Shown here piece after piece: positions 1 through 64,000 of a DNA stretch of 64,000 nucleotides. The first letter of the stretch is position 1. Each line of letters opens with the position of its first letter. Below the pieces are notes generated by a model that saw only the letters and a program-made list of their open reading frames with translations, was not told where the DNA came from and ran no database searches. Source of the stretch: a virus. Location: the IMG/VR virus record IMGVR_UViG_3300047322_000608, positions 1 to 64,000 of that record. One strand, 5' to 3'. Both the position numbers and the translations under genes were made by a program.

Positions 1-3
1 GAT

Positions 4-510
4 ATGAGTAACCACATCGAATCTGCTGCAAGCGTATCCTTTCCATCTGTCCTCATCAATCGATTTTGGGACAAGGTTAAAAAAACCTCGCATTGTTGGC
101 TGTGGATCGGCCAAAGCCATGGTGGTTATGGGAGGCTGGATTTCCGCAAGAATGGAGTGCGAACAATTTTTTACGCTCACCGCCTGTCCTGGGAGATCCA
201 TCATGGACCGATTCCTCCGGGGATCGACGTTCTCCATGAATGCGACAACCCGGCCTGTCAAAACCCGAAGCATCTGTTTCTTGGCACTCAACGCGACAAT
301 AATCAGGATAAAATCCAAAAAGGTCGGCAGGCTCGCGGTGAAAAGTTTCCGTTTCATAAGCTCACATCCGAATCCGTGGTCGCAATCCGCTCACGATACG
401 CCTCTGGCGAAATCACCCAGCAACAACTAGCTGATGAGTTTGGAATCTGTATCAGCCAGATAAATGGAGTAGTTAGGGGCATAGCGTGGAAACACGTTAC
501 CACCGTATAA
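4..510 (+). CDS. HNH homing-type endonuclease with C-terminal HTH
   Basis: 168 aa. The core matches HNH_3-type phage endonucleases: WLWIG near residue 32, GYGR at 41-44, AHRLSW at 58-63, then an LHECDNPAC...PKHL block at 77-91 supplying the Cys/His metal and catalytic residues. Residues 120-160 read as a helix-turn-helix (a QQLADEFGI segment) that would give DNA specificity. Such genes are usually selfish free-standing endonucleases nicking or cutting related phage DNA. It is the only + strand gene at this end and faces the minus-strand late operon tail to tail, as expected for an inserted element. ATG at 4; nothing upstream is visible. Confidence 0.85.
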   Translation: MSNHIESAASVSFPSVLINRFWDKVKKTSHCWLWIGQSHGGYGRLDFRKNGVRTIFYAHRLSWEIHHGPIPPGIDVLHECDNPACQNPKHLFLGTQRDNNQDKIQKGRQARGEKFPFHKLTSESVVAIRSRYASGEITQQQLADEFGICISQINGVVRGIAWKHVTTV

Positions 511-727
511 AAGGATGCCCACCAATCGAGAGTAGGGCATTGCAAAGAAGAACCACCACGACGAGCACGACCAAGGCAATGGCGATTTTGTGAAATGGTT
601 CTGGGATGCCGATCTTTTCGATTCCCCACATCACCACGAAATAAATCAGCGCGGCGACAACAATCCAGATCACAGCCGAAACTATGGCATCGCCGCTGAT
701 CACGGCCAGAATTGGAAGGAGTTCCAT
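497..727 (-). CDS. Small two-TM membrane protein, holin candidate
   Basis: 76 aa from the ATG at 727. Two long hydrophobic stretches (about residues 10-32 and 45-62) are separated by a short loop containing GIEKIGIPEPFHK. Size and topology fit a class II-like holin or another small inner-membrane protein, but no family signature is visible and no endolysin was found beside it. It is the last gene of the minus-strand late operon, and its 3' end overlaps the end of the HNH gene on the other strand. A longer in-frame start at 835 would add an Arg-rich segment unlike a membrane protein N terminus, so the internal ATG is preferred. Confidence 0.6.
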   Translation of the reverse strand: MELLPILAVISGDAIVSAVIWIVVAALIYFVVMWGIEKIGIPEPFHKIAIALVVLVVVVLLCNALLSIGGHPFIRW

Positions 728-776
728 AAAATTAACCCCGGGCGCACCGTGAGGCACGCCCAGGCGTTTGGAGCGT

Positions 777-1154
777 TTACGCAGTGGGCGGAGTTGGAGG
801 CGTAAGCGCGTCCAAAGCATCCAGCTTGTCGGCAATGGCCGAGCTGCGCGTCTGAATGTCGTCCAGCAGCTTTTGATCTTCCGGCGTGACCGTTCCCGGA
901 CTGTTTTGCAGCGCCGTGATCTTGTCGTTCAGGGTCTTCACATCGCCCTGCAATCCCGTAACTGCCGCATCCATGCGGTCGTTGAAGGCGTTCTGTTTGG
1001 TGGCGAAGTCACTAATTGCACTCATGATTTTCCTCTCTGTTTCATGGAGGTCGTGTTTGGTTACGCAATGCCCGCCCGACCCCAATGCAGCGTGCATGAC
1101 GTTTTTTATCTCACCCAAAAGGGCTACTATCCGTTCTTCTGGGTCATTCTTCAT
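777..1154 (-). CDS. Coiled-coil hypothetical protein
   Basis: 125 aa from ATG 1154. Mostly predicted helix with heptad-like spacing (ERKIMSAISDF, LQGDVKTLNDKITALQ, DDIQTRSSAIADKLDALDAL) and a Pro/Thr-rich C terminus. No recognised family. Coiled-coil proteins of this kind near the end of tail operons are often virion accessory or lysis-associated proteins; here the role is unknown. A TTG start at 1181 is possible, but the ATG is preferred because it gives a typical charged N terminus. Neither start has a clear Shine-Dalgarno. Confidence 0.6.
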   Translation of the reverse strand: MKNDPEERIVALLGEIKNVMHAALGSGGHCVTKHDLHETERKIMSAISDFATKQNAFNDRMDAAVTGLQGDVKTLNDKITALQNSPGTVTPEDQKLLDDIQTRSSAIADKLDALDALTPPTPPTA

Positions 1155-1205
1155 CAACTCTAAACCTACCGCACAAACCAAACAAAGCGCCAGTGGGGTG
1201 TTCCC

Positions 1206-1616
1206 CTACGGCACAACGGATTTTGAATTGCTCCAGTTGGTTTCACCGTGGACAGTCACGCGAAAGAGGTTGGTATCGCCAGGACACTTAACCTTCGCCA
1301 CCCACGTATCCAAATCGCTTCGTTTCCACGGCACATTGGCGTAGAAGCCTTCCTGCGTGGAGGCAACTCCCTGGTTTTGAAAGAGTACGTAAACGTCGAA
1401 CTTGCTGGCGCTTGGGTGCATGACCGTCAGGATCGCGTGAATGTGCGAGTTGGTTGCGCTGATGAGCACGGGCGCTTGCGCCATTGAGGCTTGCAATGGC
1501 TTGGCTGGCCAATCCAGAAACGGCCCAGGACCATGCGTTGATGTTTCAGCCGCTCCGAGCGCGAGCAAGCTCAAGCCACACGCGAAACCAAGGATCGTTC
1601 CACCAGTCATATTCAT
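1206..1616 (-). CDS. Secreted hypothetical protein with signal peptide
   Basis: 136 aa. Residues 1-23 form a hydrophobic signal-like segment ending in LALGAA before an ETSTHGPG stretch, so export with cleavage near residue 22 is likely although the n-region lacks Lys/Arg. The mature part is beta-rich with Trp and Asn and includes an FRVTVHGETNW region; no known fold recognised. It sits 6 nt after another signal-peptide protein (1623-3791), and both belong to a run of three such genes at the end of the tail operon. Export would be odd for an ordinary virion component. Confidence 0.7.
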   Translation of the reverse strand: MNMTGGTILGFACGLSLLALGAAETSTHGPGPFLDWPAKPLQASMAQAPVLISATNSHIHAILTVMHPSASKFDVYVLFQNQGVASTQEGFYANVPWKRSDLDTWVAKVKCPGDTNLFRVTVHGETNWSNSKSVVP

Positions 1617-1622
1617 ATTGAT

Positions 1623-3791
1623 TTACCACGCATGACTAGCGGTTCCAGTCGCGTAGCTGATTGCCGTGCCAACGAACTTCCCTCCAGGCTGCAAGCGCAC
1701 AGGAGTAAAAGCGGCAATCGTCACGCCGCTAAACTCGGTTGTGCCTGCGTTATCAGTGAGCGATGCGCCCGTTGCGGCGGTTACGTAGAGAACTATGTTT
1801 GCCGTGAGCGTATTGGTTGCACCCGTTGCCGAGGTTGTAACCGTGCCAACGCCAAGCGAACTGAACCCGCCAGCAGCTCTAACAACCTTGTTACTCGTCA
1901 CACTCGCGGCCAACGTCCCATCCGCATCTGTCCAATGCTGATAGTCTACGGTGGTGCTATAGCCAGAGACGTGCAACACTGCCGCAGGATTGTTCGTATT
2001 GATTCCGATTCGGCCTTGCCCAGCAGGCCAGACTAATTCAGCGATGACACTGAAAATCGGATTATCTGAGAAATCGTTGTTGATGCCGAAAATCGGTTCA
2101 CCAAGAGGCACTGGATGACCGTTGCCATGATTTCCGATGAACATAAATAGCGGGTTCTTTTTGGGCAAAGCGTTAGTGCTGGCGTAGTTTGCAAAGAACG
2201 TTCTTACGCTGGCCGCGTTAACGTCGAAGTATCCGGTGCTTTCGGTTGCATCCCATGCTCCACCTCGATTGCCGTCAGCACCTAACTGAATTGACCAAGC
2301 AGAGTTGGTTCCAGCTACCGGGTTACTCTCGGGGGATGTGTATCCGCCTTGCAGTGCTATTTGATAAGCGGCGAATGCGGCGTTTGTATCAGTAGGTCGA
2401 ACGATGTTTCCAAAAGCATCACAGCAATAAGACGATATGTAGGCAACCAGATTGGTTGTCACAACCGGACCAGACCAGACCCCACTCGTCCCGTTCGTGC
2501 TGTATGCGGTTGCGATGTCGCCAATCATGGGCGTGCCGGACATCTTCAACGGAACATAGCCGTTGAACGTCGGTGCGCTTATTCCACCGCCGAAATAACT
2601 CTCCGCTGTTCCAGCCCCATAAAACGCCCATTTATTCGTGGCTGCATTGACGGCAGAATAATAGCCATAGTTCGCATCTGTAGCGGTGCCGATGTCCCGC
2701 GCATAGAAACTAGCAAGCGATGTCAGAATGGTGGGGTTGGAATATCCGCCGTCAAAAGGATCAACCATTGAAAACCCCTTGGCAAAGGTGACGACATTAG
2801 TGAAGCCCGCCCAAGTGTCCAGGGTGGCTGTGAATGCCGTAAGTTCTGGCAACACACCAACCCCGGAGAACCCCACCGCCGAATCCAAGCTAGAGCTATG
2901 CTGATCGGAAGTGTTCCCATCAAAGTAACCGCCCACTTCCAGCGTTGGGATTGATGGGCCTTCCATCGTGATCGAGTTGCCGAAGAAGAAAGGCGAGTTG
3001 GTTGGCGCTCGCATGGCAATCGCCACGTTTGCCGCTTTGATCGTGTTCTCGTAGATGTCGTGAGAGAAAGCGTAGGCTGGCGTACCGATATAGACGTTTG
3101 GCTGGTTTGCTGTTGGGACAGACACGTTGATCGTAAAGCGATTGGTTGAAGCAACTCCGAGAGATTGGTCGTTCAGAGCGGATGCGGAATCGTCAGCAGC
3201 AATTCCAATGTCGTTCACAGGCGACCCGCAGACTCCAAGTGTATTAAGGAATCCGGTCAAGAAAGTCGGGTCTGTTGGATAGGTCGATGGTCCAGTCATA
3301 CGATAGACTAAATATCCGATTGCATTCGTTGGGCATGCGCCTGGGTTGATGATCAAATAATTTGATCCATTCAGAGTCGCAGGGCCATTTGCCACTTGAG
3401 TCTCTGCGCTTAGTTCGGAAGCTCCAACGAGATTGATCCAGGCAACTAGATAGCCGTAGGTGGTCGAACCGGGAGTGCCGTGGACAGTTACTGTAGGCGC
3501 ATTTGGTGTTGGGAGGGCTATTCGTGCGATATTGAGAAGGCCGCTCCAAGCACCAGCAGTTCCACTCGTATCCAGAGCAATAGGCAGGTCGCCAATCGCG
3601 GGCGTGCCGGACATGGTGAGTGCGTTGGTGGAGCCACCACCGAGTGGGATTCCATTATAGGTCAACGATATTCCGTTATCGCTGAATCGATTGGTTTGCT
3701 TGTTCAGCGTGATGTACGGAAACGCCGCACCGTAGGACAGCAATGGAAGGAGTGCTATCGAAGCTGCTAACAATCGAAGAAAAGTTGTCAT
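1623..3791 (-). CDS. Large secreted fibre-like protein with internal repeat
   Basis: 722 aa. N terminus has a Sec signal: Arg in the n-region, hydrophobic core LLAASIALLPLL and a YGA-type cleavage site near residue 22. The body is Thr/Asn/Gly/Ser rich as in beta-structured tail fibres or surface adhesins. A module containing MSGTP-IGD-...-SGT-G-WSG occurs twice (about residues 58-90 and 415-445), and the duplication is visible in the DNA near 2,517-2,545 and 3,590-3,615. The C terminus (LTANIVLYVTAATGA region) resembles fibre C-terminal beta domains. Position after other fibre genes suggests host-surface interaction, but the signal peptide is unexpected for a cytoplasmically assembled phage part. 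Confidence 0.75.
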   Translation of the reverse strand: MTTFLRLLAASIALLPLLSYGAAFPYITLNKQTNRFSDNGISLTYNGIPLGGGSTNALTMSGTPAIGDLPIALDTSGTAGAWSGLLNIARIALPTPNAPTVTVHGTPGSTTYGYLVAWINLVGASELSAETQVANGPATLNGSNYLIINPGACPTNAIGYLVYRMTGPSTYPTDPTFLTGFLNTLGVCGSPVNDIGIAADDSASALNDQSLGVASTNRFTINVSVPTANQPNVYIGTPAYAFSHDIYENTIKAANVAIAMRAPTNSPFFFGNSITMEGPSIPTLEVGGYFDGNTSDQHSSSLDSAVGFSGVGVLPELTAFTATLDTWAGFTNVVTFAKGFSMVDPFDGGYSNPTILTSLASFYARDIGTATDANYGYYSAVNAATNKWAFYGAGTAESYFGGGISAPTFNGYVPLKMSGTPMIGDIATAYSTNGTSGVWSGPVVTTNLVAYISSYCCDAFGNIVRPTDTNAAFAAYQIALQGGYTSPESNPVAGTNSAWSIQLGADGNRGGAWDATESTGYFDVNAASVRTFFANYASTNALPKKNPLFMFIGNHGNGHPVPLGEPIFGINNDFSDNPIFSVIAELVWPAGQGRIGINTNNPAAVLHVSGYSTTVDYQHWTDADGTLAASVTSNKVVRAAGGFSSLGVGTVTTSATGATNTLTANIVLYVTAATGASLTDNAGTTEFSGVTIAAFTPVRLQPGGKFVGTAISYATGTASHAW

Positions 3792-4102
3792 AAGTTAATC
3801 CAAGGTGCTGCCTTTGTGCTGCTGTACCAGAGAAAGCCAGTGTCTGTGTCGAGCACGAGGTATTTGGCAGAGGAGACTGGGGCCACGCCTCCAAGAGCTT
3901 GCTCGTCGACGGGATTGGCACTTCCACCTCCAGCGCCAATCTCTTCCCAGCCAGTCTTGGTCCCGATCGGAGTCGTCTTCCGATACCATTTCCCGGTTAC
4001 CGCCTGGATCACACCGGTCCCAGGCACTCCGTCAAGAACGCCTTCCGGATCGTTCATGACCCAGTTGAGTTCGGTTTGAAATTGAATGGCAGTTGCGTCC
4101 AT
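3788..4102 (-). CDS. Small fibre-type protein
   Basis: 104 aa from the ATG at 4102. N-terminal helix (DATAIQFQTELNWVMND) followed by a compact beta region with GVIQAVTGKWYRKTTPIGTKTGWEEIG and a C-terminal ALGGVAPVSSAKYLVLDTDTGF block, a style common in phage fibre tips and chaperone-like fibre adaptors. Its 3' end overlaps the start of the 722-aa fibre-like gene by 4 nt (ATGA), so the two are translationally coupled. It starts 11 nt after the stop of the 773-aa fibre-like gene. No signal peptide, unlike both neighbours. Confidence 0.65.
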   Translation of the reverse strand: MDATAIQFQTELNWVMNDPEGVLDGVPGTGVIQAVTGKWYRKTTPIGTKTGWEEIGAGGGSANPVDEQALGGVAPVSSAKYLVLDTDTGFLWYSSTKAAPWINL

Positions 4103-4113
4103 AAAGATGAGGT

Positions 4114-6435
4114 TTAAGGATCTGCGGCGGTTGAAATAATCACCCACGCACCGTTGACGTAAGCGCGAAGGCCGGGGGTGTTGTCGGTCTGGTAAACAAG
4201 CATTCCATTCTCAGGCGTTCCAATCGCCGTCTTTTCAGCTTTGGTGATGCCACGCAAAATCACTGGACCTTCTGCGGTAACTTGGAACAGGTTTGTGGGA
4301 GTGCTTGGATAATTCGCTCCACCTGAAAGCCTGACTTTGAATGAAGGGATTCCAGCCGTCTCAATAGCATTCAGCCACCAACCAGCCTGTACGTTCTGGG
4401 CTTGCGCTGGCCCACCAGCAGGATTCCACGCATCTCCAGACATAATCAAAGCTGGCGAGTTATTGGACACACCTGCCGTTGCTTGGCTGATATGGCTGAC
4501 TGCAATTCCGTCTCCTCTTCCGTTTAGCGGTGTGGACACACCCATTGGATCAGCCGCGTGAAAAGTCGAACCGGCCAAATACTCAAACGTCCCGCGCCGG
4601 GCTTGCCAGATCGGCCAAACAGCAAAGTTGTCCAGCAGATTAAGGGAGGCGATTGAGCTTTTGGTTGAATTGTCAGCTTGATCCCATGTGTCCGCTTTCT
4701 GCCAGCGAATTTCACCAGCTGAAATGCCAACCCCAGTGGTCGTGTAAAGGGTTGTTCCAAAACCAGCAGAAGCCGAACTTGGAGAGTTGGTTCCGGCGCT
4801 GGATGCGATAATCCTCGTGGCATCGTTAACGACGTTGACGGCCATTTCGTTAGTTCCAAAGTTCCGAACCTCTAAAAGATTGCCGGTGGTGTGGGTTCTA
4901 TCCGTATTAAAATAGAAAGGGTTTACTCCATCTGAAGAATTTGGTCGCAAGTGGAATAGATCAATACTATGCAGGCTGTCAATCGCGCTTAGATTTATTC
5001 CATTTGTTGTGGATGATCCTTGAAGCGTAAGGCTCCCGCCGTTTGTATTGCTGGCGATGTAGATATTAGCTCCAATATCTTCGGCGTCGATTTGCAGGCT
5101 TCCGTTGACAGGAGAAGCGCCATTGCGTGTGTTAAGAAGAATCAAGTTTCCGTTATTTTCTCCGATGGAAATATCGCGTACCGACACTAGGGCTTCTGCT
5201 CCAGATGGAGATGGATAAAATGTCTCAGTGTTTGTTCCAACGAATAAAGCGTTTGAAATCAGAGGTCGCCATGTAAAATTAACTGGTTGCAAGTTAGTAA
5301 CTCCACCGACAATGTTGGTCACCCAATACCCTCCAGCACTGCTATAATGCCCAGCACTGTTTAGAAAGAGATTGCCGCTCCCATCATAGCCAGAATTGTC
5401 CGCGACCAAGAAGTTTGTCGATCCACGGTCAATCAACCGAATTTGTGCCAACCCATCAGGTTGAACAACCACCTCAAACTGGCTATTCGTTCCGTTGCTC
5501 GTAGCCGCAAGCGTTAGCCCTGCGAAGGGCACAGGATCACTCGTCGCGCTTACGAGAAATTTGCTGTGGTTGGTGAACGAAAGCGCGTTGTCCACGGCGG
5601 CGATATGAAGATACGTGGTAGGAGACTCACCCTGCGCCTGATCGTGAACGGCAACAAATCCGTCGCTATAATCAGGAACCCACCACGGACCGACACTCGC
5701 GCCAATGTCTACGCTCGCACCGATACCAGGGACCAGCGAAGTCAATGTGCCATCGTTCTGCCAATAGCCTTGTGCTGAGATGCCACCTCCAACCGGGGGG
5801 CGTGCAACTTCCGTCCAGCCAAGGCCGTTGTTGTAAAGCCAAAGCGACTCGCCGTAGCGAGTTGGTGTCCACGGGCTATTCAGGTAGTTGGTCTTCGTCG
5901 GATCAGCAACCTGCGCCTGCGTGGCGGGCATCGTGAACGAGTTGGTAGAGTTGTTGATCAGGATGATGAGCTGTCCAAAGCCGTTGCCGTTATCGACGTT
6001 TACCTGATCGGTGGCCGAGTTGGTTGACGATCCGGTGAGTCTCAACGTGGTCTTGTTGACCGCCGTGACGACGTTTGCGCCTGGATTGAGCGTGGCGGTG
6101 AAGTTGCCAAGCAGTTGCAGGAAGCCCTCTACGAACTCGCCGTGGGAGATCAGGTTGGTGGTCGAGACATAGAACGGACCTTTAACGGGATCGAATCGCG
6201 TTACGAGAATACCGGCACTGTTCGTCCATTCCCCGGAGACGCCGTTGGTCAGGATGAAATTGAAGATGTCGCCTGGGGTATCGGGGTGGCCGGTGCTGAA
6301 ATTGAGATAGATCCGGTGCGGGGCCGGTCCGTTGGTCTTGAATGATCCTGGGTCGAAGCTTTCGAATGTCGGATTTGCCGCTCGCAACGGAGCGGCGAGC
6401 GCGAGGATCGCCAGCGCAAAGAAAATTCGGTTCAT
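4114..6435 (-). CDS. Large secreted fibre-like protein
   Basis: 773 aa. Clear Sec signal: NR n-region, hydrophobic FFALAILALAAP and an LRA|A cleavage site near residue 19. The mature chain is Asn/Thr/Ser/Gly rich, with many NST-type patches and predicted beta structure throughout. The last 35 residues, with GMLVYQTDNTPGLRAYVNGAW, match a motif widespread at the end of phage tail-fibre and adhesin proteins. It lies between small protein 6441-6872 (5 nt upstream) and small fibre protein 3788-4102. Likely a receptor-binding or surface-displayed protein; the signal peptide needs explaining. Confidence 0.75.
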   Translation of the reverse strand: MNRIFFALAILALAAPLRAANPTFESFDPGSFKTNGPAPHRIYLNFSTGHPDTPGDIFNFILTNGVSGEWTNSAGILVTRFDPVKGPFYVSTTNLISHGEFVEGFLQLLGNFTATLNPGANVVTAVNKTTLRLTGSSTNSATDQVNVDNGNGFGQLIILINNSTNSFTMPATQAQVADPTKTNYLNSPWTPTRYGESLWLYNNGLGWTEVARPPVGGGISAQGYWQNDGTLTSLVPGIGASVDIGASVGPWWVPDYSDGFVAVHDQAQGESPTTYLHIAAVDNALSFTNHSKFLVSATSDPVPFAGLTLAATSNGTNSQFEVVVQPDGLAQIRLIDRGSTNFLVADNSGYDGSGNLFLNSAGHYSSAGGYWVTNIVGGVTNLQPVNFTWRPLISNALFVGTNTETFYPSPSGAEALVSVRDISIGENNGNLILLNTRNGASPVNGSLQIDAEDIGANIYIASNTNGGSLTLQGSSTTNGINLSAIDSLHSIDLFHLRPNSSDGVNPFYFNTDRTHTTGNLLEVRNFGTNEMAVNVVNDATRIIASSAGTNSPSSASAGFGTTLYTTTGVGISAGEIRWQKADTWDQADNSTKSSIASLNLLDNFAVWPIWQARRGTFEYLAGSTFHAADPMGVSTPLNGRGDGIAVSHISQATAGVSNNSPALIMSGDAWNPAGGPAQAQNVQAGWWLNAIETAGIPSFKVRLSGGANYPSTPTNLFQVTAEGPVILRGITKAEKTAIGTPENGMLVYQTDNTPGLRAYVNGAWVIISTAADP

Positions 6436-6440
6436 AACGT

Positions 6441-6872
6441 TCAGATTCCAACCCAGCCACCATTGCCGCCATTAAGAGTGGGATCCCATGGGTAGGCAAC
6501 CATTCCTTCCAACCGGTCGTAGTAGGTCGCGGCCAGGATTGGGCTCTGACCGACCTGGAGCCCCACCGGAGGGCCGTCTCCGACAAACACCTGCGGATTG
6601 CTTCCCGAACCGACGATGCCACCTAAGAGCTGGCAGAGAAGGTTGATGTCCTCCTCCATGTACTCCTGCTCGGAAAGGAATGGCGGAATGCCATGGACCT
6701 GATTCCAGAGACCTTGGACCGTGCAGTTGGCCATAAAGGGGGTTCCTCCAATAAGCTCGCAGAGAATGAGAAGGTGGTAGGCGTGGTGCTGCTGTCTTGA
6801 GAGGAACGACTTGCCTCCCGATTGGGCTTTAACCTGATCCCAAAGCCCAGGAATTGAGCATGTTGCAGGCAT
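6441..6872 (-). CDS. Hypothetical protein with internal duplication
   Basis: 143 aa. Residues 5-43 and 50-86 are two copies of one unit: Cys, then GLW-QV, a short loop, a FLS element, a helical stretch, LL-C-L-GG. Each copy keeps a paired Cys. After the repeats comes a Gly-rich linker and a tail with YYDRLEGMVAYPWD. No family recognised. It lies between the giant virion protein gene and the 773-aa fibre-like gene, so a tail or capsid decoration role is possible. The start at 6872 has an AAAGG Shine-Dalgarno 10 nt upstream. Confidence 0.7.
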   Translation of the reverse strand: MPATCSIPGLWDQVKAQSGGKSFLSRQQHHAYHLLILCELIGGTPFMANCTVQGLWNQVHGIPPFLSEQEYMEEDINLLCQLLGGIVGSGSNPQVFVGDGPPVGLQVGQSPILAATYYDRLEGMVAYPWDPTLNGGNGGWVGI

Positions 6873-6955
6873 CTTTAAGCAGCCTTTCTTTTTCGCACCT
6901 TACGCCGGCCGTATTGGATTGCGAGTGTTTTGTACAGGTTCCCTCATGGCCAGAG

Positions 6956-9900
6956 CTAGAAACTGAGCGCCAATTCCCGCGCTCTAGCAGCCGCCGCGGG
7001 GTTCGCTGCCCGTTGTTGATCCTTCTTCTGAGACCCGGCGAATGGCGCCAGGCCAAGGTGGGCACCGTAGTAATTGAACAGCCGCACAGCATCGGAAACC
7101 GCAGCCTGGCCTTGGTCGTCCAGGTTGGCGAGGATCTGTTTGTAATCGCGTTCGCTCGGGGTTACCGCAAACACGTAGCGCAATGGATGCCTTGTCTCAA
7201 ACGAACGCTTCACGTAATCGGCCGGGTTGTCCTTTCCGGCTTTCTTGGCTTCTTCTAGGGCGCCCAGGTACATCTCTCGGAACTCGGCTGGGTCGTTCGC
7301 GTATGCGGCGTATTCCATGCGCGCGATCCAAGGCGTGATCGGCGTTGGTGTGTTGTAGCCGCCTCCACCCGATCGGATGCTCATGCCTAGATCCCGGCCG
7401 GTAACGCGCAGGTAATTCTCGGCGTTGATCCTGCGGACGACGCGATTCTCGACATTGTCCAGGTCGAAAGCGTGATTGGCGATCTGCATGTACTGCAGCA
7501 TGCCGCCGCCGCCAATCGCCGAGATCATGGGCCGGACGACGTGCTGATAGTCCGCGTCGAAGTTCTGGTTAATGAAGGCGGAAACAGCTTTCTGGATCGA
7601 TTGGAACGATTGCATGGCGACCACTCGCTGATCCACAGACAGCATCCGATTGTCTCCCTGGCCTGTTCCGACGTTGATGGCTGAGTTGAGTAGCTCTCCC
7701 CAAAGTCCGAACGTACCGATCCGGTTGATCCGTTCCTGAATCCCAACCCAATCGTTCCCGCTGAGAGGCACACGCAGACCGCGTAGGTTTCGCTTCTTGC
7801 CGAGAACGTCTTCGCTGTAGGCGTCCACGATCAGGGAGAGACCCAGTCCGCCTAGACCGACCGCAGCCATGCCCAGCATAGCGGAGCTGGCCGCTTTGAG
7901 GGAGTTCTGTTCCTGGTTGTTGAGCCGCAGTCCGGCGACCTGCAATGCCCTGCGGTAGCTCCAACCCAAGAGTGGCAGGCCGAACCGAACCAGGCTATTG
8001 TTGAATGCCCACAGCGGCATGGTTGCGATGTTCGATTCCAACGAGATCACGTTTAACCCGACCGAGTAGATCCGCTCCAGTTCCTGGTTAGTGAGTATGG
8101 TTTTGTCCCCGTTGTTCATCCGGTCCAGAGCGCCCTTGGCCATTTCCGTAAAGTCCAAGCCGTAACGGCGATGGTCCGCTTCCCACTTCTCGAAGCTCAC
8201 CTTGTCCTGGCTTTTGAGTTTGAGCATCTCTGCCGTGAGCTTGGCTGTTCCTGGATTAGCCCGAAGATATTCGATTCCCTTGGCCACGTAACCATCTGCC
8301 ATCTCGGAGAGCGCCACGAACAAACCGCGGTTGGCCGAGATCACCGTTTGAAAGAACGGCGAGAGCGGCCGGAGTGGAGTGTATTGCGCTTTCTCTCCGA
8401 CTAGGTTGAGCGTAGCCGATTGTAAATCCTTGGCTTGCCGGAAGAATCGAGCAGCCCGGTTGTGCTCTTCCCCACTCAGCGTGGTAAAGATGTCCGCGAA
8501 CCGGCGCGCAACCTCCGGATCGTTCAGGCCCATCTCCAGGAACCTCTTCTCGTATTGGCTCGCCTTCAAAAACTCCCATCCAAGCCCTTGAGCCAGGGAA
8601 CCCCCAATGTCCTTGGCTGTCATCTGGATCGTGCGCGCCGTCGCCTTGGCTGTTGTCGGCGAAAGTCCCCACTGAGCCATGATGTCCAGGGTTGTGGCAA
8701 GCTGCGCAATGGCAGAGGACGGCTGGTTAACGAGCAGCGAAGCCAGCTCTCCGGATAACCGGATCCCCCAGCGGAGGCTTCCCTCTTCCTGATTGCCGCG
8801 CGTGAAATAGGTCGAAAGGTTTCTCAGGAACGTGTCCAGGAACGGAGCCCGCTCTTCCACCTTGCGCAGGTAGCGCAACCGATCCTCACCCGTCTTGAAC
8901 TGCGCCAGCATCGGGCTCGTGTCGGCTGCGAGAATCTTCTTGGCGGCAGCATCAACCTCTTTCTTCTGTCCGCTCGGAACAGTTCTTTCCGCCTGGGTGA
9001 GCGCGTCCTTGAGCTTGGCGACCAGCGCGCCCGCTTCGTCTTGAGCAGTCTGATACCAGCCGGCGAATGCTTTTCCGCCGCGGCCAAAGGTCGATTGCCA
9101 GGCAACCCGCTCCGCCATGCGCGCGTTATCGTTCCGATCGAACTTGTGATAGTCGAACCAATCGGCTGGCAAATGCTGGAACTGGCGCGCATCGATCATC
9201 GCATTGGGGACCATGCCTTCGATGTCCGCAACCTGGGTAGCCCCTTTTGGCTCAACCTTCCTGAGCGCATTATCGATCTCGTGATAGACCTGGGCCATCC
9301 GCAGCAGGCCGGACTGAACGTAATTCCCGACCGAATCCTGGCCGTTGTAGGCCTCGTGCAAACGCTCGAACATGCCGATCAGGTTTCCTCCGGCATCGTC
9401 GTAAGCCTTGGCAACCTCGGCCGTGTCCGCACTCATCGTCGTGCCGCTGTCATCGAGCACAGGCGTTGGGATTACCGATTCATCCGGCACATGGGTCAGC
9501 TTGTAGGCGAAGTCTTTCTCGACCGTATCGGTCATGTACTTCGCAACCAACGCTTGCGCCTTCGTCGGATCCTGGGCGTAGACGGTTCCAATGTCCTTCC
9601 AGGCTTCCGACGCGCCCGGGACACCTGCCGCTTCGTCCTTGGACCAGCCAGCCAGGCGCATGGTGTGGACCATGTTTCGGTACAGGTCTGAGAACTTGCG
9701 TTGAAAAGTCCATAGGCCAACAGGGATGTGTTTCCTTAATTGCCCGCCCAGCTTCGGATCCTGAACCAGCAATCCGCTTTCCTCGACCTTATGAACCCAC
9801 CATTGCCCGGAGTGATACGCGGAGTCCACGTACTCGCGCATCGCCTTCATGAACTCGGGCATCCGATCTTCGATCAACGGCCGGACCACGTCATGGGAAA

Positions 9901-12900
9901 GCAGCCATGGACCCAGCTTGGCGAACCATTGATCGGCTGCAACCTCCCGGTCAACTCCCTCTGCCGGTTTGCCGCGCTCAAGAAATCCTAGAACGGAATT
10001 GAGGAGGTTCTTCTCAAACCATTCCGACGTCACCTTCTTCCGCTGCCACCAGCTCTGCCCTTTGTTCAGCACATCCTGGACGTTGGCCAGCAGCCGGGAG
10101 TTTTTGTAGCCGAAATCCTTGTCGGCCTGGTTGCGGTAATTGTTCGTGGACCCGGCAAACTTATTCATGCCCTGCTCGATCAGGCCAGAGGAAGGCGTTC
10201 CTAACGCTCCAACCTTCTTTCCGTCCGCTCCGAGGACCAGGCCGGTAACGGTGTGATCGGTCTCCCGCATCATCGGATCGTAGAGCTTATTCTTCATGAT
10301 CTCGTTCACCTGCCGCTTGACGCGCTGGTAATCCGAGCCCATGGCCGTCTCGTCTCCGTTCTGAGCAGCCTCTTCCCGCAGCTTCAACCAGGCTGCCATC
10401 TGGCCTACAGAGGATTTGAGCTGATCCGGGGTGGTTACAGGACCAGAGATAGCCTTGAAGTTGAGCGTCCGTTCGTCCCATTTCGGGTGTGCATCCATCG
10501 TGGTCGGCACACGGATCTTCATCCCGTCTGTGAACACGGAATCTTCGGTCTGCTTGATCTTGGCGACCAGCTTCTGGATCTGGTTCTCGTAGATCGGCAT
10601 TGCCGCATCTCCCGCGGCGATCACCTTATCCGTGTGTTCGGCGGCCCGGTTGGCGCGCGTTATCATTCGCAGCGCCTTCCGATTCTCGAGCTTGGCCGCC
10701 TCTTCCAGCTTCGACGCCTTAGCCACACTCCGGATGCCAGCCAGGATCTGTTCGTTGGTCTCCTTGCGTTGGTCCCGAAGTTCCTGTTCCAGCGCAGCCC
10801 GATCAGTTCCAGACGCCATCTTGCGCACCTGGAGCATGGCCAGCTCACGCTGGTTCAGCTTTCCGAAGGCAACGACTGTGGCGAGCAGTGCCTTGGCATC
10901 CGGGCTATCCGCTGCGAGCTGCGCGTAACGGTGCAAAGTTGGGTCCATCTCGGAAGCGTGACGGATGTAAGCCCGGATCTCCGATGCCGGCCGGGTGAAG
11001 TCAATGCTCGGATCACTCGCCATCTGGTCCAGGAAATTGAAGAGCTTCTCCCCTTGAAGTGCATCCCCGGTGTAAAGGCGGCGCATGGCGGCAACGGTAT
11101 CCCGATCGATCGGCTGCCCAATCTTCCCTTCGATGTCTTGATACTGCTGGAACGCCACGCCCAACGATTTACCGACTCGCTCCAGGTCACGGATGTCTTC
11201 GTAGAGCAGCTTCTTTACGCCCTTCTTGATCAATCCGGACATGAACTCGGCGTCTTTGAAATTGTCCAGGATAACCTGGTGCTCAGTCAGGAGCCGCTGC
11301 TGATTGGCTTTGACCCGCGGCTCCATCTCTTTGGCCTTGGTTAACCCTCGGCCAACCGTTGACATCTCTCGCTCAAGCGCTGAGGCAGTTCCCACATTTA
11401 CGTAATCAAGGTTCTCTGGGTGGGTTAGGGCATCTTTGTTTTGGCGTGGCTTGAACCCGACGATGCCTTTGACCTGGGCCTCGTTGATCTGTCTTTCCCG
11501 AACTGTCTCCGTGTTGTGCAGACCGAACAAGGTGCGAAATCCTTTGAGCGTTAATCCTCCAGCCACCGCGGCCGATGTCCTCACAAATTCGATCCAGGTA
11601 TTTATCGCAGCCTCGTTGTTCATCCGGATCGACGGATCAACCTTTGGAAGTGGCGCATTTGTTCCAGCCGGAAGCAGGAACTCCAGTGGATCGTTTCGCT
11701 GTATGTTGAGCATCGCCGCCTCGACTGAGTCCTGAACGAGCGGCGCGCGGTCAATCTCGCCTGTCACCGGATTGTAGGTCTCAGCCAGATCCTTCGATCC
11801 GATCGATGGCGTGTGCCATTGCATCGTTCGGGCTGTCTCGGGGATCTGAACGCGAGCCGGTTTGTACGTCCCCGAAATCTTGCGGCCGACCCCGATTACG
11901 TCGTCCAGCAAAGTCGGGTCCTTAATCCCGATCATCTTGGCGACCCATTCCAGGAACCTGGTCCACATGGTTTTGTTGACGCCTGTGGACTTGATCGATC
12001 TCAGGAAGTTCTGGAATTGGGGGTTGGAGAACGCTTCCGCAATGAACTCGGCGTGGTTGGTCAGGCCGTACTGATTTGTCACACCCTGCTTGTCAGCCTG
12101 CTCTTTCGCAAATTCGTAAAGGAAGGTCAGCTCTCCTCGGTTCCGGCCGGTCTCCAAGTTGAAGACCGTGTTCCCGTGGACGTATTCATGGAGGAACGTC
12201 CGCAATGAACTGCCGTCTGCGAAAGCCGGCTCGTAGACGTTCGCGGTATGGGTCAGGGGATCGTAGCGTCCAGCCGACTCCCTGCCGTCTTCCCCTCTGT
12301 GTTCGCCGCCGACCGACAACCTGGTGCCGTGATCGCCGAGAGCTATCAGGTCATTAACGATCTTGCTGTCACCGAAGAGGCCAAGCTTGTTGAGCGCAAC
12401 GAGTGCCTCGAACGCATTCTTGGATTTAGAGAGGACATCTCGGACAATGCCTTGGAATCGCGGGGATGTGTCCTGGTCTCGGCCAATGTCCGTCGTGGCG
12501 AGATGACCCTCTTCGCCAGCCGCCCCGCCGCCTACGCCTTCATCCGAACCTGGCGTTGGTTCTTGCGGTAGGGCGATTTCAGCACCTGTCGATGAAGGTT
12601 CAGCCACCCCTTCGCGCTCTCCGCGTCCATGCTCCCCAGCCAGCTTTTGAAGCTCGTCGACAAACCGAGATCGGAGTTGGCCTTGAGTAATCTCGGGATT
12701 GTTTGTGAACTCTTCATGTACGTTATTGTAAGCGCGGAACAGAGACCTGTAAAACTTGTCCAGTTTATCTTCTTTGATGTCGGCAACGGCCTTGGCCACG
12801 TCCGGGTTATTCTTGATCGTCTCCGACAATCCTTTGACGACCTCTGCGTGCCGGTCTTTGGGAGCCGTATCCAGATCCCAGGATAGTTCGTCGGCAATCG

Positions 12901-15691
12901 GCTGGGTCCTAGATTTCGAGATCCAGTTAGCTCCTCCTTCAAGGCGCTGCTCTTTCTGGATCGATCCCAGCTTTGCTTCGGCCGCTTCTGCGACTGGAAG
13001 CGGAGCAACTTCCCTCACGGACTGGCTGCCAGCATCAGCCTTCGCTTCCAACTGCGGTTTGATCTTGGCCCATTCTTCCGGAGTGTATTCGTGAAAGACC
13101 TTGGACTGCTTTGCCTCTCCCGTGCGGATCACGCCCAACGGTTTCCAACCCTCCTTGATCAGCGACTCGTAGCTCTTGGCCGCAATCGCACTGGCCTGCA
13201 CCCTGTTAACGCGCGGCTTGCCAGTCTGCTTGAGCGTGCCGACAACAATCTTCCCGTCCGGCCGGCGAAAGACTCCCAGGCTGTTGGTGGATTCGTAGCT
13301 GTTACCTTCCTTTTCAATGGCGGATTCACCGGGACGCCCGAACAACCCAACCTCTTCTTTGCCAGCAACCGGTTCAAACCAGGCGTTGTAGGATTCTGGG
13401 ACCTTGGAAAGCCAATCGGAGGAAGCAGGTGTTTCAGATTTCTTTAACGTCGGATAGTCAGCCAGCACGTTATCGGGAACAGCCTTCCCTTCGGCGAGCG
13501 CGTCTCTGACAATCTCTCTGTGGTTCTCGCGGGTCCGGTGTTCAGCGTCGGCCGTAAAAACTCCTCCGCCAGATTCAATCATCCGCTTGTTCTGAGCAAC
13601 GACTTCGGCTTGCGTTTTCTCCCAAGGAGCCTTCGTGGAAGGCGCGGCCCCTGCTTCGACCTGGGCAGGAGCCGCTGGGGTGGGTGGTTTAACTTCCGTC
13701 GTCGCGGCCTTTTCGACTGGCACCTTCCTTTCTGCCGCAGGTTTCTCAGACAAAGCTTTGGCACGCGCACGAGCCACGGCCGCATCAACCGGACTGGCTT
13801 CCGCAGTTGGCGCTTCTACCGTTGCCGTTCCGGTAGTGAGTGCATCGGCGTCGATGCCGATCGTCTTGAGCGCGGCCTTATTCTCGGGGCTCAGCTCGAC
13901 CGCTGCTTGCTGTAAGCGATCGCCAGCGCCTGCTTGAGCGCCTTTTTCTTTGAGCTTGGCTTGCTCTTCCCGATCTTGTGCCTCTTTTTGTAGCTGTGCA
14001 TTATCTCCGACACGTTGCTGCTGAACGTCGCTCGGCTCTTCCCTTTTTTGAGTGGCATCTTCGACTCCTTCCCTGATGAATTTGTATTGTTCTTTCTGGC
14101 CGGCCGGAAGCTGCTGGATGTACTGCCGATCCGCGTCGGTCATGGTTCCGGCGACTTCCTTGTTCGCGATCTCCAGAAGGACCAGCTTCTGTTCCGCGGT
14201 CACCTTCCCGTAGGTCTCGGCTACGTGCGTATCCGGAGCGCCCCAGGCTGCATTCCGCAACTCTCTGGCTTGTTCCCGGGACAGCTCGGACTTGGGGAAC
14301 AGTTCCTGGATCTCGCGCACGGTCTTGGCTTCGTTCCTGCGAATCTCCTCCACCACGGTCAGGCGCTCTTCTTCGGGCGTTGCAGGGACAGCAACGTTCT
14401 TCGACTCCCGCTTCAACTCCGCTGTGGCCTTGGTCTGCGCTTCCAGGAGTAATCGCCTGGAGTCCATGACGGCCTGCTGGGTTTTGGAGATCGGCGCGGT
14501 CGGGAAAGGTTCAGGCGGCGCGCCAGGTGTTGGCGCGGCCGGTTGATCCGGCGCTGGAGGCGGAGGTGGGGTTTGGTCCGCTGCGGCTGATTCGGCAGGC
14601 CCAGCGGGGGGAGTTGGTTCTGCCGGAGTTGGCAACCAATCCTTCGTGGGCCCACCTCGCAGGGCTGTAATCGCCGCAGCAGGCATGCCCGCCAGAATCC
14701 CGGTAGCCGTAGCATTTAGTAATCGGCTCCATTCGTCCTTTGTGAACTCGGTATCCCGCTTCTTGGGATCGGCATACCGCTCGCCCAGAATGTTGAAGAA
14801 CTCCATGGCGCCCATCCCAGAACCAGCGACGAGCAATTCCTTGGGCACCGTCACAGCCTTGGAATCGATCCAGGTCCGAACCGCCTCCGTGGAAGCCTTC
14901 TCGCCGAAGATGCCCTTGAGTATCCGCTCGGGGATTACAGCGCCAATGGATGCGCCTGCGCCTGAGATTAAGGCCCCTACCTTCGCATCCTCTGGCGTGA
15001 CACCTTCCTGTCCGGAAAGCTCGCCATATGCCCCGCCAGCCCCCAATGCGCCGAAGTTAGCCATGGAAGCGCCAATGCTCGCCATGTGACCGGCTGCGTC
15101 CTTGACGACTTTGGCGACCGGCTTGGAAAGAGCGCTTTCCATGACCTTTCCGGCCGCGAAATCTTCCAGCTCCTTCCGCTCCACCGCAGTTAAGGTTCCC
15201 TCGATTACCTTTCGCAAGGCACTTCGGGCCGCCGCCTGGCCAAAGAAGGTCGCAGCTCCGGCTTCCGTGCCGGGCCCGGGCGCCATCGCCGTGCCAGCCG
15301 CGGCGAACGTGAGCGCTTCGCCAACATTCGGGATCAACTCGCCAACCTTTCCAGCCACGTATTGACCGGCTGCAGGGAAGCTGGTCATCGCCTGCTGGAT
15401 TGTGGGGACGCTCGCAGGAGCTTCTTCGGCTGTCTGCTTGAGCTTGCGCTTGTACAAGTCCAGGTAGAATTCCTTGGCTCCTTGAGCACCCAGCGTGTCG
15501 GAAGCCAAAGCCAAGGCTCCGGCACCAGAAGCTTCCATGCCCAGGACGCCGCGGCTAAATCCGCGTCCGAGCTGCTCGGTCATGGACGATTGCTGGACCG
15601 CTTGCTGTTGCTGGACCTTCTGCCAGTCAGCCAGGAAATCAGGGAAGGCCGATAGCGCTTCGGGTTTGTACCGCTCGGCAAATCCCCGCAT
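6956..15691 (-). CDS. Giant virion/ejection protein with zincin motif
   Basis: 2911 aa from ATG 15691 (GTG at 15694 also possible). N-terminal 330 residues are Ala/Gly rich with several hydrophobic stretches. A Pro/Ala linker follows (about 350-394), then a charged multi-domain region. An HEYVH motif (HExxH) at about 1168, with NHAEFIAEAF some 45 residues later, fits a gluzincin-type metallopeptidase as found in large polyvalent phage proteins. Residues 1300-2550 are mainly helical. A hydrophobic stretch lies near 2604-2627. Such proteins are packaged and ejected with the DNA (compare T7 gp16, N4 vRNAP, DarB-type proteins), here perhaps to cross or remodel the envelope. No polymerase motif recognised. 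Confidence 0.75.
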   Translation of the reverse strand: MRGFAERYKPEALSAFPDFLADWQKVQQQQAVQQSSMTEQLGRGFSRGVLGMEASGAGALALASDTLGAQGAKEFYLDLYKRKLKQTAEEAPASVPTIQQAMTSFPAAGQYVAGKVGELIPNVGEALTFAAAGTAMAPGPGTEAGAATFFGQAAARSALRKVIEGTLTAVERKELEDFAAGKVMESALSKPVAKVVKDAAGHMASIGASMANFGALGAGGAYGELSGQEGVTPEDAKVGALISGAGASIGAVIPERILKGIFGEKASTEAVRTWIDSKAVTVPKELLVAGSGMGAMEFFNILGERYADPKKRDTEFTKDEWSRLLNATATGILAGMPAAAITALRGGPTKDWLPTPAEPTPPAGPAESAAADQTPPPPPAPDQPAAPTPGAPPEPFPTAPISKTQQAVMDSRRLLLEAQTKATAELKRESKNVAVPATPEEERLTVVEEIRRNEAKTVREIQELFPKSELSREQARELRNAAWGAPDTHVAETYGKVTAEQKLVLLEIANKEVAGTMTDADRQYIQQLPAGQKEQYKFIREGVEDATQKREEPSDVQQQRVGDNAQLQKEAQDREEQAKLKEKGAQAGAGDRLQQAAVELSPENKAALKTIGIDADALTTGTATVEAPTAEASPVDAAVARARAKALSEKPAAERKVPVEKAATTEVKPPTPAAPAQVEAGAAPSTKAPWEKTQAEVVAQNKRMIESGGGVFTADAEHRTRENHREIVRDALAEGKAVPDNVLADYPTLKKSETPASSDWLSKVPESYNAWFEPVAGKEEVGLFGRPGESAIEKEGNSYESTNSLGVFRRPDGKIVVGTLKQTGKPRVNRVQASAIAAKSYESLIKEGWKPLGVIRTGEAKQSKVFHEYTPEEWAKIKPQLEAKADAGSQSVREVAPLPVAEAAEAKLGSIQKEQRLEGGANWISKSRTQPIADELSWDLDTAPKDRHAEVVKGLSETIKNNPDVAKAVADIKEDKLDKFYRSLFRAYNNVHEEFTNNPEITQGQLRSRFVDELQKLAGEHGRGEREGVAEPSSTGAEIALPQEPTPGSDEGVGGGAAGEEGHLATTDIGRDQDTSPRFQGIVRDVLSKSKNAFEALVALNKLGLFGDSKIVNDLIALGDHGTRLSVGGEHRGEDGRESAGRYDPLTHTANVYEPAFADGSSLRTFLHEYVHGNTVFNLETGRNRGELTFLYEFAKEQADKQGVTNQYGLTNHAEFIAEAFSNPQFQNFLRSIKSTGVNKTMWTRFLEWVAKMIGIKDPTLLDDVIGVGRKISGTYKPARVQIPETARTMQWHTPSIGSKDLAETYNPVTGEIDRAPLVQDSVEAAMLNIQRNDPLEFLLPAGTNAPLPKVDPSIRMNNEAAINTWIEFVRTSAAVAGGLTLKGFRTLFGLHNTETVRERQINEAQVKGIVGFKPRQNKDALTHPENLDYVNVGTASALEREMSTVGRGLTKAKEMEPRVKANQQRLLTEHQVILDNFKDAEFMSGLIKKGVKKLLYEDIRDLERVGKSLGVAFQQYQDIEGKIGQPIDRDTVAAMRRLYTGDALQGEKLFNFLDQMASDPSIDFTRPASEIRAYIRHASEMDPTLHRYAQLAADSPDAKALLATVVAFGKLNQRELAMLQVRKMASGTDRAALEQELRDQRKETNEQILAGIRSVAKASKLEEAAKLENRKALRMITRANRAAEHTDKVIAAGDAAMPIYENQIQKLVAKIKQTEDSVFTDGMKIRVPTTMDAHPKWDERTLNFKAISGPVTTPDQLKSSVGQMAAWLKLREEAAQNGDETAMGSDYQRVKRQVNEIMKNKLYDPMMRETDHTVTGLVLGADGKKVGALGTPSSGLIEQGMNKFAGSTNNYRNQADKDFGYKNSRLLANVQDVLNKGQSWWQRKKVTSEWFEKNLLNSVLGFLERGKPAEGVDREVAADQWFAKLGPWLLSHDVVRPLIEDRMPEFMKAMREYVDSAYHSGQWWVHKVEESGLLVQDPKLGGQLRKHIPVGLWTFQRKFSDLYRNMVHTMRLAGWSKDEAAGVPGASEAWKDIGTVYAQDPTKAQALVAKYMTDTVEKDFAYKLTHVPDESVIPTPVLDDSGTTMSADTAEVAKAYDDAGGNLIGMFERLHEAYNGQDSVGNYVQSGLLRMAQVYHEIDNALRKVEPKGATQVADIEGMVPNAMIDARQFQHLPADWFDYHKFDRNDNARMAERVAWQSTFGRGGKAFAGWYQTAQDEAGALVAKLKDALTQAERTVPSGQKKEVDAAAKKILAADTSPMLAQFKTGEDRLRYLRKVEERAPFLDTFLRNLSTYFTRGNQEEGSLRWGIRLSGELASLLVNQPSSAIAQLATTLDIMAQWGLSPTTAKATARTIQMTAKDIGGSLAQGLGWEFLKASQYEKRFLEMGLNDPEVARRFADIFTTLSGEEHNRAARFFRQAKDLQSATLNLVGEKAQYTPLRPLSPFFQTVISANRGLFVALSEMADGYVAKGIEYLRANPGTAKLTAEMLKLKSQDKVSFEKWEADHRRYGLDFTEMAKGALDRMNNGDKTILTNQELERIYSVGLNVISLESNIATMPLWAFNNSLVRFGLPLLGWSYRRALQVAGLRLNNQEQNSLKAASSAMLGMAAVGLGGLGLSLIVDAYSEDVLGKKRNLRGLRVPLSGNDWVGIQERINRIGTFGLWGELLNSAINVGTGQGDNRMLSVDQRVVAMQSFQSIQKAVSAFINQNFDADYQHVVRPMISAIGGGGMLQYMQIANHAFDLDNVENRVVRRINAENYLRVTGRDLGMSIRSGGGGYNTPTPITPWIARMEYAAYANDPAEFREMYLGALEEAKKAGKDNPADYVKRSFETRHPLRYVFAVTPSERDYKQILANLDDQGQAAVSDAVRLFNYYGAHLGLAPFAGSQKKDQQRAANPAAAARARELALSF

Positions 15692-15753
15692 CACCTCTTC
15701 GTCCGGTGTGGTGTCTCCCGGATTATTCTCCCGATAGAATTGGACGAGCGTGT

Positions 15754-16938
15754 TCAGGGGGTTGGGCTAGGCGAGAGCGGAGCCGTAAACTGATTGGTGT
15801 TGTATGGCGGATATGCGGTGGGGAACAAAGCACTGTTCTGCGCAGCCGAATCCTGCAGGAACTTGCGCAGCCTCAAGTTTGAAAGTTCACTGGGATCGGT
15901 GGGAGCAGCCGGAGCGGCGTTGGTCGACGGATAGATCAAGCTGTTGATAAAGTCCGGGCCTTTGTTTATCACCGCGCGACCTGCGTTGATGGCGCCCTGA
16001 GTTAGAAATCCTCCAGGAGTTGCGGTTTCCGGAGCAACGAACGGTGTTGCCGCAGGGGCAATGGGCGGGCCTGCCACAGCGCCATTGACACGCGGGGTTG
16101 GAAGACCGAAGTTCGGTTGCTTGGAAGGCGGGGCTGGCGGGGGAGCGGATGCTTTAGCATAGGCATCCATTGCCTCCGTCTCCACCTTTGGATTGTAAAC
16201 AAACCCATTCTGCAGCGACTTAACTCGGTCTAGAGCCAGTCGATAGTCAGCAGTCGCTCTAGCAAGTTCCGGTTTACTGGCCGCTTCCTTCTCGAATTCC
16301 GTTGTAACAGTGCTCGTTACCTGGTTCATGGCTTGAACGTAGGCTTCGTACTTCGCTTTTTTCCCGGCCGCAAATTGCTTGCGGAATTCCGTCAGCTTGT
16401 CCGGATTATTTCGTATCAGCTCCCGCTCGGCAACGGTCATTTCCTTAGCCACCATAGGATCGTCCGCAATCAATCCTGCCACTCGTGAAGCAAATGCTTT
16501 CGGATCCTGGCCCGTATGCCGGAGAATTCCAGACAAAGCAACTCCAGCCGCCCGATTGGCTTCGATGTAGGTCTTCCCTCGATTGTCGACGTAGGCTTTG
16601 GATGCCGTATCAAAGCTTGCATCACTTGGTAGGTCTGCACCGGTCTCGTTAGCCTTGGCAACCATGGCTCTCCGCTCCTTCTCTTGCTCCTCGTCGCTCT
16701 TGAGCTTGAACTCATCCTTCATCCGCTGCAGCACCATGGCGTTAGCCGCAGCAGCCCGTTGGTTTTCGCCTTCTTCCCGAATCTGTTCGACCTGGCGGGC
16801 CTGGTTCAATCGATCCTTCGCCTGCCGATCTTGCATGGCCAGAGCCAGGGCGCCCTGGCTGTAGTTGGTGACTGGCGAGTAGGCTTGCTGAAAAAGCTGC
16901 GCCAGTTGCGCTTGATCATCAAAAGTTCCGCTTGGCAT
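15754..16938 (-). CDS. Internal virion protein candidate, helical
   Basis: 394 aa. Residues 1-110 are strongly helical and charged (DRQAKDRLNQARQVEQIREEGENQR, KSDEEQEKERRAMVAKANETG), 110-260 remain helical, and the C-terminal 130 residues are a Pro/Ala-rich tail. No catalytic motif. It sits between a glycine-zipper internal protein and the giant virion protein, the usual place for T7-like ejectosome proteins, so a structural or ejection role is inferred. Its TGA stop at 15754-15756 overlaps a possible CTG start of the giant protein. The start at 16938 lacks an obvious Shine-Dalgarno. Confidence 0.65.
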   Translation of the reverse strand: MPSGTFDDQAQLAQLFQQAYSPVTNYSQGALALAMQDRQAKDRLNQARQVEQIREEGENQRAAAANAMVLQRMKDEFKLKSDEEQEKERRAMVAKANETGADLPSDASFDTASKAYVDNRGKTYIEANRAAGVALSGILRHTGQDPKAFASRVAGLIADDPMVAKEMTVAERELIRNNPDKLTEFRKQFAAGKKAKYEAYVQAMNQVTSTVTTEFEKEAASKPELARATADYRLALDRVKSLQNGFVYNPKVETEAMDAYAKASAPPPAPPSKQPNFGLPTPRVNGAVAGPPIAPAATPFVAPETATPGGFLTQGAINAGRAVINKGPDFINSLIYPSTNAAPAAPTDPSELSNLRLRKFLQDSAAQNSALFPTAYPPYNTNQFTAPLSPSPTP

Positions 16939-16941
16939 AAA

Positions 16942-17988
16942 TTAAACGGTGGGTGCAGCCTCGTAATACGAAGAGCCGAACGGATCTGTCGTCTGATTCT
17001 GCAAGTTGTACTGGTCCATCGTGAAAGGAGCGTTCGCCGGTTGATTCATCTGATTGATCAACGCGCGATTGGCGAAGTAATTCCCAAGCGTGCTCGCCCC
17101 GGTCGCTACCCCTTGCCCAACGATCGCGCCAACTCCTGGAACAGGTTGCACGTAAGGCGATCGGAACGGGACATTCGTTTGCTGGTTTAACTTGAACCAG
17201 TTCAGCGGTTGCAACGAGTTGACGTAAGTCGTCCCGGCCGCCGTCGCGGGGAGGGCGCTCATCTGGATGCGGTTACCTGCCTGCGTCAATGGCAAGCTCA
17301 GGTTCTGAAGCCGGGTGTTGATGGCCTGCTGCTTGATTCCGGCCACGTCTGCGGCATTCGCCAGGTCGGCTTCCGCTCCGACCGTCCCTGCCGCTTGCAA
17401 GGCTGGGATGGTTGCGCCGGTCAAAAGGTTCTTTTGGAACGTGCTGCCTCCGCCCGTATAGCCCTGCCGGGCCCGATCAGCCGAAAGCGCATTCAACCTG
17501 GCCTGCAACCCTTCCAGGATGCCTTGCTTCTGCGCGGTCGCGACTGCGCCCCTGGCCTGGAGTACAGGCGCAATGTTAGCTTCCTGTTGCTGCTCGAGTT
17601 GTCCGCTGAACAACTGGTTGACGAGCTGATCACCCGCCACCATCGACGGTTCCAGGCCGGACACGATATTCTGATACCCAGCGATCTGGTCAGCCGGTTT
17701 CCCGAGTGCGGCTTGCTCAGCCAGGTAGGTCGCATACGCCTGGTTCCCGACGTTCTGCTCTACCCCTGCCGAAGTGAACGACGGGTACTGCGGCAGGAGC
17801 GCGCTTCCAGTCGATCCCCTGCTTTCCAGAAACTGTTGGTATTGCAGTGCCCGATCGGAAGCGGCGATGGACGCATTTGTTTTGTTCGCGTCCGCTTGTG
17901 CTTGCGAGCCAAAGTAGCCGGCGATGCCTGTGCCTGCCGCGCCAATGGCCGCTGCGCCGATAATTGCTGCGCCTATGCCGATACCCAT
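16942..17988 (-). CDS. Internal virion/DNA ejection protein candidate
   Basis: 348 aa. The first 27 residues are a glycine/alanine-zipper membrane-active segment (IGAAIIGAAAIGAAGTGIAGYFG), typical of small podovirus ejection proteins that insert in the cell envelope. The rest is helical and Gln/Ala rich (ADANKTNASIAASDRALQYQQF, EQQQEANIAPVLQARGAVATAQ). A well-placed Shine-Dalgarno (GAAAGGA) lies 11 nt before the ATG. With the 394-aa and giant proteins downstream it would form a three-component ejection set like T7 gp14/15/16, by analogy rather than by visible homology. Confidence 0.7.
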   Translation of the reverse strand: MGIGIGAAIIGAAAIGAAGTGIAGYFGSQAQADANKTNASIAASDRALQYQQFLESRGSTGSALLPQYPSFTSAGVEQNVGNQAYATYLAEQAALGKPADQIAGYQNIVSGLEPSMVAGDQLVNQLFSGQLEQQQEANIAPVLQARGAVATAQKQGILEGLQARLNALSADRARQGYTGGGSTFQKNLLTGATIPALQAAGTVGAEADLANAADVAGIKQQAINTRLQNLSLPLTQAGNRIQMSALPATAAGTTYVNSLQPLNWFKLNQQTNVPFRSPYVQPVPGVGAIVGQGVATGASTLGNYFANRALINQMNQPANAPFTMDQYNLQNQTTDPFGSSYYEAAPTV

Positions 17989-17992
17989 AAAG

Positions 17993-18571
17993 TCATTGTC
18001 CTTTCGTTTCGCCCATGAAGATCTCAGTCCAGGCTGAGAGTCGGCCAGTGATCAGGAGGTAGGGCGCCAATCGTTTTGGCATCTTCAGAATGATCGCAGT
18101 CAGGGCCGTATAAGCGCTCGGGTTGGGGAGAACCTTCACGCCAGCTTCATGCAAGGCCTGGGTGATCTTGGTCATCGTCCAGCGCCGTTCTTCAAAGTGT
18201 TTCATAAGAACCGCGTCGACCGGTTTCCAGATCGGGTCAGCTTCTCCTTCTTCGGTAAAGGACGAGCCCCATCCAGGCACCTTCTGCTTGCGGGAAATGT
18301 AGGAACCAACGATCGATTCGGCCGTGACATCCACGTCCTCGGCCCACTGTAGCAAGGTGTAGGTCTGCTCGATTGGGCCATGCTTCCCGCCAAAGCAAAG
18401 GAGTGCCGCCGCCAGCGAACGGTAGATGTCGCCGCTCCCTTGAGCTGTAGCCGACACCGCAACGGTGCTCGGGCAAGCCCGGTAGCTACTCTGATGATGG
18501 GCCTCGCCAAGCGCGGCCACCAACTCAAGCTCGGCAGGGCTCAGTGGTTCGGTTCTCCAGAACGGTTGCAT
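17993..18571 (-). CDS. Citrate-synthase-like protein, catalytic residues lost
   Basis: 192 aa. The chain follows the C-terminal half of citrate synthase/citryl-CoA lyase: a CPSTVAVSATA--SGDIYRSLAAAL helix pair, GGKHGP at 62-67 (equivalent of the LHGG loop), VPGWGS at 98-103 (equivalent of PGxGH), LPNPSAY at 148-154 (equivalent of PNVDxYS), and a final GRLSAWTEIFMGE. Of the three catalytic residues of the family (pig H274, H320, D375), H64 is kept, but the second His is Ser103 and the Asp is Ser152. It is therefore probably not a normal condensing enzyme. It overlaps the sulfotransferase gene by 47 nt. Assignment by motif reading only. Confidence 0.6.
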   Translation of the reverse strand: MQPFWRTEPLSPAELELVAALGEAHHQSSYRACPSTVAVSATAQGSGDIYRSLAAALLCFGGKHGPIEQTYTLLQWAEDVDVTAESIVGSYISRKQKVPGWGSSFTEEGEADPIWKPVDAVLMKHFEERRWTMTKITQALHEAGVKVLPNPSAYTALTAIILKMPKRLAPYLLITGRLSAWTEIFMGETKGQ

Positions 18572-19172
18572 GAGATTGATCGATCATCTTTTTGAACGGG
18601 ACAGCCGGGTTGCGGTTGTAACGATTGGCCATGATCTGAGTTACACGAAGGTCGCGCAGCAGACGGTAACGCGGTTCGTTGAACGGTGTGTTGGGCAGGC
18701 AAAAGTCCCAGATCGCGCGGACAATCCCTTCCTTCTCCAGGAAATCGTATGGCACCATCAATTTGCGCGTGTCCGGCAGGTTCTTCCAAAGATGGGATAT
18801 TCCCCAACTGACGTGCCGGAAGGCTTCTCTGAGCGAGTCTTTGGTTACTTCGTCGCAGCCAGGAATGTTCTCCCAGGTCAATGCGTTGAACTCAGACTCC
18901 ACGCACTGTTCCAAGTCCCGGTGGAGGAAAACGATGCGACAGCTCGGAAAGGTCTCCAGGATAGCCTGCGGGACATAGCCGAGGTTGGGGTCGGCATCCC
19001 CGATGTAGCGCATCAACTTCGGGCCGGACATGACCTTCTTGAAATCGGCGATGCTGCCGCAATCGAAGAGCGCTTCGTGCCAGCAGAACGAGTCACCAAA
19101 GCTCAGGAGGTTAGCCAGCCAAGCGGTTCGGCTTCGGGGAAGTCCGGTTAGGAAGAAGTGCTTGCTGGTCAT
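18525..19172 (-). CDS. Sulfotransferase-family protein
   Basis: 215 aa from ATG 19172. The 5'-phosphosulfate-binding loop reads FLTGLPRSRTAWLANLL at residues 7-23 (family: PRSGTTWL). A second motif, IVFLHRDLEQCVESEF near residue 80, matches the 3'-phosphate-binding strand with conserved Arg and Ser. Members transfer sulfate from PAPS to sugars, peptides or small molecules; the acceptor here is unknown. ATGA overlap with the upstream fibre gene (19169-20053) couples its translation, suggesting it modifies a virion part or host-surface glycan. A longer in-frame reading up to 19472 is a shadow of the fibre gene. Confidence 0.7.
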   Translation of the reverse strand: MTSKHFFLTGLPRSRTAWLANLLSFGDSFCWHEALFDCGSIADFKKVMSGPKLMRYIGDADPNLGYVPQAILETFPSCRIVFLHRDLEQCVESEFNALTWENIPGCDEVTKDSLREAFRHVSWGISHLWKNLPDTRKLMVPYDFLEKEGIVRAIWDFCLPNTPFNEPRYRLLRDLRVTQIMANRYNRNPAVPFKKMIDQSHATVLENRTTEPCRA

Positions 19173-20053
19173 AGGTAATACCCCACCAACTTGATCTCTC
19201 CGTCTGCAACGCCCGGAACGCTCTCCGTGATCTGGTAATCGAACTGGAGCGTGTTGGTGATCGGGAACACCGCCTGGCTGCCCGTCGCGACGGCATCCGT
19301 TCCACCTACCCGCGTCAGCAAGAGTGGAAAGCTCACGTTGTCCTTGCGGATATTGGCGAAGGCCTGACCATCGGTTGCTGATGCCCAGCGAAGCGTTGCC
19401 TGGAGAATGACAGCCTTGGCATTGGATGGAACACCCAGGCCGGCGAGCACCCCCGCCGCCACGGTCGTCCATCCAACCGCAGGCCCGGAGGCGTAAATGA
19501 TGGCCGGACCAGCGGCAAGAAACTGCGGCCCGGTCAACAGGTTGCTCGGCGGAGTTGGATTCAGCAGGATGAACTGTGTGCCGTCGTCTTCGACGATGAA
19601 GATGCCGGCTGCTTGAATGTCGCCGGCTGAGAGGTCGACCAACCCAGCGCCCGTAACTTTCTTCACTGGCCGAGCGGCAATCCCGTCTGCGTTCAGCGTG
19701 GTTGCTCCCGTGTTGGTCGCCGCCGCCTTAACCACAAATTGAAGCCCGGCGCTGTAGGCCGTCAATGGCAGCGGAGCGAACGAGATCGCCATTGCGTTGA
19801 CCGCGCCCGTGTCGACTGCGTAGAAGTTCGAAAGGAACGCCAGCTTGGCCAGGGTAACCGCCCGATCCTGGATCGCAGCCGTGTTGACCGATCCAGGCTT
19901 GAGTGTGCCATTAGGGTTGAGCGCGGCAGCCAGTTGCGCCGCCTGCGCGTTTACCGCCGTTTCGATGTCCGTTTTGTTCTGATCTTCCTGCGCGGGAGTC
20001 AGTGGAATACCTAGCACCAATCTTTTGAGCAACGAAAGTGGAGGGTAAGGCAT
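19169..20053 (-). CDS. Tail fibre protein
   Basis: 294 aa. Residues 85-170 match a common fibre domain: an MAISFAPLPLTAYSAGLQFVVKA strand set, NTGATTLNADGIAARPVKK, then AGDIQAAGIFIVEDDGTQFILLNP. The C-terminal 100 residues are another beta domain ending in DGEIKLVGYYL. Likely a host-contact fibre of a podovirus tail. Downstream it is coupled by ATGA to the sulfotransferase; upstream lie a small beta protein and a coiled-coil protein that probably belong to the same fibre assembly. No signal peptide, unlike the fibre-like genes at 1.2-6.4 kb. Confidence 0.8.
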   Translation of the reverse strand: MPYPPLSLLKRLVLGIPLTPAQEDQNKTDIETAVNAQAAQLAAALNPNGTLKPGSVNTAAIQDRAVTLAKLAFLSNFYAVDTGAVNAMAISFAPLPLTAYSAGLQFVVKAAATNTGATTLNADGIAARPVKKVTGAGLVDLSAGDIQAAGIFIVEDDGTQFILLNPTPPSNLLTGPQFLAAGPAIIYASGPAVGWTTVAAGVLAGLGVPSNAKAVILQATLRWASATDGQAFANIRKDNVSFPLLLTRVGGTDAVATGSQAVFPITNTLQFDYQITESVPGVADGEIKLVGYYL

Positions 20054-20059
20054 AAACGC

Positions 20060-20524
20060 TTAGATCAACCCGAGTTCCATAAATTCGATTACGAGCGACA
20101 CTGTCCCGGGATTGGCAGAGTCAACGGTCAAACGTGGAATCAACGTCGCTGCCGTTATCACGCTCGACAGTGCGGCGATTGACAGCTCTTGGTATGTGCC
20201 AACACCGGTCAGCGAAGCGAGCAAGACGGGAGCGATGATGTTGGTTCCGCCAGCCGCGGCGGCCGTGTACAGCCCGAGCGTAGCGGCAGAAAGATCGGCC
20301 GTTGGGTTGTAAACTAAGGCCCGAATCGGGACGTATTTGGTCGACGGAATGAAGATGGGAGCGAGGTCAACAGGCGCTCCAGCCATCAGGTTTAGCAGCC
20401 GAACAAAGGCCTTGAGCGTGCCCGCGTATTGGTTGGGCACGGCGCTTTGTGCGAATTGGGGTGCGGCTTGAAGAGTCGCCTGCCCGGGCACCAAAATATC
20501 GTTCTGATCAATCCGGACGGCCAT
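20060..20524 (-). CDS. Small beta-rich virion protein
   Basis: 154 aa from ATG 20524. After a short N terminus (AVRIDQNDILVPGQATLQAAP) the chain has alternating beta stretches (VPIRALVYNPTADLSAATLGLYTAAAAGG, SVITAATLIPRLTVDSANPGTVSLVIEFMELG), as in phage fibre or head-decoration jelly rolls. An AAAGGCAAC ribosome-binding element lies just before the ATG. It sits between coiled-coil protein 20552-21163 and the tail fibre, so it is probably part of the tail-tip complex. A longer frame to 20548 adds only a few residues and lacks this signal. Confidence 0.6.
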   Translation of the reverse strand: MAVRIDQNDILVPGQATLQAAPQFAQSAVPNQYAGTLKAFVRLLNLMAGAPVDLAPIFIPSTKYVPIRALVYNPTADLSAATLGLYTAAAAGGTNIIAPVLLASLTGVGTYQELSIAALSSVITAATLIPRLTVDSANPGTVSLVIEFMELGLI

Positions 20525-20551
20525 GAGTTGCCTTTGTGTCCAAGGCAACCC

Positions 20552-21163
20552 TTACAGCACCAATAATGTTCCGTCGATAATTAACTGGCCATAGACCATG
20601 AATGGCGCCGCGGTGATAATGGCGTCAGAAACCCCGAGCGTGATGACTTCACCGGCCGGAATGCTCTTTACGCCGACTGCCGGCCAGGCCCTGCCGTAGC
20701 GAGGTCCGGTCAATCCGATGCGTTTCTGATCCAGATCCTGCGCGTCTTGCGTCCCGACAATCGGACTACTCGTTCCATGCGTGATCGTGGCGGCGATGTG
20801 CGCGGCCAAGCCGGAGCTGACGGCCGCCAGGTTGGCAACGATCGCCGCTAGCTGGGCGGCGATACCTCCGCTACCTCCTCCTGGAATACCAGCGATCTGC
20901 GCGGTGAGCGCGGCAATCTGTTGGTTCAGGCCATCGATCAGAGTCTGCAGGTTGAGTTCGTCGGTTTTGAACTGGGTTGCGATCTGGTCCAGGTCGCGCT
21001 GGAGCAAGTCCTGGAACCGATTCCACCAGCGATCGGAAGCTTCCTGCCAGGCCTTGAGTTCCGGGAACCGATCAGAGAATGAGTCCGGGATGTCCGGTGG
21101 GACCGGTATCTGACCGACCAACGCCAGCGACTGAGCTGGGCCTGGTTTACGGGTGATGGCCAT
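20552..21163 (-). CDS. Coiled-coil tail protein
   Basis: 203 aa from ATG 21163, placed 2 nt after the TGA of the nozzle-like gene. Residues 30-75 form a charged helix (FPELKAWQEASDRWWNRFQDLL), 75-125 a long Ala/Leu/Ile heptad coiled coil (LNQQIAALTAQIAGI, IAAQLAAIVANLAAVSSGLAAHIAA), and the C-terminal 60 residues a beta cap with PAGEVITLGVSDAIIT. This architecture resembles trimeric fibre stalk or adaptor proteins that bind a nozzle. Function inferred from structure and position only. Confidence 0.65.
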   Translation of the reverse strand: MAITRKPGPAQSLALVGQIPVPPDIPDSFSDRFPELKAWQEASDRWWNRFQDLLQRDLDQIATQFKTDELNLQTLIDGLNQQIAALTAQIAGIPGGGSGGIAAQLAAIVANLAAVSSGLAAHIAATITHGTSSPIVGTQDAQDLDQKRIGLTGPRYGRAWPAVGVKSIPAGEVITLGVSDAIITAAPFMVYGQLIIDGTLLVL

Positions 21164-21165
21164 GG

Positions 21166-23475
21166 TCAACCCCGTGGCAAGCTGCGGCTGTCAATCGGCG
21201 CGACGTTCCAAAGGCTGCCGACCAGCCGGCAAGGATCGTCGATGCCGTTGACCGTGATCGAACTCTGGAAGTAAAAGCGCCTGGACAAGATCGGCACCAG
21301 GTTCTGGATAATCGGATTGGCGAGCACCTTGGTTGCGATCAAGGTCGGCACAAGGTTGACGTTCTGGCAGCCGTAGATCTCCACCGTCATGGGGGTATTC
21401 GGGCTTTGCGATGCCATCAGGACCAGGAAGGCGCGGCAATCTTTCTCAGAGAAATCGTTTCCGAACGCACCCATGCCACTCTGGAGTTGGCTCGCGTAAG
21501 GATTGCGCGATTCGTCGTAGGGCACCACGTCCCGGCGAAAGAAGATCTGGTCGTTGTTATCCCAATCCGGCGCGCCTTGAGGCTCGTTGGTCTTGCCGTA
21601 GATCAGAACGGCGCCATGTCCTGTCCCCATGATAAACCAATCCTGTTCAGCTCCGGAAGCCCGACCCGTCAACGGCTTGCGCACCGTGCAAGCCGCCGTG
21701 ATAATCGCCGAGCTGGTTGAAATCGAGTTCCATTTGTAATCCCAGAGCAGGATCTGTTCGGGATAATACGATCCTCTGACCGGCCAGACGAAGAGGATCT
21801 CGTGCGTGATCCCGTTCTCGGCCGCGAAGATGCGCTCGGTGTTGGCCAGGGTCGCTTGATCAAAGAAGATGTTTGAGCAGCTCTCGAACTTCGGCAGGAT
21901 CATCGGCTGCTGGTTGGTCAGGTCGAACCGGTAGAAGGCATTCCGGCCGGCGTAAATGTGGAACATCTCAGTCGGCGTCTCCGCCAGCCAGAGCGCGTGC
22001 CGATAGTAAAGGCCCTGCTCCTTCTGGATTCGACGCGCGGCAAAGGCGAACGGTTGCGCTGGATCTCCGAGGTACTGCCCAAGGAAGATCGAGGTGTCCT
22101 TGTAGATCACCAATTGATCAGCCAACGGCAGCATTTTTAAGATGGCGCTGCCGTCGTCCTGCAGGTCTTCAAACCCGACGATGGACCCGATCATATCGGT
22201 CGCCTGCACCACAGCGTTTGTTACCGTGCTCTGGGCGAACCCATCCAGAACGACGCTCGCCCCTGTCACGTAGAGAATGTTGGCCGTGAAGTTGTCAGCC
22301 GTCGCGCCAGCGTGCGGCGCGCCAGCTCCCACCACCGTTATGCTCTCGCCGACCGAAAGGCCTTTCACCGGGTAGTCCAGCGTCAGGACGTTGGTGTAAG
22401 CCGCGATCGAGCCAGGCAGGAGAGCGGCCCACCTCCGCGGCTCTCCTGGCACTCCCCAGATCACCCGGAACTGAGTGCGCGTCAGGTACTGGTCGTTGGT
22501 GTAGATAGCATACGGATCTGGCGCGGTGTTGAACCAGTTGGCCAGTTGGTCCGGCTGGATCTCCGACACGTCCGCACCCATCAGGATGCCGTTGATCTCG
22601 GAGATCGTGTTGATTCGGGCTATCCCGTTCTCTCGCAGCTCGTAGATCGGAACAACCGAAAGCTCTTCTACCCGGTAGGTGCAGAGGAGGTCGATCCCGT
22701 TATTGAAAACCATGTAGCCGTTGATCGAGACCGTCTCCCAACGGTGGCCCAGGTCAGAGTAGCCAGACCCGATCACGATCCAGTAACCCGGGTTGTCGTC
22801 GATGTAGCGGAGCTGGTGCGGCAACGTCCCGGGAGGATAATCGGCCGGGCTCTCCGACCAGTACATCAGCTCGCTCTCAGGGGTTCCCGGTGGGTAATCC
22901 CGCGCCAGCTTGGAAATGTAATCTCCATCCTCCAGCGCGTAGTAGCGGTAGAGCCGGTGATGGCTTCCCGCGATTACGGCTGTTTGGCCGTTGGGCCTGC
23001 GCGCGAGGCCGAGCAGGGTAATCTCCTCATCGGCTTGGGCAAAGAGCGACGTGCCTGAGTCCGGAGATACCGGAGTTCCGCTGACTTCGTATTGGAAAGA
23101 GTTGCCGGTAACGGCGGTGACGATGAATGAGCCATTGTAGATTGGATCGGTTGCGCCTGTGACGATGACGGTTTCTCCTGGTTCAAACCACTGTCCGGAA
23201 AGCCTGGTCGCCGTGACGGTTCCTCCCGAGAATGTCAGCGCGTCCAGGACGATGAGTGACGGAAACGGCTGGCCACCGACCGGCAGGGTCAGGTTGGGGT
23301 AGAAGTAGTCGTGTCCTTCGCGGCGAATCTCCTGATCCAGGTCGCGCCGGAAGTCGCGCTTGATTGAATAGTTAAACGATCCGCAGTCATCCAAACTGCC
23401 GTTTGTAACCAGACTCCCGCCAAGCGCGGGCGCAACTTTGATGGGCCTGTAGCGATCTTTCTGCCGAGCGGCCAT
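21166..23475 (-). CDS. Nozzle-like tail tube protein (T7 gp12-type)
   Basis: 769 aa, close to the 794 aa of T7 gp12. Starts MAARQKDRYRPIKVAPALGGSLVTNGSLDDC, then repeated beta segments spaced like propeller blades (HHRLYRYYALEDGDY, GYWIVIGSGYSDLGHRWETVSINGYMVF, RNAFYRFDLTNQQPMILP, ILFVWPVRGSYYPEQILLWDYKWNS). T7-like nozzles form a hexameric beta-propeller tube below the portal and adaptor. Gene order (adaptor-like, decoration genes, nozzle, fibres) supports this. No enzyme motif seen. Homology to gp12 is inferred from size, repeats and context. Confidence 0.65.
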   Translation of the reverse strand: MAARQKDRYRPIKVAPALGGSLVTNGSLDDCGSFNYSIKRDFRRDLDQEIRREGHDYFYPNLTLPVGGQPFPSLIVLDALTFSGGTVTATRLSGQWFEPGETVIVTGATDPIYNGSFIVTAVTGNSFQYEVSGTPVSPDSGTSLFAQADEEITLLGLARRPNGQTAVIAGSHHRLYRYYALEDGDYISKLARDYPPGTPESELMYWSESPADYPPGTLPHQLRYIDDNPGYWIVIGSGYSDLGHRWETVSINGYMVFNNGIDLLCTYRVEELSVVPIYELRENGIARINTISEINGILMGADVSEIQPDQLANWFNTAPDPYAIYTNDQYLTRTQFRVIWGVPGEPRRWAALLPGSIAAYTNVLTLDYPVKGLSVGESITVVGAGAPHAGATADNFTANILYVTGASVVLDGFAQSTVTNAVVQATDMIGSIVGFEDLQDDGSAILKMLPLADQLVIYKDTSIFLGQYLGDPAQPFAFAARRIQKEQGLYYRHALWLAETPTEMFHIYAGRNAFYRFDLTNQQPMILPKFESCSNIFFDQATLANTERIFAAENGITHEILFVWPVRGSYYPEQILLWDYKWNSISTSSAIITAACTVRKPLTGRASGAEQDWFIMGTGHGAVLIYGKTNEPQGAPDWDNNDQIFFRRDVVPYDESRNPYASQLQSGMGAFGNDFSEKDCRAFLVLMASQSPNTPMTVEIYGCQNVNLVPTLIATKVLANPIIQNLVPILSRRFYFQSSITVNGIDDPCRLVGSLWNVAPIDSRSLPRG

Positions 23476-23492
23476 GGCTTGTCCTTACAGGT

Positions 23493-24176
23493 TTACCCGC
23501 CGTCTTGAAAGACAAATTGGGATTCGCACCCTTCGTAACACGGCCCGAAAAGGTTGAGATCTAATCCGCTGGAGCTGTGGGTTCCGATCGTTCCAATGCT
23601 CATCGACCGGTTAATCATCGGCCTCCATGTCGATATACTTTCCCGTCTCAATCCCCAGTCCACGCTCCAATCCCACATCTCGCCTCCCATGCTTGGATCC
23701 TGGTAAAACCAATACTTGCGCAGGATCGGGAACAGCTCTGGACGGTAGGCCATGCCGCCACCAAGTAGTCCGTGTAGGTCAACCCTGACCGCATGAGAAT
23801 CGTTGCTTTGCGTATCATGCCAGCGCCTCAGACATAAGAGACCACGTTTGCCTGATTCGGAAAAGGCATCTGCCATCAGAAGCGCATCCTTGGAAATCAC
23901 GCAATCATCTTCCAAGTAAAGAACAAGCTCCGCGCCCAGTGCATTCGCAAAGGCCGCGGCCAGGAAGGTGTTCAGCCGGCAGCCGAGCTTGGCGGGGTTG
24001 CGGTTGAAGTGGATGGACCATGATCCGATCCGGGAGATGAGTTCAGCTACCGCCTGGTTAGGTTCGCACGAGAAAACCAGGGTCCAATTCTGATTGCCGT
24101 TTGCCGCACGGATCGAATCCAGGCATTGAGCGAGCAGATCCGGACGGTCGTTGGTGGGAATACAAATGGCTTTCAA
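23493..24176 (-). CDS. Family 2-type glycosyltransferase
   Basis: 227 aa. Opens with the GT-A nucleotide-sugar signature KAICIPTNDRPDLLAQCLDSI, followed by a NPAKLGCRLNTFLAAAFANA helix and LVLYLEDDCVISKDAL at about 80-95, where EDDC takes the place of the metal-binding DxD. A later GGGMAYRPELF segment is typical of acceptor-side loops. Likely attaches a sugar to a virion protein or host glycan. The start is a TTG at 24176 lying inside an 11-nt tandem duplication, so the exact N terminus is uncertain. Part of a contiguous decoration block with the methyltransferase and GT9 genes. Confidence 0.8.
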   Translation of the reverse strand: MKAICIPTNDRPDLLAQCLDSIRAANGNQNWTLVFSCEPNQAVAELISRIGSWSIHFNRNPAKLGCRLNTFLAAAFANALGAELVLYLEDDCVISKDALLMADAFSESGKRGLLCLRRWHDTQSNDSHAVRVDLHGLLGGGMAYRPELFPILRKYWFYQDPSMGGEMWDWSVDWGLRRESISTWRPMINRSMSIGTIGTHSSSGLDLNLFGPCYEGCESQFVFQDGG

Positions 24177-24193
24177 ATGGCTTTCTTATGCAA

Positions 24194-24754
24194 TCAGTAC
24201 TTGTGAACGATCCCTATCCCGCAGGTTGTGGATTTAGCGTCTTCCATGATCGTAACTGTTCTCCACTGATCCCTTTGGATCTCACTCCAAAGCCTGGAAA
24301 CCTGAACATCCGGCTGCCCGTGAGGAACAATGTCGTGGAACGCGACGATCCCACCTGGTGCTACCATCGGCATGTAATTGTCCCAATCTTTGAGGACGGC
24401 CTCATAATGGTGATCGGCATCGATAAACAGCCAATCGAACGGCCCGTGCTCTCTTACTTTTTCAACAATCGCTTGGTCGTGGGAATTTCCCTGGATCGCT
24501 TCAATTGTGCATTGTCCGTTTTCCCAGGATGGGAACTCCTTACGATTGTCGTAGGTTGGATGGTAAATATCCACAGCTGCGATCTTGGTTCCAGGCTGGC
24601 AGTTGTGAGACCAAGCCCACAAAGAACCGCCGCTAGCCGTCCCCAACTCAAGCACACGTTTAGGGCTGGCAATAATGAAATGCCTGATTAACCACTCGAA
24701 TTCCCATCTCCTTTGGAGCAGTGGGAGACCGGCTGGAGGATAGTTTACTTTCAT
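24194..24754 (-). CDS. Class I SAM-dependent methyltransferase
   Basis: 186 aa. SAM-binding motif I is VLELGTASGGSLWAW at about 34-48, motif II is an acidic AAVDIYHP, and FDWLFIDADHHYEAVLKDWDNYMPMVAPGGIVAFHDI gives the post-I/IV region of the Methyltransf_24/CmcI-like group, whose members modify sugars or small molecules. Its start overlaps the upstream 115-aa gene by ATGA; the glycosyltransferase follows 17 nt downstream. Likely O-methylates a sugar placed by neighbouring glycosyltransferases. Target unknown. Confidence 0.8.
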   Translation of the reverse strand: MKVNYPPAGLPLLQRRWEFEWLIRHFIIASPKRVLELGTASGGSLWAWSHNCQPGTKIAAVDIYHPTYDNRKEFPSWENGQCTIEAIQGNSHDQAIVEKVREHGPFDWLFIDADHHYEAVLKDWDNYMPMVAPGGIVAFHDIVPHGQPDVQVSRLWSEIQRDQWRTVTIMEDAKSTTCGIGIVHKY

Positions 24755-25098
24755 GATTCAGATTTGGTTTTGGATTCCATCAAATCCTGATCGGGCCAGA
24801 ACTTCTCCTGGAGCGCGCGTTTGGCCAGGTAACGTTTCCGGTTAACCTGCTGCACCTCGCTCGCCCGTATCTGGTCTTGCCCAGCCTTTGCGATGGCTTC
24901 GAACGTCAACCGATTGGCCTCATGGAGATCGAAGTACTCCGATGATTTCAGGATTGCGTCCAGGTTTTGAACTTGATCAGCCAGCATTGACATGACCTGC
25001 CTAGCCTGCCTTCCGACCCTGAGACCGTTGGCTGCCTTGATCTGGAGGATCGAAAGGAAATCGAAAGCGAATGCTTCGTCGCACGGGAGGAGGATCAT
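24751..25098 (-). CDS. Hypothetical helical protein in decoration block
   Basis: 115 aa from ATG 25098, which overlaps the upstream glycosyltransferase stop by ATGA. Mostly helical: AFDFLSILQIKAANGLRVGRQARQVMSMLADQ, VQNLDAILKSSEYFDLHEANRLTFEAIAKA, then a basic C-terminal helix. No family recognised. Being coupled on both sides by ATGA overlaps (GT9-type gene upstream, methyltransferase downstream) suggests a role in the same modification pathway, for example as an adaptor subunit. The frame reading up to 25161 is the shadow of the upstream gene. Confidence 0.65.
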   Translation of the reverse strand: MILLPCDEAFAFDFLSILQIKAANGLRVGRQARQVMSMLADQVQNLDAILKSSEYFDLHEANRLTFEAIAKAGQDQIRASEVQQVNRKRYLAKRALQEKFWPDQDLMESKTKSES

Positions 25099-26660
25099 AA
25101 TGCCGCATCCCAAGGACGGTTGAAGTTGAAGTAGCGAGCGCGCGGGTCCTGGTGCTGCCATTCCTTTGGGGGATAACCATGTGCCGCATCCGGGACAGCC
25201 ACCGTGATCCTGCCCCCCGCAGCGATCATGAGGTGGGCATCGCCCGTATCAACGCCCAGGTACTGTCCGCACGCTGCGTAGATCCCAGACAGATCTTGCA
25301 GGCCAACGAAAGGCATCCGGGTTGCACCTGGAACAGTCAAATAATCTTCCCGCCCGAACTGCAAGAACGTCCGATCCTTAAACCGGGCCAGGATTGGTTC
25401 CCAGAAATCAGGCGGCCTTTGCCTCAGATGCGCCCAGTGGGCAGCGCACGTCGGGACAAAGCAGACCGGCTTGCTGTAATCAGCGAGCCACTGATGACCT
25501 GATTTGATCCGCTCTTCTGGAACGTTAATGACCGGAGTGCTACTCTCGCGATGCAGGCCGAATAGCTCCAGCTTAACCCTTCCGGAATGAACGCCTCCGA
25601 CATGTCGGAACACCGGGTAAGCATCCGTGAATTCGATTGGGCAGAGGCCTTCGAAAAGGAACGCGAACCGTTCCAGCCGGCGCGGTAGTCGCATGATAGC
25701 CCGAGCGCCCAGCGCCTTGGCGATCGGCGTCACGCTCAGGGTGTCTCCCATCCCGTCCGCATCGGCCGCAGGGCCAAGCTCGTAAAACCCGTTGGGGTTG
25801 AGATACGGCAGCACATACGGATGTCCGATGTCCGGCCAGCGCACGGGCCCGCGAAAACAGAACTGAGAGTTGGGGCGCTTGAAGACGCAGTCTGGAGTCT
25901 TAGGCGAAGTTTCCTGGATCAAAGCCTTCCCCAAGCCCAAGGCAATTGCATTGGCGCAGCTCTGGTTACCGATGAATAGCTGGCAGCCAGCGATCAGCCT
26001 GGCCAAAGCCAAGGCATCTGAGCACGGCGCCAGCTCGCAGAACTTTCCGAACTTGGCCGTCCACTCGTTCCACTCCTGCGTCGTGCCGCAGAACTTCATC
26101 CTGAACCCGTAACGGCGCACCGCTTCGTCCCACGGGAATTCATTGTTCTGATACCGTCCAGACCGATGAATGACGACAGGGAACTTTGGGTCTTCGATCG
26201 GATTCGGCACCGTCAGCCACGGCTTATCCTCTGGCAACGGACCTGTTCCGAATCGTTTCGGATAAGCTTCGAAGAGCCGCCGCAATCCCAGCTTCTGCCT
26301 CTCGGCTGAGTTGGTCATCCAGATCTCACGGAACCGATTGAGATCGTGCGTAACCGATCCGGGCTGGCGATCGGCGTATTCAGCCGAAGTCAGGTAAGGT
26401 TGGATCTTTAAGAGCGGCAAAAGCCAGCGATACCGCTGCGGATCCCGCTTTGAATTCACGTCCCACTTGGTGTCCGGCCCGATGTAAAGCTTTCCGCCGC
26501 CGATCTCTTTGATGAACAGCAGCGAATAGATGATGTCGCCGATGTCGCCGGAATGGTAGAAGACCTTCTCTTGCGCCGTCACGATTATTGGCTCCGGAAG
26601 CTCGATCTTCTGGGTGGGAAGCCGGACAACTTCTGGCGGCGCTGGCGGAGCTTTGATCAC
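25095..26660 (-). CDS. Tandem GT9-like (heptosyltransferase-type) glycosyltransferase
   Basis: 521 aa, GTG start in a GTGA overlap with the upstream gene. Two halves each show GT9-type landmarks. N half: a GDIGDIIYSLLFIKEIGG donor-site start, then PCSDALALARLIAGCQLFIGNQSCANAIALGLGKALI. C half: ADGMGDTLSVTPIAKALGARAI, then FVGLQDLSGIYAACGQYLGVDTGDAHLMIAAGG. GT9 enzymes are normally about 350 aa with one GT-B fold, so this looks like a fused pair of partial or complete domains. Probably extends a glycan on the virion or on host lipopolysaccharide; the sugar is unknown. Confidence 0.7.
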   Translation of the reverse strand: MIKAPPAPPEVVRLPTQKIELPEPIIVTAQEKVFYHSGDIGDIIYSLLFIKEIGGGKLYIGPDTKWDVNSKRDPQRYRWLLPLLKIQPYLTSAEYADRQPGSVTHDLNRFREIWMTNSAERQKLGLRRLFEAYPKRFGTGPLPEDKPWLTVPNPIEDPKFPVVIHRSGRYQNNEFPWDEAVRRYGFRMKFCGTTQEWNEWTAKFGKFCELAPCSDALALARLIAGCQLFIGNQSCANAIALGLGKALIQETSPKTPDCVFKRPNSQFCFRGPVRWPDIGHPYVLPYLNPNGFYELGPAADADGMGDTLSVTPIAKALGARAIMRLPRRLERFAFLFEGLCPIEFTDAYPVFRHVGGVHSGRVKLELFGLHRESSTPVINVPEERIKSGHQWLADYSKPVCFVPTCAAHWAHLRQRPPDFWEPILARFKDRTFLQFGREDYLTVPGATRMPFVGLQDLSGIYAACGQYLGVDTGDAHLMIAAGGRITVAVPDAAHGYPPKEWQHQDPRARYFNFNRPWDAAL

Positions 26661-28207
26661 GCCACTTCAACCGCTTTCCACTGCAACGCGAAAGTGTCGA
26701 CGTTCTCGCCGCGGGTATCGAAGAACGAGAGCTGCAGTCGTTCCCGGCGCGCGGAGATGTAGGTCGACCCGTAGAATTCGTTGTAACGGAACTGGCTGCC
26801 TGTAACCGGTGGGTCATGGAACCCGCGCTTCTGCGCTCCACCCAACCCGCAAGTCACGTAGACCAGGCCGTCGACTAGGATCCGTTCGTAATTGTGGGCG
26901 TGGCCAGAGATAACCATGTGCGCTCCCCAAGTCTTGTAGGGCAAACGGAAAGCGGTGTTGCCGGGGTAATGGTTGATGTCCGAGGTGTAGGGTGCCTCGT
27001 GCAGGACGACCACGTTCCAGAGATCCGCGCTCGCTTCCAGGAGCGGCTGCAGCCAGGCAGCCTGGGGCGCTGCCGGAAGATTGGTGTCGAGCACGAAGAT
27101 GTGGCAGCGATCGTTGCCAGACTGAGGATGCCGAGTTTGCGGGATGAAATCGTAATAGGTCTTGCCCTGGTTCAGCGCGGCCTGGCGCGTGAGCAACGCC
27201 TGCAAGGCCGCTCCGCCGTCTGAGATGATGTCGTGATTGCCGAAGGACAAGTAGAAGTTCGATGGGATGTACAGCCCGTAATACTTGATCAGGTTGTCCT
27301 GAATCGTGATCGGGTCTCCGTCCGGATAGTTCGTATCGCCAAGGTGCATGACGAAGTCCGGTTCCAAGGTCTTGACCAGAACCGAGACAGCGTCCGTGTT
27401 CAGGATCGTAGCCGGCTCCCCCGAATCGCCAAAGGCACAGAACTCGGTGGTATCTTCGTTCGGCTGGCTCGGATTTGGGCAGCCACCTCCTGACCCATCC
27501 CGGCAACAGGTGCTCAATGAATTGGCGCATTTGTTGGCTTGGTTCGGGCTGTCCACATCCAGGCTCAGCCGTTTACGCTCCATCGAATCGGCAAATAACA
27601 GGGCCCGGCGCCGCACATACTCTGCCATGTAGGACCCGTGCTCAGCCAGGTCGTGGTCGACCAGGCGCGCGATCTTCGCCTTAACGAACAGCCCGACCGC
27701 TTCGGCTACGCCCAAGTCGAAAGGAACTTCGTCGTTGTCATCGAACGACGTCTTAACCCCTTCCCAGAACAGGCTGATCTGATGCCGCTCTCCGACGCTC
27801 GGAAAGATCGTGAACTGCTGGCCCCAAGGATCAATCGCCATTAAGAACTGGGCATTGATAATCCTTGGATTGCCGCAGACCAGATCGTAACGGTTGCCCC
27901 ACGGATAGATGTTGAGCGGCTGGGAAACGCATTGCTGTCCGACCCGCTTGTAATACGCATCCAACGGCCGGCATTGCTGGCCTTGCGGGAATGACCCGAC
28001 GCTCGCCAATCCGTCCAGGACTAAGTCGTTGGCGCCGTAGACCGTCTCGTGGCCGCCGCGGTAGAAGGGAATGATCTGCTGGATCTGAACCACCGAATAG
28101 ACCAATTGCTGGCCGAGGTAGTTCGGGTTTCCGGTCGCGACGTTGATCCGCTCGTTATCGACCGGCAGATCGATCAACACCGTGCCGACGAATTCAGACC
28201 ATTTCAT
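26657..28207 (-). CDS. Neck/adaptor-like protein fused to purple-acid-phosphatase-type phosphoesterase
   Basis: 516 aa. Residues 1-215 read as a phage structural protein (DLPVDNERINVATGNPNYLGQQ, then VPFDLGVAEAVGLFVKAKIARLVD and a helical YMAEYVRRRALLFADS), resembling podovirus head-tail adaptor proteins. Residues 255-445 hold all five metallophosphoesterase motifs: FGDSG (259-263), GDTNYPDGD (290-298), GNHD (323-326), LHEAPY (402-407) and GHAHNYER (435-442). The Tyr in GDxxY and the YER ending point to the purple acid phosphatase branch. A Cys-rich hinge (226-243) joins the halves. A GAGGT Shine-Dalgarno precedes the ATG. Substrate unknown. Confidence 0.75.
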   Translation of the reverse strand: MKWSEFVGTVLIDLPVDNERINVATGNPNYLGQQLVYSVVQIQQIIPFYRGGHETVYGANDLVLDGLASVGSFPQGQQCRPLDAYYKRVGQQCVSQPLNIYPWGNRYDLVCGNPRIINAQFLMAIDPWGQQFTIFPSVGERHQISLFWEGVKTSFDDNDEVPFDLGVAEAVGLFVKAKIARLVDHDLAEHGSYMAEYVRRRALLFADSMERKRLSLDVDSPNQANKCANSLSTCCRDGSGGGCPNPSQPNEDTTEFCAFGDSGEPATILNTDAVSVLVKTLEPDFVMHLGDTNYPDGDPITIQDNLIKYYGLYIPSNFYLSFGNHDIISDGGAALQALLTRQAALNQGKTYYDFIPQTRHPQSGNDRCHIFVLDTNLPAAPQAAWLQPLLEASADLWNVVVLHEAPYTSDINHYPGNTAFRLPYKTWGAHMVISGHAHNYERILVDGLVYVTCGLGGAQKRGFHDPPVTGSQFRYNEFYGSTYISARRERLQLSFFDTRGENVDTFALQWKAVEVA

Positions 28208-28210
28208 AGG

Positions 28211-28447
28211 CTACCTCAGAAAGCTCGCGATCACAGTGAACATGATGCCGAAAATAAAGCCGCATCCGAAGTACAACCATCGATAGTCCGCTGGAGGATT
28301 AAGCTCCTCGTTCATTTTGCGGACTTTCTCGGAAGCGAAGTAAGCCTCCCGTTCCTCTTGATTGACTTGCTTAAACCATTCCTGGGACCAGGGTTGTAAT
28401 TCGACGTAGGGGGCCACGCCTGAAGAGTTAAGGCTCAAACATTTCAT
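28211..28447 (-). CDS. Small C-terminally anchored membrane protein
   Basis: 78 aa. Soluble charged N-terminal part (EWFKQVNQEEREAYFASEKVRKMNEELN) and one C-terminal transmembrane helix (LYFGCGFIFGIMFTVIASFL). No family recognised. ATG 28447 overlaps the upstream stop by ATGA, and the neck-phosphoesterase fusion follows 3 nt downstream, so the three are co-translated. A tail-anchored membrane protein inside a virion operon might act in lysis or envelope modification; this is a guess. Confidence 0.65.
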   Translation of the reverse strand: MKCLSLNSSGVAPYVELQPWSQEWFKQVNQEEREAYFASEKVRKMNEELNPPADYRWLYFGCGFIFGIMFTVIASFLR

Positions 28448-28944
28448 GCCGCTCTCTCCCGGTTGATGTTGAACTTCTTGCTGTTCTCCGGCCGCGGCAG
28501 CTTGGTCCCAATGGTCGCCGTGCTGGCCGCCTGCACTTCGCCGATCTTGATCACTTCGGCAATGTCCTTGATCGGCCCCACTGCCCCGGTCTCTTTAGAA
28601 GCCTTTGACACCGGCTCCGCCACAAGCGCCGCAGGACCCTTGCTGGGCGTTGGTCGCAGCGCGGCTTGCGGCAAGGTTGCGTTCCAGGGCTTGGAGGTAC
28701 TCGAACTTGGCACTGGGAGAGCCTTTTTTTTTGTGCTATTCTCCCATTCCTCCTGGGAGATCTCCGTAACTCCAGTGGTCGGATTCATGGTCAGCTCGCC
28801 CAAAGCGATCTGTTCCTCTTCATTGTCGGTCTGGTAAGCTCCTGGGATGGATCCGCCGTGGCAATCGAGCGCTTCAAAGATGAAACGCCTCCCATGAGAC
28901 TGAATCGCCCGGGTCGCGTTCACTGCATAATAGAACTTGGTCAT
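28444..28944 (-). CDS. Hypothetical protein sharing a domain with the upstream glycosyltransferase
   Basis: 166 aa from ATG 28944 (ATGA overlap). Residues 1-75 are paralogous to the C-terminal 75 residues of the next gene upstream: F--VNAT at the start, F-FE-L---GS-PGA, then GVTEI---WE. The rest is a Pro/Ala/Lys-rich, probably disordered tail. The shared module may be a small beta domain binding a common partner. No database family recognised. Its position between a glycosyltransferase and a structural gene suggests a virion decoration or scaffold for modification. Confidence 0.65.
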   Translation of the reverse strand: MTKFYYAVNATRAIQSHGRRFIFEALDCHGGSIPGAYQTDNEEEQIALGELTMNPTTGVTEISQEEWENSTKKKALPVPSSSTSKPWNATLPQAALRPTPSKGPAALVAEPVSKASKETGAVGPIKDIAEVIKIGEVQAASTATIGTKLPRPENSKKFNINRERAA

Positions 28945-29945
28945 ACCTGCCATTTCCGTTTCGTCTCCCGCTCCCAATCATCCTTCGTTATCTCCGTTAC
29001 GCCACTCGCCGGGTTGCAGGCAACCGCTGCCAAAAGGTTCTGTTCGTGTTCCAGCTCGGTCGCCAGCGCGCCTGGCAAAGAACCGGCAAAGCTTTCCAAC
29101 CGTTCGAACGTAAAGGCGTTGCCGTTGATCTTGACCGGTTTGGTGGCGTTGACGCAATGGAAGAACCGTGCTGTCACCTTCTCCCTGCTGTAAACCACGT
29201 CATATCTCCAGACCGGATCCGCCGCGCATTCGCCGCTGTATTGGGATTGGTCCAGCATCTGGATCAACTTCCCTTTCTTGTCCTGATGAAATATGACGGC
29301 GCGCTTGTCGAGGATGCTCAGGCCCGGGACTGACCAGCCTTTGTCATGATGCCGGAAGACGTGTTGAATTAGCGGGGTGATTCTGGCCGCCGCCAAGACT
29401 TCCGGACCAGCGTGCGTGTCGAATGCTTCGGTGTCAGGACAGTTTACCAGGGACGGCGCGTGCTTGCGCCAGGCTTTGCCGTAAACCCCGACCCCGGTCA
29501 TGTGTGGAATATCCCAATCGACTCGGGCCCCCATAAAAGTCTTGCAGTCCAATTGCGCCATGGTCCATTCCTCTTTCAGGATGTCCAACCAGTTCGGCGT
29601 CAGCGGGACTGCGTCCGGCTCGAACCATAGCATGTCGTCCTGGTAGGCGGTGTATTCCGTTTGTTCCACATGGAACAATGCCTGAGAGAACATCCAGTTG
29701 GCCGCTCCTGGCCAGCCGCACTCGTGTTCGTCTGGAACGATGGTGTGGACGTCTTGGAAAATGGAGCGCGCCAAGTTGACGATCTCAACGCAACTGGAAT
29801 GAATGCTTGCTTGGGCCGAGACGACCAGAAGCAGCCTCTCATCTTGCAGCGAATTGGCGTTTTTGGAAGAGAGGAACCCCATCCATTTCATCAGCCGCAG
29901 GGTTTGGCTGATGTCACCCGGATGGAAAGCTAAGGTTAGAATCAT
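28941..29945 (-). CDS. Glycosyltransferase-like protein with extra C-terminal module
   Basis: 334 aa from ATG 29945. Residues 1-250 look like a GT-A-type transferase: an N-terminal MILTLAFHPGDISQTLRLMKWM, then WPGAANWMFSQALFHV, LWFEPDAVPLTPNWLDILKEEW (metal-binding acidic pocket with the EPD...PL..WL pattern) and GVGVYGKAWRKH. Residues 258-334 are the VNAT/PGA/GVTEI module found again in the next gene. A strong hairpin terminator lies just upstream, so it may begin a separate transcript or be read through. Likely part of virion glycosylation. Confidence 0.65.
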   Translation of the reverse strand: MILTLAFHPGDISQTLRLMKWMGFLSSKNANSLQDERLLLVVSAQASIHSSCVEIVNLARSIFQDVHTIVPDEHECGWPGAANWMFSQALFHVEQTEYTAYQDDMLWFEPDAVPLTPNWLDILKEEWTMAQLDCKTFMGARVDWDIPHMTGVGVYGKAWRKHAPSLVNCPDTEAFDTHAGPEVLAAARITPLIQHVFRHHDKGWSVPGLSILDKRAVIFHQDKKGKLIQMLDQSQYSGECAADPVWRYDVVYSREKVTARFFHCVNATKPVKINGNAFTFERLESFAGSLPGALATELEHEQNLLAAVACNPASGVTEITKDDWERETKRKWQV

Positions 29946-29993
29946 CCGCTTATTGCTGCCACGATGCCACGGCAACCAAGGCCGTTCAATAGC

Positions 29994-30027
29994 AAAAGCG
30001 CCGGAGATCCCCGAAGAACTCCGGCGC
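29994..30027 (-). terminator. Intrinsic terminator after capsid genes
   Basis: On the minus strand a 9-bp perfect stem GCGCCGGAG/CTCCGGCGC (30019-30027 with 29998-30006), loop of 12 nt, is followed by TTTTGC. It lies in the 133-nt gap between the small protein 30079-30309 and the glycosyltransferase, so it would limit read-through from the very highly expressed capsid gene into the decoration block. Confidence 0.75.
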
Positions 30028-30078
30028 CATGTCCCTACCAAGACATCCGCAACGCAGCCACGCTTTGCGGAAGATGAG

Positions 30079-30309
30079 TTACGTCGCCGTTACCGTAGTC
30101 CAGCCGGTAGCCAGACTGACGTCACTGGCTTTGACGTAGAGCACGCCTAATTCGTCGACACAAACCTTGCCAACCGAACCGTAGATGACTCCCTCGGGAC
30201 CGCCCGGGATGAGTGGTGGTTGGCCTGGGGCAGCGTTGTAATCGCTGCCTTGAGTTGCTTTATCCCAGAGATTTGCTCCGGGAGAATTTAAGGGCGGCAC
30301 AAGAGCCAT
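30079..30309 (-). CDS. Small virion-associated hypothetical protein
   Basis: 76 aa from ATG 30309, with a GAAAGGAAT Shine-Dalgarno about 9 nt upstream. The N terminus ALVPPLNSPGANLWDKATQGSDYNAAPGQ is Pro/Gly rich, followed by a compact beta region GVIYGSVGKVCVDELGVLYVKASDVSLATGWTTV. It immediately follows the major capsid gene and is followed by a terminator, so it may be made in large amounts, for example as a head-decoration protein. No family recognised. Confidence 0.65.
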   Translation of the reverse strand: MALVPPLNSPGANLWDKATQGSDYNAAPGQPPLIPGGPEGVIYGSVGKVCVDELGVLYVKASDVSLATGWTTVTAT

Positions 30310-30343
30310 AAAGTTTAATTCCTTTCTGGTTTGATCGTTGCGG

Positions 30344-32005
30344 TTACGAGGTGGGCAAGCAAGGATTCGCCGTGATCGTCGGGCATCCGGCAGCGATATT
30401 CTCAATGATCGCATGCCGGTTCGGAACCTGGATCATCGCGGCGATCGTCTTGCTGTTCAACTGGTAGTGGTTCACGTTTGGCGTGATTACACAATTGTAC
30501 AAATTATCTGCGACGTTGGTCTGCCGAGTCGCCGAGGCCGTTCCAGCCAGGCCGATCATGGTGTCCGACCAATCCAAGAGCCAGAGGTTACGGCCGCGCG
30601 AGCTGTCCAGGCCGCCGTTGGCCGCTTGGAAGACCGCGAGCTGATCGTCGAAATAGGTGTCGGTGATGACCGCCAACTGCACCGCTTCATCCGGGAAGTC
30701 GTAGATGTTGTAGTTCCAGAGCAACTGCCCTTCGAACGTGATCGCTTCGCCCGCCTTGAAGAACCTGGTGTACTGCATGCCGTACTTCTTCTGGTAGTAC
30801 TGGATCATGATCGTCAGGATCGAGTCAGCCAGGAAACGGTCAGTCATGCCGTCGATTCGGTCGATCATGCCGCTGTCCGTTTCGCGCTGGCGCTTGATCT
30901 GGTAGAGGAGGGACTTGATCACGTCCAGGTCCAAGGCCGCGTTCTGGTTATCGATCACCCGGCCGCAATCCTGGAGCTGCTGGCGCCAGCCGATCGTGTT
31001 GGCCTTGTACTCGAGCAGACAGCTCTGGTTAGCCGGATCTACCACCTGGGGCAGGTTCTGGTAACTGTTAGGCGTCTGCTGCTCGTTGATCTTCTGGCCG
31101 TAGAAGATCGTGTTGTAGTAGGCCCGCTCAGCCAGCATTTCCTGGCGTTTGCGTTGCTTAGCCAATTCCAAGGTGCGGAACTTCTTGAAGAACTCGGATG
31201 TGAGCGGCGCGGTCAACGCCTTCACATACTCGTCGTTGTAGCAGAAGGTCGTCCGGATCGTCTGGAGCCAGTAAACCAACAGCTTGAGCGTGTTCTCCGA
31301 AGCGTCGTTGTAGCACCACGATTCGAAGTTACTTACCGAATTGGCGATCGGTATGATGACGCCGTGAGTCGGTTGATAGACCGCTTTCTGCGGGTTGGTC
31401 AGGGCAGCCCATCCGGCCGCGGTGAAGGGGGGTTGCACGATTAACTTGGCCTGGGTGGCACTGACGTTGATCGATTGCAAGATCATGAACTGAACGGTCT
31501 GGCCAACGTTGGTCACCGGATCCTTGTAAAGGACGACGATCGATCGGCCCGGCAGGAAATACTTCTCCAGAGAGGTGAGCGGGGAAGCGAACTGGGATGC
31601 TTCGTTTTCCACCGTAAGATCGAACGCGGAAGCGGGCAGGCTGCCTACGCCGGCATTCGGATCAACCACGCCGCCGACCAGGTTGAACCAGTTGGCGTTG
31701 ACCACCGAGCGCTGGGGCACCATGACGAACGGCGAGATGATGGAACGATCCATCGTCAGCGACTGGGTTTTGATCGGGATGGTGCGGGAAAGAAAAAGGT
31801 CGGTTAGAGCCCGCTCGGGCACGCCCGTCATGCGCGCTTCTTTGGTTTGGCCGATGACACGGTCCATGCGGACTTCGGTGAATCCTTGCGCTTCAAACAC
31901 ATCCGGCGTCATTGCCTGGATGGAAGCTCGGGTGAGGGTGCAGCCGCAACTGTTGTCCACGGAGATCAGCCGCGGCGTGCAGTTGTTGCCTGGGTAAACT
32001 GCCAT
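30344..32005 (-). CDS. Major capsid protein
   Basis: 553 aa. Placed directly after the scaffold gene and before a terminator-bounded small gene, the standard place for the coat protein. Starts AVYPGNNCTPRLISVDNSCGCT; the body mixes alpha and beta with a long helical spine-like stretch (EFFKKFRTLELAKQRKRQEMLAERAYYN) and has no enzyme motif. It has its own leader with an AAAGG Shine-Dalgarno (GTTAACGAAAGGCATTG before the ATG) and an upstream terminator hairpin. HK97 fold is assumed for tailed phages, not seen directly. At 553 aa it is large, so fused extra domains are possible. Confidence 0.75.
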   Translation of the reverse strand: MAVYPGNNCTPRLISVDNSCGCTLTRASIQAMTPDVFEAQGFTEVRMDRVIGQTKEARMTGVPERALTDLFLSRTIPIKTQSLTMDRSIISPFVMVPQRSVVNANWFNLVGGVVDPNAGVGSLPASAFDLTVENEASQFASPLTSLEKYFLPGRSIVVLYKDPVTNVGQTVQFMILQSINVSATQAKLIVQPPFTAAGWAALTNPQKAVYQPTHGVIIPIANSVSNFESWCYNDASENTLKLLVYWLQTIRTTFCYNDEYVKALTAPLTSEFFKKFRTLELAKQRKRQEMLAERAYYNTIFYGQKINEQQTPNSYQNLPQVVDPANQSCLLEYKANTIGWRQQLQDCGRVIDNQNAALDLDVIKSLLYQIKRQRETDSGMIDRIDGMTDRFLADSILTIMIQYYQKKYGMQYTRFFKAGEAITFEGQLLWNYNIYDFPDEAVQLAVITDTYFDDQLAVFQAANGGLDSSRGRNLWLLDWSDTMIGLAGTASATRQTNVADNLYNCVITPNVNHYQLNSKTIAAMIQVPNRHAIIENIAAGCPTITANPCLPTS

Positions 32006-32101
32006 AATTCAATGCCTTTCGTTAACGTTGTTCGGTCTTACGATTACGATTAACTTTAAGGCGTTGATATGGATAGACCTAGAACAAGCGTCTTTACGGC
32101 A

Positions 32102-32126
32102 CAAAAAATCCCGCCCTTCGGCGGGA
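32102..32126 (-). terminator. Terminator/attenuator between scaffold and capsid genes
   Basis: Minus strand: 7-bp perfect stem TCCCGCC/GGCGGGA with a 4-nt GAAG loop (stem arms 32120-32126 and 32109-32115), followed directly by TTTTTTG. It lies in the 160-nt gap after the scaffold gene. It suggests that capsid transcription starts from its own promoter in 32006-32100 or depends on partial read-through, giving a way to set the scaffold to capsid ratio. Confidence 0.8.
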
Positions 32127-32165
32127 CGGGATGCAGATTACTAGATGGTGATCTTGTCGAAGTGG

Positions 32166-33800
32166 CTATCCAGCCCAGGCGCTGGCCCCCCCAGACCACT
32201 GCCTCTTGAGTTCGTCTTCCGTGAAAACGGTCGGTGAAGAAACGGGTGGAGGCAAGTTGGCCGCTCCCGGAGCCGGGGTGATTGTGGTCTTGGGTGACTC
32301 CTCTTTCTTGGCCGCTGGTTTAGCGGCAGGAGCTTCCTTCTTGGCTGCGACAGCTTTGGCTGGCCGAACATAGCCTTCATCCTCGCGGCGCTTAATCTCG
32401 GCTGCTAGGACCGTTTTTGCTTGCGTAGCCGCTGCGACGGCCAGCATGTCGAGCACGTCTTCGTGTCCGAGCGTCCAATGCCTGGCCTGTTCCGGGGCCG
32501 GCATCTTCTCCAACTCTCTCCGGGTAACAAAGGAACGGCCGTTTACTACGCGCATCTCGCCGCCGTCCCGCGCGAAGATCTGCTCTTGCTGGTCGATGAA
32601 GCTGAAAAGGTTCTGCTGGCGCAGAGCTTTTTGATTGGATGGCGCGCTCGCGGGCAACTTCTGGTCATACGCCGCCTGCCGTTCTCCGCCGACCAGCTCC
32701 AGATACTCGCGGCCCAGGGTCTCTGCCTGGCCCAAGAAGTTCTTCGCCACACTGGCCGCCAGCGGGTCGATAGTCGCCGCAGCGTCCCAGGCCTCCTTGC
32801 CACCAAATGTGGGGTCCTTCTCTTCGGCCGCCTTGAACACTTCGTGGAACGGCGATTTATCGTCTGGCACGAAGCGCTGTGCAACCGTTGCCCGGTACGA
32901 GTTGACCGACTTGTCGATCTCCGGTTTAAGTTCCCGCATGCGCTCGGCATGTTCGGTCGCCTCCATCTTGGGCTTGAATTCCTTTTCGACGTCTTGCCGG
33001 ACCTGGTCCGCTATCCATTGGCGTTCCAGCTTCTTGCGATCTCCGCTCTGGTAAATCGGCTGGTTCTCCTCGATAAACGCGGCGAAGTTTTCGTCGGTGT
33101 CTGGGTCCCAGTCCGAGTCTTCCTTCCGCTTCTCGTCGATGTAAGAATCGACCTTCTTGAGGTAGTCCAAGGTCTTCTTGGCCATCGTGCCGTATTTGTC
33201 CGGCATGGCTTTGGCCGCATACCTGGCCAGTTCGATCGCTTCCTTCTCCGATTCGCCGAGTGATTCGACAAAGTCCGCGTCTGGATCGGCCGCGGCGGGA
33301 GCCTCTTCCTTTTTTTCGGGAGCGGGTGGGGCTGCGGGGGTTTCCTTGGCCACGCGCCGAACGATCCCTTCGACGATGTCTTCGATCGGCTTGGCCTTTT
33401 CGACGATCACCTTCGGCTTGGCCGGAGGCGGATCTGAGGGGGGCGCGGCTGGATCCTTGGCAGTGGGCGCGGCCTTGTCGTCAGCCTTGGCATCACCAGC
33501 CTTCGCTTCATCCGGCTTAGGTGGATCTCCTGCTGGTTTATCGTCGGCCGGTTTGGCTGCCTTGGCCGCTTCGGCTTGCTCCTTCTTGAAACGCGCATGC
33601 TCGCCCATGCTGATAAATTCTCCGGAGGGAACGTTGCGCGCTGTCTCCGGCGCTTTCGCGGGAGCGTCGACGACCTGGCCGTCCGAAACGGCCTTACCCA
33701 TGTCGGCGAGGATGGAAGCCATCCAGGGATCGGCGGTAGGTGTTGCGGCAGTGGGAGGAGTGGCGGCGGGCGGTGGGGTAGTTGTGGCTGCTTCTGGCAT
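32166..33800 (-). CDS. Scaffolding protein
   Basis: 544 aa. Ala/Pro/Lys/Glu/Asp-rich and largely disordered or helical: low-complexity N-terminal 160 residues (TPPPAATPPTAAT, AKAAKPADDKPAGDPPKPDEAKAGD), a central charged helical region (KEAIELARYAAKAMPDKYGTMAKKTLDYLKKVDSYIDEKR), and a basic, Ala-rich C terminus ending in FTEDELKRQWSGGASAW, which could be a coat-binding hook. This composition and the position just before the major capsid gene are typical of scaffold proteins. No protease motif is visible within it. Confidence 0.75.
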   Translation of the reverse strand: MPEAATTTPPPAATPPTAATPTADPWMASILADMGKAVSDGQVVDAPAKAPETARNVPSGEFISMGEHARFKKEQAEAAKAAKPADDKPAGDPPKPDEAKAGDAKADDKAAPTAKDPAAPPSDPPPAKPKVIVEKAKPIEDIVEGIVRRVAKETPAAPPAPEKKEEAPAAADPDADFVESLGESEKEAIELARYAAKAMPDKYGTMAKKTLDYLKKVDSYIDEKRKEDSDWDPDTDENFAAFIEENQPIYQSGDRKKLERQWIADQVRQDVEKEFKPKMEATEHAERMRELKPEIDKSVNSYRATVAQRFVPDDKSPFHEVFKAAEEKDPTFGGKEAWDAAATIDPLAASVAKNFLGQAETLGREYLELVGGERQAAYDQKLPASAPSNQKALRQQNLFSFIDQQEQIFARDGGEMRVVNGRSFVTRRELEKMPAPEQARHWTLGHEDVLDMLAVAAATQAKTVLAAEIKRREDEGYVRPAKAVAAKKEAPAAKPAAKKEESPKTTITPAPGAANLPPPVSSPTVFTEDELKRQWSGGASAWAG

Positions 33801-33803
33801 AGA

Positions 33804-34211
33804 CTATTTTCGGTTTGTGGTTTGCTGTAGCGCGATAATCGTCTCCTCGTATTCCGACCAATCAACGCCTAGTTCGGCGGCAAAAAGCCGTTCGATGTTG
33901 GTTGCGAAGAAATGCTCTCGGCGGTATGGGGCAGCCGGATCGTCTCCAGGCTCAGCTTCATTGGAATGCTTTCCTTGCCGGCGCTCCTCCTCGAAATTCA
34001 TGTCGAACGAGTCGACCACTTCCTGGACAATGCTTCGATCCTTGCAAAGGCACACTTCCACAAGCTCATGAACGGCGATGAGCGCGGCATGTTTCCAGTT
34101 GCCAGTGTCTGACACTTCGATCAACAGGTTGCCGTTATGATCGAATCTCCAGTTTCCGCAGGTCTCGTACTGCTGGCTATCGTGTGGGATTACTTTGATC
34201 TCGACGTTCAT
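33804..34211 (-). CDS. HELVE-motif putative metalloprotein
   Basis: 135 aa. A short beta N terminus (NVEIKVIPHDSQQYETCGNWRFD, LLIEVSDTGNWKHA) leads to ALIAVHELVEVCLCK, where HELVE resembles HExxH zincin helices with Glu in place of the second His, and then VDSFDMNFEEER and PYRREHFFATNIERLFAAELGVDW. The conserved His and Glu residues suggest a metal site; I recall similar small proteins in phages without an established function. ATGA overlap with the upstream ATP-grasp gene couples them. Could be a maturation protease or an enzyme partner; unproven. Confidence 0.6.
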   Translation of the reverse strand: MNVEIKVIPHDSQQYETCGNWRFDHNGNLLIEVSDTGNWKHAALIAVHELVEVCLCKDRSIVQEVVDSFDMNFEEERRQGKHSNEAEPGDDPAAPYRREHFFATNIERLFAAELGVDWSEYEETIIALQQTTNRK

Positions 34212-35515
34212 GCGTTAATCTCTTCGTCACTGAATTGAACTCCCAAGGCTTGTCCTTTCTCTATTTCGCTGACGGCATCCTGGAGCGACTTTGTCCGGAC
34301 CTCCAGCTTGTAGCCGCTGATCTGGTCCGCGTGTTCTTCGCACGCTTTGATGGCCGCCTTAACCGTAGGCCCTGTTCCAACAACCCAGCCGATCTCGCTA
34401 AACTTGGCTGGTTGCGGGATCACGTAATCGACTCCGCTCAGGCGGCAGTGGAAGAAGAGTTTCACCCAGCGCCTAACTTCATCCGGGATGGTCACGGCTT
34501 GCCAGGCTTCGTCCGCGTGATCGGAGTAGATGACGGCTTGCGCCGAATACTTGGCCGGCTCTCCTTCTTCGTCTTCGTCCACCTCCGGGTCCACCACAAT
34601 ACCCGCAGCGCCGCTCCACATGATCTCGCCCCAATTGGCGATCATCTCTTGCATGGATTCAGAAGGCGGTGATCCGCCCCGGGCGGTGACGTCGATCAGA
34701 TAAGGCCGCTCATCCGGTCCGACCCGTACCTCCGTGGAGAAGAGACCGCGATACTGGTAGGCCTCTAGTGCGGGAGCAAGCCATTTGTTGACGGCCCGAA
34801 TATGCTCGTCCAGATCGGCGTAGGGCAAAATCACGCCAAGGTAGCTGGCATCTTTAACTTCCACCCCATTGATGGCGTGCGACGGGAATTTGCCGTCGAT
34901 GGAAAAGCCGTCGTAGCCAATCTCCAGGGCTGGTTCGATCGGCTGTTCGATCAGGAATTGCATGGCGTCCGCGGCCGCTCCAACAAAGTGCTTAATCTCG
35001 TCGAGCTTGGGAATGATCTCCTCGTAAGAAGGCGCGTGGAAGGTCTCCGTATCTCCCCTGGTTAGGCTAATCTTCACATGCACGTTCTTGTGCTTCTTGA
35101 GATACGCGCGCAAGTTCTCCAGGCCCGTAACCACGTTGTAATCTCCGACCGGCATGCCCAGCCGCTTCATCTCCTCTTTGGCTTCCGGCCGGTAGATCTC
35201 AAGCTCATCTCCGTTGCGGCCGCCCCAGACTCGTTTGCCTTGCCGAACCAGCTCCTTCTGCAGGTCTCCGTCGAAGATATAGGGGAAGCAGATCAGGTCC
35301 ATTTTATGGACCACGTCCCACATATTCTTGACCATGGTGATCTCGTCAAACCCGTGCCCAATCAAGAGCTGATTGGAACTAGGGGACAAGCTTTTCCAAC
35401 TTGGATTGTGGTAGTAGACCTCTCCGAATTCCCTGGCCAGGCGGAGCGCCCATGAAGGGAACAGCCCATGATCTACGACCAAAGCTCTCTTATCGTTTAG
35501 CCGCTGCGCTTTCAC
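34208..35515 (-). CDS. ATP-grasp family enzyme
   Basis: 435 aa, GTG start in a GTGA overlap with the portal stop. The N-terminal 100 residues look like a pre-ATP-grasp Rossmann domain (RALVVDHGLFPSWALRLAREFGEVYYHNP). The grasp region runs through NVHVKISLTRGDTETFHAP, FLIEQPIEPALEIGYDGFSIDGKF and FSTEVRVGPDERPYLIDVTARGGSPPSE, where the Glu/Asp/Arg pattern marks the ATP-Mg site. The family forms acyl phosphates and ligates carboxylates to amines or thiols, e.g. in peptide modification. Being embedded between portal and scaffold, it may modify a virion protein. Substrate unknown. Confidence 0.7.
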   Translation of the reverse strand: MKAQRLNDKRALVVDHGLFPSWALRLAREFGEVYYHNPSWKSLSPSSNQLLIGHGFDEITMVKNMWDVVHKMDLICFPYIFDGDLQKELVRQGKRVWGGRNGDELEIYRPEAKEEMKRLGMPVGDYNVVTGLENLRAYLKKHKNVHVKISLTRGDTETFHAPSYEEIIPKLDEIKHFVGAAADAMQFLIEQPIEPALEIGYDGFSIDGKFPSHAINGVEVKDASYLGVILPYADLDEHIRAVNKWLAPALEAYQYRGLFSTEVRVGPDERPYLIDVTARGGSPPSESMQEMIANWGEIMWSGAAGIVVDPEVDEDEEGEPAKYSAQAVIYSDHADEAWQAVTIPDEVRRWVKLFFHCRLSGVDYVIPQPAKFSEIGWVVGTGPTVKAAIKACEEHADQISGYKLEVRTKSLQDAVSEIEKGQALGVQFSDEEINA

Positions 35516-38058
35516 CTGGCGTAGGCACTTGGTGCGCCGCCCTCTCCGTCGACTGCCGCCATCGCCTTCATTCCTTTGATCGCGGTATCAACCGTGTGCG
35601 ACTCTTCCGCATGCCGCATCTTCTGCATGCCTTCGGCTCGGTCCATGTTCATCTTCTGCCGGCCCATCAGGAACTTCATCGGATCGACCTGGACCACGTT
35701 CGGCTTGCGATCGATCTCGTCGACCTTGCCGGTCAACTCGGCGACGATCTTGCGCAGTTCCTCGAACTTCTGACCGAGCGCAGCCACCTGTTGACCGACC
35801 TGGGCAATGCCTTGCGCGTCCTGTTCGGCGTGCTGGGTGAGCTGCTGCAGGACCTGCTCCATCTGCTGCTGTTTGTTGGGGCCCATCTCGTTGGATTCTC
35901 CCGGCCCAAGCTCCAAGTTCAGATCCACGGCAGCGCCCGAGAGGCGGAAGATCTCGTTGTAAATCTCGAACAGCTTTTCCTTCTTGATGCTCTGGAGAAT
36001 GATCGGGTTTTGCAGCGTGCTCAAAAGCTGCGTGAGCACATTCGCAGACTGGGTATTAACCGCGCGCAGGCCGCCGTCTCGGCTCGTGTAGATGTACTCG
36101 TAAAGCAGCTTGCTTTTGGTGCCGACAACCGTGTGATAGGCAGGCTCGTCGCGATCGACCCAGATGATGGATTCGTCGTCTTCGTCGAACACTTCGAACC
36201 CAGCCTTATGAACGATGGCCTTGGTATAGCGATTGGCGATGGGCACGCGGATCGTTTGCGAACCGCAGATCATGTAGCTCTCGTAGAACACCCGCTTCTT
36301 GGCTGCGCGATACTCGTCGATCGCGTCGGAGATAAACCCGTAGATCGTCTCGGTTGTACCGGCCATCATGTTGGTCTCGGTCGCAGAGATCTCCCGCGGC
36401 GCCGGCTGGCCAAGCTCGTGCGGGGAAAGCGCCATCAACCGCTCGGCCAACTGGATCAATTGACTCATGGCCTGGAAGATCATGGTGATCGCCTGGCTGG
36501 GCGCCGTCTGGACCAGGGTGATGATGTTCTTGGGATCAATCCCCAGCTCCTTCATCTTGGTGCCCGAATATTCAAACACCTTGGTCGCGACGTACTTGTT
36601 CTGTCCCTTCACGTCAGCTCGGAAATCCGTCAGCATCTTGGCCCCGTCCGGCCCACTTGCCACCGAATCAATGTCCACGCACAGGATGCGCTGGAAATCA
36701 CCCTGCAGCACCATCAGCAGGAAGGACAGGAGCTGTGTCATCTGGTCCTGGTAAGGGAGCAGTTCCATCCCGATCGAGATGTTGAGCTGCCTGGCATCGT
36801 TCTCGTTGATGCCGCAGTAACAGGCCGGCGAGGAGGGAAGGAACTCGGCATAGACCACAGTCTTGTCTCCTGCCACCTTCATGCGCAGCCAGACCGGGTA
36901 AGGATAATCGCCAATGCCCCAGTCCTTCGGGATGATCTTCTTGAAATACTCCGCGATGATCATCGAGCTGTCGCGCATGTCCTGGGCGTAGAGGCCAAGA
37001 TTATTCAAACGATCGTTGCGCGCGGATAGGTCCAGGGTGTTGATGTCGCAGGGCGGGATGATCGTGCAGTAGTATTGGGAAAAGTACTGAGCGTAAGTGG
37101 AGAAGAGCTGGACGATGGTTGCGCTGTAGGAGATCGTCGATCGGTTCCAGTACTTCGGATTAGCCGCCACGTCTCCGTAACGGATCACGTCCCAGAACCC
37201 AATGAACTCCGAACCAACGTCGCAGTTGATACTGCTCATCGGGTAAGCGTTGTCCCAGAAGATCCGGGAGGGATGCGGGTTGACCCAACCCACCCCTTCT
37301 TTGGTGATGACGGTCTTATACTTCGGATCCTTCGGATCGCGCAGTTCCGGGTTGATGTCCGGATCGAAGATGGTTTGCTCTTCCCGCTCCCACTTGGCCC
37401 GGACGAAATCCAGGCTATGCCCGTAGAGCATGGCATCGCGCATGACCTGGACCTCGTGATGGCGATGATCGAACTGGTCGGTCTGGATGTCCATGACCTG
37501 GGAAAGAATGTCCGCACGCAACTTTCCTACCTGCGACGTGCTCCGGGGCTCGTACTTGTAGTAGGGGTAAAGCGACATGTACTTGTTCGCTTGCGCAGCC
37601 AGGCGCCGGGTGATGACGGACCGAACCAGGTTGAAGTTGACTTCGAAAAACTTGGGCAGGTTAACGCCGACGATATTCCCCTTCTGATCCTTGGTCGTGT
37701 ACTTGTCGACGTTGGGCAGGTCGTGCAATTGCTTGCCGCACTTGCCTAGATCCAGCCGGCCCTGCGCGTAAAGCAAAAGCGGGTAGGTCTCCTTGTTGAT
37801 CGGCGGCGCGTCCCAGGCCACATCGACGGCCGAGTACATCTGATAATTCTGGAGCGCGTAATTGATCTGCTCGGAGAATCGCCGGTTGATGTCGGACTCA
37901 AACCTGTCCCGGAGCTTGATGTCTTTCTCCAGCCGATCCAGATCGTCCTTTGGCAGCGAGTTCTTCTCCGCTTCGGTCGGGGGTGGTTGCGCGGTGAAGA
38001 TCTGCCGCAGCCGCTCTTGCGTGCTGCCCATCGCTTCCAGGACGTCCAGGTCAACCAT
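35512..38058 (-). CDS. Portal protein
   Basis: 848 aa. Long podovirus-type portal: an N-terminal helical region (ERLRQIFTAQPPP, DRLEKDIKLRDRFESDINRRFSEQINYALQNY), a wing/stem region with VNFNLVRSVITRRLAAQ and HEVQVMRDAMLYGHSLDFVRAKWE, and a C-terminal helical barrel/coiled coil (QQQMEQVLQQLTQHAEQDAQGIAQVGQQVAALGQKFEELRKIVAEL). It lies between terminase-side genes and scaffold/capsid. The dodecameric portal is the DNA entry channel. Size is above T7 gp8 (536 aa) and close to other large podovirus portals. Confidence 0.8.
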   Translation of the reverse strand: MVDLDVLEAMGSTQERLRQIFTAQPPPTEAEKNSLPKDDLDRLEKDIKLRDRFESDINRRFSEQINYALQNYQMYSAVDVAWDAPPINKETYPLLLYAQGRLDLGKCGKQLHDLPNVDKYTTKDQKGNIVGVNLPKFFEVNFNLVRSVITRRLAAQANKYMSLYPYYKYEPRSTSQVGKLRADILSQVMDIQTDQFDHRHHEVQVMRDAMLYGHSLDFVRAKWEREEQTIFDPDINPELRDPKDPKYKTVITKEGVGWVNPHPSRIFWDNAYPMSSINCDVGSEFIGFWDVIRYGDVAANPKYWNRSTISYSATIVQLFSTYAQYFSQYYCTIIPPCDINTLDLSARNDRLNNLGLYAQDMRDSSMIIAEYFKKIIPKDWGIGDYPYPVWLRMKVAGDKTVVYAEFLPSSPACYCGINENDARQLNISIGMELLPYQDQMTQLLSFLLMVLQGDFQRILCVDIDSVASGPDGAKMLTDFRADVKGQNKYVATKVFEYSGTKMKELGIDPKNIITLVQTAPSQAITMIFQAMSQLIQLAERLMALSPHELGQPAPREISATETNMMAGTTETIYGFISDAIDEYRAAKKRVFYESYMICGSQTIRVPIANRYTKAIVHKAGFEVFDEDDESIIWVDRDEPAYHTVVGTKSKLLYEYIYTSRDGGLRAVNTQSANVLTQLLSTLQNPIILQSIKKEKLFEIYNEIFRLSGAAVDLNLELGPGESNEMGPNKQQQMEQVLQQLTQHAEQDAQGIAQVGQQVAALGQKFEELRKIVAELTGKVDEIDRKPNVVQVDPMKFLMGRQKMNMDRAEGMQKMRHAEESHTVDTAIKGMKAMAAVDGEGGAPSAYAR

Positions 38059-38069
38059 AGGTCAATCGC

Positions 38070-38450
38070 TTAGGTGTAGCTGGTCAACCAGGGCTCAGCG
38101 GAATTCTCCGCGGTCTGGGGAGGCCGGCTGCGTGGGCCGCCTTCCTGCATTGTCCTTGGCCCCTCCATCCCTCGCCGCTTGCGATCACGGGATTTGATCG
38201 TCATCATCACGGGCTCCTTCGAGTCGGGCTCGGCCTCGATCTTCCGGTCCTCGCTGCCATAGCCGCCTTCGGAAATAATCTTCTCGATTGCGCACTGAAT
38301 TCCCTCGGGGTAGCGACTCATGATCTGAAGCTCGACCTTGATTGTACAATGCTCGCCAACCTCCTTTGTCCCGAATATCTCGCGAACTTCCGGGGCATCG
38401 TGAAAATCGATGGTTAGCGTGTTCGGACTTTCCACCTGCGGCGTTTCCAT
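38070..38450 (-). CDS. Hypothetical protein next to portal
   Basis: 126 aa. Residues 1-60 form an acidic beta-containing part (NTLTIDFHDAPEVREIFGTKEVGEHCTIKVELQIMS), followed by a basic, probably disordered tail (KSRDRKRRGMEGPRTMQEGGPRSRPP). No family recognised. It precedes the portal by 11 nt, so expression with head genes is expected. A 70-nt gap upstream separates it from the HAD gene and could hold a promoter, but I see no convincing one. Confidence 0.6.
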   Translation of the reverse strand: METPQVESPNTLTIDFHDAPEVREIFGTKEVGEHCTIKVELQIMSRYPEGIQCAIEKIISEGGYGSEDRKIEAEPDSKEPVMMTIKSRDRKRRGMEGPRTMQEGGPRSRPPQTAENSAEPWLTSYT

Positions 38451-38520
38451 GTTCGGCCTTTATTTAAGGTTGACTGTTTCCGCACCCTAGACCCCGTAGC
38501 AGCCGTGATCAAGCGTTTAC

Positions 38521-38874
38521 TCAAGCGACCGCCATCGCTCTGGCTCGTTTCTTCGCCGTCAGGATGCGCCCGGTGTTCTTCTCCACCGTCACCGCTCGGT
38601 CGTCGTAGATCGTCCCGAAGCTTGGGTCCTTGCGGTTAGTGACCGGCAAGGTCTGCCCAAGATGTTCTTTCAGCCATGCACGGATTGGTGGGATGTTCTG
38701 CGGATCATCCGCCCGGGCCGTGAAGATGACTACATTGGTTCCTTCGGCCAGCCATTGCTTGACCCTCTCCAGCATCTTGGGCACGGGCCTCCCGATATGA
38801 TCGCGGCCTTTCCATAAGCCATCAGTTGCCGCTAAAGTTCCGTCCAAATCAACGGCTACGACTTCCTTTTTCAT
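38521..38874 (-). CDS. HAD-superfamily phosphatase-like protein
   Basis: 117 aa. N-terminal VAVDLDGTLA gives the HAD nucleophile Asp9 and acid/base Asp11; VVIFTARAD is motif II (Thr); IYDDRAV near residue 89 gives the acidic motif IV. Length fits minimal capless HAD enzymes (polynucleotide-kinase-phosphatase/BT4734-like), which act on small phosphates or nucleic acid ends. ATGA overlap with the upstream 81-aa gene. Substrate unknown; a 5'(3')-nucleotidase or DNA-end role would suit a phage. Confidence 0.8.
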   Translation of the reverse strand: MKKEVVAVDLDGTLAATDGLWKGRDHIGRPVPKMLERVKQWLAEGTNVVIFTARADDPQNIPPIRAWLKEHLGQTLPVTNRKDPSFGTIYDDRAVTVEKNTGRILTAKKRARAMAVA

Positions 38875-39116
38875 TCTCCACGCTCCTTCCGAATCACCGC
38901 CTCACGAGTCGACTGTTCCTCTTTGAGTATCCATTCCCCAACCTGCCCGCGGCGCGCGAACCAGTTGCCAACGCCGTAAGCCACGTTGACAGTTCCGCAT
39001 TCCTCGCCTTGCTCGTGACGTGTGCAGAATATCTGAACCGTGTCGAAGTGCTCGCCGAGCTGGAGGCAGGCCGACTTGGCACGCTCAATATCAGCTTCCT
39101 GGTTATTCTCGCTCAT
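38871..39116 (-). CDS. Small hypothetical protein
   Basis: 81 aa from ATG 39116 (ATGA overlap with the zinc-ribbon gene). Helical acidic start (SENNQEADIERAKSACLQLGEHFDTVQIFCTR), then a small beta/Trp patch (TVNVAYGVGNWFARRGQVGEWILKEEQ). Looks like a compact alpha-beta protein; no family assigned. It is coupled at both ends (zinc ribbon upstream, HAD downstream). Confidence 0.6.
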   Translation of the reverse strand: MSENNQEADIERAKSACLQLGEHFDTVQIFCTRHEQGEECGTVNVAYGVGNWFARRGQVGEWILKEEQSTREAVIRKERGE

Positions 39117-39352
39117 TGTCCGTTCCCTTGGATGGATTCGATGGTTGGCGCGGGCTTGATCCTCCGCTTGTGCGGGTTTCCAACGGTCACGTTGGGTGTG
39201 CTCCTCATCTCGATCGGGACGATCTTGTTTGGCTCCTTCCAGATCGATCGGTAGCAGCAGCATGGGCAAAGCCAATTGGTCTGGCGCAGGGTACGGTCGT
39301 CGCTGATGACGGCCCGGCTCGTCATTTTGCTGTGGCATTTTGGGCAGAGCAT
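39113..39352 (-). CDS. Zinc-ribbon protein
   Basis: 79 aa. CPKC near the N terminus (residues 3-6) and CPCC near 29-32 form a four-Cys zinc ribbon, followed by a basic tail. Likely binds nucleic acid or a transcription/packaging partner. It is 7 nt downstream of the terminase gene and coupled by ATGA to the next gene. Function cannot be read further. Confidence 0.65.
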   Translation of the reverse strand: MLCPKCHSKMTSRAVISDDRTLRQTNWLCPCCCYRSIWKEPNKIVPIEMRSTPNVTVGNPHKRRIKPAPTIESIQGNGQ

Positions 39353-39359
39353 AAGGTGA

Positions 39360-40925
39360 TCAAGCGGAGTAGTATTGCGGCTTTATGGCTTCGACAGCTC
39401 CGGGGACTTCCGTTCGTCTCGTTGAATAATAGAAGTAACCGTAACTGTAAGAATCGAAGTTGTGGACATAGCGGCTCTTCGGCTTCGGCTTGAGCCGATC
39501 CTTCGGATCATGCGGCAGGCGCATGAACATTTCCCTGGTTCTCCGGCAGGTCGCCGAGATTAACGTGCTCCCGCTCACCAGTGAATCGGTGACCAGCCGG
39601 ACACGCGCTTCAATCGAGAACTCGCCCTTGGGACATTCCTTCATTCGCACGATAAAGCGCTCTGGCAGGCCGTGCTTCTCCACGTAAGCGCGCGAGATCT
39701 TTTCCACATCCCAGACATCGTAGGACCCACCTTCGGCCCGGTACATGTTGAACGCAGAGCTGTCCGAGATATGCGTCCAGACGAACTCGAACTTCATCTT
39801 GTCCTCCCAGTAACGCATGCGCTCGATGACCTGCGGGATGCTCTTGGCGTAAGGCGTGTACTGCCCGACGTAATCCAGCTCGTCCAGGCAAAGGCGGTAA
39901 ACTTTGTCCAGAGTCGGAACGATCTGCAGGAAATGAATGCTGCTATGCGCTCCGCCCAGGTCGTAACTGACGATCATGGGATTCGGGACCACGGGCAGGA
40001 GTCCAAGGCCCTTGGCTGCATCGCCGCGGATGAAGAGATCGGAGTAAGCGCCTTCGAACAGGGAATCGCCTTCTACTCGGTCGACCCATTCGCCGTCGAC
40101 CAGGCGCGCTTTCATGACCGGGTCATTCTTGACGGCCGGCAGCACGTAGTTCTCGTAGTAGCCTTCCGAGAGGTTTGGAAGGTTGTCCGAAACTGGAATA
40201 TGGAAGTGGGCGTAACGGGCGTCCCATGCGCCGGTCTCCTCGTTGACCGGCATTTCGAAGAACCGTTTGTAAAGCCAGTGGGACGGGCCCTCCGGATTGC
40301 AGCAGAAGATGATCTTGGACGGATCGCCGCTCTTCTTCTTTTTGCGGCCGAGCTGCATGAGCAGGCTCGTGAAGTAGGTGTCGGTCTCCAGGGTCTGAGC
40401 TTCGTCAACCAGGATAATGTCAGGCTCACGGCCGCGGACCTTGCCTTCGACCTGATGAGCTACAGGCAACGATGCCAGCATGATCATCGACCAGCCGCCG
40501 TGCCGGTTGGAAAGCCAGATGTACGGCTTCTTGGTCTGCGGATCGTAGCGGGTCTCCGTCGCTTGAATGCCGATCCCCTGCTGCCATTCGGGGATCACGT
40601 CTTGCAGTAGCTTGTTCCAGGCTCCGCCTTCGGTGCCCATGGCGAACTCTTTCAGAATGATGAAACCCAGGCAGTTGTCGTTCTTGTAACAGTAATCGAC
40701 AATCTCTTCGACGCCCAGATGGCTTTTCCCGCTGCCACGCTCGCCGTAGTAGAGCTTGTAGATCGCCTTGTTGTCGTGCGCTTTTTGCTGGATCGGATTG
40801 AGCTTGGGCCGCCAGCCTTTCTGGAACTGGACCTGATGTGAGTCTGGCCTGACCCTCTCCGGATCGGCTTCCTCGAACTGCGCGACCAGGGCCTCCAGTG
40901 CTGCTTTACTCCGAAGAATTCCCAT
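39360..40925 (-). CDS. terL: Terminase large subunit
   Basis: 521 aa. ATPase: Walker A GERGSGKS at 61-68, Walker B IILVDEAQ at 170-177, coupling motif CCNPEG near 208. Nuclease (RNase H-like): VSYDLGGAHSSI with Asp322 as first metal ligand, later acidic residues around HISDSSAF. Packages DNA into the prohead through the portal. A GGAGG Shine-Dalgarno lies 4 nt before the ATG. The gene overlaps its upstream neighbour by 20 nt, the arrangement usual for small/large terminase pairs. Lineage and packaging mode cannot be set from sequence alone. Confidence 0.92.
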   Translation of the reverse strand: MGILRSKAALEALVAQFEEADPERVRPDSHQVQFQKGWRPKLNPIQQKAHDNKAIYKLYYGERGSGKSHLGVEEIVDYCYKNDNCLGFIILKEFAMGTEGGAWNKLLQDVIPEWQQGIGIQATETRYDPQTKKPYIWLSNRHGGWSMIMLASLPVAHQVEGKVRGREPDIILVDEAQTLETDTYFTSLLMQLGRKKKKSGDPSKIIFCCNPEGPSHWLYKRFFEMPVNEETGAWDARYAHFHIPVSDNLPNLSEGYYENYVLPAVKNDPVMKARLVDGEWVDRVEGDSLFEGAYSDLFIRGDAAKGLGLLPVVPNPMIVSYDLGGAHSSIHFLQIVPTLDKVYRLCLDELDYVGQYTPYAKSIPQVIERMRYWEDKMKFEFVWTHISDSSAFNMYRAEGGSYDVWDVEKISRAYVEKHGLPERFIVRMKECPKGEFSIEARVRLVTDSLVSGSTLISATCRRTREMFMRLPHDPKDRLKPKPKSRYVHNFDSYSYGYFYYSTRRTEVPGAVEAIKPQYYSA

Positions 40926-41769
40926 TGGCCTCCATTCCAGGGATTATCTCTGGCGGTTCGGGTTGAGCAACTTCCTGTGGGATCACGCGCGGGCTAAACC
41001 CTGGCCGCTGACTGCGCTTCATCACGCCGCGGACAGGGGCACCGTTATCATCCCGCATTCGCATCCGGACCAACGCAAGCTGCGCGCTGCCCTGATACCA
41101 TGTGTCCTGAATGTCCGATAGCAGTTGGCCGATCGTCGCGTACGATTTGATCAGGTTCTTCTCTTCGGCTACCCATCCATCACGCTCGTCGCTCGCAAAA
41201 TCGCCATACTCGAGAATCACCCGACGCACATCTTCCAGCCGTTTCTCGATTGTTCGTTGCTCGGTCTGGAGCTTCATGGCAGTCGAGAATACGCCAGAGC
41301 TGATCATCTCCATGGCGTTAGCGAACCGGTTCTGGCCGAAGTGCTGCATGGCCACAGCAGCATCAACCTCAGCGGGGCTCAGGCCGATGGAATAAAGATC
41401 TCGCCGGAGCTGTCCGAAGGATGTCTCGATCTTATCCGCGATCGCCTCAGCGGATATGCCGCGCTCTTCCAGACCTTGCTTGACCCCATTAGGGTCTACC
41501 ACTTGCCTGGTCTCGATCACCGAGAACTTCGGGATGTAATCCCAGTTGATCAGGTGGCCGCACTTCTTTTTGAAGACGCTCCATTGAACGATGTTCCAGC
41601 CAAGTTTTTCTCGAATCTGCTGGATGTGCGGCTGGCCGTTCGGCCTGCGAAACTCCTGCACATAGGAATTAACGAGCCGGATCAGATCATCGTCCCGCAA
41701 GACGACACGCTTCTGCTTAGAAATGTATCCACCCGTTTCCGGGTTGCGCTCCAAACCAGGCGAACTCAT
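40906..41769 (-). CDS. Terminase small subunit candidate
   Basis: 287 aa. N-terminal region (RVVLRDDDLIRLVNSYVQEFRRPNGQPHIQQIREKLGWNIVQW) is compatible with a helix-turn-helix; the centre is helical and could oligomerise (EAIADKIETSFGQLRRDLYSIGLSPAEVDAAV, TEQRTIEKRLEDVRRVILEYG); the C terminus is Pro-rich. Small terminase subunits share this DNA-binding plus oligomerisation plan and sit just upstream of terL, as here. No direct motif proves it, so this is inference from position and architecture. ATGA overlap with the helicase upstream. Confidence 0.55.
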   Translation of the reverse strand: MSSPGLERNPETGGYISKQKRVVLRDDDLIRLVNSYVQEFRRPNGQPHIQQIREKLGWNIVQWSVFKKKCGHLINWDYIPKFSVIETRQVVDPNGVKQGLEERGISAEAIADKIETSFGQLRRDLYSIGLSPAEVDAAVAMQHFGQNRFANAMEMISSGVFSTAMKLQTEQRTIEKRLEDVRRVILEYGDFASDERDGWVAEEKNLIKSYATIGQLLSDIQDTWYQGSAQLALVRMRMRDDNGAPVRGVMKRSQRPGFSPRVIPQEVAQPEPPEIIPGMEANGNSSE

Positions 41770-43187
41770 ATCGGCATTTCCTGTTGCGGTTGCGGTTCTG
41801 GCGGCTCCGCATCTGCGTAAGGCGATTGGTAACCAGCATCTGAATCAGAGACTTTGGCGCAGGATTCGAACCGGGTGTACTGCCGCATAAAGGTGAGCGG
41901 GACAGTTCCGGTTGGACCGTTGCGTTGCTTGCAGACCTCCAGGTTGACCGGGGTGGCATCTCCGTCGTCTTCGTCCGTGTCTCGGGAAGGCTTCCAAAGG
42001 ATGCCCACAAAATCGGCATCCTGCTCCAAACTGCCGCTCTCTCTGAGATCGGACATGCGCGGCCGGCGTTCCTTGTCCTTCTCAATTCCGCGGTTGAGCT
42101 GACTCAAAGCGATAACGGGGATGCCCAGTTCTTTGGCCAATCCTTTCACACCCTTGCTGATGAAGGAGACTTCCTGTTCCCGGCTGTCGTTCTTATTCCG
42201 CTCCGCACTCATGAGTTGCAGGTAATCGATCACGAGCAATCCGATCCCGTGCTGCTGCACCATGCGCCTGGCGCGCGTCCGCAAACCCAGGATGCTTAGT
42301 CCGGACTGATCGTTGATCACGATCTTGGAAGCATGCAACCGGCTAGCCGCCGCCGTCAATCTCGGGAAATCAGCTTCGGACAGGAACCCAGCCTGAATCC
42401 GGCGCACATTGGTTCTGGCTCGGGAGCAGAGCATACGGACAACGAGCGAGGCCTTGGTCATCTCCAGAGAGAACACTCCGACCGGTATTCCCAGATTCAC
42501 CGCAACATGGTCGGCGATGTTCATGGATAGGGAAGTCTTCCCTAAACTAGGGCGCCCTGCGATCACGATCATTTCTCCGGCATGGAACCCCGTCGTCATC
42601 TTGTCCAAGTCCGTGAATCCAGTCCCGATCCCGGTCAAGGCGCCCTGCGAAGAATGCCAGGACTCAATTTGAGCGAGCGCGTCTGGCAGGAGGGATTGAA
42701 CGGTCGCCTCCTCGTTCTTCGGCACGCTCCCTTCGGCGAGGTTCAAGATCTCCGTCGCCGCCTGGCTGATCAGCTCATCGGGCGAGTCGGTGTTGCCGTA
42801 GGCATTGGCTACATTGTCCGTGCAAAACCGGATCAGCTTTCTGGCCTTCCACTTGTCATGCAGGATGGCCAGGTAATAGCTCAGGTTGGACGCGCTCGGA
42901 ACGGTATCGCTCAGCGTGGCCAGGTAGGACAAGCCGCCCACTTGATCGAGCAACGCCTGGAACTCGAGCCAGTTCCGGAGCGTGACCAGATCGATCGGCT
43001 CCTGCGCGTCGTACATCTCCACCATGATCCGGTAAAGGTTCTGGTGCGCTTGGTCGTAGAAGATGTCGTGTCCGGAACCGATGCTCTCGATAGCTTCGGG
43101 CATGACCTTGGCCCAATCGAGCATGACGCAGCCCAGGACGGCTTGTTCCGCTTCCTGGTCGTGCGGCGGCAATCGATCGACGTTCAT
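41766..43187 (-). CDS. dnaB: Replicative DNA helicase (DnaB-like)
   Basis: 473 aa, full DnaB length. N-terminal domain PPHDQEAEQAVLGCVMLD at 7-24; RecA-like ATPase with Walker A GRPSLGKT at 211-218, then GVFSLEMTKASLVVRMLC, Walker B LLVIDYLQLMS and SQLNRGIEKDKERRPRMSDLRESGSLEQDADFV, all hallmark DnaB motifs. Unwinds DNA at the phage fork as a hexamer. It is followed by the small terminase candidate and preceded by a helical protein that could be a loader or accessory. No phage polymerase or primase is visible in this window, so host replication proteins are probably recruited. Confidence 0.93.
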   Translation of the reverse strand: MNVDRLPPHDQEAEQAVLGCVMLDWAKVMPEAIESIGSGHDIFYDQAHQNLYRIMVEMYDAQEPIDLVTLRNWLEFQALLDQVGGLSYLATLSDTVPSASNLSYYLAILHDKWKARKLIRFCTDNVANAYGNTDSPDELISQAATEILNLAEGSVPKNEEATVQSLLPDALAQIESWHSSQGALTGIGTGFTDLDKMTTGFHAGEMIVIAGRPSLGKTSLSMNIADHVAVNLGIPVGVFSLEMTKASLVVRMLCSRARTNVRRIQAGFLSEADFPRLTAAASRLHASKIVINDQSGLSILGLRTRARRMVQQHGIGLLVIDYLQLMSAERNKNDSREQEVSFISKGVKGLAKELGIPVIALSQLNRGIEKDKERRPRMSDLRESGSLEQDADFVGILWKPSRDTDEDDGDATPVNLEVCKQRNGPTGTVPLTFMRQYTRFESCAKVSDSDAGYQSPYADAEPPEPQPQQEMPI

Positions 43188-43663
43188 GCCATTTGCGAGA
43201 TCGTATCGGTGATCTGCCGTATCTCGCGCTTGAGTGTGCAGTAACGTGATCGCGCGTCAGGCGTGTCCCAAGTCAGACCAAACGCATCCTCGTTGGCGTG
43301 TTTATTCTTGAGATCGTCCAGCAATAATTGTTTGGCTTCCTTGATGCGGTACAGCTCCATGACGGAGAGGGAACGTTCGACTGGCAGAAGGCCTTTCTCT
43401 TCGGCTCGAATCATGGCCAGCTCTTCTTCGAACCGGTCCAGGCCTTGGATGACGTTGGAGAATTTAAGGCATTCGGGGCGGCGGTCTCCGAGCTTGATCA
43501 GCTTGTTCAGCCGTTGCAACACCGCTTCCAGATCGGCCTTGGTAAATCCGGATCGGGTGAACTCAAGCCAGGAAGATTCACGGTTAAAGCGCAGCGCCAC
43601 GTCCATGCCGGACAGGCGGCAGTAGGTCTCGTGCAGGGCTGCAATCGTTTCAATTGGGCTCAT
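43184..43663 (-). CDS. Helical protein beside helicase
   Basis: 159 aa, almost all helix: SPIETIAALHETYCRLSGMDVALRFN, FTKADLEAVLQRLNKLIKLGDRRPECLKFSNVIQGLDRFEEELAMIRAEE and a C-terminal REIRQITDTISQM. ATGA-coupled to the dnaB-like gene downstream, so a helicase-associated or primosomal role is plausible, but no loader (AAA) motif exists. Family not recognised. Confidence 0.6.
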   Translation of the reverse strand: MSPIETIAALHETYCRLSGMDVALRFNRESSWLEFTRSGFTKADLEAVLQRLNKLIKLGDRRPECLKFSNVIQGLDRFEEELAMIRAEEKGLLPVERSLSVMELYRIKEAKQLLLDDLKNKHANEDAFGLTWDTPDARSRYCTLKREIRQITDTISQMA

Positions 43664-43962
43664 ACCTTATCGTCAGCCAAATGTGTTCCTATCGCGCTGA
43701 TCAGGCCATTACAAGTCCGGCAGTAAAAATCAGGATCGTAACAGTTCAGCTCTCGGAGAACGCGTCTGCATTCCGAAAGCAGTCCAATAACCTGAGAGAA
43801 CTCCGCTGTCAGCTTATCCCGTTCAGCAATGAGCCTCTGAGCTTGGTCGCTGAGTTTGTCTCGTTCGTCAAAGACCGTCAGCACCATGAACTTGTTGTCC
43901 GCTAATTCCGCTTGCGCCTTCTCGCATTCCTTCTTCCAATACTCTTCCTGGTGGTTGCTCAT
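43660..43962 (-). CDS. Coiled-coil protein with CxxC pair
   Basis: 100 aa from ATG 43962. Residues 5-70 are a coiled coil (EEYWKKECEKAQAELADNKF, ERDKLSDQAQRLIAERDKLTAEFSQVIG). The C terminus has CYDPDFYCRTCNGLI, where CRTC and a nearby Cys may bind zinc. It has the AAAGGAACA ribosome-binding element (43969-43977) otherwise seen in the + arm, and also overlaps the resolvase stop by ATGA. No family recognised. Confidence 0.6.
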   Translation of the reverse strand: MSNHQEEYWKKECEKAQAELADNKFMVLTVFDERDKLSDQAQRLIAERDKLTAEFSQVIGLLSECRRVLRELNCYDPDFYCRTCNGLISAIGTHLADDKV

Positions 43963-44414
43963 ACTCTCTGTTCCTTTCGTTTTGAAAATGCTACGCAGAC
44001 GGCTAATGCTTGCCATTCATCCCCGGCTAACCCGTAGGTCTTGCCTGGGGTTTTCTTCTTTCCGGGCGGACCGAGCAGGTCGATCAATCGTTGACGTATG
44101 GCCGCATCGTTTGCCTTGACCGATTGGCAGAGGGTAGTCTTGATCTCCTGACGATAGATCATGTGGAAGCTCGCACCTACCCACCGGCAGTATTCGCAGT
44201 ATCGGCCAACCCAAAGGACCGTCTGAAACACTTCGGCTCCTACGGGCATGCCAAAGCTCTGCACCATCTCACAGACCACGGTGCCCCCTTCGGCGAACGC
44301 CAGCATGGCATCGAAGTTATCGTACTTGCCATGTCCTAGTATCTCCTCGGTCGCGGTATCGTAGATCACAACCGCGCTCTGGGTTGTGCCAGGATCAATG
44401 CCAACGATGATCAT
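43959..44414 (-). CDS. RuvC-like Holliday junction resolvase
   Basis: 151 aa. Begins IIVGIDPGTTQSAVVIYD, the RNase H-fold first strand with catalytic Asp7; a second acidic residue is in VVCEMVQSFG (E49) and the C-terminal GDEWQALAVCVAF provides the last acid(s), matching the RuvC pattern. Length is typical (RuvC about 170 aa). Phage RuvC-like enzymes resolve branched DNA before packaging. It lies in the replication/recombination cluster between a hypothetical and a coiled-coil gene. Confidence 0.8.
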   Translation of the reverse strand: MIIVGIDPGTTQSAVVIYDTATEEILGHGKYDNFDAMLAFAEGGTVVCEMVQSFGMPVGAEVFQTVLWVGRYCEYCRWVGASFHMIYRQEIKTTLCQSVKANDAAIRQRLIDLLGPPGKKKTPGKTYGLAGDEWQALAVCVAFSKRKEQRV

Positions 44415-44827
44415 ATCTCAGACTCGGCAAACTTTCGCCGGAAAGGACTCTTTTCATTCCCTGGTGGAGTTGCTGGGTATCCGGTTTTGGAATCGATAAC
44501 GGTGTAACCGGCTTCCTTTAACGCTCTCCTTAAAAATGAGAAGCCGCAGTTGGATCCCAGCCACTGGATCATCGTGGCGGCGACAAACCTTTCCGAAGCT
44601 GTGACGTTGTGCTGATGTCCGCGATTAGAGAACAGAGCTTGCATCAAACCAACACCGTGATGGCTGGAATTGTTGGTAGCGTTTTCTTCCTGCCAGAGTT
44701 CTGCGAACGCTTTCTCGAGATTGTTCCACTTCGTCCGCTCGTAGTAGTCGCCACGATTCTTCATGCCAAGGTTATGCTTGTCCAGGTTGGTCATTGGCAG
44801 GAAGCTCGTTTGCGATTGCTGGCTCAT
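44411..44827 (-). CDS. Hypothetical protein in recombination cluster
   Basis: 138 aa from ATG 44827 (ATGA overlap with the nuclease gene). Features: NLGMKNRGDYYERTKWNNLEKAFAELWQEENA, a His-rich SSHHGVGLMQALFSNRGHQHNVTA stretch, then ERFVAATMIQWLGSNCGFSFLRRALKEAGYTV. Probably a small alpha/beta protein; no family recognised. Its tight coupling with the PD-(D/E)XK nuclease and the resolvase suggests a DNA-processing partner. Confidence 0.6.
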   Translation of the reverse strand: MSQQSQTSFLPMTNLDKHNLGMKNRGDYYERTKWNNLEKAFAELWQEENATNNSSHHGVGLMQALFSNRGHQHNVTASERFVAATMIQWLGSNCGFSFLRRALKEAGYTVIDSKTGYPATPPGNEKSPFRRKFAESEI

Positions 44828-46053
44828 GGCAGCTTCTGGAGTGATGCGCTGACCGGGATGGGCCGAGTTGTTCCAGCCAGAACCTCCGCCACCTTTGCAT
44901 CCAACGCTTGCCCCTTGAGCTTGGACTTGGCGCGCACCAAGCCGATGACTTCTTTTTTGGTGATCGAGCAGAGCTGCGTGAATTGCAGCACGCCGATCGA
45001 CCATTCGGCTGAGCATCTGGCGTAGACGGTGCTGATGTCTTCGACCTTGGACCTTGGCGTGTTCGGTTTCAATCCCCATCCTGGGACGCTGGCAGGATCG
45101 ATTCTCAGCCTGCGCTTGGCTTCGGTCTGCGCCAGGTCGCAGGCATCTCGCAAGGCCGGGACCCAGGCCAGCAGCTTTGCCATGGCAGCAGGAGGAAGCG
45201 CGGAAATCCCCAGCTCAAGTTCGGACTTGTTTGGCGGCTTGGCAACGTGCTCAACGATCGTGATCATGGCCGCTTGCTGAGCGATCTCGTACTCCGGACA
45301 AATCAGCTTGCCGCGACAATGATGGCACTGGACTGGACCGGCTGTTCGTTTGGCGGCCGGGTCCATCATGGCAGCAATGTCCATGTGCATTTCCATGACG
45401 GCCATCTGGATCGCGTCGGCATCGTAAACTGTGGGTGTTGGGTTCAACGTCTTGGCTGGTTGATTGAGATAGGCCGTAGCAGACCGGATCTCGCTGTAGC
45501 CCAGAGTCTGCGCGTTCACCGCAATCAACGCGATGTAGCGGCGGATCTGAACGTTAAGCGGCGCTTCGTCGTGATGGCCCCAGAGCCCTTTCAAGTCCGC
45601 TACCAGGATGTCCGCAGGCCCCCCTTCGTTGCCACGGATCCAGACTGCATCCGTTTGCCCGGAGTAACGCGGCTCACCTTGCGAATCACTAAGCCACCAG
45701 CGGGACTCCCGCATTTCGAGCAGCGGCAAGGCTGGCTCCAGGTCAGCGCCGATGCTCGTGAGCCAGGCATCCTTCATCTTCGTATCGACCCGCAGCGCTT
45801 TCTCGGCGCGATCGATCTCAGCCTGGGTTGCGCCTGGAGATTCCTTCCCGGCGTAGAGCAAATGGATGCGCTTGCCCGCTTCACGATCTCGGTCGATGTC
45901 TTCCGCGAACTCTTCCGCATCTTCTTCCGGTTCGACCTCCGGACAGACTGTGTACCACTGCTTCTGCAGTTGGAATCGGCCGGCGCAAAGGGAGTCCTCC
46001 AGGGCAGAAGAGCCAGAGGGGAGGCCAAGGCGTTCATCAATTGGTTGGGTCAT
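44824..46053 (-). CDS. PD-(D/E)XK exonuclease, Cas4/DUF2800-like
   Basis: 409 aa from ATG 46053. Nuclease core: Asp in YSGQTDAVW and the DLK of ILVADLKGLWGHH form a D...DxK site, followed by VQIRRYIALIAVNAQTLGYSEIRSATAYL, the usual helix after the active site. CHHCRGKLICPEY downstream could supply Cys ligands for an Fe-S cluster as in Cas4-like enzymes. The C-terminal 130 residues are helical. Neighbouring an annealing-protein candidate, it probably makes 3' ssDNA tails for recombination. Alternative ATG 46089 is possible; the chosen start has GGAGAG 12 nt upstream. Confidence 0.7.
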   Translation of the reverse strand: MTQPIDERLGLPSGSSALEDSLCAGRFQLQKQWYTVCPEVEPEEDAEEFAEDIDRDREAGKRIHLLYAGKESPGATQAEIDRAEKALRVDTKMKDAWLTSIGADLEPALPLLEMRESRWWLSDSQGEPRYSGQTDAVWIRGNEGGPADILVADLKGLWGHHDEAPLNVQIRRYIALIAVNAQTLGYSEIRSATAYLNQPAKTLNPTPTVYDADAIQMAVMEMHMDIAAMMDPAAKRTAGPVQCHHCRGKLICPEYEIAQQAAMITIVEHVAKPPNKSELELGISALPPAAMAKLLAWVPALRDACDLAQTEAKRRLRIDPASVPGWGLKPNTPRSKVEDISTVYARCSAEWSIGVLQFTQLCSITKKEVIGLVRAKSKLKGQALDAKVAEVLAGTTRPIPVSASLQKLP

Positions 46054-46151
46054 AGTTGGTGCCGTCTCTCCGAGCTGCCACGCTCCCATTGAGTCGCTGG
46101 TGTACGGCCAGCCAAAGGGTATCGTTCGCGTTCTCCGTTTCGGCCGAAAGG

Positions 46152-47423
46152 TTACTTCGCTTTGAACGTCTTGATTGCCGCGCCAATACCCTTCTTGTTC
46201 GACGTGAAGAAGGATGCCTTGTCGTCCGGCACATCCTCCCACCGGTTCGGCGGAGTCGCTTTGAACCAGGGCATCGGCGTGCTCTTCCCCCAGTTTTTGA
46301 AGTCGTCGAACGTGTAACCCATTTCCAGGATGACGTCGCGCAGCTTAGCCTGGGCATCCGTGATGACGGGCTGCGGCGGCTCCGGTTTGGTTTCTTGAAC
46401 AGGCTCAGTCGCAGGTTCAGTCTGCAACTCAGGCGGCAACGTGGCAGGTTCTGGTTCGGGCTCGGGTGCAATGGTGATAGCACTGACCTGAGTCGTTGGC
46501 GGCTCGGCGTGACCCGTGACATTCGTTTGCGCGGGCTCGGGTTCAGACGGTTTGGTTTCAGGAACGACCGCTGCGGGAGCTGGCGCAGGCTTCGTCTTGG
46601 CTTCCTTCTTGGGATTTACCTTCTGCTCTGGCTGCTCTTGTTCCTTCTTCGCGGGATGTTCGAACAGTGGCTTGGTTGGCTCGAGTAACGGGAACGCCTC
46701 GTCAACGGTCTGGTCCCCTTCCTTGATAGCCGTCCTGAGACCGGTCAGCGTTTCCAGTTGCTCCAGTCCGACGTCCTCTTCGCCCACCACTCCGAGCACG
46801 GCGAACACCCTAGCCTTGTCGATCTTTAAGCTGGTAACCCATGACATGGCTTTGGTCCGTCGAATCTTTAATGTCTCCGCCGTGCCAATTGCAACAAGCT
46901 TCGCTTTCTCGATAAGCGGCTTGAGTAGGGCCTTCGGCACAACCCGGAAGATCGCGTCCCTCAACGCCTTGCTGATCGTCGCGTTCGCGATCATGATGGC
47001 CATATCCTCGTTGTATGGCCTACCGTCCGAGTAGGTTGTCTTGGCTTGCTTCTCGACCGCAATGAAGTTGTTCGTCTCCAGGTCGTGGCAGACCGCGCGC
47101 ACACTCACCCTGGTTGGAGTGTAGCCTGAGATTTGAACGGCGCTTCTCAAGTTGCCGTAGCAGGAGGCAACGATCTCTGCCATCCGGATGCTCTCGCCTT
47201 CGATCGCTTTACCGCCACGGGTGATCTTGAACAGGCAGCTCGCCGCGGTGTCTTCGTCAAGCGTCACCATCGCCTCAGCCCGTTTGTAAAACTGCTGGAG
47301 GCTTCTCGGGAATTGGTGGGCTGTGCTGATCTGAACGTCGATCTCCGCTCTGGTGATGCTCTCGATCGGAGCGACTTCAAGCTCGAACTTCCCGTCTTTA
47401 ACTTCTTCGGTCTCGTTATTCAT
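46152..47423 (-). CDS. Single-strand annealing/recombination protein candidate
   Basis: 423 aa from ATG 47423, right after the stop of the RHH gene (TAATATG). Residues 40-220 contain a block I recall from phage recombination cassettes: LFKITRGGKAIEGESIRMAEIVASCYGNLRSAVQISGYTPTRVSVRAVCHDLETNNF, EDMAIMIANATISKALRDAIFRVVPKALLKPLIEKA. A long Pro/Glu/Thr-rich disordered linker (260-370) leads to a small C-terminal domain. Followed by a PD-(D/E)XK nuclease, the usual annealase-exonuclease pairing. The assignment rests on context and remembered pattern, so it is provisional. Confidence 0.55.
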   Translation of the reverse strand: MNNETEEVKDGKFELEVAPIESITRAEIDVQISTAHQFPRSLQQFYKRAEAMVTLDEDTAASCLFKITRGGKAIEGESIRMAEIVASCYGNLRSAVQISGYTPTRVSVRAVCHDLETNNFIAVEKQAKTTYSDGRPYNEDMAIMIANATISKALRDAIFRVVPKALLKPLIEKAKLVAIGTAETLKIRRTKAMSWVTSLKIDKARVFAVLGVVGEEDVGLEQLETLTGLRTAIKEGDQTVDEAFPLLEPTKPLFEHPAKKEQEQPEQKVNPKKEAKTKPAPAPAAVVPETKPSEPEPAQTNVTGHAEPPTTQVSAITIAPEPEPEPATLPPELQTEPATEPVQETKPEPPQPVITDAQAKLRDVILEMGYTFDDFKNWGKSTPMPWFKATPPNRWEDVPDDKASFFTSNKKGIGAAIKTFKAK

Positions 47424-47424
47424 A

Positions 47425-47610
47425 TTATCGATTGCTGAGCTGTTCACGGATCGCATCGCTCACCGTAAACTTCCTGCCTGGATGGAGCTGCCGTTCCTTG
47501 ATGACGGCCTGGTTAAGGCTTTCCCAAACCTCAATCGGGATCTTGACCCCAACCGTTCTCATCGCTTGCTTGGGCGCGTCCGGCCCGGGTTTACTTTGCT
47601 TGCGTCTCAT
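47425..47610 (-). CDS. Ribbon-helix-helix transcriptional regulator candidate
   Basis: 61 aa. Basic N terminus, then an RTVGVKIPIEVWESLNQAVIKERQ strand-helix and KFTVSDAIREQL second helix: the compact Arc/CopG/MetJ-like RHH plan. It is the first gene of the minus arm and sits directly beside the divergent promoter-like sequences (47621-47701), so it is well placed to autoregulate and to control the switch between arms. DNA targets are unknown. Confidence 0.65.
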   Translation of the reverse strand: MRRKQSKPGPDAPKQAMRTVGVKIPIEVWESLNQAVIKERQLHPGRKFTVSDAIREQLSNR

Positions 47611-47620
47611 GTTGAGCCCA

Positions 47621-47650
47621 ACCGTAGCGCATGAACGTTTACGCTGTCAA
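47621..47650 (-). promoter_or_regulatory. Promoter-like sequence for minus arm
   Basis: On the minus strand a perfect -35 TTGACA (47645-47650) is followed after 18 nt by TACGGT (47621-47626), a weak -10 keeping TA and final T. It would drive the RHH gene at 47610 and the operon behind it. It faces away from a similar element on the + strand across an AT-rich centre (47651-47671). Confidence 0.5.
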
Positions 47651-47671
47651 ATAGAATTTAATACTTATCGC

Positions 47672-47701
47672 TTGACGGCCTTCTCGGTGCGGGTGTATTG
47701 C
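47672..47701 (+). promoter_or_regulatory. Promoter-like sequence for plus arm
   Basis: TTGACG (47672-47677) then 18 nt then TATTGC (47696-47701). A start site about 7 nt after the -10 would fall at 47708-47709, only 2-3 nt before the ATG at 47711, making the first + transcript nearly leaderless. The context CGCTTGACGGC is repeated at 60329-60339. Confidence 0.45.
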
Positions 47702-47710
47702 TACTGGCAG

Positions 47711-48004
47711 ATGAGAGAACCATTAACTTTGCCGCAAGTAAAACGAGTCCTGGAGTCGGCCTCCCAAAACCCGATCGACCCTAACCTGGCTGAGATGATC
47801 CCACGCGATCTGCTCAACTACATTCAATCCGCGCCTGATGTTATCGCTCACTTGAGCCACCTTGAAGTAACGATCGGCAAGCGCGAGAAGGATTTCCAAG
47901 ACCTGAACCTGGCCTTGGTCGATTACGCTAACCAGAGCGGGGCCGGCCAGATGATGCTGGACAACTTGAAGCTCTGCCTGGATCAGGTTCGGATGCGGAG
48001 GTAG
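47711..48004 (+). CDS. First plus-arm gene, helical hypothetical
   Basis: 97 aa from ATG 47711. Helical with LPQVKRVLESASQNP, LAEMIPRDLLNYIQSAPDVIAHLSHLEVTIGKREKDFQDLNLALVDYANQ. No family recognised; size and position at an early promoter suggest a host-takeover or regulatory protein. No Shine-Dalgarno is visible before the ATG, consistent with leaderless or promoter-proximal initiation. Longer in-frame readings upstream cross the regulatory region and are rejected. Confidence 0.55.
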   Translation: MREPLTLPQVKRVLESASQNPIDPNLAEMIPRDLLNYIQSAPDVIAHLSHLEVTIGKREKDFQDLNLALVDYANQSGAGQMMLDNLKLCLDQVRMRR

Positions 48005-48008
48005 AGGC

Positions 48009-48500
48009 ATGAAGCACGTCATCGAATCCTTCTGCATCGACGGTTGCGGCGGAGCGATCTCGCTGATCGACGAGCGGCCCGGGAAAAGCGATCACTGGGA
48101 TTGGAAGTCTCAAATGGCGCACGGCCTGATTCCTCCGCTCCCGTTACCAGCAGAGTTTGTCCGGGTCACCCAGCGCGGTAGTAAGCCATCCGTGTTCTTT
48201 GACGAGTGCAGCCAACGGCATCCAGCAGCCGCATCCAAGTTTACTGCCTGTGAACGGTCGGCATCGGCGCAGGCTCACATCAAACAGTGGGCATTTGTAG
48301 CAGGCCTTCAGCCTTCGGAACCGGAGCGCGCGATGCGTTCGGAGTTTTGGGATTACCGCAAGGATCTCTTTCAAAAGGTTCAGGCGCTCACGCCAGCCCA
48401 GCTCGCGCAGTTCTTCAACCAGGACCGCGCGCCATTGCCGGTAACGTTCCAGGCGGAGGCCAAGCGGTTGGAAATTTATCTGCACGATTGGAGTATATGA
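48009..48500 (+). CDS. Hypothetical protein
   Basis: 163 aa with GGAGG/AGAGG ahead of the ATG, 4 nt after the previous stop. N terminus KHVIESFCIDGCGGAISLIDERPGK, a central basic stretch with scattered Cys (DECSQRHPAAASKFTACERSASAQAH), C-terminal helices (FWDYRKDLFQKVQALTPAQLAQFFNQ). Scattered Cys/His might bind a metal. No family recognised. Confidence 0.6.
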   Translation: MKHVIESFCIDGCGGAISLIDERPGKSDHWDWKSQMAHGLIPPLPLPAEFVRVTQRGSKPSVFFDECSQRHPAAASKFTACERSASAQAHIKQWAFVAGLQPSEPERAMRSEFWDYRKDLFQKVQALTPAQLAQFFNQDRAPLPVTFQAEAKRLEIYLHDWSI

Positions 48501-48871
48501 CAGCGTTTATGAAAGCGATAATGATTGTTGTGTTGGCTATAGGAACCTTCCTGCTTGCGAAGCGAACTGCCCAGCTTGACACGACCACCAAGCTGCTGCG
48601 CGCGAACACAGCCATGCTGGAGAAGACGACCAAGAACCTGAACTCCTGCCTCGATGCGAGAGAGTCCGATATGGCCTTAACTCGATCTGCTCTGGACGAA
48701 GTGAAACAATGGAAAAGTCTCTACGACAGCCTGGCCACGAATGCTTTCCTTCAAGCGCAGACGAACAAGTTCATGACCGTGAAGTTGAACGGGTCCAAAG
48801 ATCTGATCTACGCTCGCATGATCGACAACGGTCAGGCAGTGGAAATCGGCCGACTGAGTGATCCCAAGTAA
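48497..48871 (+). CDS. N-terminally anchored coiled-coil protein
   Basis: 124 aa from ATG 48497 (ATGA overlap). One N-terminal transmembrane helix (FMKAIMIVVLAIGTFLLAKR), then a coiled coil (LLRANTAMLEKTTKNLNSCLDARESDMALTRSALDEVKQWKSLYDSL) and a small C-terminal part. The topology matches an inner-membrane spanin (Rz-like), but no lysis genes are adjacent, so a general periplasmic coiled-coil role is equally possible. Confidence 0.6.
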   Translation: MTAFMKAIMIVVLAIGTFLLAKRTAQLDTTTKLLRANTAMLEKTTKNLNSCLDARESDMALTRSALDEVKQWKSLYDSLATNAFLQAQTNKFMTVKLNGSKDLIYARMIDNGQAVEIGRLSDPK

Positions 48872-48881
48872 ACCCCACCCT

Positions 48882-49064
48882 ATGCCGAGTCCGTTCCCAA
48901 CCCCTGAACAGGTCCGCGATCTCTGCCGAAAGTTCGGCGTCACGATCAAACCCCCGCTCACCCAGGTCCAACTGAACAAAGCCGAGCACGGCAAGCAAAG
49001 CCGCCGCGGCAAAACCAAAATCAACCGTTACCTCAACCAACTGAAGCAATCCGAATCCCCATGA
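48882..49064 (+). CDS. Small basic hypothetical protein
   Basis: 60 aa from ATG 48882. PTPEQVRDLCRKFGVTIKPPLTQVQLNKAEHGKQSRRGKTK: a short helix, then a basic tail, so nucleic-acid binding is possible. No Shine-Dalgarno is visible; an in-frame GTG at 48858 would overlap the previous gene. ATGA overlap with the following secreted protein supports it as a real gene. Confidence 0.5.
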   Translation: MPSPFPTPEQVRDLCRKFGVTIKPPLTQVQLNKAEHGKQSRRGKTKINRYLNQLKQSESP

Positions 49065-49450
49065 AAGCCATTGCCATCGCCAGCTTCCTCGTTGTCTCCG
49101 CCGCGCTCGCCGCTCCTACCAACGAGACCAAGACCAACTCTGTCGCTGCCAGCAGCATCACCAACGCGCCGGTCATCTCGCTCTTGACTGTTACGAACGA
49201 CACCGTTTTCTTTAACGGGAAAGCGATCGGCCGCGTGACAGGCGGGACTAACTTCGTTCCCGTCCCCAACATCCAAGAGCTGAGCCAGACCTACGAGAAC
49301 GGATTTAACGTAGGCGTCCGATACGGCGCCACGGCAGTCAAGCGCAACCCGGACGTGGCCGAATGGGATGTGCTAATCAGGATTTCCAAGATCATGCTGG
49401 ATGCCGACGTTCGTAAACCACAACCGCAGCCGGCCGCTCAGGCAAAATAA
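49061..49450 (+). CDS. Secreted hypothetical protein with signal peptide
   Basis: 129 aa. Sec signal: K2, hydrophobic AIAIASFLVVSAALA and an ALA|A site near residue 17. The mature part has TNDTVFFNGKAIGRVTGGTNFVPVPNIQE (beta) then an alpha stretch. Coupled by ATGA upstream and TAATG downstream to another secreted protein. Probably acts in the periplasm or at the surface, for example in superinfection exclusion; this is inference from export only. Confidence 0.65.
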   Translation: MKAIAIASFLVVSAALAAPTNETKTNSVAASSITNAPVISLLTVTNDTVFFNGKAIGRVTGGTNFVPVPNIQELSQTYENGFNVGVRYGATAVKRNPDVAEWDVLIRISKIMLDADVRKPQPQPAAQAK

Positions 49451-49923
49451 TGAAAACCATCCTGATAACCCTGCTCCTCCTTGCCGCCACTCCGCTCCGC
49501 TCAGACAACCTGCCGCTCGCCACAAAATGGAGCGGCGGAAATCTCTGGATCTCCAGCGCCGGCGTAAACCAGTACCCCATCTGGATCGAGGAACCGTTTT
49601 CCTACCGGCTGGAAGGAATACTGACCAACTTCGTGACCAACGTTGTCTCCGTTATGGACCGGGATCCAGGCATCAAATGCCCGGTGTGCAACGGGCCGGC
49701 TCACCATTTGTGCCGAGAGACTGTTTGCGAAGTGACCCCGCGTTACACCCTGCGCATCTGCACCAGCGGCAAGGATGGAACATCCCGAACCAACGACGCG
49801 CTCTTGGCTAAGGGAGGGTCGTTCACCATCACCACGACCAACCTGGTTGATCGCACTGTGCCGCCACTGGTGCTGACGAATATTGTCATGACTCCGACCA
49901 ATTACATCATCTTGTCCAGGTAA
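49450..49923 (+). CDS. Secreted Cys-containing hypothetical protein
   Basis: 157 aa. Signal peptide KTILITLLLLAATPLRS with likely cleavage before DN near residue 19. Mature region has CPVC (about residue 77), then HHLCRETVC, i.e. a possible zinc knuckle or disulfide set, and Thr/Asn-rich beta ends (LVLTNIVMTPTNYIIL). Same compositional style as the exported fibre-like proteins at 1.2-6.4 kb. TAATG overlap with the preceding secreted gene. Confidence 0.65.
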   Translation: MKTILITLLLLAATPLRSDNLPLATKWSGGNLWISSAGVNQYPIWIEEPFSYRLEGILTNFVTNVVSVMDRDPGIKCPVCNGPAHHLCRETVCEVTPRYTLRICTSGKDGTSRTNDALLAKGGSFTITTTNLVDRTVPPLVLTNIVMTPTNYIILSR

Positions 49924-49930
49924 ACATTCC

Positions 49931-51028
49931 ATGTCACTCACCCTCACCGTTAGCAGCCTGAACGGACACGACTTGTCCGCGACCCGCGGCAACCCCTTCC
50001 ATCCGTTTAAGACGATCGCAGCAGCCCTGGCTCAGACCCGGGACGGAGATCGACTCGAGATCCGAGACGGGCCTTACGCCGAACAGGGATTGGTCCTGCG
50101 TTACGTTAACGGCGTAACCATTGCCGGCATTGGGCAACCCGTCATCACCGCATCAACCCGCGGGCATATTCTGCGTATCAACAGTTGCAACGACCTTTCC
50201 GTTACCGGCCTGAAGTTCAACGGCACGGGCCCGATCACCGAACCGAACGAGCTTTACTTCGCGCTCGTCGAGTTGCAGAGCGTCAACGATCGGCTCTCCT
50301 TTTCCGATTGCCAGTTCACCAACTCCGGCAATCACGGCCTGGCGCATCTCGCTGGCCCCAGGACCAGCAGCAACGTGACGGTCGATCGCTGCTCCTTCGA
50401 ACGTGGCGGCAATTACGGCCGAACCCAAAACCTGATCTGGGATGGCGCCGCTATCGCAGTCGGAGGCATCGGCATCCGCATAAGACGGACACGGATCAAG
50501 GACTGGCCCCGCGGCATAGAATTCGAGAATCCCTACGGAGATTGCACCTTTTACGTGGACAACTGCGACGTCTCCGAGTGCGCGCATGCCGGCCTCTTTA
50601 TCACTCCAACCGGACCGCAGAACAACATCTCCCGGCAACACTTTACCGGGAAGATCCTTAACTCAAGGTTCACGAACGGTAAGAAAGTCCCGGGCGGCTT
50701 CCTGGCCTCTGGCATGGTGATCTCTGGCGGCCAAGACGTGCTCCTCTCCGGCAATACCGTTTCGGATTTCCCTGACGGCTGCGGCATCGAATGCTCCGCC
50801 AAGTGGGGCCCGCTCTCCCGCTTTATCATTTCCAATAATCACGTCACCAACATCGGCCGCTCCGGCATCTTGTTCCGGCACGGCCCAGACGGAACGAAGT
50901 CTCTCGCAGACGGCCTGGTCTGCGCCAACAACATCCTCGCCAACATCTCCGGAGCACCCATAGACTTCCTGGCCTACAACATCCAGGAGTCCTGCAACCT
51001 GCTCCCTCCGCTCCAGGTCGAGTCATGA
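49931..51028 (+). CDS. Right-handed beta-helix protein (pectate-lyase-like fold)
   Basis: 365 aa. Repeated short beta coils with Asn/Ile/Val ladders (LRINSCNDLSVTGLKFNG, LSFSDCQFTNSGNHGLAHL, VTVDRCSFERGG, CTFYVDNCDVSEC, DVLLSGNTVSDFPDGCGI, FIISNNHVTNIGRSGILF) typical of parallel beta-helices used by tailspikes, depolymerases and epimerases. N terminus has HPFKTIAAALAQTRDGDRLEIRDGPY, the classical start of such folds. No signal peptide. Being in the early/accessory arm, not with the tail genes, it may be a diffusible glycan-acting enzyme or a displaced spike. Confidence 0.75.
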   Translation: MSLTLTVSSLNGHDLSATRGNPFHPFKTIAAALAQTRDGDRLEIRDGPYAEQGLVLRYVNGVTIAGIGQPVITASTRGHILRINSCNDLSVTGLKFNGTGPITEPNELYFALVELQSVNDRLSFSDCQFTNSGNHGLAHLAGPRTSSNVTVDRCSFERGGNYGRTQNLIWDGAAIAVGGIGIRIRRTRIKDWPRGIEFENPYGDCTFYVDNCDVSECAHAGLFITPTGPQNNISRQHFTGKILNSRFTNGKKVPGGFLASGMVISGGQDVLLSGNTVSDFPDGCGIECSAKWGPLSRFIISNNHVTNIGRSGILFRHGPDGTKSLADGLVCANNILANISGAPIDFLAYNIQESCNLLPPLQVES

Positions 51029-51288
51029 AAACCAAACGCCGCTACGACGGCCGCCATGCCATTGACGGCCTATCCAAACAACGGCGCTACCAACTCCGCA
51101 AATGCGCTAGAGGCCTCTGCCCAAAGTGCGGAGCAAAACGAACTCGCTTCGCGTTGTGCGACGACTGCCATAGCAAGGACATTGAACGCAACCGCCTCCG
51201 ACACGGCCACCAACCCTGGCGCAAAGGCCACCGCGGCAGACCACCCAAGCAGCAACTTTCCGCTCCGCGCTCTGGCCCGTCGTTGTGA
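51025..51288 (+). CDS. Basic zinc-ribbon protein
   Basis: 87 aa, ATGA overlap with the beta-helix gene. CPKC (about residues 32-35) and CDDC (45-48) form a zinc knuckle in a very basic protein (KTKRRYDGRHAIDG, KQRRYQLRKCARG, RNRLRHGHQPWRKGHRGRPPK). Likely nucleic-acid binding, perhaps HNH-relic-like or a transcription modulator. Last + gene before a convergent minus-strand gene. Confidence 0.6.
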   Translation: MKTKRRYDGRHAIDGLSKQRRYQLRKCARGLCPKCGAKRTRFALCDDCHSKDIERNRLRHGHQPWRKGHRGRPPKQQLSAPRSGPSL

Positions 51289-51356
51289 CGGTGTCCTGAG
51301 CACTCACTAGTGCAGAGGTTGCGGAGCGTGAACATCCCCCTGGCGCCATTGTTGGT

Positions 51357-51938
51357 TCATTGGCCCGGGGGGAGAACTTCCCCAGCCGCCGCGTCCAAGA
51401 GCCGCTTCATATCCGCTTCCGCAGCCTTAGCCTCCAGCTCCGCCGACTTCATTCGTTCCAAACGATCCGCTTCCTTCTCATCCCCATCCTCAATCGCCTT
51501 CTCCGCCAGACGCTCGTTCAACGATGGGCCGCCAGAACCGCCTCGCTTCGCTTTCCTGGCCTCCCTCTTCTGCCTAAACTTCTCCTGGGCTAAACGGTTC
51601 TGCTCCCTTCGGTCCTCCTCGTTCTGGATCGACTTGTAGTAAGCATAATTGACAACGCGATACGCAAACGGACCAATCTTTACAATCCTTCGACCCTCAT
51701 CACCAGGGGTCGTCGTCTTAGGATCCGGCCGACACAGATATTCGATCGCTCTCTCAATAACATCCGCCGTCGTCCCGAACGTTGCCGCGATCAAAACCGG
51801 ATTCATTTCAATGTAACCCCCGTGAACTTTGTCCGGCATCGCCTCCGATATGATGTAGGGCATGAGCGCGTAAACCTCAATTCCAGCACCGACCATCGAA
51901 CCACGGTAAAGCTTCGAAAAAATCTTGCCGTAAGTCAT
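51357..51938 (-). CDS. Replication-organiser-like wHTH protein
   Basis: 193 aa from ATG 51938 (GTG 51953 possible). The KIFSKLYRGSMVGAGIEVYALMPYIISEAMPDKVHGGYIEMNPVLIAATFGTTADVIERAIEYLCRPDPKTTTPGDEGRRI pattern is the winged-helix seen in phage replication/initiation proteins, followed by GPFAYRVVNYAYYKSIQNEEDRREQNRLAQEKFRQKREARK and a charged C terminus. It would bind DNA, possibly near an origin. It is the only sizeable minus gene inside the + arm and diverges from the structured leader at 52.3-52.9 kb. Confidence 0.65.
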   Translation of the reverse strand: MTYGKIFSKLYRGSMVGAGIEVYALMPYIISEAMPDKVHGGYIEMNPVLIAATFGTTADVIERAIEYLCRPDPKTTTPGDEGRRIVKIGPFAYRVVNYAYYKSIQNEEDRREQNRLAQEKFRQKREARKAKRGGSGGPSLNERLAEKAIEDGDEKEADRLERMKSAELEAKAAEADMKRLLDAAAGEVLPPGQ

Positions 51939-51953
51939 TCCTTCTTGTCTCAC

Positions 51954-52300
51954 GCCAAAAACACTACATCAACACAAATCTTACACGTAAGCAAAGGTAA
52001 GCCGAATCAGCATAGGAGTAATCAAAATAAGCACAGTTAGAGTAAGAGTTAGAAGAGAGAGTTCGTCGTCAACCTCAAACATGGCGTCATCCATTGAAAA
52101 CAGGCTGCACTACACTCACGGGTAACCGCAAACACAAGACGAATCACCATCCCAGATTTAGCCCCGGATTCCATGAAAGTTGAGAAGGGAGACCCATCAC
52201 AGCCAGCAGGACCACCCCGCCCTTCCCCGGGACACCCCCACCCAATCGGCTGCCAGGTCGATTCCAGGACTGAGCCACATTAAGCCGATAATGTCACCCG
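51954..52300. other. Intergenic segment, no gene seen
   Basis: About 350 nt between the minus-strand replication-like gene and the hairpin-rich leader. AT-richer than its surroundings at 51960-52080, with purine runs (e.g. AGAAGAGAGAG near 52051) that could favour melting. No convincing promoter, repeat array or open frame with start signals. It may hold the divergent promoters and possibly an origin, but nothing I see proves this. Confidence 0.4.
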
Positions 52301-52921
52301 ATGCTGCTGCTGCTGGCCTTTGCGACTATCGGCGCACAGTAGGCAACGTGGCGGTTGGCTTCCGATGGCAGGTTACAGACTGCCCACAGAGAGCCCGATA
52401 GCCCTACGTCAAACCCCGATGGAATCATCAGGAATGGGAGTTGGGTGAATACACCCAAGTCAGTAGGCAAGGTATAGTCTCTCCTAACATTCTTAGGCTG
52501 ACCTAACATTTGGGCTTCCTGGATCTCGGCTTTGAGTAACCTTTTGCCCCCTTTCCTTGTAACCTTGGCTTGGGAGTAGTGTAGCCGGTCGCTCGTTTGA
52601 GCGTTTACCTGACTCGTTTGAGTCAAGCGGCGGTCCTTCCGGTGTCTCGGGTTGAACTGAGCGCAGGTGTGGGCGGCAGGGGTCGAAAGGCCTGCCATGG
52701 GATTACCACGGGGTTTGCCGTAGTTTCCGAGCGTATCGCGATAACCCGTCAAGGCGAAGCAAGGTCGAAACGGTCTTAGATACTCCAATTCCTAACGGGA
52801 TACAGTGGGAACTCACAAGCTTAACGTAGCCCAGTTACTCGTTTGAGTAGCTGGTCGGTGACAAGCCCGGGGAAACAATACGGAGTCAAGCTTAACGATA
52901 GGAACAAGATACGAGGAATAT
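52300..52921 (+). ncRNA. Candidate large structured RNA/leader
   Basis: About 620 nt without a credible gene but dense in hairpins: GGCAG/CTGCC (52367-52384), TTGGGTG/CACCCAA (52441-52458), CCTAA/TTAGG (52483-52497), GGCAGG/CCTGCC (52675-52696), palindrome TATCGCGATA (52734-52743), and three stems sharing the core CTCGTTTGAG (52590-52603, 52610-52625, 52831-52854) whose outer pairs vary but stay paired. The last is a 10-bp stem including one G-U. Direct repeats: CAGTAGGCAA at 52337 and 52461, CCTAACATT at 52483 and 52502, CAAGCTTAACG at 52816 and 52887. It ends at the ribosome-binding element of the 52922 gene, so it could be a long 5' leader or an independent ornate RNA. Confidence 0.45.
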
Positions 52922-53350
52922 ATGTCAGCAACCAGTTTGATCAGTTTCGACGCAAGCGCCAACGCGGTAACGTCTTACAACGAGAAGATGAAAACCACTA
53001 CCTTGCGCTTGCTTACGGCGAAGGAGTTCAAGACGGCGCGTGGGCTCAAGGGGAACGCCGCTTCGGTGGCTTACAATGCCTACATTCGGGAGCATGGTCT
53101 GGCGAACACGGCGGGTTTGGCGGCGGCGCTCACGTCGGGTGAGTTGTTGGTTCGTTCGGCGAGGGACAGCTCGAAGTCCCTGAACGTGTCGTTTGTCAAG
53201 AAGTCTGCCATCAAGGACCCGGCCGTGAAGTCTGCCCCTGCCCCCGAAGTCACGGCTCTGGAGACTGAAGTTGCCAACCTGAAGGCTATGCTGGCTGGGC
53301 TTGGCGCGAAAGCGGAAGAGATTGCGGCGGCGCGCCCGAGCGCGGTGTAG
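52922..53350 (+). CDS. Hypothetical protein ahead of the AAA module
   Basis: 142 aa. N-terminal strands, then TLRLLTAKEFKTARGLKGNAASVAYNAYIREHGLANTAGLAAALTSGELLVRSARDSSKSLNVSFVKKSA, a C-terminal helix (EVTALETEVANLKAMLAGLGAKAEEIAAARP) likely to form a coiled coil. A GGAACAAGATACGA ribosome-binding element precedes the ATG. Followed by a strong hairpin and the AAA ATPase gene; a substrate or adaptor of that ATPase is possible. No family recognised. Confidence 0.65.
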   Translation: MSATSLISFDASANAVTSYNEKMKTTTLRLLTAKEFKTARGLKGNAASVAYNAYIREHGLANTAGLAAALTSGELLVRSARDSSKSLNVSFVKKSAIKDPAVKSAPAPEVTALETEVANLKAMLAGLGAKAEEIAAARPSAV

Positions 53351-53374
53351 TCGGTCCGTGGCGGGTAAGTCTGG

Positions 53375-53425
53375 CGGCAGATTGGCAGGGTTGGAGCGTG
53401 TCTCCTGCCCTGCCGCTTCTGTTTC
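53375..53425 (+). terminator. Hairpin terminator/attenuator
   Basis: CGGCAG-ATT-GGCAGG (53375-53389) pairs with CCTGCC-CTGCCG (53404-53415), giving a 12-bp stem with a 3-nt bulge and a 14-nt loop, followed by CTTCTGTTTC. It lies between the 142-aa gene and the AAA gene, so it may reduce or regulate read-through into the ATPase. Confidence 0.6.
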
Positions 53426-53459
53426 TAGAGTCCGTTTAACCTGGAACAAGTACGAACGT

Positions 53460-54356
53460 ATGCAAGACATGACTGCGCTGGCGGAGCAAATCCGGCAGCG
53501 TATTCTCGCGTCTCAGCCTGCCGCGGAAGTGCCTCGGAAGGCTGGGGATGCGGGAGTTGCTGCCCCTTTGGGAAGCCAGAGGCAGCATTACAAGTTCCCG
53601 TTGTTGCTGGCGGCCGTGGCAAGTGGCGTGGACGCCATTGCCCTGGTTGGTCCGGCTGGAACGGGAAAGACGACAGCGGCGCATTCGTGCGCCAAGCTGC
53701 TGGGCAGGCGCTTTGAGCCTACCAGCTTCGGTCCGACCACGTCCAAGGCTGACTTGTTCGGCTTTGTGGACGCGAACGGGGTCTATCGTGACTCCGCTTT
53801 AGTGCGAGCTGCCAGGGATGGTGGCGTGTTCCTGGGGGACGAGCTTGATGCTGGTCATCCTGGGGTTGTTACGGGCCTGAACATGGTTCTGGCCAACGGC
53901 GTGTTCGGCATTCCGACCGGGGTGCTCGAGAAGCACGCGGAGTTCGTTCCCATCTTCGGGATGAACACGTACGGGACCGGGGCGAACCGGCAATACGTGG
54001 GCAGGAACCAACTGGACGCTGCGAGCCTGGACCGGATGGCTGTGATCGAATGGGATTTGGACTGCGGGTTAGAAGCGGCCATGGTCGGGGTGAACGGGGT
54101 GCAATCGCCTGCGTTCGATCTGGGCAAGCACGGGACCATGACAGCGCCGCAGTGGTTGGCGCGGGTTTGGTCCGTCCGGAAAGCGATTGAATTGCTGGGG
54201 GTCCGGCACATCGTTAGCCCGCGGTGCTCGCAGAACGGCATCAAGCTGTTCCGGGCTGGCGTGGGCAAGGCGCACGTCCAGGAAATGGTGCTCTGGAAAG
54301 GGATGGACGCGGAGACCCGGGAACGGGTTGAAGCCAAGGTAAAGGAGATCCTGTGA
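53460..54356 (+). CDS. MoxR-type AAA+ ATPase
   Basis: 298 aa from ATG 53460, chosen because GGAACAAGTACGA precedes it. Walker A GPAGTGKT at 64-71, Walker B VFLGDELD at about 123-130, a pre-sensor insert (SKADLFGFVDANGVYRDSALVRAARDGG, the typical MoxR loop with GxxD), sensor 1 FGMNTYG near 166-172, and LDRM with an Arg finger at about 192. MoxR ATPases act as chaperones or remodelers with a VWA-domain partner; the next gene is such a candidate. The longer in-frame reading from 53301 overlaps the hairpin and is rejected. Confidence 0.85.
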   Translation: MQDMTALAEQIRQRILASQPAAEVPRKAGDAGVAAPLGSQRQHYKFPLLLAAVASGVDAIALVGPAGTGKTTAAHSCAKLLGRRFEPTSFGPTTSKADLFGFVDANGVYRDSALVRAARDGGVFLGDELDAGHPGVVTGLNMVLANGVFGIPTGVLEKHAEFVPIFGMNTYGTGANRQYVGRNQLDAASLDRMAVIEWDLDCGLEAAMVGVNGVQSPAFDLGKHGTMTAPQWLARVWSVRKAIELLGVRHIVSPRCSQNGIKLFRAGVGKAHVQEMVLWKGMDAETRERVEAKVKEIL

Positions 54357-55171
54357 GCGCCAAGACCGGGGTAACGGTTGAGCGCCGGGCCTTTACGGGA
54401 TGGCATCAATTCGTGGAACAGGTCCGCAAGCCGATGTCCTGGGACGTGGCCGGCCAGAGCACGGCGGAGCGTTCGTATAGCTGGGCTTTAGGGGCTTCCT
54501 ACGACGATGCGCTCAAGCTGGCGACTACGGGCTGGGCGGAGGGGTTCAAGGCTGTCTCCCTCAAAGCGCAGGCGATCTGCAAGGCGCACGGCGGGCTGGA
54601 CTTGAGCCCGCGCTTTGCGGAATCTGGCGACGAAGTGGACGTCGGGCTATTCCTGGCGGATGAGCCGGAGTGCATGGTCGAGTATCCGATGGAGCCCAAG
54701 CAGCGTCCGGTCGTCAAGATTGTGGTCTCCGCTTCGTTCTCGGGCGGGATTGCCGCGGAAGAGATTTACAACCGCGGTGCGGCGATTCTGGCGGCGATAG
54801 ATCTCCTGGAAGGGGCTGGGGTCCGGGTCGAGGTTGACCTGGACATGGGAACGGAGACCGGGCGCCGGCAGTTCATCCGCACGATACCGCTCAAAGCGGC
54901 CAACGACGCGCTGGACCGGGACAAGCTGGCCTTTGCGATCTGCCATCCGGCGACGTTGCGGAGGCTGATCTTCCGACTGCACGAGCAGGACGGGGTGGAT
55001 GCGTTCGAGCGGATGGGCGGGTGCCAATACGGCCATCCGATCAATCCGGCGCCGCAGGACGGGGCGATCGTGATCAACGCGCTCACCATGAGCAACGAGG
55101 GCGAGTTCCGGACGATGGAGCAAGCGCAGGCGTTCGCGGAGCGGGTCCTGGCGGAAGTAAGCGGCGATTGA
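54353..55171 (+). CDS. VWA-like partner of the AAA ATPase
   Basis: 272 aa, GTG start in a GTGA overlap with the ATPase gene and preceded by AAGGAGATCCT. N-terminal 100 residues are helical (SWALGASYDDALKLATTGWAEGFKAVSLKAQAI). The centre has a Rossmann-like strand-helix run, VVKIVVSASFSGGIAAEEIYNRGAAILAAIDLLEGAGVRVEVDL, which resembles a degenerate von Willebrand A fold without an obvious DxSxS metal site. I recall similar phage proteins paired with AAA ATPases. Likely the effector of the ATPase; the target is unknown. Confidence 0.6.
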   Translation: MSAKTGVTVERRAFTGWHQFVEQVRKPMSWDVAGQSTAERSYSWALGASYDDALKLATTGWAEGFKAVSLKAQAICKAHGGLDLSPRFAESGDEVDVGLFLADEPECMVEYPMEPKQRPVVKIVVSASFSGGIAAEEIYNRGAAILAAIDLLEGAGVRVEVDLDMGTETGRRQFIRTIPLKAANDALDRDKLAFAICHPATLRRLIFRLHEQDGVDAFERMGGCQYGHPINPAPQDGAIVINALTMSNEGEFRTMEQAQAFAERVLAEVSGD

Positions 55172-55175
55172 GCGC

Positions 55176-55195
55176 GGGCGTCCTTCGGGACGCTC
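55176..55195 (+). terminator. UUCG hairpin after AAA module
   Basis: GGGCGTCC (55176-55183), TTCG loop, GGACGCTC (55188-55195): an 8-bp stem with one G-T pair and a very stable tetraloop, 4 nt after the stop. It lacks a U tract, so it may protect or process the mRNA end rather than terminate alone. Confidence 0.5.
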
Positions 55196-55238
55196 CAGCT
55201 CAGTTTCCAGTAAACCGCAACAGAACAAAGGAACAGTT

Positions 55239-55487
55239 ATGGAAAGAACACCTAAAGGTCAGTGTCTGCAGATGAAACGCGCGGCGATGGCTGCGCTCAG
55301 CGTTGGTGACGTGGCGTGCGCTCTGGATTACATGGAGTGCGCCAAAGACGTTGAGATGGCGATGGTGAAGGAGCAGAGCGAGAGCATCAAGCGAGCAAAG
55401 CGCAGGCTGGCGGATGGCGTCCTGGCTCATAACGTGGGCAGTGCGAGCATCGCGCTTAACGGCGATGGGGCATACGCACGTTCCTAG
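55239..55487 (+). CDS. Small hypothetical protein
   Basis: 82 aa with AAAGGAACA at 55228-55236 ahead of the ATG. Helical with paired Cys (RAAMAALSVGDVACALDYMECAKDVEMAMVKEQSESIKRAKRRLADG). No family recognised. It sits alone between two hairpins, so it may be its own expression unit. Confidence 0.6.
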   Translation: MERTPKGQCLQMKRAAMAALSVGDVACALDYMECAKDVEMAMVKEQSESIKRAKRRLADGVLAHNVGSASIALNGDGAYARS

Positions 55488-55542
55488 CCAATCCTAGAGG
55501 CTTTCGGGAGAGAACCGAGACAAGGCACACACCAGGAGGAAA

Positions 55543-55569
55543 TATGCGCGGGGTAAACAAAGCCCGCTA
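55543..55569 (+). CDS. Possible 8-codon leader ORF
   Basis: ATG at 55543 preceded by AGGAGGAAAT, encoding MRGVNKAR then TAA. A 12-bp hairpin follows 22 nt later (55591-55628). The near-perfect Shine-Dalgarno in front of so short a frame suggests a translated leader coupled to the hairpin, but chance cannot be excluded. Confidence 0.3.
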
Positions 55570-55590
55570 ACGAAGCAACCACAGGAGCGT

Positions 55591-55640
55591 GGGCTGCTGG
55601 GATAAACCTGAGAGGTTCCCGGCAGCCCCCTTTCTGTTTA
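55591..55640 (+). terminator. GC-rich hairpin terminator/attenuator
   Basis: GGGCTGCTGGGA (55591-55602) pairs with TCCCGGCAGCCC (55617-55628): 12 bp with one G-T, loop 14 nt, then CCTTTCTGTTTAG. It lies between the mini-ORF and the 55701 gene. Confidence 0.6.
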
Positions 55641-55700
55641 GCCCATTTAGGCTGCTGGCAACGTGCTGGCGGGAATGGGTTAAGGAGAAAGGAACAAGGT

Positions 55701-55907
55701 ATGAGCAAATTCACTTACTGCTATTGCCCTGGCTGTGGTCGCAACAATGTGCACGTGGACGTGGATAGGGGTGTTCTGCACGATCACCGGAACCGGGGTT
55801 ACACGGCCAAGTGCACCGGGAGCGGCCGGCCTGCGACGGAGCGCAGGGCTTACCCGTTGCCTTCGGGTGCCTTTGGGCGGCTGGTTGGCGCCATTGCTGG
55901 AGAATGA
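55701..55907 (+). CDS. Zinc-finger-like small protein
   Basis: 68 aa; AAAGGAACA at 55688-55696 precedes the ATG. YCYCPGCGRNNVHVDVDRGVLHDH gives CPGC plus nearby Cys/His as a probable zinc site, then a basic KCTGSGRPATERRAY part. Resembles small phage zinc-binding proteins of unknown role. Confidence 0.6.
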   Translation: MSKFTYCYCPGCGRNNVHVDVDRGVLHDHRNRGYTAKCTGSGRPATERRAYPLPSGAFGRLVGAIAGE

Positions 55908-55910
55908 CCT

Positions 55911-56189
55911 ATGCCCAACGATACCCAAGAACAGGTCCAGGACGTTCCGGATTGGATTAGGGCAGGCGATCTTCCGAATCTGGATCTTTTCGTTACGCCA
56001 GACGATCTGGACTCCATGCAGGCCGACATACGCAAGGTAGAGCAGGGGCTGGCCTTGATGCGGCAGTATGCGGAGGCAAAGGCCAACGCGATGCGCTGCA
56101 GGCTTAACGGCGCCATTCCGTTGGCGGTCAGGTTCGAGGCGGCCTGCGATCACGTTTACATGCAGATGCCCGAGTGGGCTCGGTGGTAA
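55911..56189 (+). CDS. Small acidic helical protein
   Basis: 92 aa, 3 nt after the previous stop, with GGAGAATGACCT before the ATG. Acidic N-terminal half (DTQEQVQDVPDWIRAGDLPNLDLFVTPDDLDSMQADIRKVEQGL), helical C half. Acidic DNA mimicry is conceivable but not shown. No family recognised. Confidence 0.6.
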   Translation: MPNDTQEQVQDVPDWIRAGDLPNLDLFVTPDDLDSMQADIRKVEQGLALMRQYAEAKANAMRCRLNGAIPLAVRFEAACDHVYMQMPEWARW

Positions 56190-56220
56190 GGCGGTAGAGC
56201 AACGGAGCAATTTTGCGCGT

Positions 56221-56359
56221 GCATGGTGGGGTCTCAAAACCTCATGCCTCTGGACTCCAAACCCGGAGGACAACATGCACAGCGCCATTGCTTCGCTTTC
56301 TGCCTCCCAATTGGGAAGGTGGTAATCGGAATCGGTAGAACAAAGGAACAAGTACGAGT
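56221..56359 (+). promoter_or_regulatory. Structured leader with sequestered Shine-Dalgarno
   Basis: Two adjacent stems: TGGGGT/ACCTCA (56227-56232 with 56239-56244) and CCTCTGG/CCGGAGG (56247-56253 with 56263-56269, one G-T, loop 9). The second hides the GGAGG that serves a short frame at 56275. The segment ends in AAAGGAACAAGTACGA before the 56360 gene. It looks like a switch or attenuator, not a tRNA: no T arm is present. Confidence 0.4.
56275..56325 (+). CDS. Possible 16-aa leader peptide
   Basis: ATG 56275 lies 5 nt after GGAGG and encodes a 16-residue Ser/Ala-rich peptide ending LGRW before TAA. The Shine-Dalgarno is inside a 7-bp hairpin, so translation would depend on its opening. 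Real or chance is undecided. Confidence 0.3.
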   Translation: MHSAIASLSASQLGRW

Positions 56360-56647
56360 ATGGCAAAATCATTAGGGTATGCGGGCGCAGTGCGCTCGGC
56401 CTATGAGCAGGTATTCACGTTAGCGAGCATCTTCAACTGCACGCTCAACGGCAAAGACGCGGCCTTGGACGTGAGTCCCAGATCCGGGCTGGCGATCGTG
56501 AAGGCGAAAGACGGCTCGGATTCGAGCTGCTTCAATTGGTCCGTGGTAACGCGGGTCATGAAGGAGCACGGCGGCCGGTTCGTCACCCGCGACAACCAGG
56601 CGCCGGTCAAGCGATGGGCCGCTAACCCCTTGCTGGCACTGGTATGA
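56360..56647 (+). CDS. Small hypothetical protein
   Basis: 95 aa preceded by AAAGGAACAAGTACGAGT. Alpha start (SLGYAGAVRSAYEQVFTLASIFN), then beta hairpins (CTLNGKDAALDVSPRSGLAIVKAKDGSDSSCFNWSVVTRVMKEHGGRFV). No family recognised. First gene of a coupled run of seven small genes linked by ATGA overlaps. Confidence 0.6.
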   Translation: MAKSLGYAGAVRSAYEQVFTLASIFNCTLNGKDAALDVSPRSGLAIVKAKDGSDSSCFNWSVVTRVMKEHGGRFVTRDNQAPVKRWAANPLLALV

Positions 56648-56853
56648 ACCCTCCCTTGATTCTCGAGGTCCAGCATGTTCGGTTCGGGCTCGGTCTGCGA
56701 ACGCAACGCTGGAGCAAAACGCGCCACGTCATCTTGAACGTGGGCACAGTGGAAGCTCGAGTGATCGTGCCGAACGAGCGCACGGGTGGCGGTTTGTTCG
56801 TCCTGGGCCTGCTCTTGTCTGGCGTGGTCGCTGGGCTGAAAGGGACGCCATGA
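56644..56853 (+). CDS. Small membrane-associated protein
   Basis: 69 aa, ATGA-coupled. Beta-rich basic front (LEVQHVRFGLGLRTQRWSKTRHVILNVGTVEARVIVP) and a C-terminal hydrophobic helix (GGGLFVLGLLLSGVVAGL) that may anchor it. No family recognised. Confidence 0.55.
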   Translation: MNPPLILEVQHVRFGLGLRTQRWSKTRHVILNVGTVEARVIVPNERTGGGLFVLGLLLSGVVAGLKGTP

Positions 56854-57206
56854 GCCACATCAAAACCTTGCGCTCCAAGAAGCGTAAATCCAAGCCGATG
56901 CTTCCGGTCATGGACAACCTGCGAATGCCTTCCGACCCGGAAGCGCAGAACGACTCCCGATCCGATTGGGCGGAAGTAGCCATTCGGGCGTTCATGCAAG
57001 CCACTGGCTCGGACGCTGGGGATGCTGTCTCCGATCTCTTGGCTGACTTAGCGCACTACTGCGACCGGCACGGGTTGGAGCTGGGGCATGAGTTGTGCCG
57101 AGCGTGTAGCCATTACGAGGAAGAGACGACCAACGAAGAAGTGGGTGAGAGCGAAGGCAGGCAGTTCACCCGCGTTCACATCTCACCCAGAGAGGACCAG
57201 CTATGA
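56850..57206 (+). CDS. Hypothetical protein
   Basis: 118 aa, ATGA-coupled on both sides. Very basic N terminus (SHIKTLRSKKRKSKP), then a helical acidic domain with DWAEVAIRAFMQATGSDAGDAVSDLLADLAHYCDRHGLELGHELCRACSHYEEE, where several Cys/His could bind metal. Resembles small phage proteins with an N-terminal disordered tail; no family assigned. Confidence 0.6.
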   Translation: MSHIKTLRSKKRKSKPMLPVMDNLRMPSDPEAQNDSRSDWAEVAIRAFMQATGSDAGDAVSDLLADLAHYCDRHGLELGHELCRACSHYEEETTNEEVGESEGRQFTRVHISPREDQL

Positions 57207-57292
57207 ACATTCGCTTCGGTGAATTCGTTTACCTGGCAGCGTTCGCGGTCGTGATGGCCATTGCGCTGCACATGCTGAAAGGAATGGTATGA
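57203..57292 (+). CDS. 29-aa single-TM protein
   Basis: ATG 57203 overlaps the previous stop by ATGA, and its own TGA overlaps the next ATG at 57289. Encodes NIRFGEFVYLAAFAVVMAIALHML then KGMV: one transmembrane helix. Coupling at both ends makes it a credible micro-protein. Confidence 0.55.
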   Translation: MNIRFGEFVYLAAFAVVMAIALHMLKGMV

Positions 57293-57501
57293 ACATCCTG
57301 CCTTTGAAAGTCGTTGACCGGCCGGACGGTACGATTGAGATCCAGCGTGACGACGGAGTTCCGATTGCCGTCATGTGCCACAGCGCAGCGGCAGCGCAGA
57401 ACGCCCATGAGATCGTGAAGCGGGTGAACCAGTACGGAGACCTGGTTGCTCTGGTAATGGCTGCCAAAACGTTCGTCGCACTCATGGAAAAGATCCCATG
57501 A
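57289..57501 (+). CDS. Small hypothetical protein
   Basis: 70 aa, ATGA-coupled on both sides. Beta start (LPLKVVDRPDGTIEIQRDDGVPIAVMC) and a helix (AAAAQNAHEIVKRVNQYGDLVALVMAAKTFVALMEKI). Common alpha/beta layout of small phage proteins; no family recognised. Confidence 0.6.
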   Translation: MNILPLKVVDRPDGTIEIQRDDGVPIAVMCHSAAAAQNAHEIVKRVNQYGDLVALVMAAKTFVALMEKIP

Positions 57502-57662
57502 TCCTGGATCTCCTGCTCATAGAGCCCTGGCTACAGGCGCTGGTAATGGCGCTTGCGGCCCGGGCCTATCTTTGTTATGCGAACAATCACTTGCTACAAA
57601 CTGTTTCAAACCAAGCGGACGGCGCCGGGCCGGATCTTCCCGCTCTTCATCGGCAAGGATAA
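57498..57662 (+). CDS. 54-aa hypothetical protein
   Basis: ATG 57498 overlaps the previous stop (ATGA). Hydrophobic N-terminal helix (ILDLLLIEPWLQALVMALAARAYLCY), then a polar tail that shares its last 85 nt with the next gene in another frame. The N-terminal helix may be membrane bound. Credible mainly through coupling. Confidence 0.45.
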   Translation: MILDLLLIEPWLQALVMALAARAYLCYANNHLLQTVSNQADGAGPDLPALHRQG

Positions 57663-58041
57663 GCCGACTCCGATCGGCGAATGGGTTCCGGCGCAATTCC
57701 TGCCGACCGATGGCTTTGCGCCGCGGCCGGGCTGGCACGTCGGGCCTTTGCCCAAGGCTCAGCATCTGATGTGCAAGGACGGGACCATGCCAGCCAGCCG
57801 GGTGTGGGCCCAGGTCGAGATCCTGGCGGACGTGGATTACACGCCATTGGCTGCCATTGCACCGACCAAGGATCTGCGCGGCCAAGTGCCGCACGGTGGA
57901 TACTATCGCTTCCCCAGGCCGATCAACCAGGGCGGGGAGTGGATCATTGCCGGGCAGATTCGGGTGCTGCGGCTGTTGTCGGAAGAGGAAGTTCAGCAGA
58001 TACTCAACAACGCGCATGATACCCAGGCTGCTCTCGTATGA
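57577..58041 (+). CDS. Hypothetical beta-rich protein
   Basis: 154 aa from ATG 57577 inside the preceding small gene. TITCYKLFQTKRTAPGRIFPLFIGKDKPTPIGEWVPAQFLP, GWHVGPLPKAQHLMCKDGTMPASRVWAQVEILADVDY and a C-terminal LRLLSEEEVQQIL helix. I recall similar small phage proteins of unknown function. It overlaps the PAPS-reductase-like gene by 26 nt. Confidence 0.6.
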   Translation: MRTITCYKLFQTKRTAPGRIFPLFIGKDKPTPIGEWVPAQFLPTDGFAPRPGWHVGPLPKAQHLMCKDGTMPASRVWAQVEILADVDYTPLAAIAPTKDLRGQVPHGGYYRFPRPINQGGEWIIAGQIRVLRLLSEEEVQQILNNAHDTQAALV

Positions 58042-58798
58042 TTGGATTGTCCTAAACAGTTCGGCGGGAAAAGACTCGCAGGCAATGCTCGATTACGTGG
58101 TTGAGCAGGCCGATGCGGTTGGGTTCCCGCGCTCCAAGATCGTGGTAGCGCACGCCGACCTGGCTAAGGAAGAATGGCAAGGGACCAAGGAACTGGCCCG
58201 GAAACAAGCGGAGCACTACGGGTTGCGATTTGTCGTCATGAAACGGCGCCGCGCGGATGGGTCGGACGATTCGATCCTGGCTTATGCGCGGCGGCGCGGT
58301 AAATGGCCGAGCAGCGGCAATCGCTGGTGTACGTCCGATTTCAAGCGCGGCCCGATCGGCCGGCTTTTCACCAGCTTGGGCGAAGGACTGATCCTGAACT
58401 GCCTGGGAATGCGAGCGCAAGAATCGCCGAGCCGGGCCAAGTTGCCTGAGTTCGAGGAAAACAAACGCTACACAACAGCAAGCCGGTGCGTGGACAACTG
58501 GCTGCCGATCCATTCCTGGACACTCGAACAGGTCTGGGCGCGGATCAAAGCGTCGGGCGTACCGCATCATTATGCCTACGACCTTGGAATGCCCCGGCTG
58601 TCGTGCTGCTTCTGCATCTTCTCGCCGAAGCCTGCGCTGCTCCTGGCTGGGAAGCACAACCCGGAACTATTGGCCGAGTACGTTGCGACCGAGACAGCAA
58701 TCAATCATTCCTTCCGCAACGGCTTCAAGATCGCCGAGATTAAAGCGGCCCTGGACGCAGGCGAGCAACCAGGCAGGGTCCAAGACTGGGTCATGTAA
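58016..58798 (+). CDS. PAPS-reductase-family protein
   Basis: 260 aa from ATG 58016. N-terminal PP-loop: IVLNSSAGKDSQAML (family SGGKDS), then VVAHADL and GNRWCTSDFKRGPIG, the CT..K..P pattern of phage PAPS-reductase-like (N-type ATP pyrophosphatase) proteins, and PRLSCCFCIFSP, a Cys triad that could bind a cluster. Family members activate or transfer sulfur or adenylate nucleic acids; the phage enzymes lack a proven common role. Overlaps the previous gene by 26 nt and is followed by a terminator hairpin. Confidence 0.75.
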   Translation: MIPRLLSYDWIVLNSSAGKDSQAMLDYVVEQADAVGFPRSKIVVAHADLAKEEWQGTKELARKQAEHYGLRFVVMKRRRADGSDDSILAYARRRGKWPSSGNRWCTSDFKRGPIGRLFTSLGEGLILNCLGMRAQESPSRAKLPEFEENKRYTTASRCVDNWLPIHSWTLEQVWARIKASGVPHHYAYDLGMPRLSCCFCIFSPKPALLLAGKHNPELLAEYVATETAINHSFRNGFKIAEIKAALDAGEQPGRVQDWVM

Positions 58799-58809
58799 GC
58801 AACACCGCA

Positions 58810-58838
58810 CCGTGCTGCGGGGAAAGCACGGATCTTTT
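58810..58838 (+). terminator. Intrinsic terminator after PAPS-reductase-like gene
   Basis: CCGTGCT (58810-58816) pairs with AGCACGG (58825-58831), loop of 8, followed by ATCTTTTGC. Ends the coupled run that begins at 56360. Confidence 0.65.
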
Positions 58839-58876
58839 GCAGGCTTCCGACGTGTTCGGTGGCCTGGAAAGGAACA

Positions 58877-59563
58877 GTGACGAAAACAAAGAACAAGAAA
58901 CTCAAGTTTAGCGTGGAAGACCTGCGCAAGCTGAACCCCTGCCACGAAGCGCTGGCGTGGGTTGATAAGCAGCATGGCGAGTCTCCATCGGATCTGTGGC
59001 AGATGTGCCCTCGATCGGATTGGATGCTATGGCTGCTTGCACGGGTTCGACCGTTGTCCAAGCCGGAAGCGGTGACATTGGCGTGCCGGTTCGCGCTCAA
59101 AGTCCTGACGGTATTCGAGACCCGCTATCCATACGATAAGCGCCCGCGGCAGGCGATTGAGGCAGCTCAGGCGTGTCTGAAAGACCCGTCTGCTTCTGCT
59201 GCTTATGCTGCTGCTTCTGCTGCTTCTGCTGCTTATGCTGCTGCTGCTGATGCTGCTGCTGCTGATGCTTCTGCTGCTGCTGCTGCTTATGCTGCTGCTG
59301 ATGCTGCTGCTGATGCTTCTGCTTATGCTTCTGCTTATGCTGCTTATGCTGCTGATGCTGCTGCTGATGCTGCTGATGCTGCTGCTTATGCTTATGCTGC
59401 TGATGCTGCTGATGCTTCTGCTGCTTATGCTGCTGATGCTGCTGCTGCTGCTTATGCTGCTGATGCTGCTGCTGATGCTGCTGATGCTGCTGCTGATGCT
59501 GCTGCTGCTCGCAAGAAGCAGGCCGACATTATTCGCGAGATCATCGGCAACCCATTCAAGTGA
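58877..59563 (+). CDS. Imm5-like Ala-rich repeat protein
   Basis: 228 aa, GTG at 58877 directly after AAAGGAACA; an in-frame GTG at 58859 is less likely. Residues 1-100 match the N-terminal pattern of Imm-5-like putative immunity proteins: LRKLNPCHEALAWVDKQ, LWQMCPRSDWMLWLLARV, AVTLACRFALKVLTVFE. Residues 104-210 are low-complexity Ala with Tyr, Asp and Ser only, then ARKKQADIIREIIGNPFK. The repeat is encoded almost only by GCT, TAT, GAT and TCT codons (59,190-59,515), unlike the GC-rich codons before it, so it is prone to slippage. Function not established. Confidence 0.65.
   Translation: MTKTKNKKLKFSVEDLRKLNPCHEALAWVDKQHGESPSDLWQMCPRSDWMLWLLARVRPLSKPEAVTLACRFALKVLTVFETRYPYDKRPRQAIEAAQACLKDPSASAAYAAASAASAAYAAAADAAAADASAAAAAYAAADAAADASAYASAYAAYAADAAADAADAAAYAYAADAADASAAYAADAAAAAYAADAAADAADAAADAAAARKKQADIIREIIGNPFK
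59190..59515 (+). repeat. GCT trinucleotide-rich microsatellite-like tract
   Basis: About 325 nt made of GCT codons broken only by TAT, GAT and TCT codons, in frame with the Ala-rich protein. It is the lowest-complexity stretch in the window and creates spurious Leu-rich (+) and Ser-rich (-) frames. Confidence 0.9.
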
Positions 59564-59781
59564 AGCTCTCAATTATCCTCTCGGTCTCGGCGATCATCCT
59601 GCGGTTCATCACGCCTGGGCCTGGGTCGTGGTACATCATGCGCCGGGATACGCCCTACCACGACATTGTTGAGACGGCCGGATACGAGACCAACGCCTGC
59701 GAGATCGAGCTAGAGATTCCCAACAGCAACCAGGCGGCAATCTACAAACTCCGGTTTTACCCCGGATCGACGAATCCGTGA
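59560..59781 (+). CDS. Small membrane-anchored hypothetical protein
   Basis: 73 aa, GTG start in a GTGA overlap. N-terminal hydrophobic helix (LSIILSVSAIILRFITPG), then a small beta domain (YHDIVETAGYETNACEIELEIPNSNQAAIYKLRFYPG). No family recognised. Confidence 0.6.
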   Translation: MKLSIILSVSAIILRFITPGPGSWYIMRRDTPYHDIVETAGYETNACEIELEIPNSNQAAIYKLRFYPGSTNP

Positions 59782-59912
59782 ACCCTCAAATCGAACACGC
59801 CAGCGTCTACTTCCCACGCAACTGGACGATGGTGCAAAAACTCGCGTGGATTAAGGAAAGGAACGACCCGCCTTCGCCTTGCGCTTCCGATACGCCTTCC
59901 AGCGCCATTTAG
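59778..59912 (+). CDS. 44-aa hypothetical protein
   Basis: GTG 59778 overlaps the previous TGA (GTGA). Encodes 44 aa with VYFPRNWTMVQKLAWIKERNDPPSP, a Trp-rich amphipathic region. Its 3' half lies antisense to the end of the minus-strand gene 59851-60042, so one of the two may be spurious. Confidence 0.45.
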   Translation: MNPQIEHASVYFPRNWTMVQKLAWIKERNDPPSPCASDTPSSAI

Positions 59913-60042
59913 CGCCGATGCGGCCTATTCGGGACATCTCCGCTCGGTCCCGGCTGCGGGCCTTACCGCCTGCGCTCTGGATCGCGCGGCACCTTGCTTT
60001 GGGAATGACGGCGAATCCTTGGGGAAGTTTGGCTTCTTTCAT
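59851..60042 (-). CDS. Small basic KGG-like protein
   Basis: 63 aa on the minus strand. LPQGFAVIPKARCRAIQSAGGKAR resembles the GF-x-M-x-x-E-KxR-xIAS-GG-KA unit of KGG/con-10-type stress proteins, followed by a very basic tail (RIGAKWRWKAYRKRKAKAG). ATG at 60042, no strong Shine-Dalgarno. Overlaps the 44-aa + gene antisense. Confidence 0.5.
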   Translation of the reverse strand: MKEAKLPQGFAVIPKARCRAIQSAGGKARSRDRAEMSRIGRIGAKWRWKAYRKRKAKAGRSFP

Positions 60043-60133
60043 TTACGGCTAGAAATACTGCTGTTACTCGGGGAATTTAGTAAAGGCTTTTCGGGTAGCA
60101 GCAATTCGTATTAGCTGCTTGAATACCTGATAT

Positions 60134-60322
60134 ATGAGTCAGGCTACCATTCACGAGAGCAAGGCGACCTTCCAGGCCGAGGAAAGCTTTCAGCTCCAGC
60201 AGCTTCGGATGGAGAACCAGTGGCTGAGGCTACGGATCGAGAAGCTCAAGCTGCACGCGCTGTCTGACAATAAGCCCCCGCTGGTGTTGGAGCGAGAGCG
60301 GGTGCCGGCGCATAAGAATTGA
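60134..60322 (+). CDS. Small coiled-coil hypothetical
   Basis: 62 aa. Single helix with heptads (AEESFQLQQLRMENQWLRLRIEKLKLHAL) likely forming a dimeric coiled coil, charged ends. No Shine-Dalgarno seen; preceded by 90 nt without a gene. Immediately followed by the promoter-like TTGACG at 60331. Confidence 0.5.
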   Translation: MSQATIHESKATFQAEESFQLQQLRMENQWLRLRIEKLKLHALSDNKPPLVLERERVPAHKN

Positions 60323-60782
60323 AGTTTCGCTTGACGGCGGCGGTAGTGAGTGTGAATGTCCGAATGTCCGTAACGCTTTAAGGTGCGATGCGGCTCGAAT
60401 GACCCCGCTTGGGAGATTAGGCAAGGCCTGAGCACACCTGCCAAGGTGACTTTAAGGGGTCGCCCCTTTGAGAGTAGAGCCCTGATTCGCAATCCGTGCG
60501 GATCGGGGTTGTTGCTTTCCACCCTGCGGCATCAAAAGGATAGAGCAACCGGTCCGCGGAGTAACCAAGTAGTCTTGGGGGCGGGGACCGAAGACAAACA
60601 AGCCGTCTAGGGTTTGCTCCTCCAGGAACTTCCTTTGGCGGCAACGGCCAAGGGGAGGAGGGAGGGGTTTCTGAGGTTTTACGCCTCTTTTCTTTCCCCG
60701 CAGAACCTTTCTTAACTGGAACTGTTCTTCTGTTCGAGGCACCACGTTTAATCCGGAGTGCCCCGAAGAAAGGAACAGAACT
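60323..60782 (+). ncRNA. Hairpin-rich leader or structured RNA
   Basis: 460 nt without a gene. Stems: CACCT/AGGTG (60435-60448), AAGGGG/CCCCTT with 3-nt loop (60454-60468), a 12-bp stem 60480-60491 with 60497-60508 (two G-T pairs, loop 5), CCAAG/CTTGG near 60567-60580, CCTTTGGC-type stem near 60634-60656, GAGG/CCTC followed by TTTTCTTT near 60683-60705, and GGCAC/GTGCC near 60738-60762. A CGCTTGACGGC promoter-like block opens it (60329) and AAAGGAACA closes it (60769-60777). Could be a regulated 5' leader of the 60783 operon; the U-tract hairpin may be an internal terminator. Confidence 0.4.
60329..60357 (+). promoter_or_regulatory. Promoter-like -35 block
   Basis: CGCTTGACGGC is identical to the block at the + promoter at 47670. 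A clear -10 is not visible (GAATGT at about 18 nt is poor), so this is a shared -35 or protein-binding site more than a proven promoter. Confidence 0.35.
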
Positions 60783-61205
60783 ATGCGAATCAAGTTAGAA
60801 ACGATAGATCCGTGGGCCTTTGTTAAGCGGGCCTATAAGCTGGCTTACGATGCCTGCGGAGGGACAAGCGGCTACGGCATCTTCCAGGCTCGGGATCGGG
60901 TGACGGAGGACGACGTGTTCAAAAACGTGTCCTGTGCGGGGGATTACCCTGGAGGAAACCGTCAAGCCGAGGAGAGAGCCAAGGACGGCGAGTTCTATGG
61001 GGACTACGTGTTCGGTCGGATGGTGAAGCTCGGGATGAGAATTAAGGATGGGGTAGTTGAGATTCGGGATTACCGCTGGAGACCGGACTACAACGCATTC
61101 GTGGGGAAGTATCCGGACGGCGAAGCGTTGACCAAAGCCACGTTGCTATCGCTTGGAGAGCGGGAGGACTCCTACGGTATGGTCGAGGAGAAGGAGACCG
61201 CATGA
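60783..61205 (+). CDS. Hypothetical protein
   Basis: 140 aa, AAAGGAACA just upstream. KLETIDPWAFVKRAYKLAYDACGGTSGYGIFQARDRVTEDDVFKNV, then KDGEFYGDYVFGRMVKLGMRIKDGVVEIRDYRWRPDYNAFVGKYPDGEAL. Compact alpha/beta; I recall similar phage proteins but no function. First of a coupled set of five genes. Confidence 0.6.
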   Translation: MRIKLETIDPWAFVKRAYKLAYDACGGTSGYGIFQARDRVTEDDVFKNVSCAGDYPGGNRQAEERAKDGEFYGDYVFGRMVKLGMRIKDGVVEIRDYRWRPDYNAFVGKYPDGEALTKATLLSLGEREDSYGMVEEKETA

Positions 61206-61528
61206 TTATCGAGAAATCTGCAGAGACGCGGCTGGAGGCTGAGAAGGCGCTCCGGTGTCTGTTTATCGCGGTAGACGAGCAAGTTGCTCGGGACGTGCGA
61301 TCCAAGGTTATTACGGCGTTTGAGGACCAGGACGCGAGGAGCCAGTTGCTCATGGACACGATCAACCGGCAGGTGAAGGAGAACCGGATCCTGGTGGCCG
61401 CGCTCAAGGAGTGCTTCACGGACGAGAACGCCAGCGGCATGGTGCTTCCGAAATACGCCAAGCTCCGGATGCGGGCGATCAACGTGATTGTGGCGGGAGC
61501 GTTGCAGAAAGTGGGGGCGGCGGAATGA
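61202..61528 (+). CDS. Helical hypothetical protein
   Basis: 108 aa, ATGA overlaps at both ends. Helical and charged (IEKSAETRLEAEKALRCLFIAVDEQVARDVRSKVITAFEDQ, KENRILVAALKECFTDEN). No family recognised. Confidence 0.55.
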   Translation: MIIEKSAETRLEAEKALRCLFIAVDEQVARDVRSKVITAFEDQDARSQLLMDTINRQVKENRILVAALKECFTDENASGMVLPKYAKLRMRAINVIVAGALQKVGAAE

Positions 61529-61887
61529 ACAAGACATTGGGAAGAGTAAAGAAAACGGCCCGTGGATTCGAGATTATTGAATTTACGGATCATTACGGTC
61601 ATGCCTGCAGCGTGCAGCAATCAAGCCTTGCTATCTGGCAGACTCCGGGAACGAGCGCGCTCTGGATGGGGACGAACGACGCGAATCCGCTCGTGATGCA
61701 CCGGGATGCTGCGAGTGTCGGAGTTCAAACAGATAAAACCGAAGGTTGGGTGCCGTATCCGATCCCCGAAGAGGTTCAGTTGAACACTCGGATGCACCTT
61801 CACCGCAAGCAAGTGGCGGCGCTAATTCAGCATCTGCAATCGTGGCTGGACACCGGCAGCTTGAAGCTGCAGAAAGCCAAGGAATGA
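61525..61887 (+). CDS. Hypothetical protein
   Basis: 120 aa from ATG 61525 (ATGA). TARGFEIIEFTDHYGHACSVQQSSLAIWQTPGTSALWMGTNDANPLVMH and NTRMHLHRKQVAALIQHLQSWLDTGSL. This SVQ-SS.A....WLG and MHL.R.QV..L...L..WL.TGSL pattern is shared by many small phage proteins of unknown function; recognised as a family by memory only. Confidence 0.65.
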   Translation: MNKTLGRVKKTARGFEIIEFTDHYGHACSVQQSSLAIWQTPGTSALWMGTNDANPLVMHRDAASVGVQTDKTEGWVPYPIPEEVQLNTRMHLHRKQVAALIQHLQSWLDTGSLKLQKAKE

Positions 61888-62186
61888 ACAACTTTGCCAG
61901 GTTAGTGGAATCGAGCCCGTTTTATGGGTTATTTGAGGGCGGGAAGGTGCCGGTCGTCGGGATCTTTCCAGCCCTTGCAGAGTGCGAAGGGGACGGTGTG
62001 CAAGAGGTTTACATGGTGGACATCGATCGGCTAAGCGCGGTGCAGATTAGCGCGATCCTGGACGTGCTGGGGGGCGGGGATAAAGAGCTACGGCTGGAGG
62101 CGGCCCGGGACATCAAAGAGCGGGGTTTGCCGCTCCGGGCCAAGAATGTGGTGTCGATCATTTCGGATGTGCCCTGGTTTTTATGA
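61884..62186 (+). CDS. Hypothetical protein
   Basis: 100 aa, ATGA-coupled. NNFARLVESSPFYGLFEGGKVPVVGIFPALAECEGDGVQEVYMVDIDRLSAVQISAILDVLGG, mixed alpha/beta with an acidic centre. No family recognised. Confidence 0.6.
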   Translation: MNNFARLVESSPFYGLFEGGKVPVVGIFPALAECEGDGVQEVYMVDIDRLSAVQISAILDVLGGGDKELRLEAARDIKERGLPLRAKNVVSIISDVPWFL

Positions 62187-62428
62187 AAACGACGTGCGCA
62201 TGGTGCGCTCAGGAACAGGCTAGCCCTCTTCTGCCTTGGGATAGCCACGGGATCTGCGAACGGCACAAAGCTGTAGTTTTGAAGGAGCTGGCCGAGCTTC
62301 ACGGAACAATCGAGCAGGAACAGCCTGATTTGGGGCACAAGCAGCCCTGTTTTGGGTTTAGAACGGTTTTGGCTATCTCGATAGGGTGTTTGCTAGGATG
62401 GGCAATTGAGAGGCTTTGTGGACGGTAG
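62183..62428 (+). CDS. Small zinc-binding, membrane-anchored protein
   Basis: 81 aa, ATGA-coupled. CAWC at residues 5-8 and GICERH give a possible zinc site; the C terminus is hydrophobic (FRTVLAISIGCLLGWAIERL), one transmembrane helix. No family recognised. Confidence 0.55.
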   Translation: MKTTCAWCAQEQASPLLPWDSHGICERHKAVVLKELAELHGTIEQEQPDLGHKQPCFGFRTVLAISIGCLLGWAIERLCGR

Positions 62429-62464
62429 GACTCAAAAACAACGAAATAAACGAAAGGAACAGGT

Positions 62465-62707
62465 ATGGCTAGAAAGTATGATGCGGATAGGGCCAGGGCG
62501 GTCGAGGTTGAGCGCCTGGCGGAGAAGGACCCCGTGTTTGCTGTGAACTTCCGGGCGCTCACAGCTAACCATAAGTACAGACAGCTCAGGCCGACCGTGA
62601 CGAGCTGGCTCATGCGGCAGGCTCAGGCGAGGGAACGCAGGCAGATGCAGCATCAGTTCACTCCGACCAGGGTCACGGCCCAGGTGGAAAGGGAGTTGTT
62701 CGGATGA
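62465..62707 (+). CDS. Small basic helical protein
   Basis: 80 aa with AAAGGAACA at 62453-62461. KYDADRARAVEVERLAEKDPVFAVNFRALTANHKYRQLRPTVTSWLMRQAQARERRQMQ: mainly helices, net positive, maybe nucleic-acid binding. ATGA overlap with the next micro-gene. Confidence 0.55.
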   Translation: MARKYDADRARAVEVERLAEKDPVFAVNFRALTANHKYRQLRPTVTSWLMRQAQARERRQMQHQFTPTRVTAQVERELFG

Positions 62708-62832
62708 GTAGCGTGGGGCTCTGCCCGCGTTGCGGCAAGGTGATCTCATTCAGATTCCCGGTTCACGACTGCCGCAAGCCCAAGAAAGCTAAAATGGAAA
62801 AACCGGCTAAGGGGCAAACCTTTCGCCGGTAA
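62704..62832 (+). CDS. 42-aa zinc-ribbon micro-protein
   Basis: ATG 62704 (ATGA overlap). SSVGLCPRCGKVISFRFPVHDCRKPKKAKMEKP: CPRC plus a later Cys/His pair as a half zinc ribbon, basic tail. Coupling and the Cys motif make it credible in spite of its size. Confidence 0.5.
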   Translation: MSSVGLCPRCGKVISFRFPVHDCRKPKKAKMEKPAKGQTFRR

Positions 62833-62849
62833 GGAACAGGTACGGGAGT

Positions 62850-62939
62850 ATGAGGGCCCGCATCCGTGTGGCCTCTACTCTCGGACCGAAACGAAAATCA
62901 GTCAAGAAAGGAACATTATGGGATTGGACATGTATCTGA
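62850..62939 (+). CDS. Possible 29-aa basic peptide
   Basis: ATG 62850 is preceded by AAGGAACAGGTACGGGAGT, a good copy of the block-leading ribosome-binding element. Encodes a basic 29-aa peptide that overlaps the start of the 62918 gene in another frame. Evidence is the element only. Confidence 0.35.
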   Translation: MRARIRVASTLGPKRKSVKKGTLWDWTCI

Positions 62940-63382
62940 AAGCCACTCGGTACATCGGCAACTGGGATCACACTTCGGAGTCCGAAAGAGCCAGGTATCG
63001 CGGAGTCACAGAGGCGATTGGATTCTCCGGGTTCAGTTGCCCTGGTTCGCCGCACTTGGTTGTGGATCTGTCGGTCGCTTATTGGCGGAAAGCCAACCAG
63101 ATCCATGCCTGGTTCGTGGAGCACGTCCAGGATGGGGAAGACGAGTGCCGGGAGCACTCGGTCAGCAAGGAGCAATTGCAGACGCTCTGCGATTTGTGCC
63201 AGCAAGTCCTGGACACAAAGAATGCCTCACTTCTGCCGCCTCGGCCCGGGTTCTTCTTCGGCAGCACGGACATCGACGATTATTACTGGCAGGATCTCAA
63301 GTATACCATCGACCAGCTCAAACCGTTGCTGGAAGATCCGCGGTTCCAAGGCTGGGATTTCACCTACCAGTCAAGCTGGTAG
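62918..63382 (+). CDS. Conserved phage hypothetical (MGLDMYL family)
   Basis: 154 aa, AAAGGAACA at 62908-62916. The MGLDMYLKA start and VDLSVAYWRKANQIHAWFVEHVQDGEDECREHSVSKEQLQTLCDLCQQVL match a family I know from many phages and prophages; function unknown. The invariant YWRKAN-IH-WFV and paired Cys could form a ligand or metal site. Stands alone, followed by tandem hairpins. Confidence 0.7.
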   Translation: MGLDMYLKATRYIGNWDHTSESERARYRGVTEAIGFSGFSCPGSPHLVVDLSVAYWRKANQIHAWFVEHVQDGEDECREHSVSKEQLQTLCDLCQQVLDTKNASLLPPRPGFFFGSTDIDDYYWQDLKYTIDQLKPLLEDPRFQGWDFTYQSSW

Positions 63383-63393
63383 AAAAGCGCGAA

Positions 63394-63428
63394 ACGGGCT
63401 TCGGCCCGTCTGCTGGTATGCGCCAGCA
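63394..63428 (+). terminator. Tandem hairpins after the MGLDMYL gene
   Basis: ACGGGC-TTCG-GCCCGT (63394-63409) followed by TGCTGG-6nt-CCAGCA (63411-63428). Two perfect 6-bp stems in series, the first with a UUCG tetraloop. No U tract follows, so termination is uncertain; may stabilise the 3' end. Confidence 0.5.
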
Positions 63429-63464
63429 CCGATGAGCGCCCGGAATAAACCACAAAGTCTGCGC

Positions 63465-63494
63465 TTGACATGCGTTAACGAAGTAAACTAGCGT
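63465..63494 (+). promoter_or_regulatory. Promoter-like sequence
   Basis: TTGACA (63465-63470), 18 nt, TAGCGT (63489-63494). The region also has near-repeats GCGTTAACG (63472-63480) and GCGTTTAACG (63491-63500), which could be an operator. Drives the partial gene at 63518. Confidence 0.45.
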
Positions 63495-63517
63495 TTAACG
63501 AAAGGCAACAGTACGAT

Positions 63518-64000
63518 ATGAGTGATGGCAAATTGATCGATGGCGTCCTGGTCTGCATGACCAAGTCGTGCGGGATAGCCGGGTCCAAGGTGGACAAGGA
63601 GATGACCGCCGAAGTCGAGGACGATAAGAACGCCGGCCACGGAGCTGGCACCTGGAGCAACAAACTCTTCCCGCCTAAAGCGTGCGGCAAGAAGAACAGC
63701 TTCACCAACCTGCGAACGCACATGAGCCAGATGTACCACTGGCACATGGCCAATTCGTTCGTGTTCGAGAACGAACTGTGGCGGATCCTTCCAACCAAAA
63801 GAGTGGAAGCCTACCGCCAGGTCGTGGAAGTGGCAGGCAAGGCGACAGCACACACGCTATTGAACGAGTTCCTGGACGATTACGAGAACCTGAAGGATCT
63901 GGCGCGCAGGCCGCAACCGGACGGACGCGGCGAGTTGTTCAAGGACGACGATTACCCGTCCAAGGAAACGATTCGAGCCAAGTTCTTCTACGACGTCAGC
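63518..64000 (+). CDS. Partial gene running off the window
   Basis: 161 codons open to the window end, ATG 63518, with AAAGGCAACAGTACGAT before it. Beta/alpha start (GKLIDGVLVCMTKSCGIAGSKVDKEMTAEVEDDKNAG), then helical (SFTNLRTHMSQMYHWHMANSFVFENELWRILP) and a charged end with ELFKDDDYPSKETIRAKFFYDV, reminiscent of DUF3150-like phage proteins. Identity tentative; the C terminus is missing. Confidence 0.6.
   Translation, partial: MSDGKLIDGVLVCMTKSCGIAGSKVDKEMTAEVEDDKNAGHGAGTWSNKLFPPKACGKKNSFTNLRTHMSQMYHWHMANSFVFENELWRILPTKRVEAYRQVVEVAGKATAHTLLNEFLDDYENLKDLARRPQPDGRGELFKDDDYPSKETIRAKFFYDVS

Follow-up and report, generated by a model that had tools for sequence, protein, structure and literature searches.

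A predicted type-P1 twister ribozyme closing the candidate long 5' leader before a phage operon

A predicted twister ribozyme closes the gene-free region

The window analysed here, the first 64,000 nt of a 75.9-kb viral record, contains a gene-free region flanked by a minus-strand gene and a plus-strand operon. We propose, with a probability of about 0.83, that it serves a phage operon as a long 5' leader and that it ends in a type-P1 twister self-cleaving ribozyme (52815-52896, plus strand). Judged by its match to the Rfam family RF03160, its match to a model of viral twisters (R1) and its minimum-energy fold, the last 80 bases of the gene-free stretch are a twister ribozyme, a known class of self-cutting RNA. 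The original prediction had placed a large structured RNA at 52300-52921 and recognised no known class in it, a claim that does not hold for the 3' end, which both RF03160 and R1 assign to the twister class. The stretch was described as gene-free over 620 nt; codon usage indeed indicates non-coding DNA on both strands, but its true extent is 51954-52921. The part upstream of the ribozyme (51954-52816, no strand assigned), delimited by codon score, is the candidate leader. A minus-strand open reading frame within it (52294-52788) was considered as a gene and rejected as probably non-coding, with a codon score of -0.01 compared with a gene mean of 0.34 and with -0.29 (sd 0.22) for other frames.

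An Rfam scan of the full window at the curated cut-offs gave no match. When the region was searched using cmscan at a relaxed threshold, twister-P1 (RF03160) matched at 52819-52891 on the plus strand with 37.5 bits (E 2.5e-6), which falls under the curated cut-off of 67.2 bits for this family, so that the twister is missed by default cmscan; the Rfam check proposed with the original prediction was thus negative at the gathering cut-offs and positive at the relaxed threshold. The cut-off is no argument against the window twister, because Rfam twister scores in five phage contigs range from 27.7 to 57.9 bits and even the clear ones (45-58 bits) stay below 67.2. Type-P1 twisters were further collected by a core-pattern scan of viral contigs and parsed, and 48 of them were aligned (alignment A1) without the window sequence. 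As the pattern fixes the core and the twisters were kept partly by their pairing, core invariance and the percentage of paired positions in this set are biased upward; the window's Rfam match is independent of how the 48 were selected. The covariance model R1, built from these 48 twisters of other viral contigs with the window sequence excluded, was run over the window and the remainder of the record and returned a single match in the 75.9 kb, at 52815-52896 (32.8 bits, E 2.4e-7). In the relatives, P1, P2 and T1 covary strongly (160 double-changed cells compared with 46.5 after shuffling; covariation score 0.574 compared with 0.167). A second twister or degenerate copy at 52579-52628 was also considered, and an unfiltered search gave no other hit above 5.2 bits.

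The minimum-energy fold is exactly the twister secondary structure with P1, P2, P3 and P4, and the essential stems P1, P2 and P4 form both in this structure and in the model alignment. All parts lie on the plus strand. By fold and alignment, stem P1 joins two AAGCUU strands (52817-52822 and 52888-52893), with U52822 either paired with A52888 or unpaired, and P2 pairs CGUA (52825-52828) with UACG (52879-52882). Stem P4 and its conserved catalytic loop L4 (UCGGUGACAAGCCCGG; 52855-52870) are placed by alignment, model and fold, and the T1 pseudoknot between L4 and L1 pairs GAC (52860-52862) with GUC (52885-52887). The conserved twister letters AA, GC, CGGU, CAAGCCCG, AAA and GAG are all found in the window sequence, and comparison with the invariant columns of A1 finds L1, L2 and L4 with their strongly conserved letters, and the U-A cleavage dinucleotide, in place. 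The optional stem-loop P3 (52831-52854; CCAGUUACUC-GUUU-GAGUAGCUGG) is recovered by Rfam, the R1 model and the fold; P3 of twisters is phylogenetically expendable (PMC5408937).

The window RNA thus shares with type-P1 twisters (RF03160) the stems P1, P2 and P4, the optional P3, the T1 pseudoknot, the conserved core letters and the U-A cleavage dinucleotide. It differs from them in its long, 10-bp P3, in its CGUA/UACG P2 (mostly UGCA/UGCA in other phage twisters), in its GAC/GUC T1 (CAC/GUG, CCC/GGG, GGC/GCC and others in relatives) and in ending an unusually long gene-free leader instead of lying in a short intergenic gap. Its 37.5-bit match is below that of most phage twisters, its P3 is long and three extra bases precede the 3' strand of P2. 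Such a score could be read as the mark of a decayed, inactive remnant, a reading we hold to be highly improbable given that no conserved core letter is missing and that every stem is preserved, as is the T1 pseudoknot. Moreover, P2 and T1 retain their pairing despite departing from the commonest phage bases, which decay would not give.

The predicted twister is placed just ahead of an operon

The first gene of the downstream operon (52922-53350, plus strand) encodes an orphan protein of 142 aa, which has no Pfam or PHROG match and no relative in phages, viral contigs or genome contigs. It is followed on the same strand by genes for an AAA_5 ATPase (phrog_249; 53460-54356) and a DUF7192 protein (phrog_1909; 54353-55171), both assigned by Pfam and PHROG. 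The ATG at 52922 lies 34 nt past the point where the P1 3' strand begins, and AGGA is the likely ribosome-binding site. Using simple scripts and simple gene calls, as also for the GC-skew and repeat statistics below, we found that 31 of the 47 viral twisters with enough sequence have, within 60 nt, a start codon on their own strand accompanied by a Shine-Dalgarno-like site, compared with 4/47 in the control on the opposite strand, upstream side, and 10.9% at random positions. The placement of the window twister before a start codon is therefore typical.

The phage contigs L048, L026, L105, L088, L049 and L021/L070 hold two to three twisters each, some of them before successive genes, and in L048 and L078 the same kind of AAA ATPase lies within about 5 kb. 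A Shine-Dalgarno-like sequence is located in or beside the P1 3' strand in 21 of the 31 start-near phage twisters (L016-L105), a count uncontrolled for base composition; in those twisters, but not in the window's own, cleavage could free a masked ribosome-binding site. Within the window, GGAACAAGTACGA occurs in exact copies at 53443-53455 and 56345-56357 (plus strand), just ahead of start codons, and in near copies at about 52903 and 63504. Its near matches number 29 compared with a mean of 12, above each of 100 shuffles, and it is possibly an extended ribosome-binding motif.

Predicted cleavage site and proposed mechanism

Applying the twister cleavage-site rule (PMC5408937) by homology to the consensus, we predict a cut between U52822 and A52823 on the plus strand. 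In the window twister and in the remaining three parsed ones whose T1 is GAC/GUC (L081, L019 and the first of L048), pairing is possible between the base before the cut and the leading A of the P1 3' strand; either register of P1 puts the conserved adenine at 52823 and hence yields the same predicted site. As a plausible mechanism, the leader would be transcribed and the RNA would fold into P1-P2-P3-P4 with the T1 pseudoknot, cutting itself between these two nucleotides during synthesis. Cleavage would produce a mature mRNA headed by the folded ribozyme, carrying a 5'-hydroxyl and beginning with AACGUAGCC, 99 nt ahead of the ATG at 52922, together with a separate upstream leader RNA bearing a 2',3'-cyclic phosphate end. 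The purpose might be a defined, protected mRNA 5' end, or an operon uncoupled from its leader; most likely, the ribozyme serves to define where the operon mRNA begins. A promoter search found no sigma-70-like site, and transcription of the whole leader is therefore assumed; we infer it, as we do ribozyme activity, and the cleavage itself is predicted by homology. Simple attenuation, considered as another function of the leader, is unsupported, no intrinsic-terminator-like site having been found there. Of the frames offered by the original prediction, a very long leader of the AAA module proves the best one, to which we add the predicted self-cut just before the first gene.

The closest experimental precedent is the HHphage hammerhead, a variant found in haloviruses HF1/HF2, which likewise cleaves itself a short way ahead of an operon's first gene and there appears to set the mRNA 5' end. 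It is separated by 13 nt from that gene, in an early operon, and the mapped 5' end of the mRNA falls no more than 3 nt from the cleavage site (PMC3088659). The halovirus element belongs to another ribozyme class, and its 5' end was mapped experimentally, whereas that of the window is predicted from sequence. Elsewhere in the window, a type II hammerhead-like motif (RF02276; 63387-63444, plus strand) lies in the gap before the ATG at 63518, scoring 28 bits with an E of 0.00077 when 301 bases were searched against all families and of 4.6e-5 when the record was searched against RF02276. With CCGAUGA instead of CUGAUGA in its core (U to C at position 4), the motif may be a variant or inactive. A CTG/ATG-rich tandem array (59190-59509, plus strand) lies within the open reading frame 58859-59563, which encodes an alanine-rich repeat, and the Rfam isrG match that the array gives is apparently spurious.

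Shared-core hairpins and the upstream leader

The original prediction highlighted three hairpins with a CTC-GTTT-GAG core (CTCGTTTGAG), all of which are present at the positions it gave, on the plus strand: CGCUC-GUUU-GAGCG with 5 bp (52590-52603), UGACUC-GUUU-GAGUCA with 6 bp (52610-52625) and a third with 10 bp including one G.U (52831-52854). Their occurrence exceeds chance, as three hairpins with one shared core arose in 0/1000 dinucleotide shuffles of the 968-nt intergenic region, and two with a shared core, the ribozyme being excluded, likewise in 0/1000. Because the twister fold occupies the 3' end, the third CTCGTTTGAG hairpin is P3, the same element; no other twister in the viral contigs carries CTCGTTTGAG in its P3. 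Perfect hairpins, with stems of 5 or more and loops of 3-8, are moderately enriched, with 12 counted compared with a shuffle mean of 5.5 (8/300 shuffles reach 12) and, leaving out the ribozyme, 11 compared with 5.0 (6/300). A 7-bp hairpin, UUGGGUG-AAUA-CACCCAA (52441-52458, plus strand), has a local z of -3.3 in a stretch chosen around it. The original prediction was right that the AAA module's leader contains structured RNA and that its hairpins exceed chance. Other parts of the claim find no confirmation. The proposed internal covariation compares hairpins within one molecule rather than between homologues, and the searches described below returned none for the upstream part. The direct repeats CAGTAGGCAA and CCTAACATT occur about as often as chance predicts, each shuffle giving some 2 nine-base and 0.5 ten-base repeat pairs, and CAAGCTTAACG is no independent repeat, its copies being the two strands of ribozyme P1, both of which it holds because AAGCTT is palindromic.

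Searches for relatives covered both the sequence and its gene neighbourhood. The upstream region had no homologue in a distant blastn search of 50,697 phage records or in a short-word blastn search of the fetched loci. A pattern scan of viral contigs for the CTCGTTTGAG double hairpin yielded none either, its 10 stretches being all unrelated and mostly simple repeats or coding DNA. With the 142-aa protein, the terminase and the DUF7192 protein as anchors, viral contigs yielded no relatives. The ATPase as anchor gave only distant relatives (35-37% identical) with no twister nearby; the protein at 46152-47456 gave 10, and at the loci fetched for them no further gene is shared with the window and no twister occurs.

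An alternative is that 52300-52822 forms a large structured noncoding RNA in its own right, of a new type, which the twister cuts free and whose 3' end it makes. In favour of this, the ribozyme follows a gene-free run of roughly 865 nt, atypical among phage twisters, many of which lie only tens of bases downstream of a gene; with the ribozyme left out, hairpins are still about twice as numerous as in shuffles, and two of them have an identical core. We nevertheless judge this reading unlikely. The 622 nt fold no better than shuffles (MFE z = 0.07), and 120-nt windows of the plus strand reveal no consistent excess of structure. At E values up to 10, the region gives no credible Rfam match besides twister; no homologue turned up in phage records or the searched viral contigs, and one sequence cannot give covariation. 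Membership of the GOLLD/ROOL/HEARO group, as originally suggested, is likewise unsupported, since the models of these families give no match at gathering cut-offs or at E up to 10 and no tRNA gene is found in the 64-kb window, whereas such RNAs frequently neighbour tRNA genes. With the large ornate RNAs GOLLD and ROOL (PMC12286853) the window has in common a long noncoding phage stretch with several hairpins, but it lacks a sequence or structure match, a tRNA island, found homologues and excess folding. The upstream hairpins are partly real but fall short of evidence for a new giant RNA class. The two upstream CUC-GUUU-GAG hairpins may, speculatively, share a binding protein with P3. A further version, in which the twister frees a phage noncoding RNA of about 500 nt with these hairpins and one protein could bind both this RNA and the ribozyme, thereby controlling cleavage, seems to us quite improbable.

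A DNA-level function deserves more weight. GC skew switches sign sharply at about 52.0-52.5 kb, with a cumulative minimum near 52 kb, although the genes at 49-51 kb are on the plus strand like those after 53 kb, a pattern that points to an origin or control region, either instead of the leader role or in addition to it. The upstream region might then be mainly a DNA control region, possibly a replication origin, between divergent genes (minus-strand start at 51953, plus-strand operon from 52922), with CTCGTTTGAG acting as protein-binding palindromes and not as RNA hairpins; two copies are indeed 21 bp apart, equal to two helical turns. However, the arms beyond the shared 10 bases differ and yet remain complementary (2, 3 and 7 more pairs, one G.U), a pattern expected for RNA and not for operators. 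One of the copies, the third, is part of the ribozyme, and no iteron array was found. We therefore consider this account possible but doubtful, and retain the twister-terminated operon leader as the preferred reading.

Implications for phage twisters

The Rfam twister-P1 cut-off conceals phage twisters. Phage twisters cluster before start codons, which makes their role, whether in mRNA 5'-end formation or in ribosome-site access, testable. For the region studied here, the claim of a new RNA class is replaced by a specific prediction, namely a single cut between U52822 and A52823.
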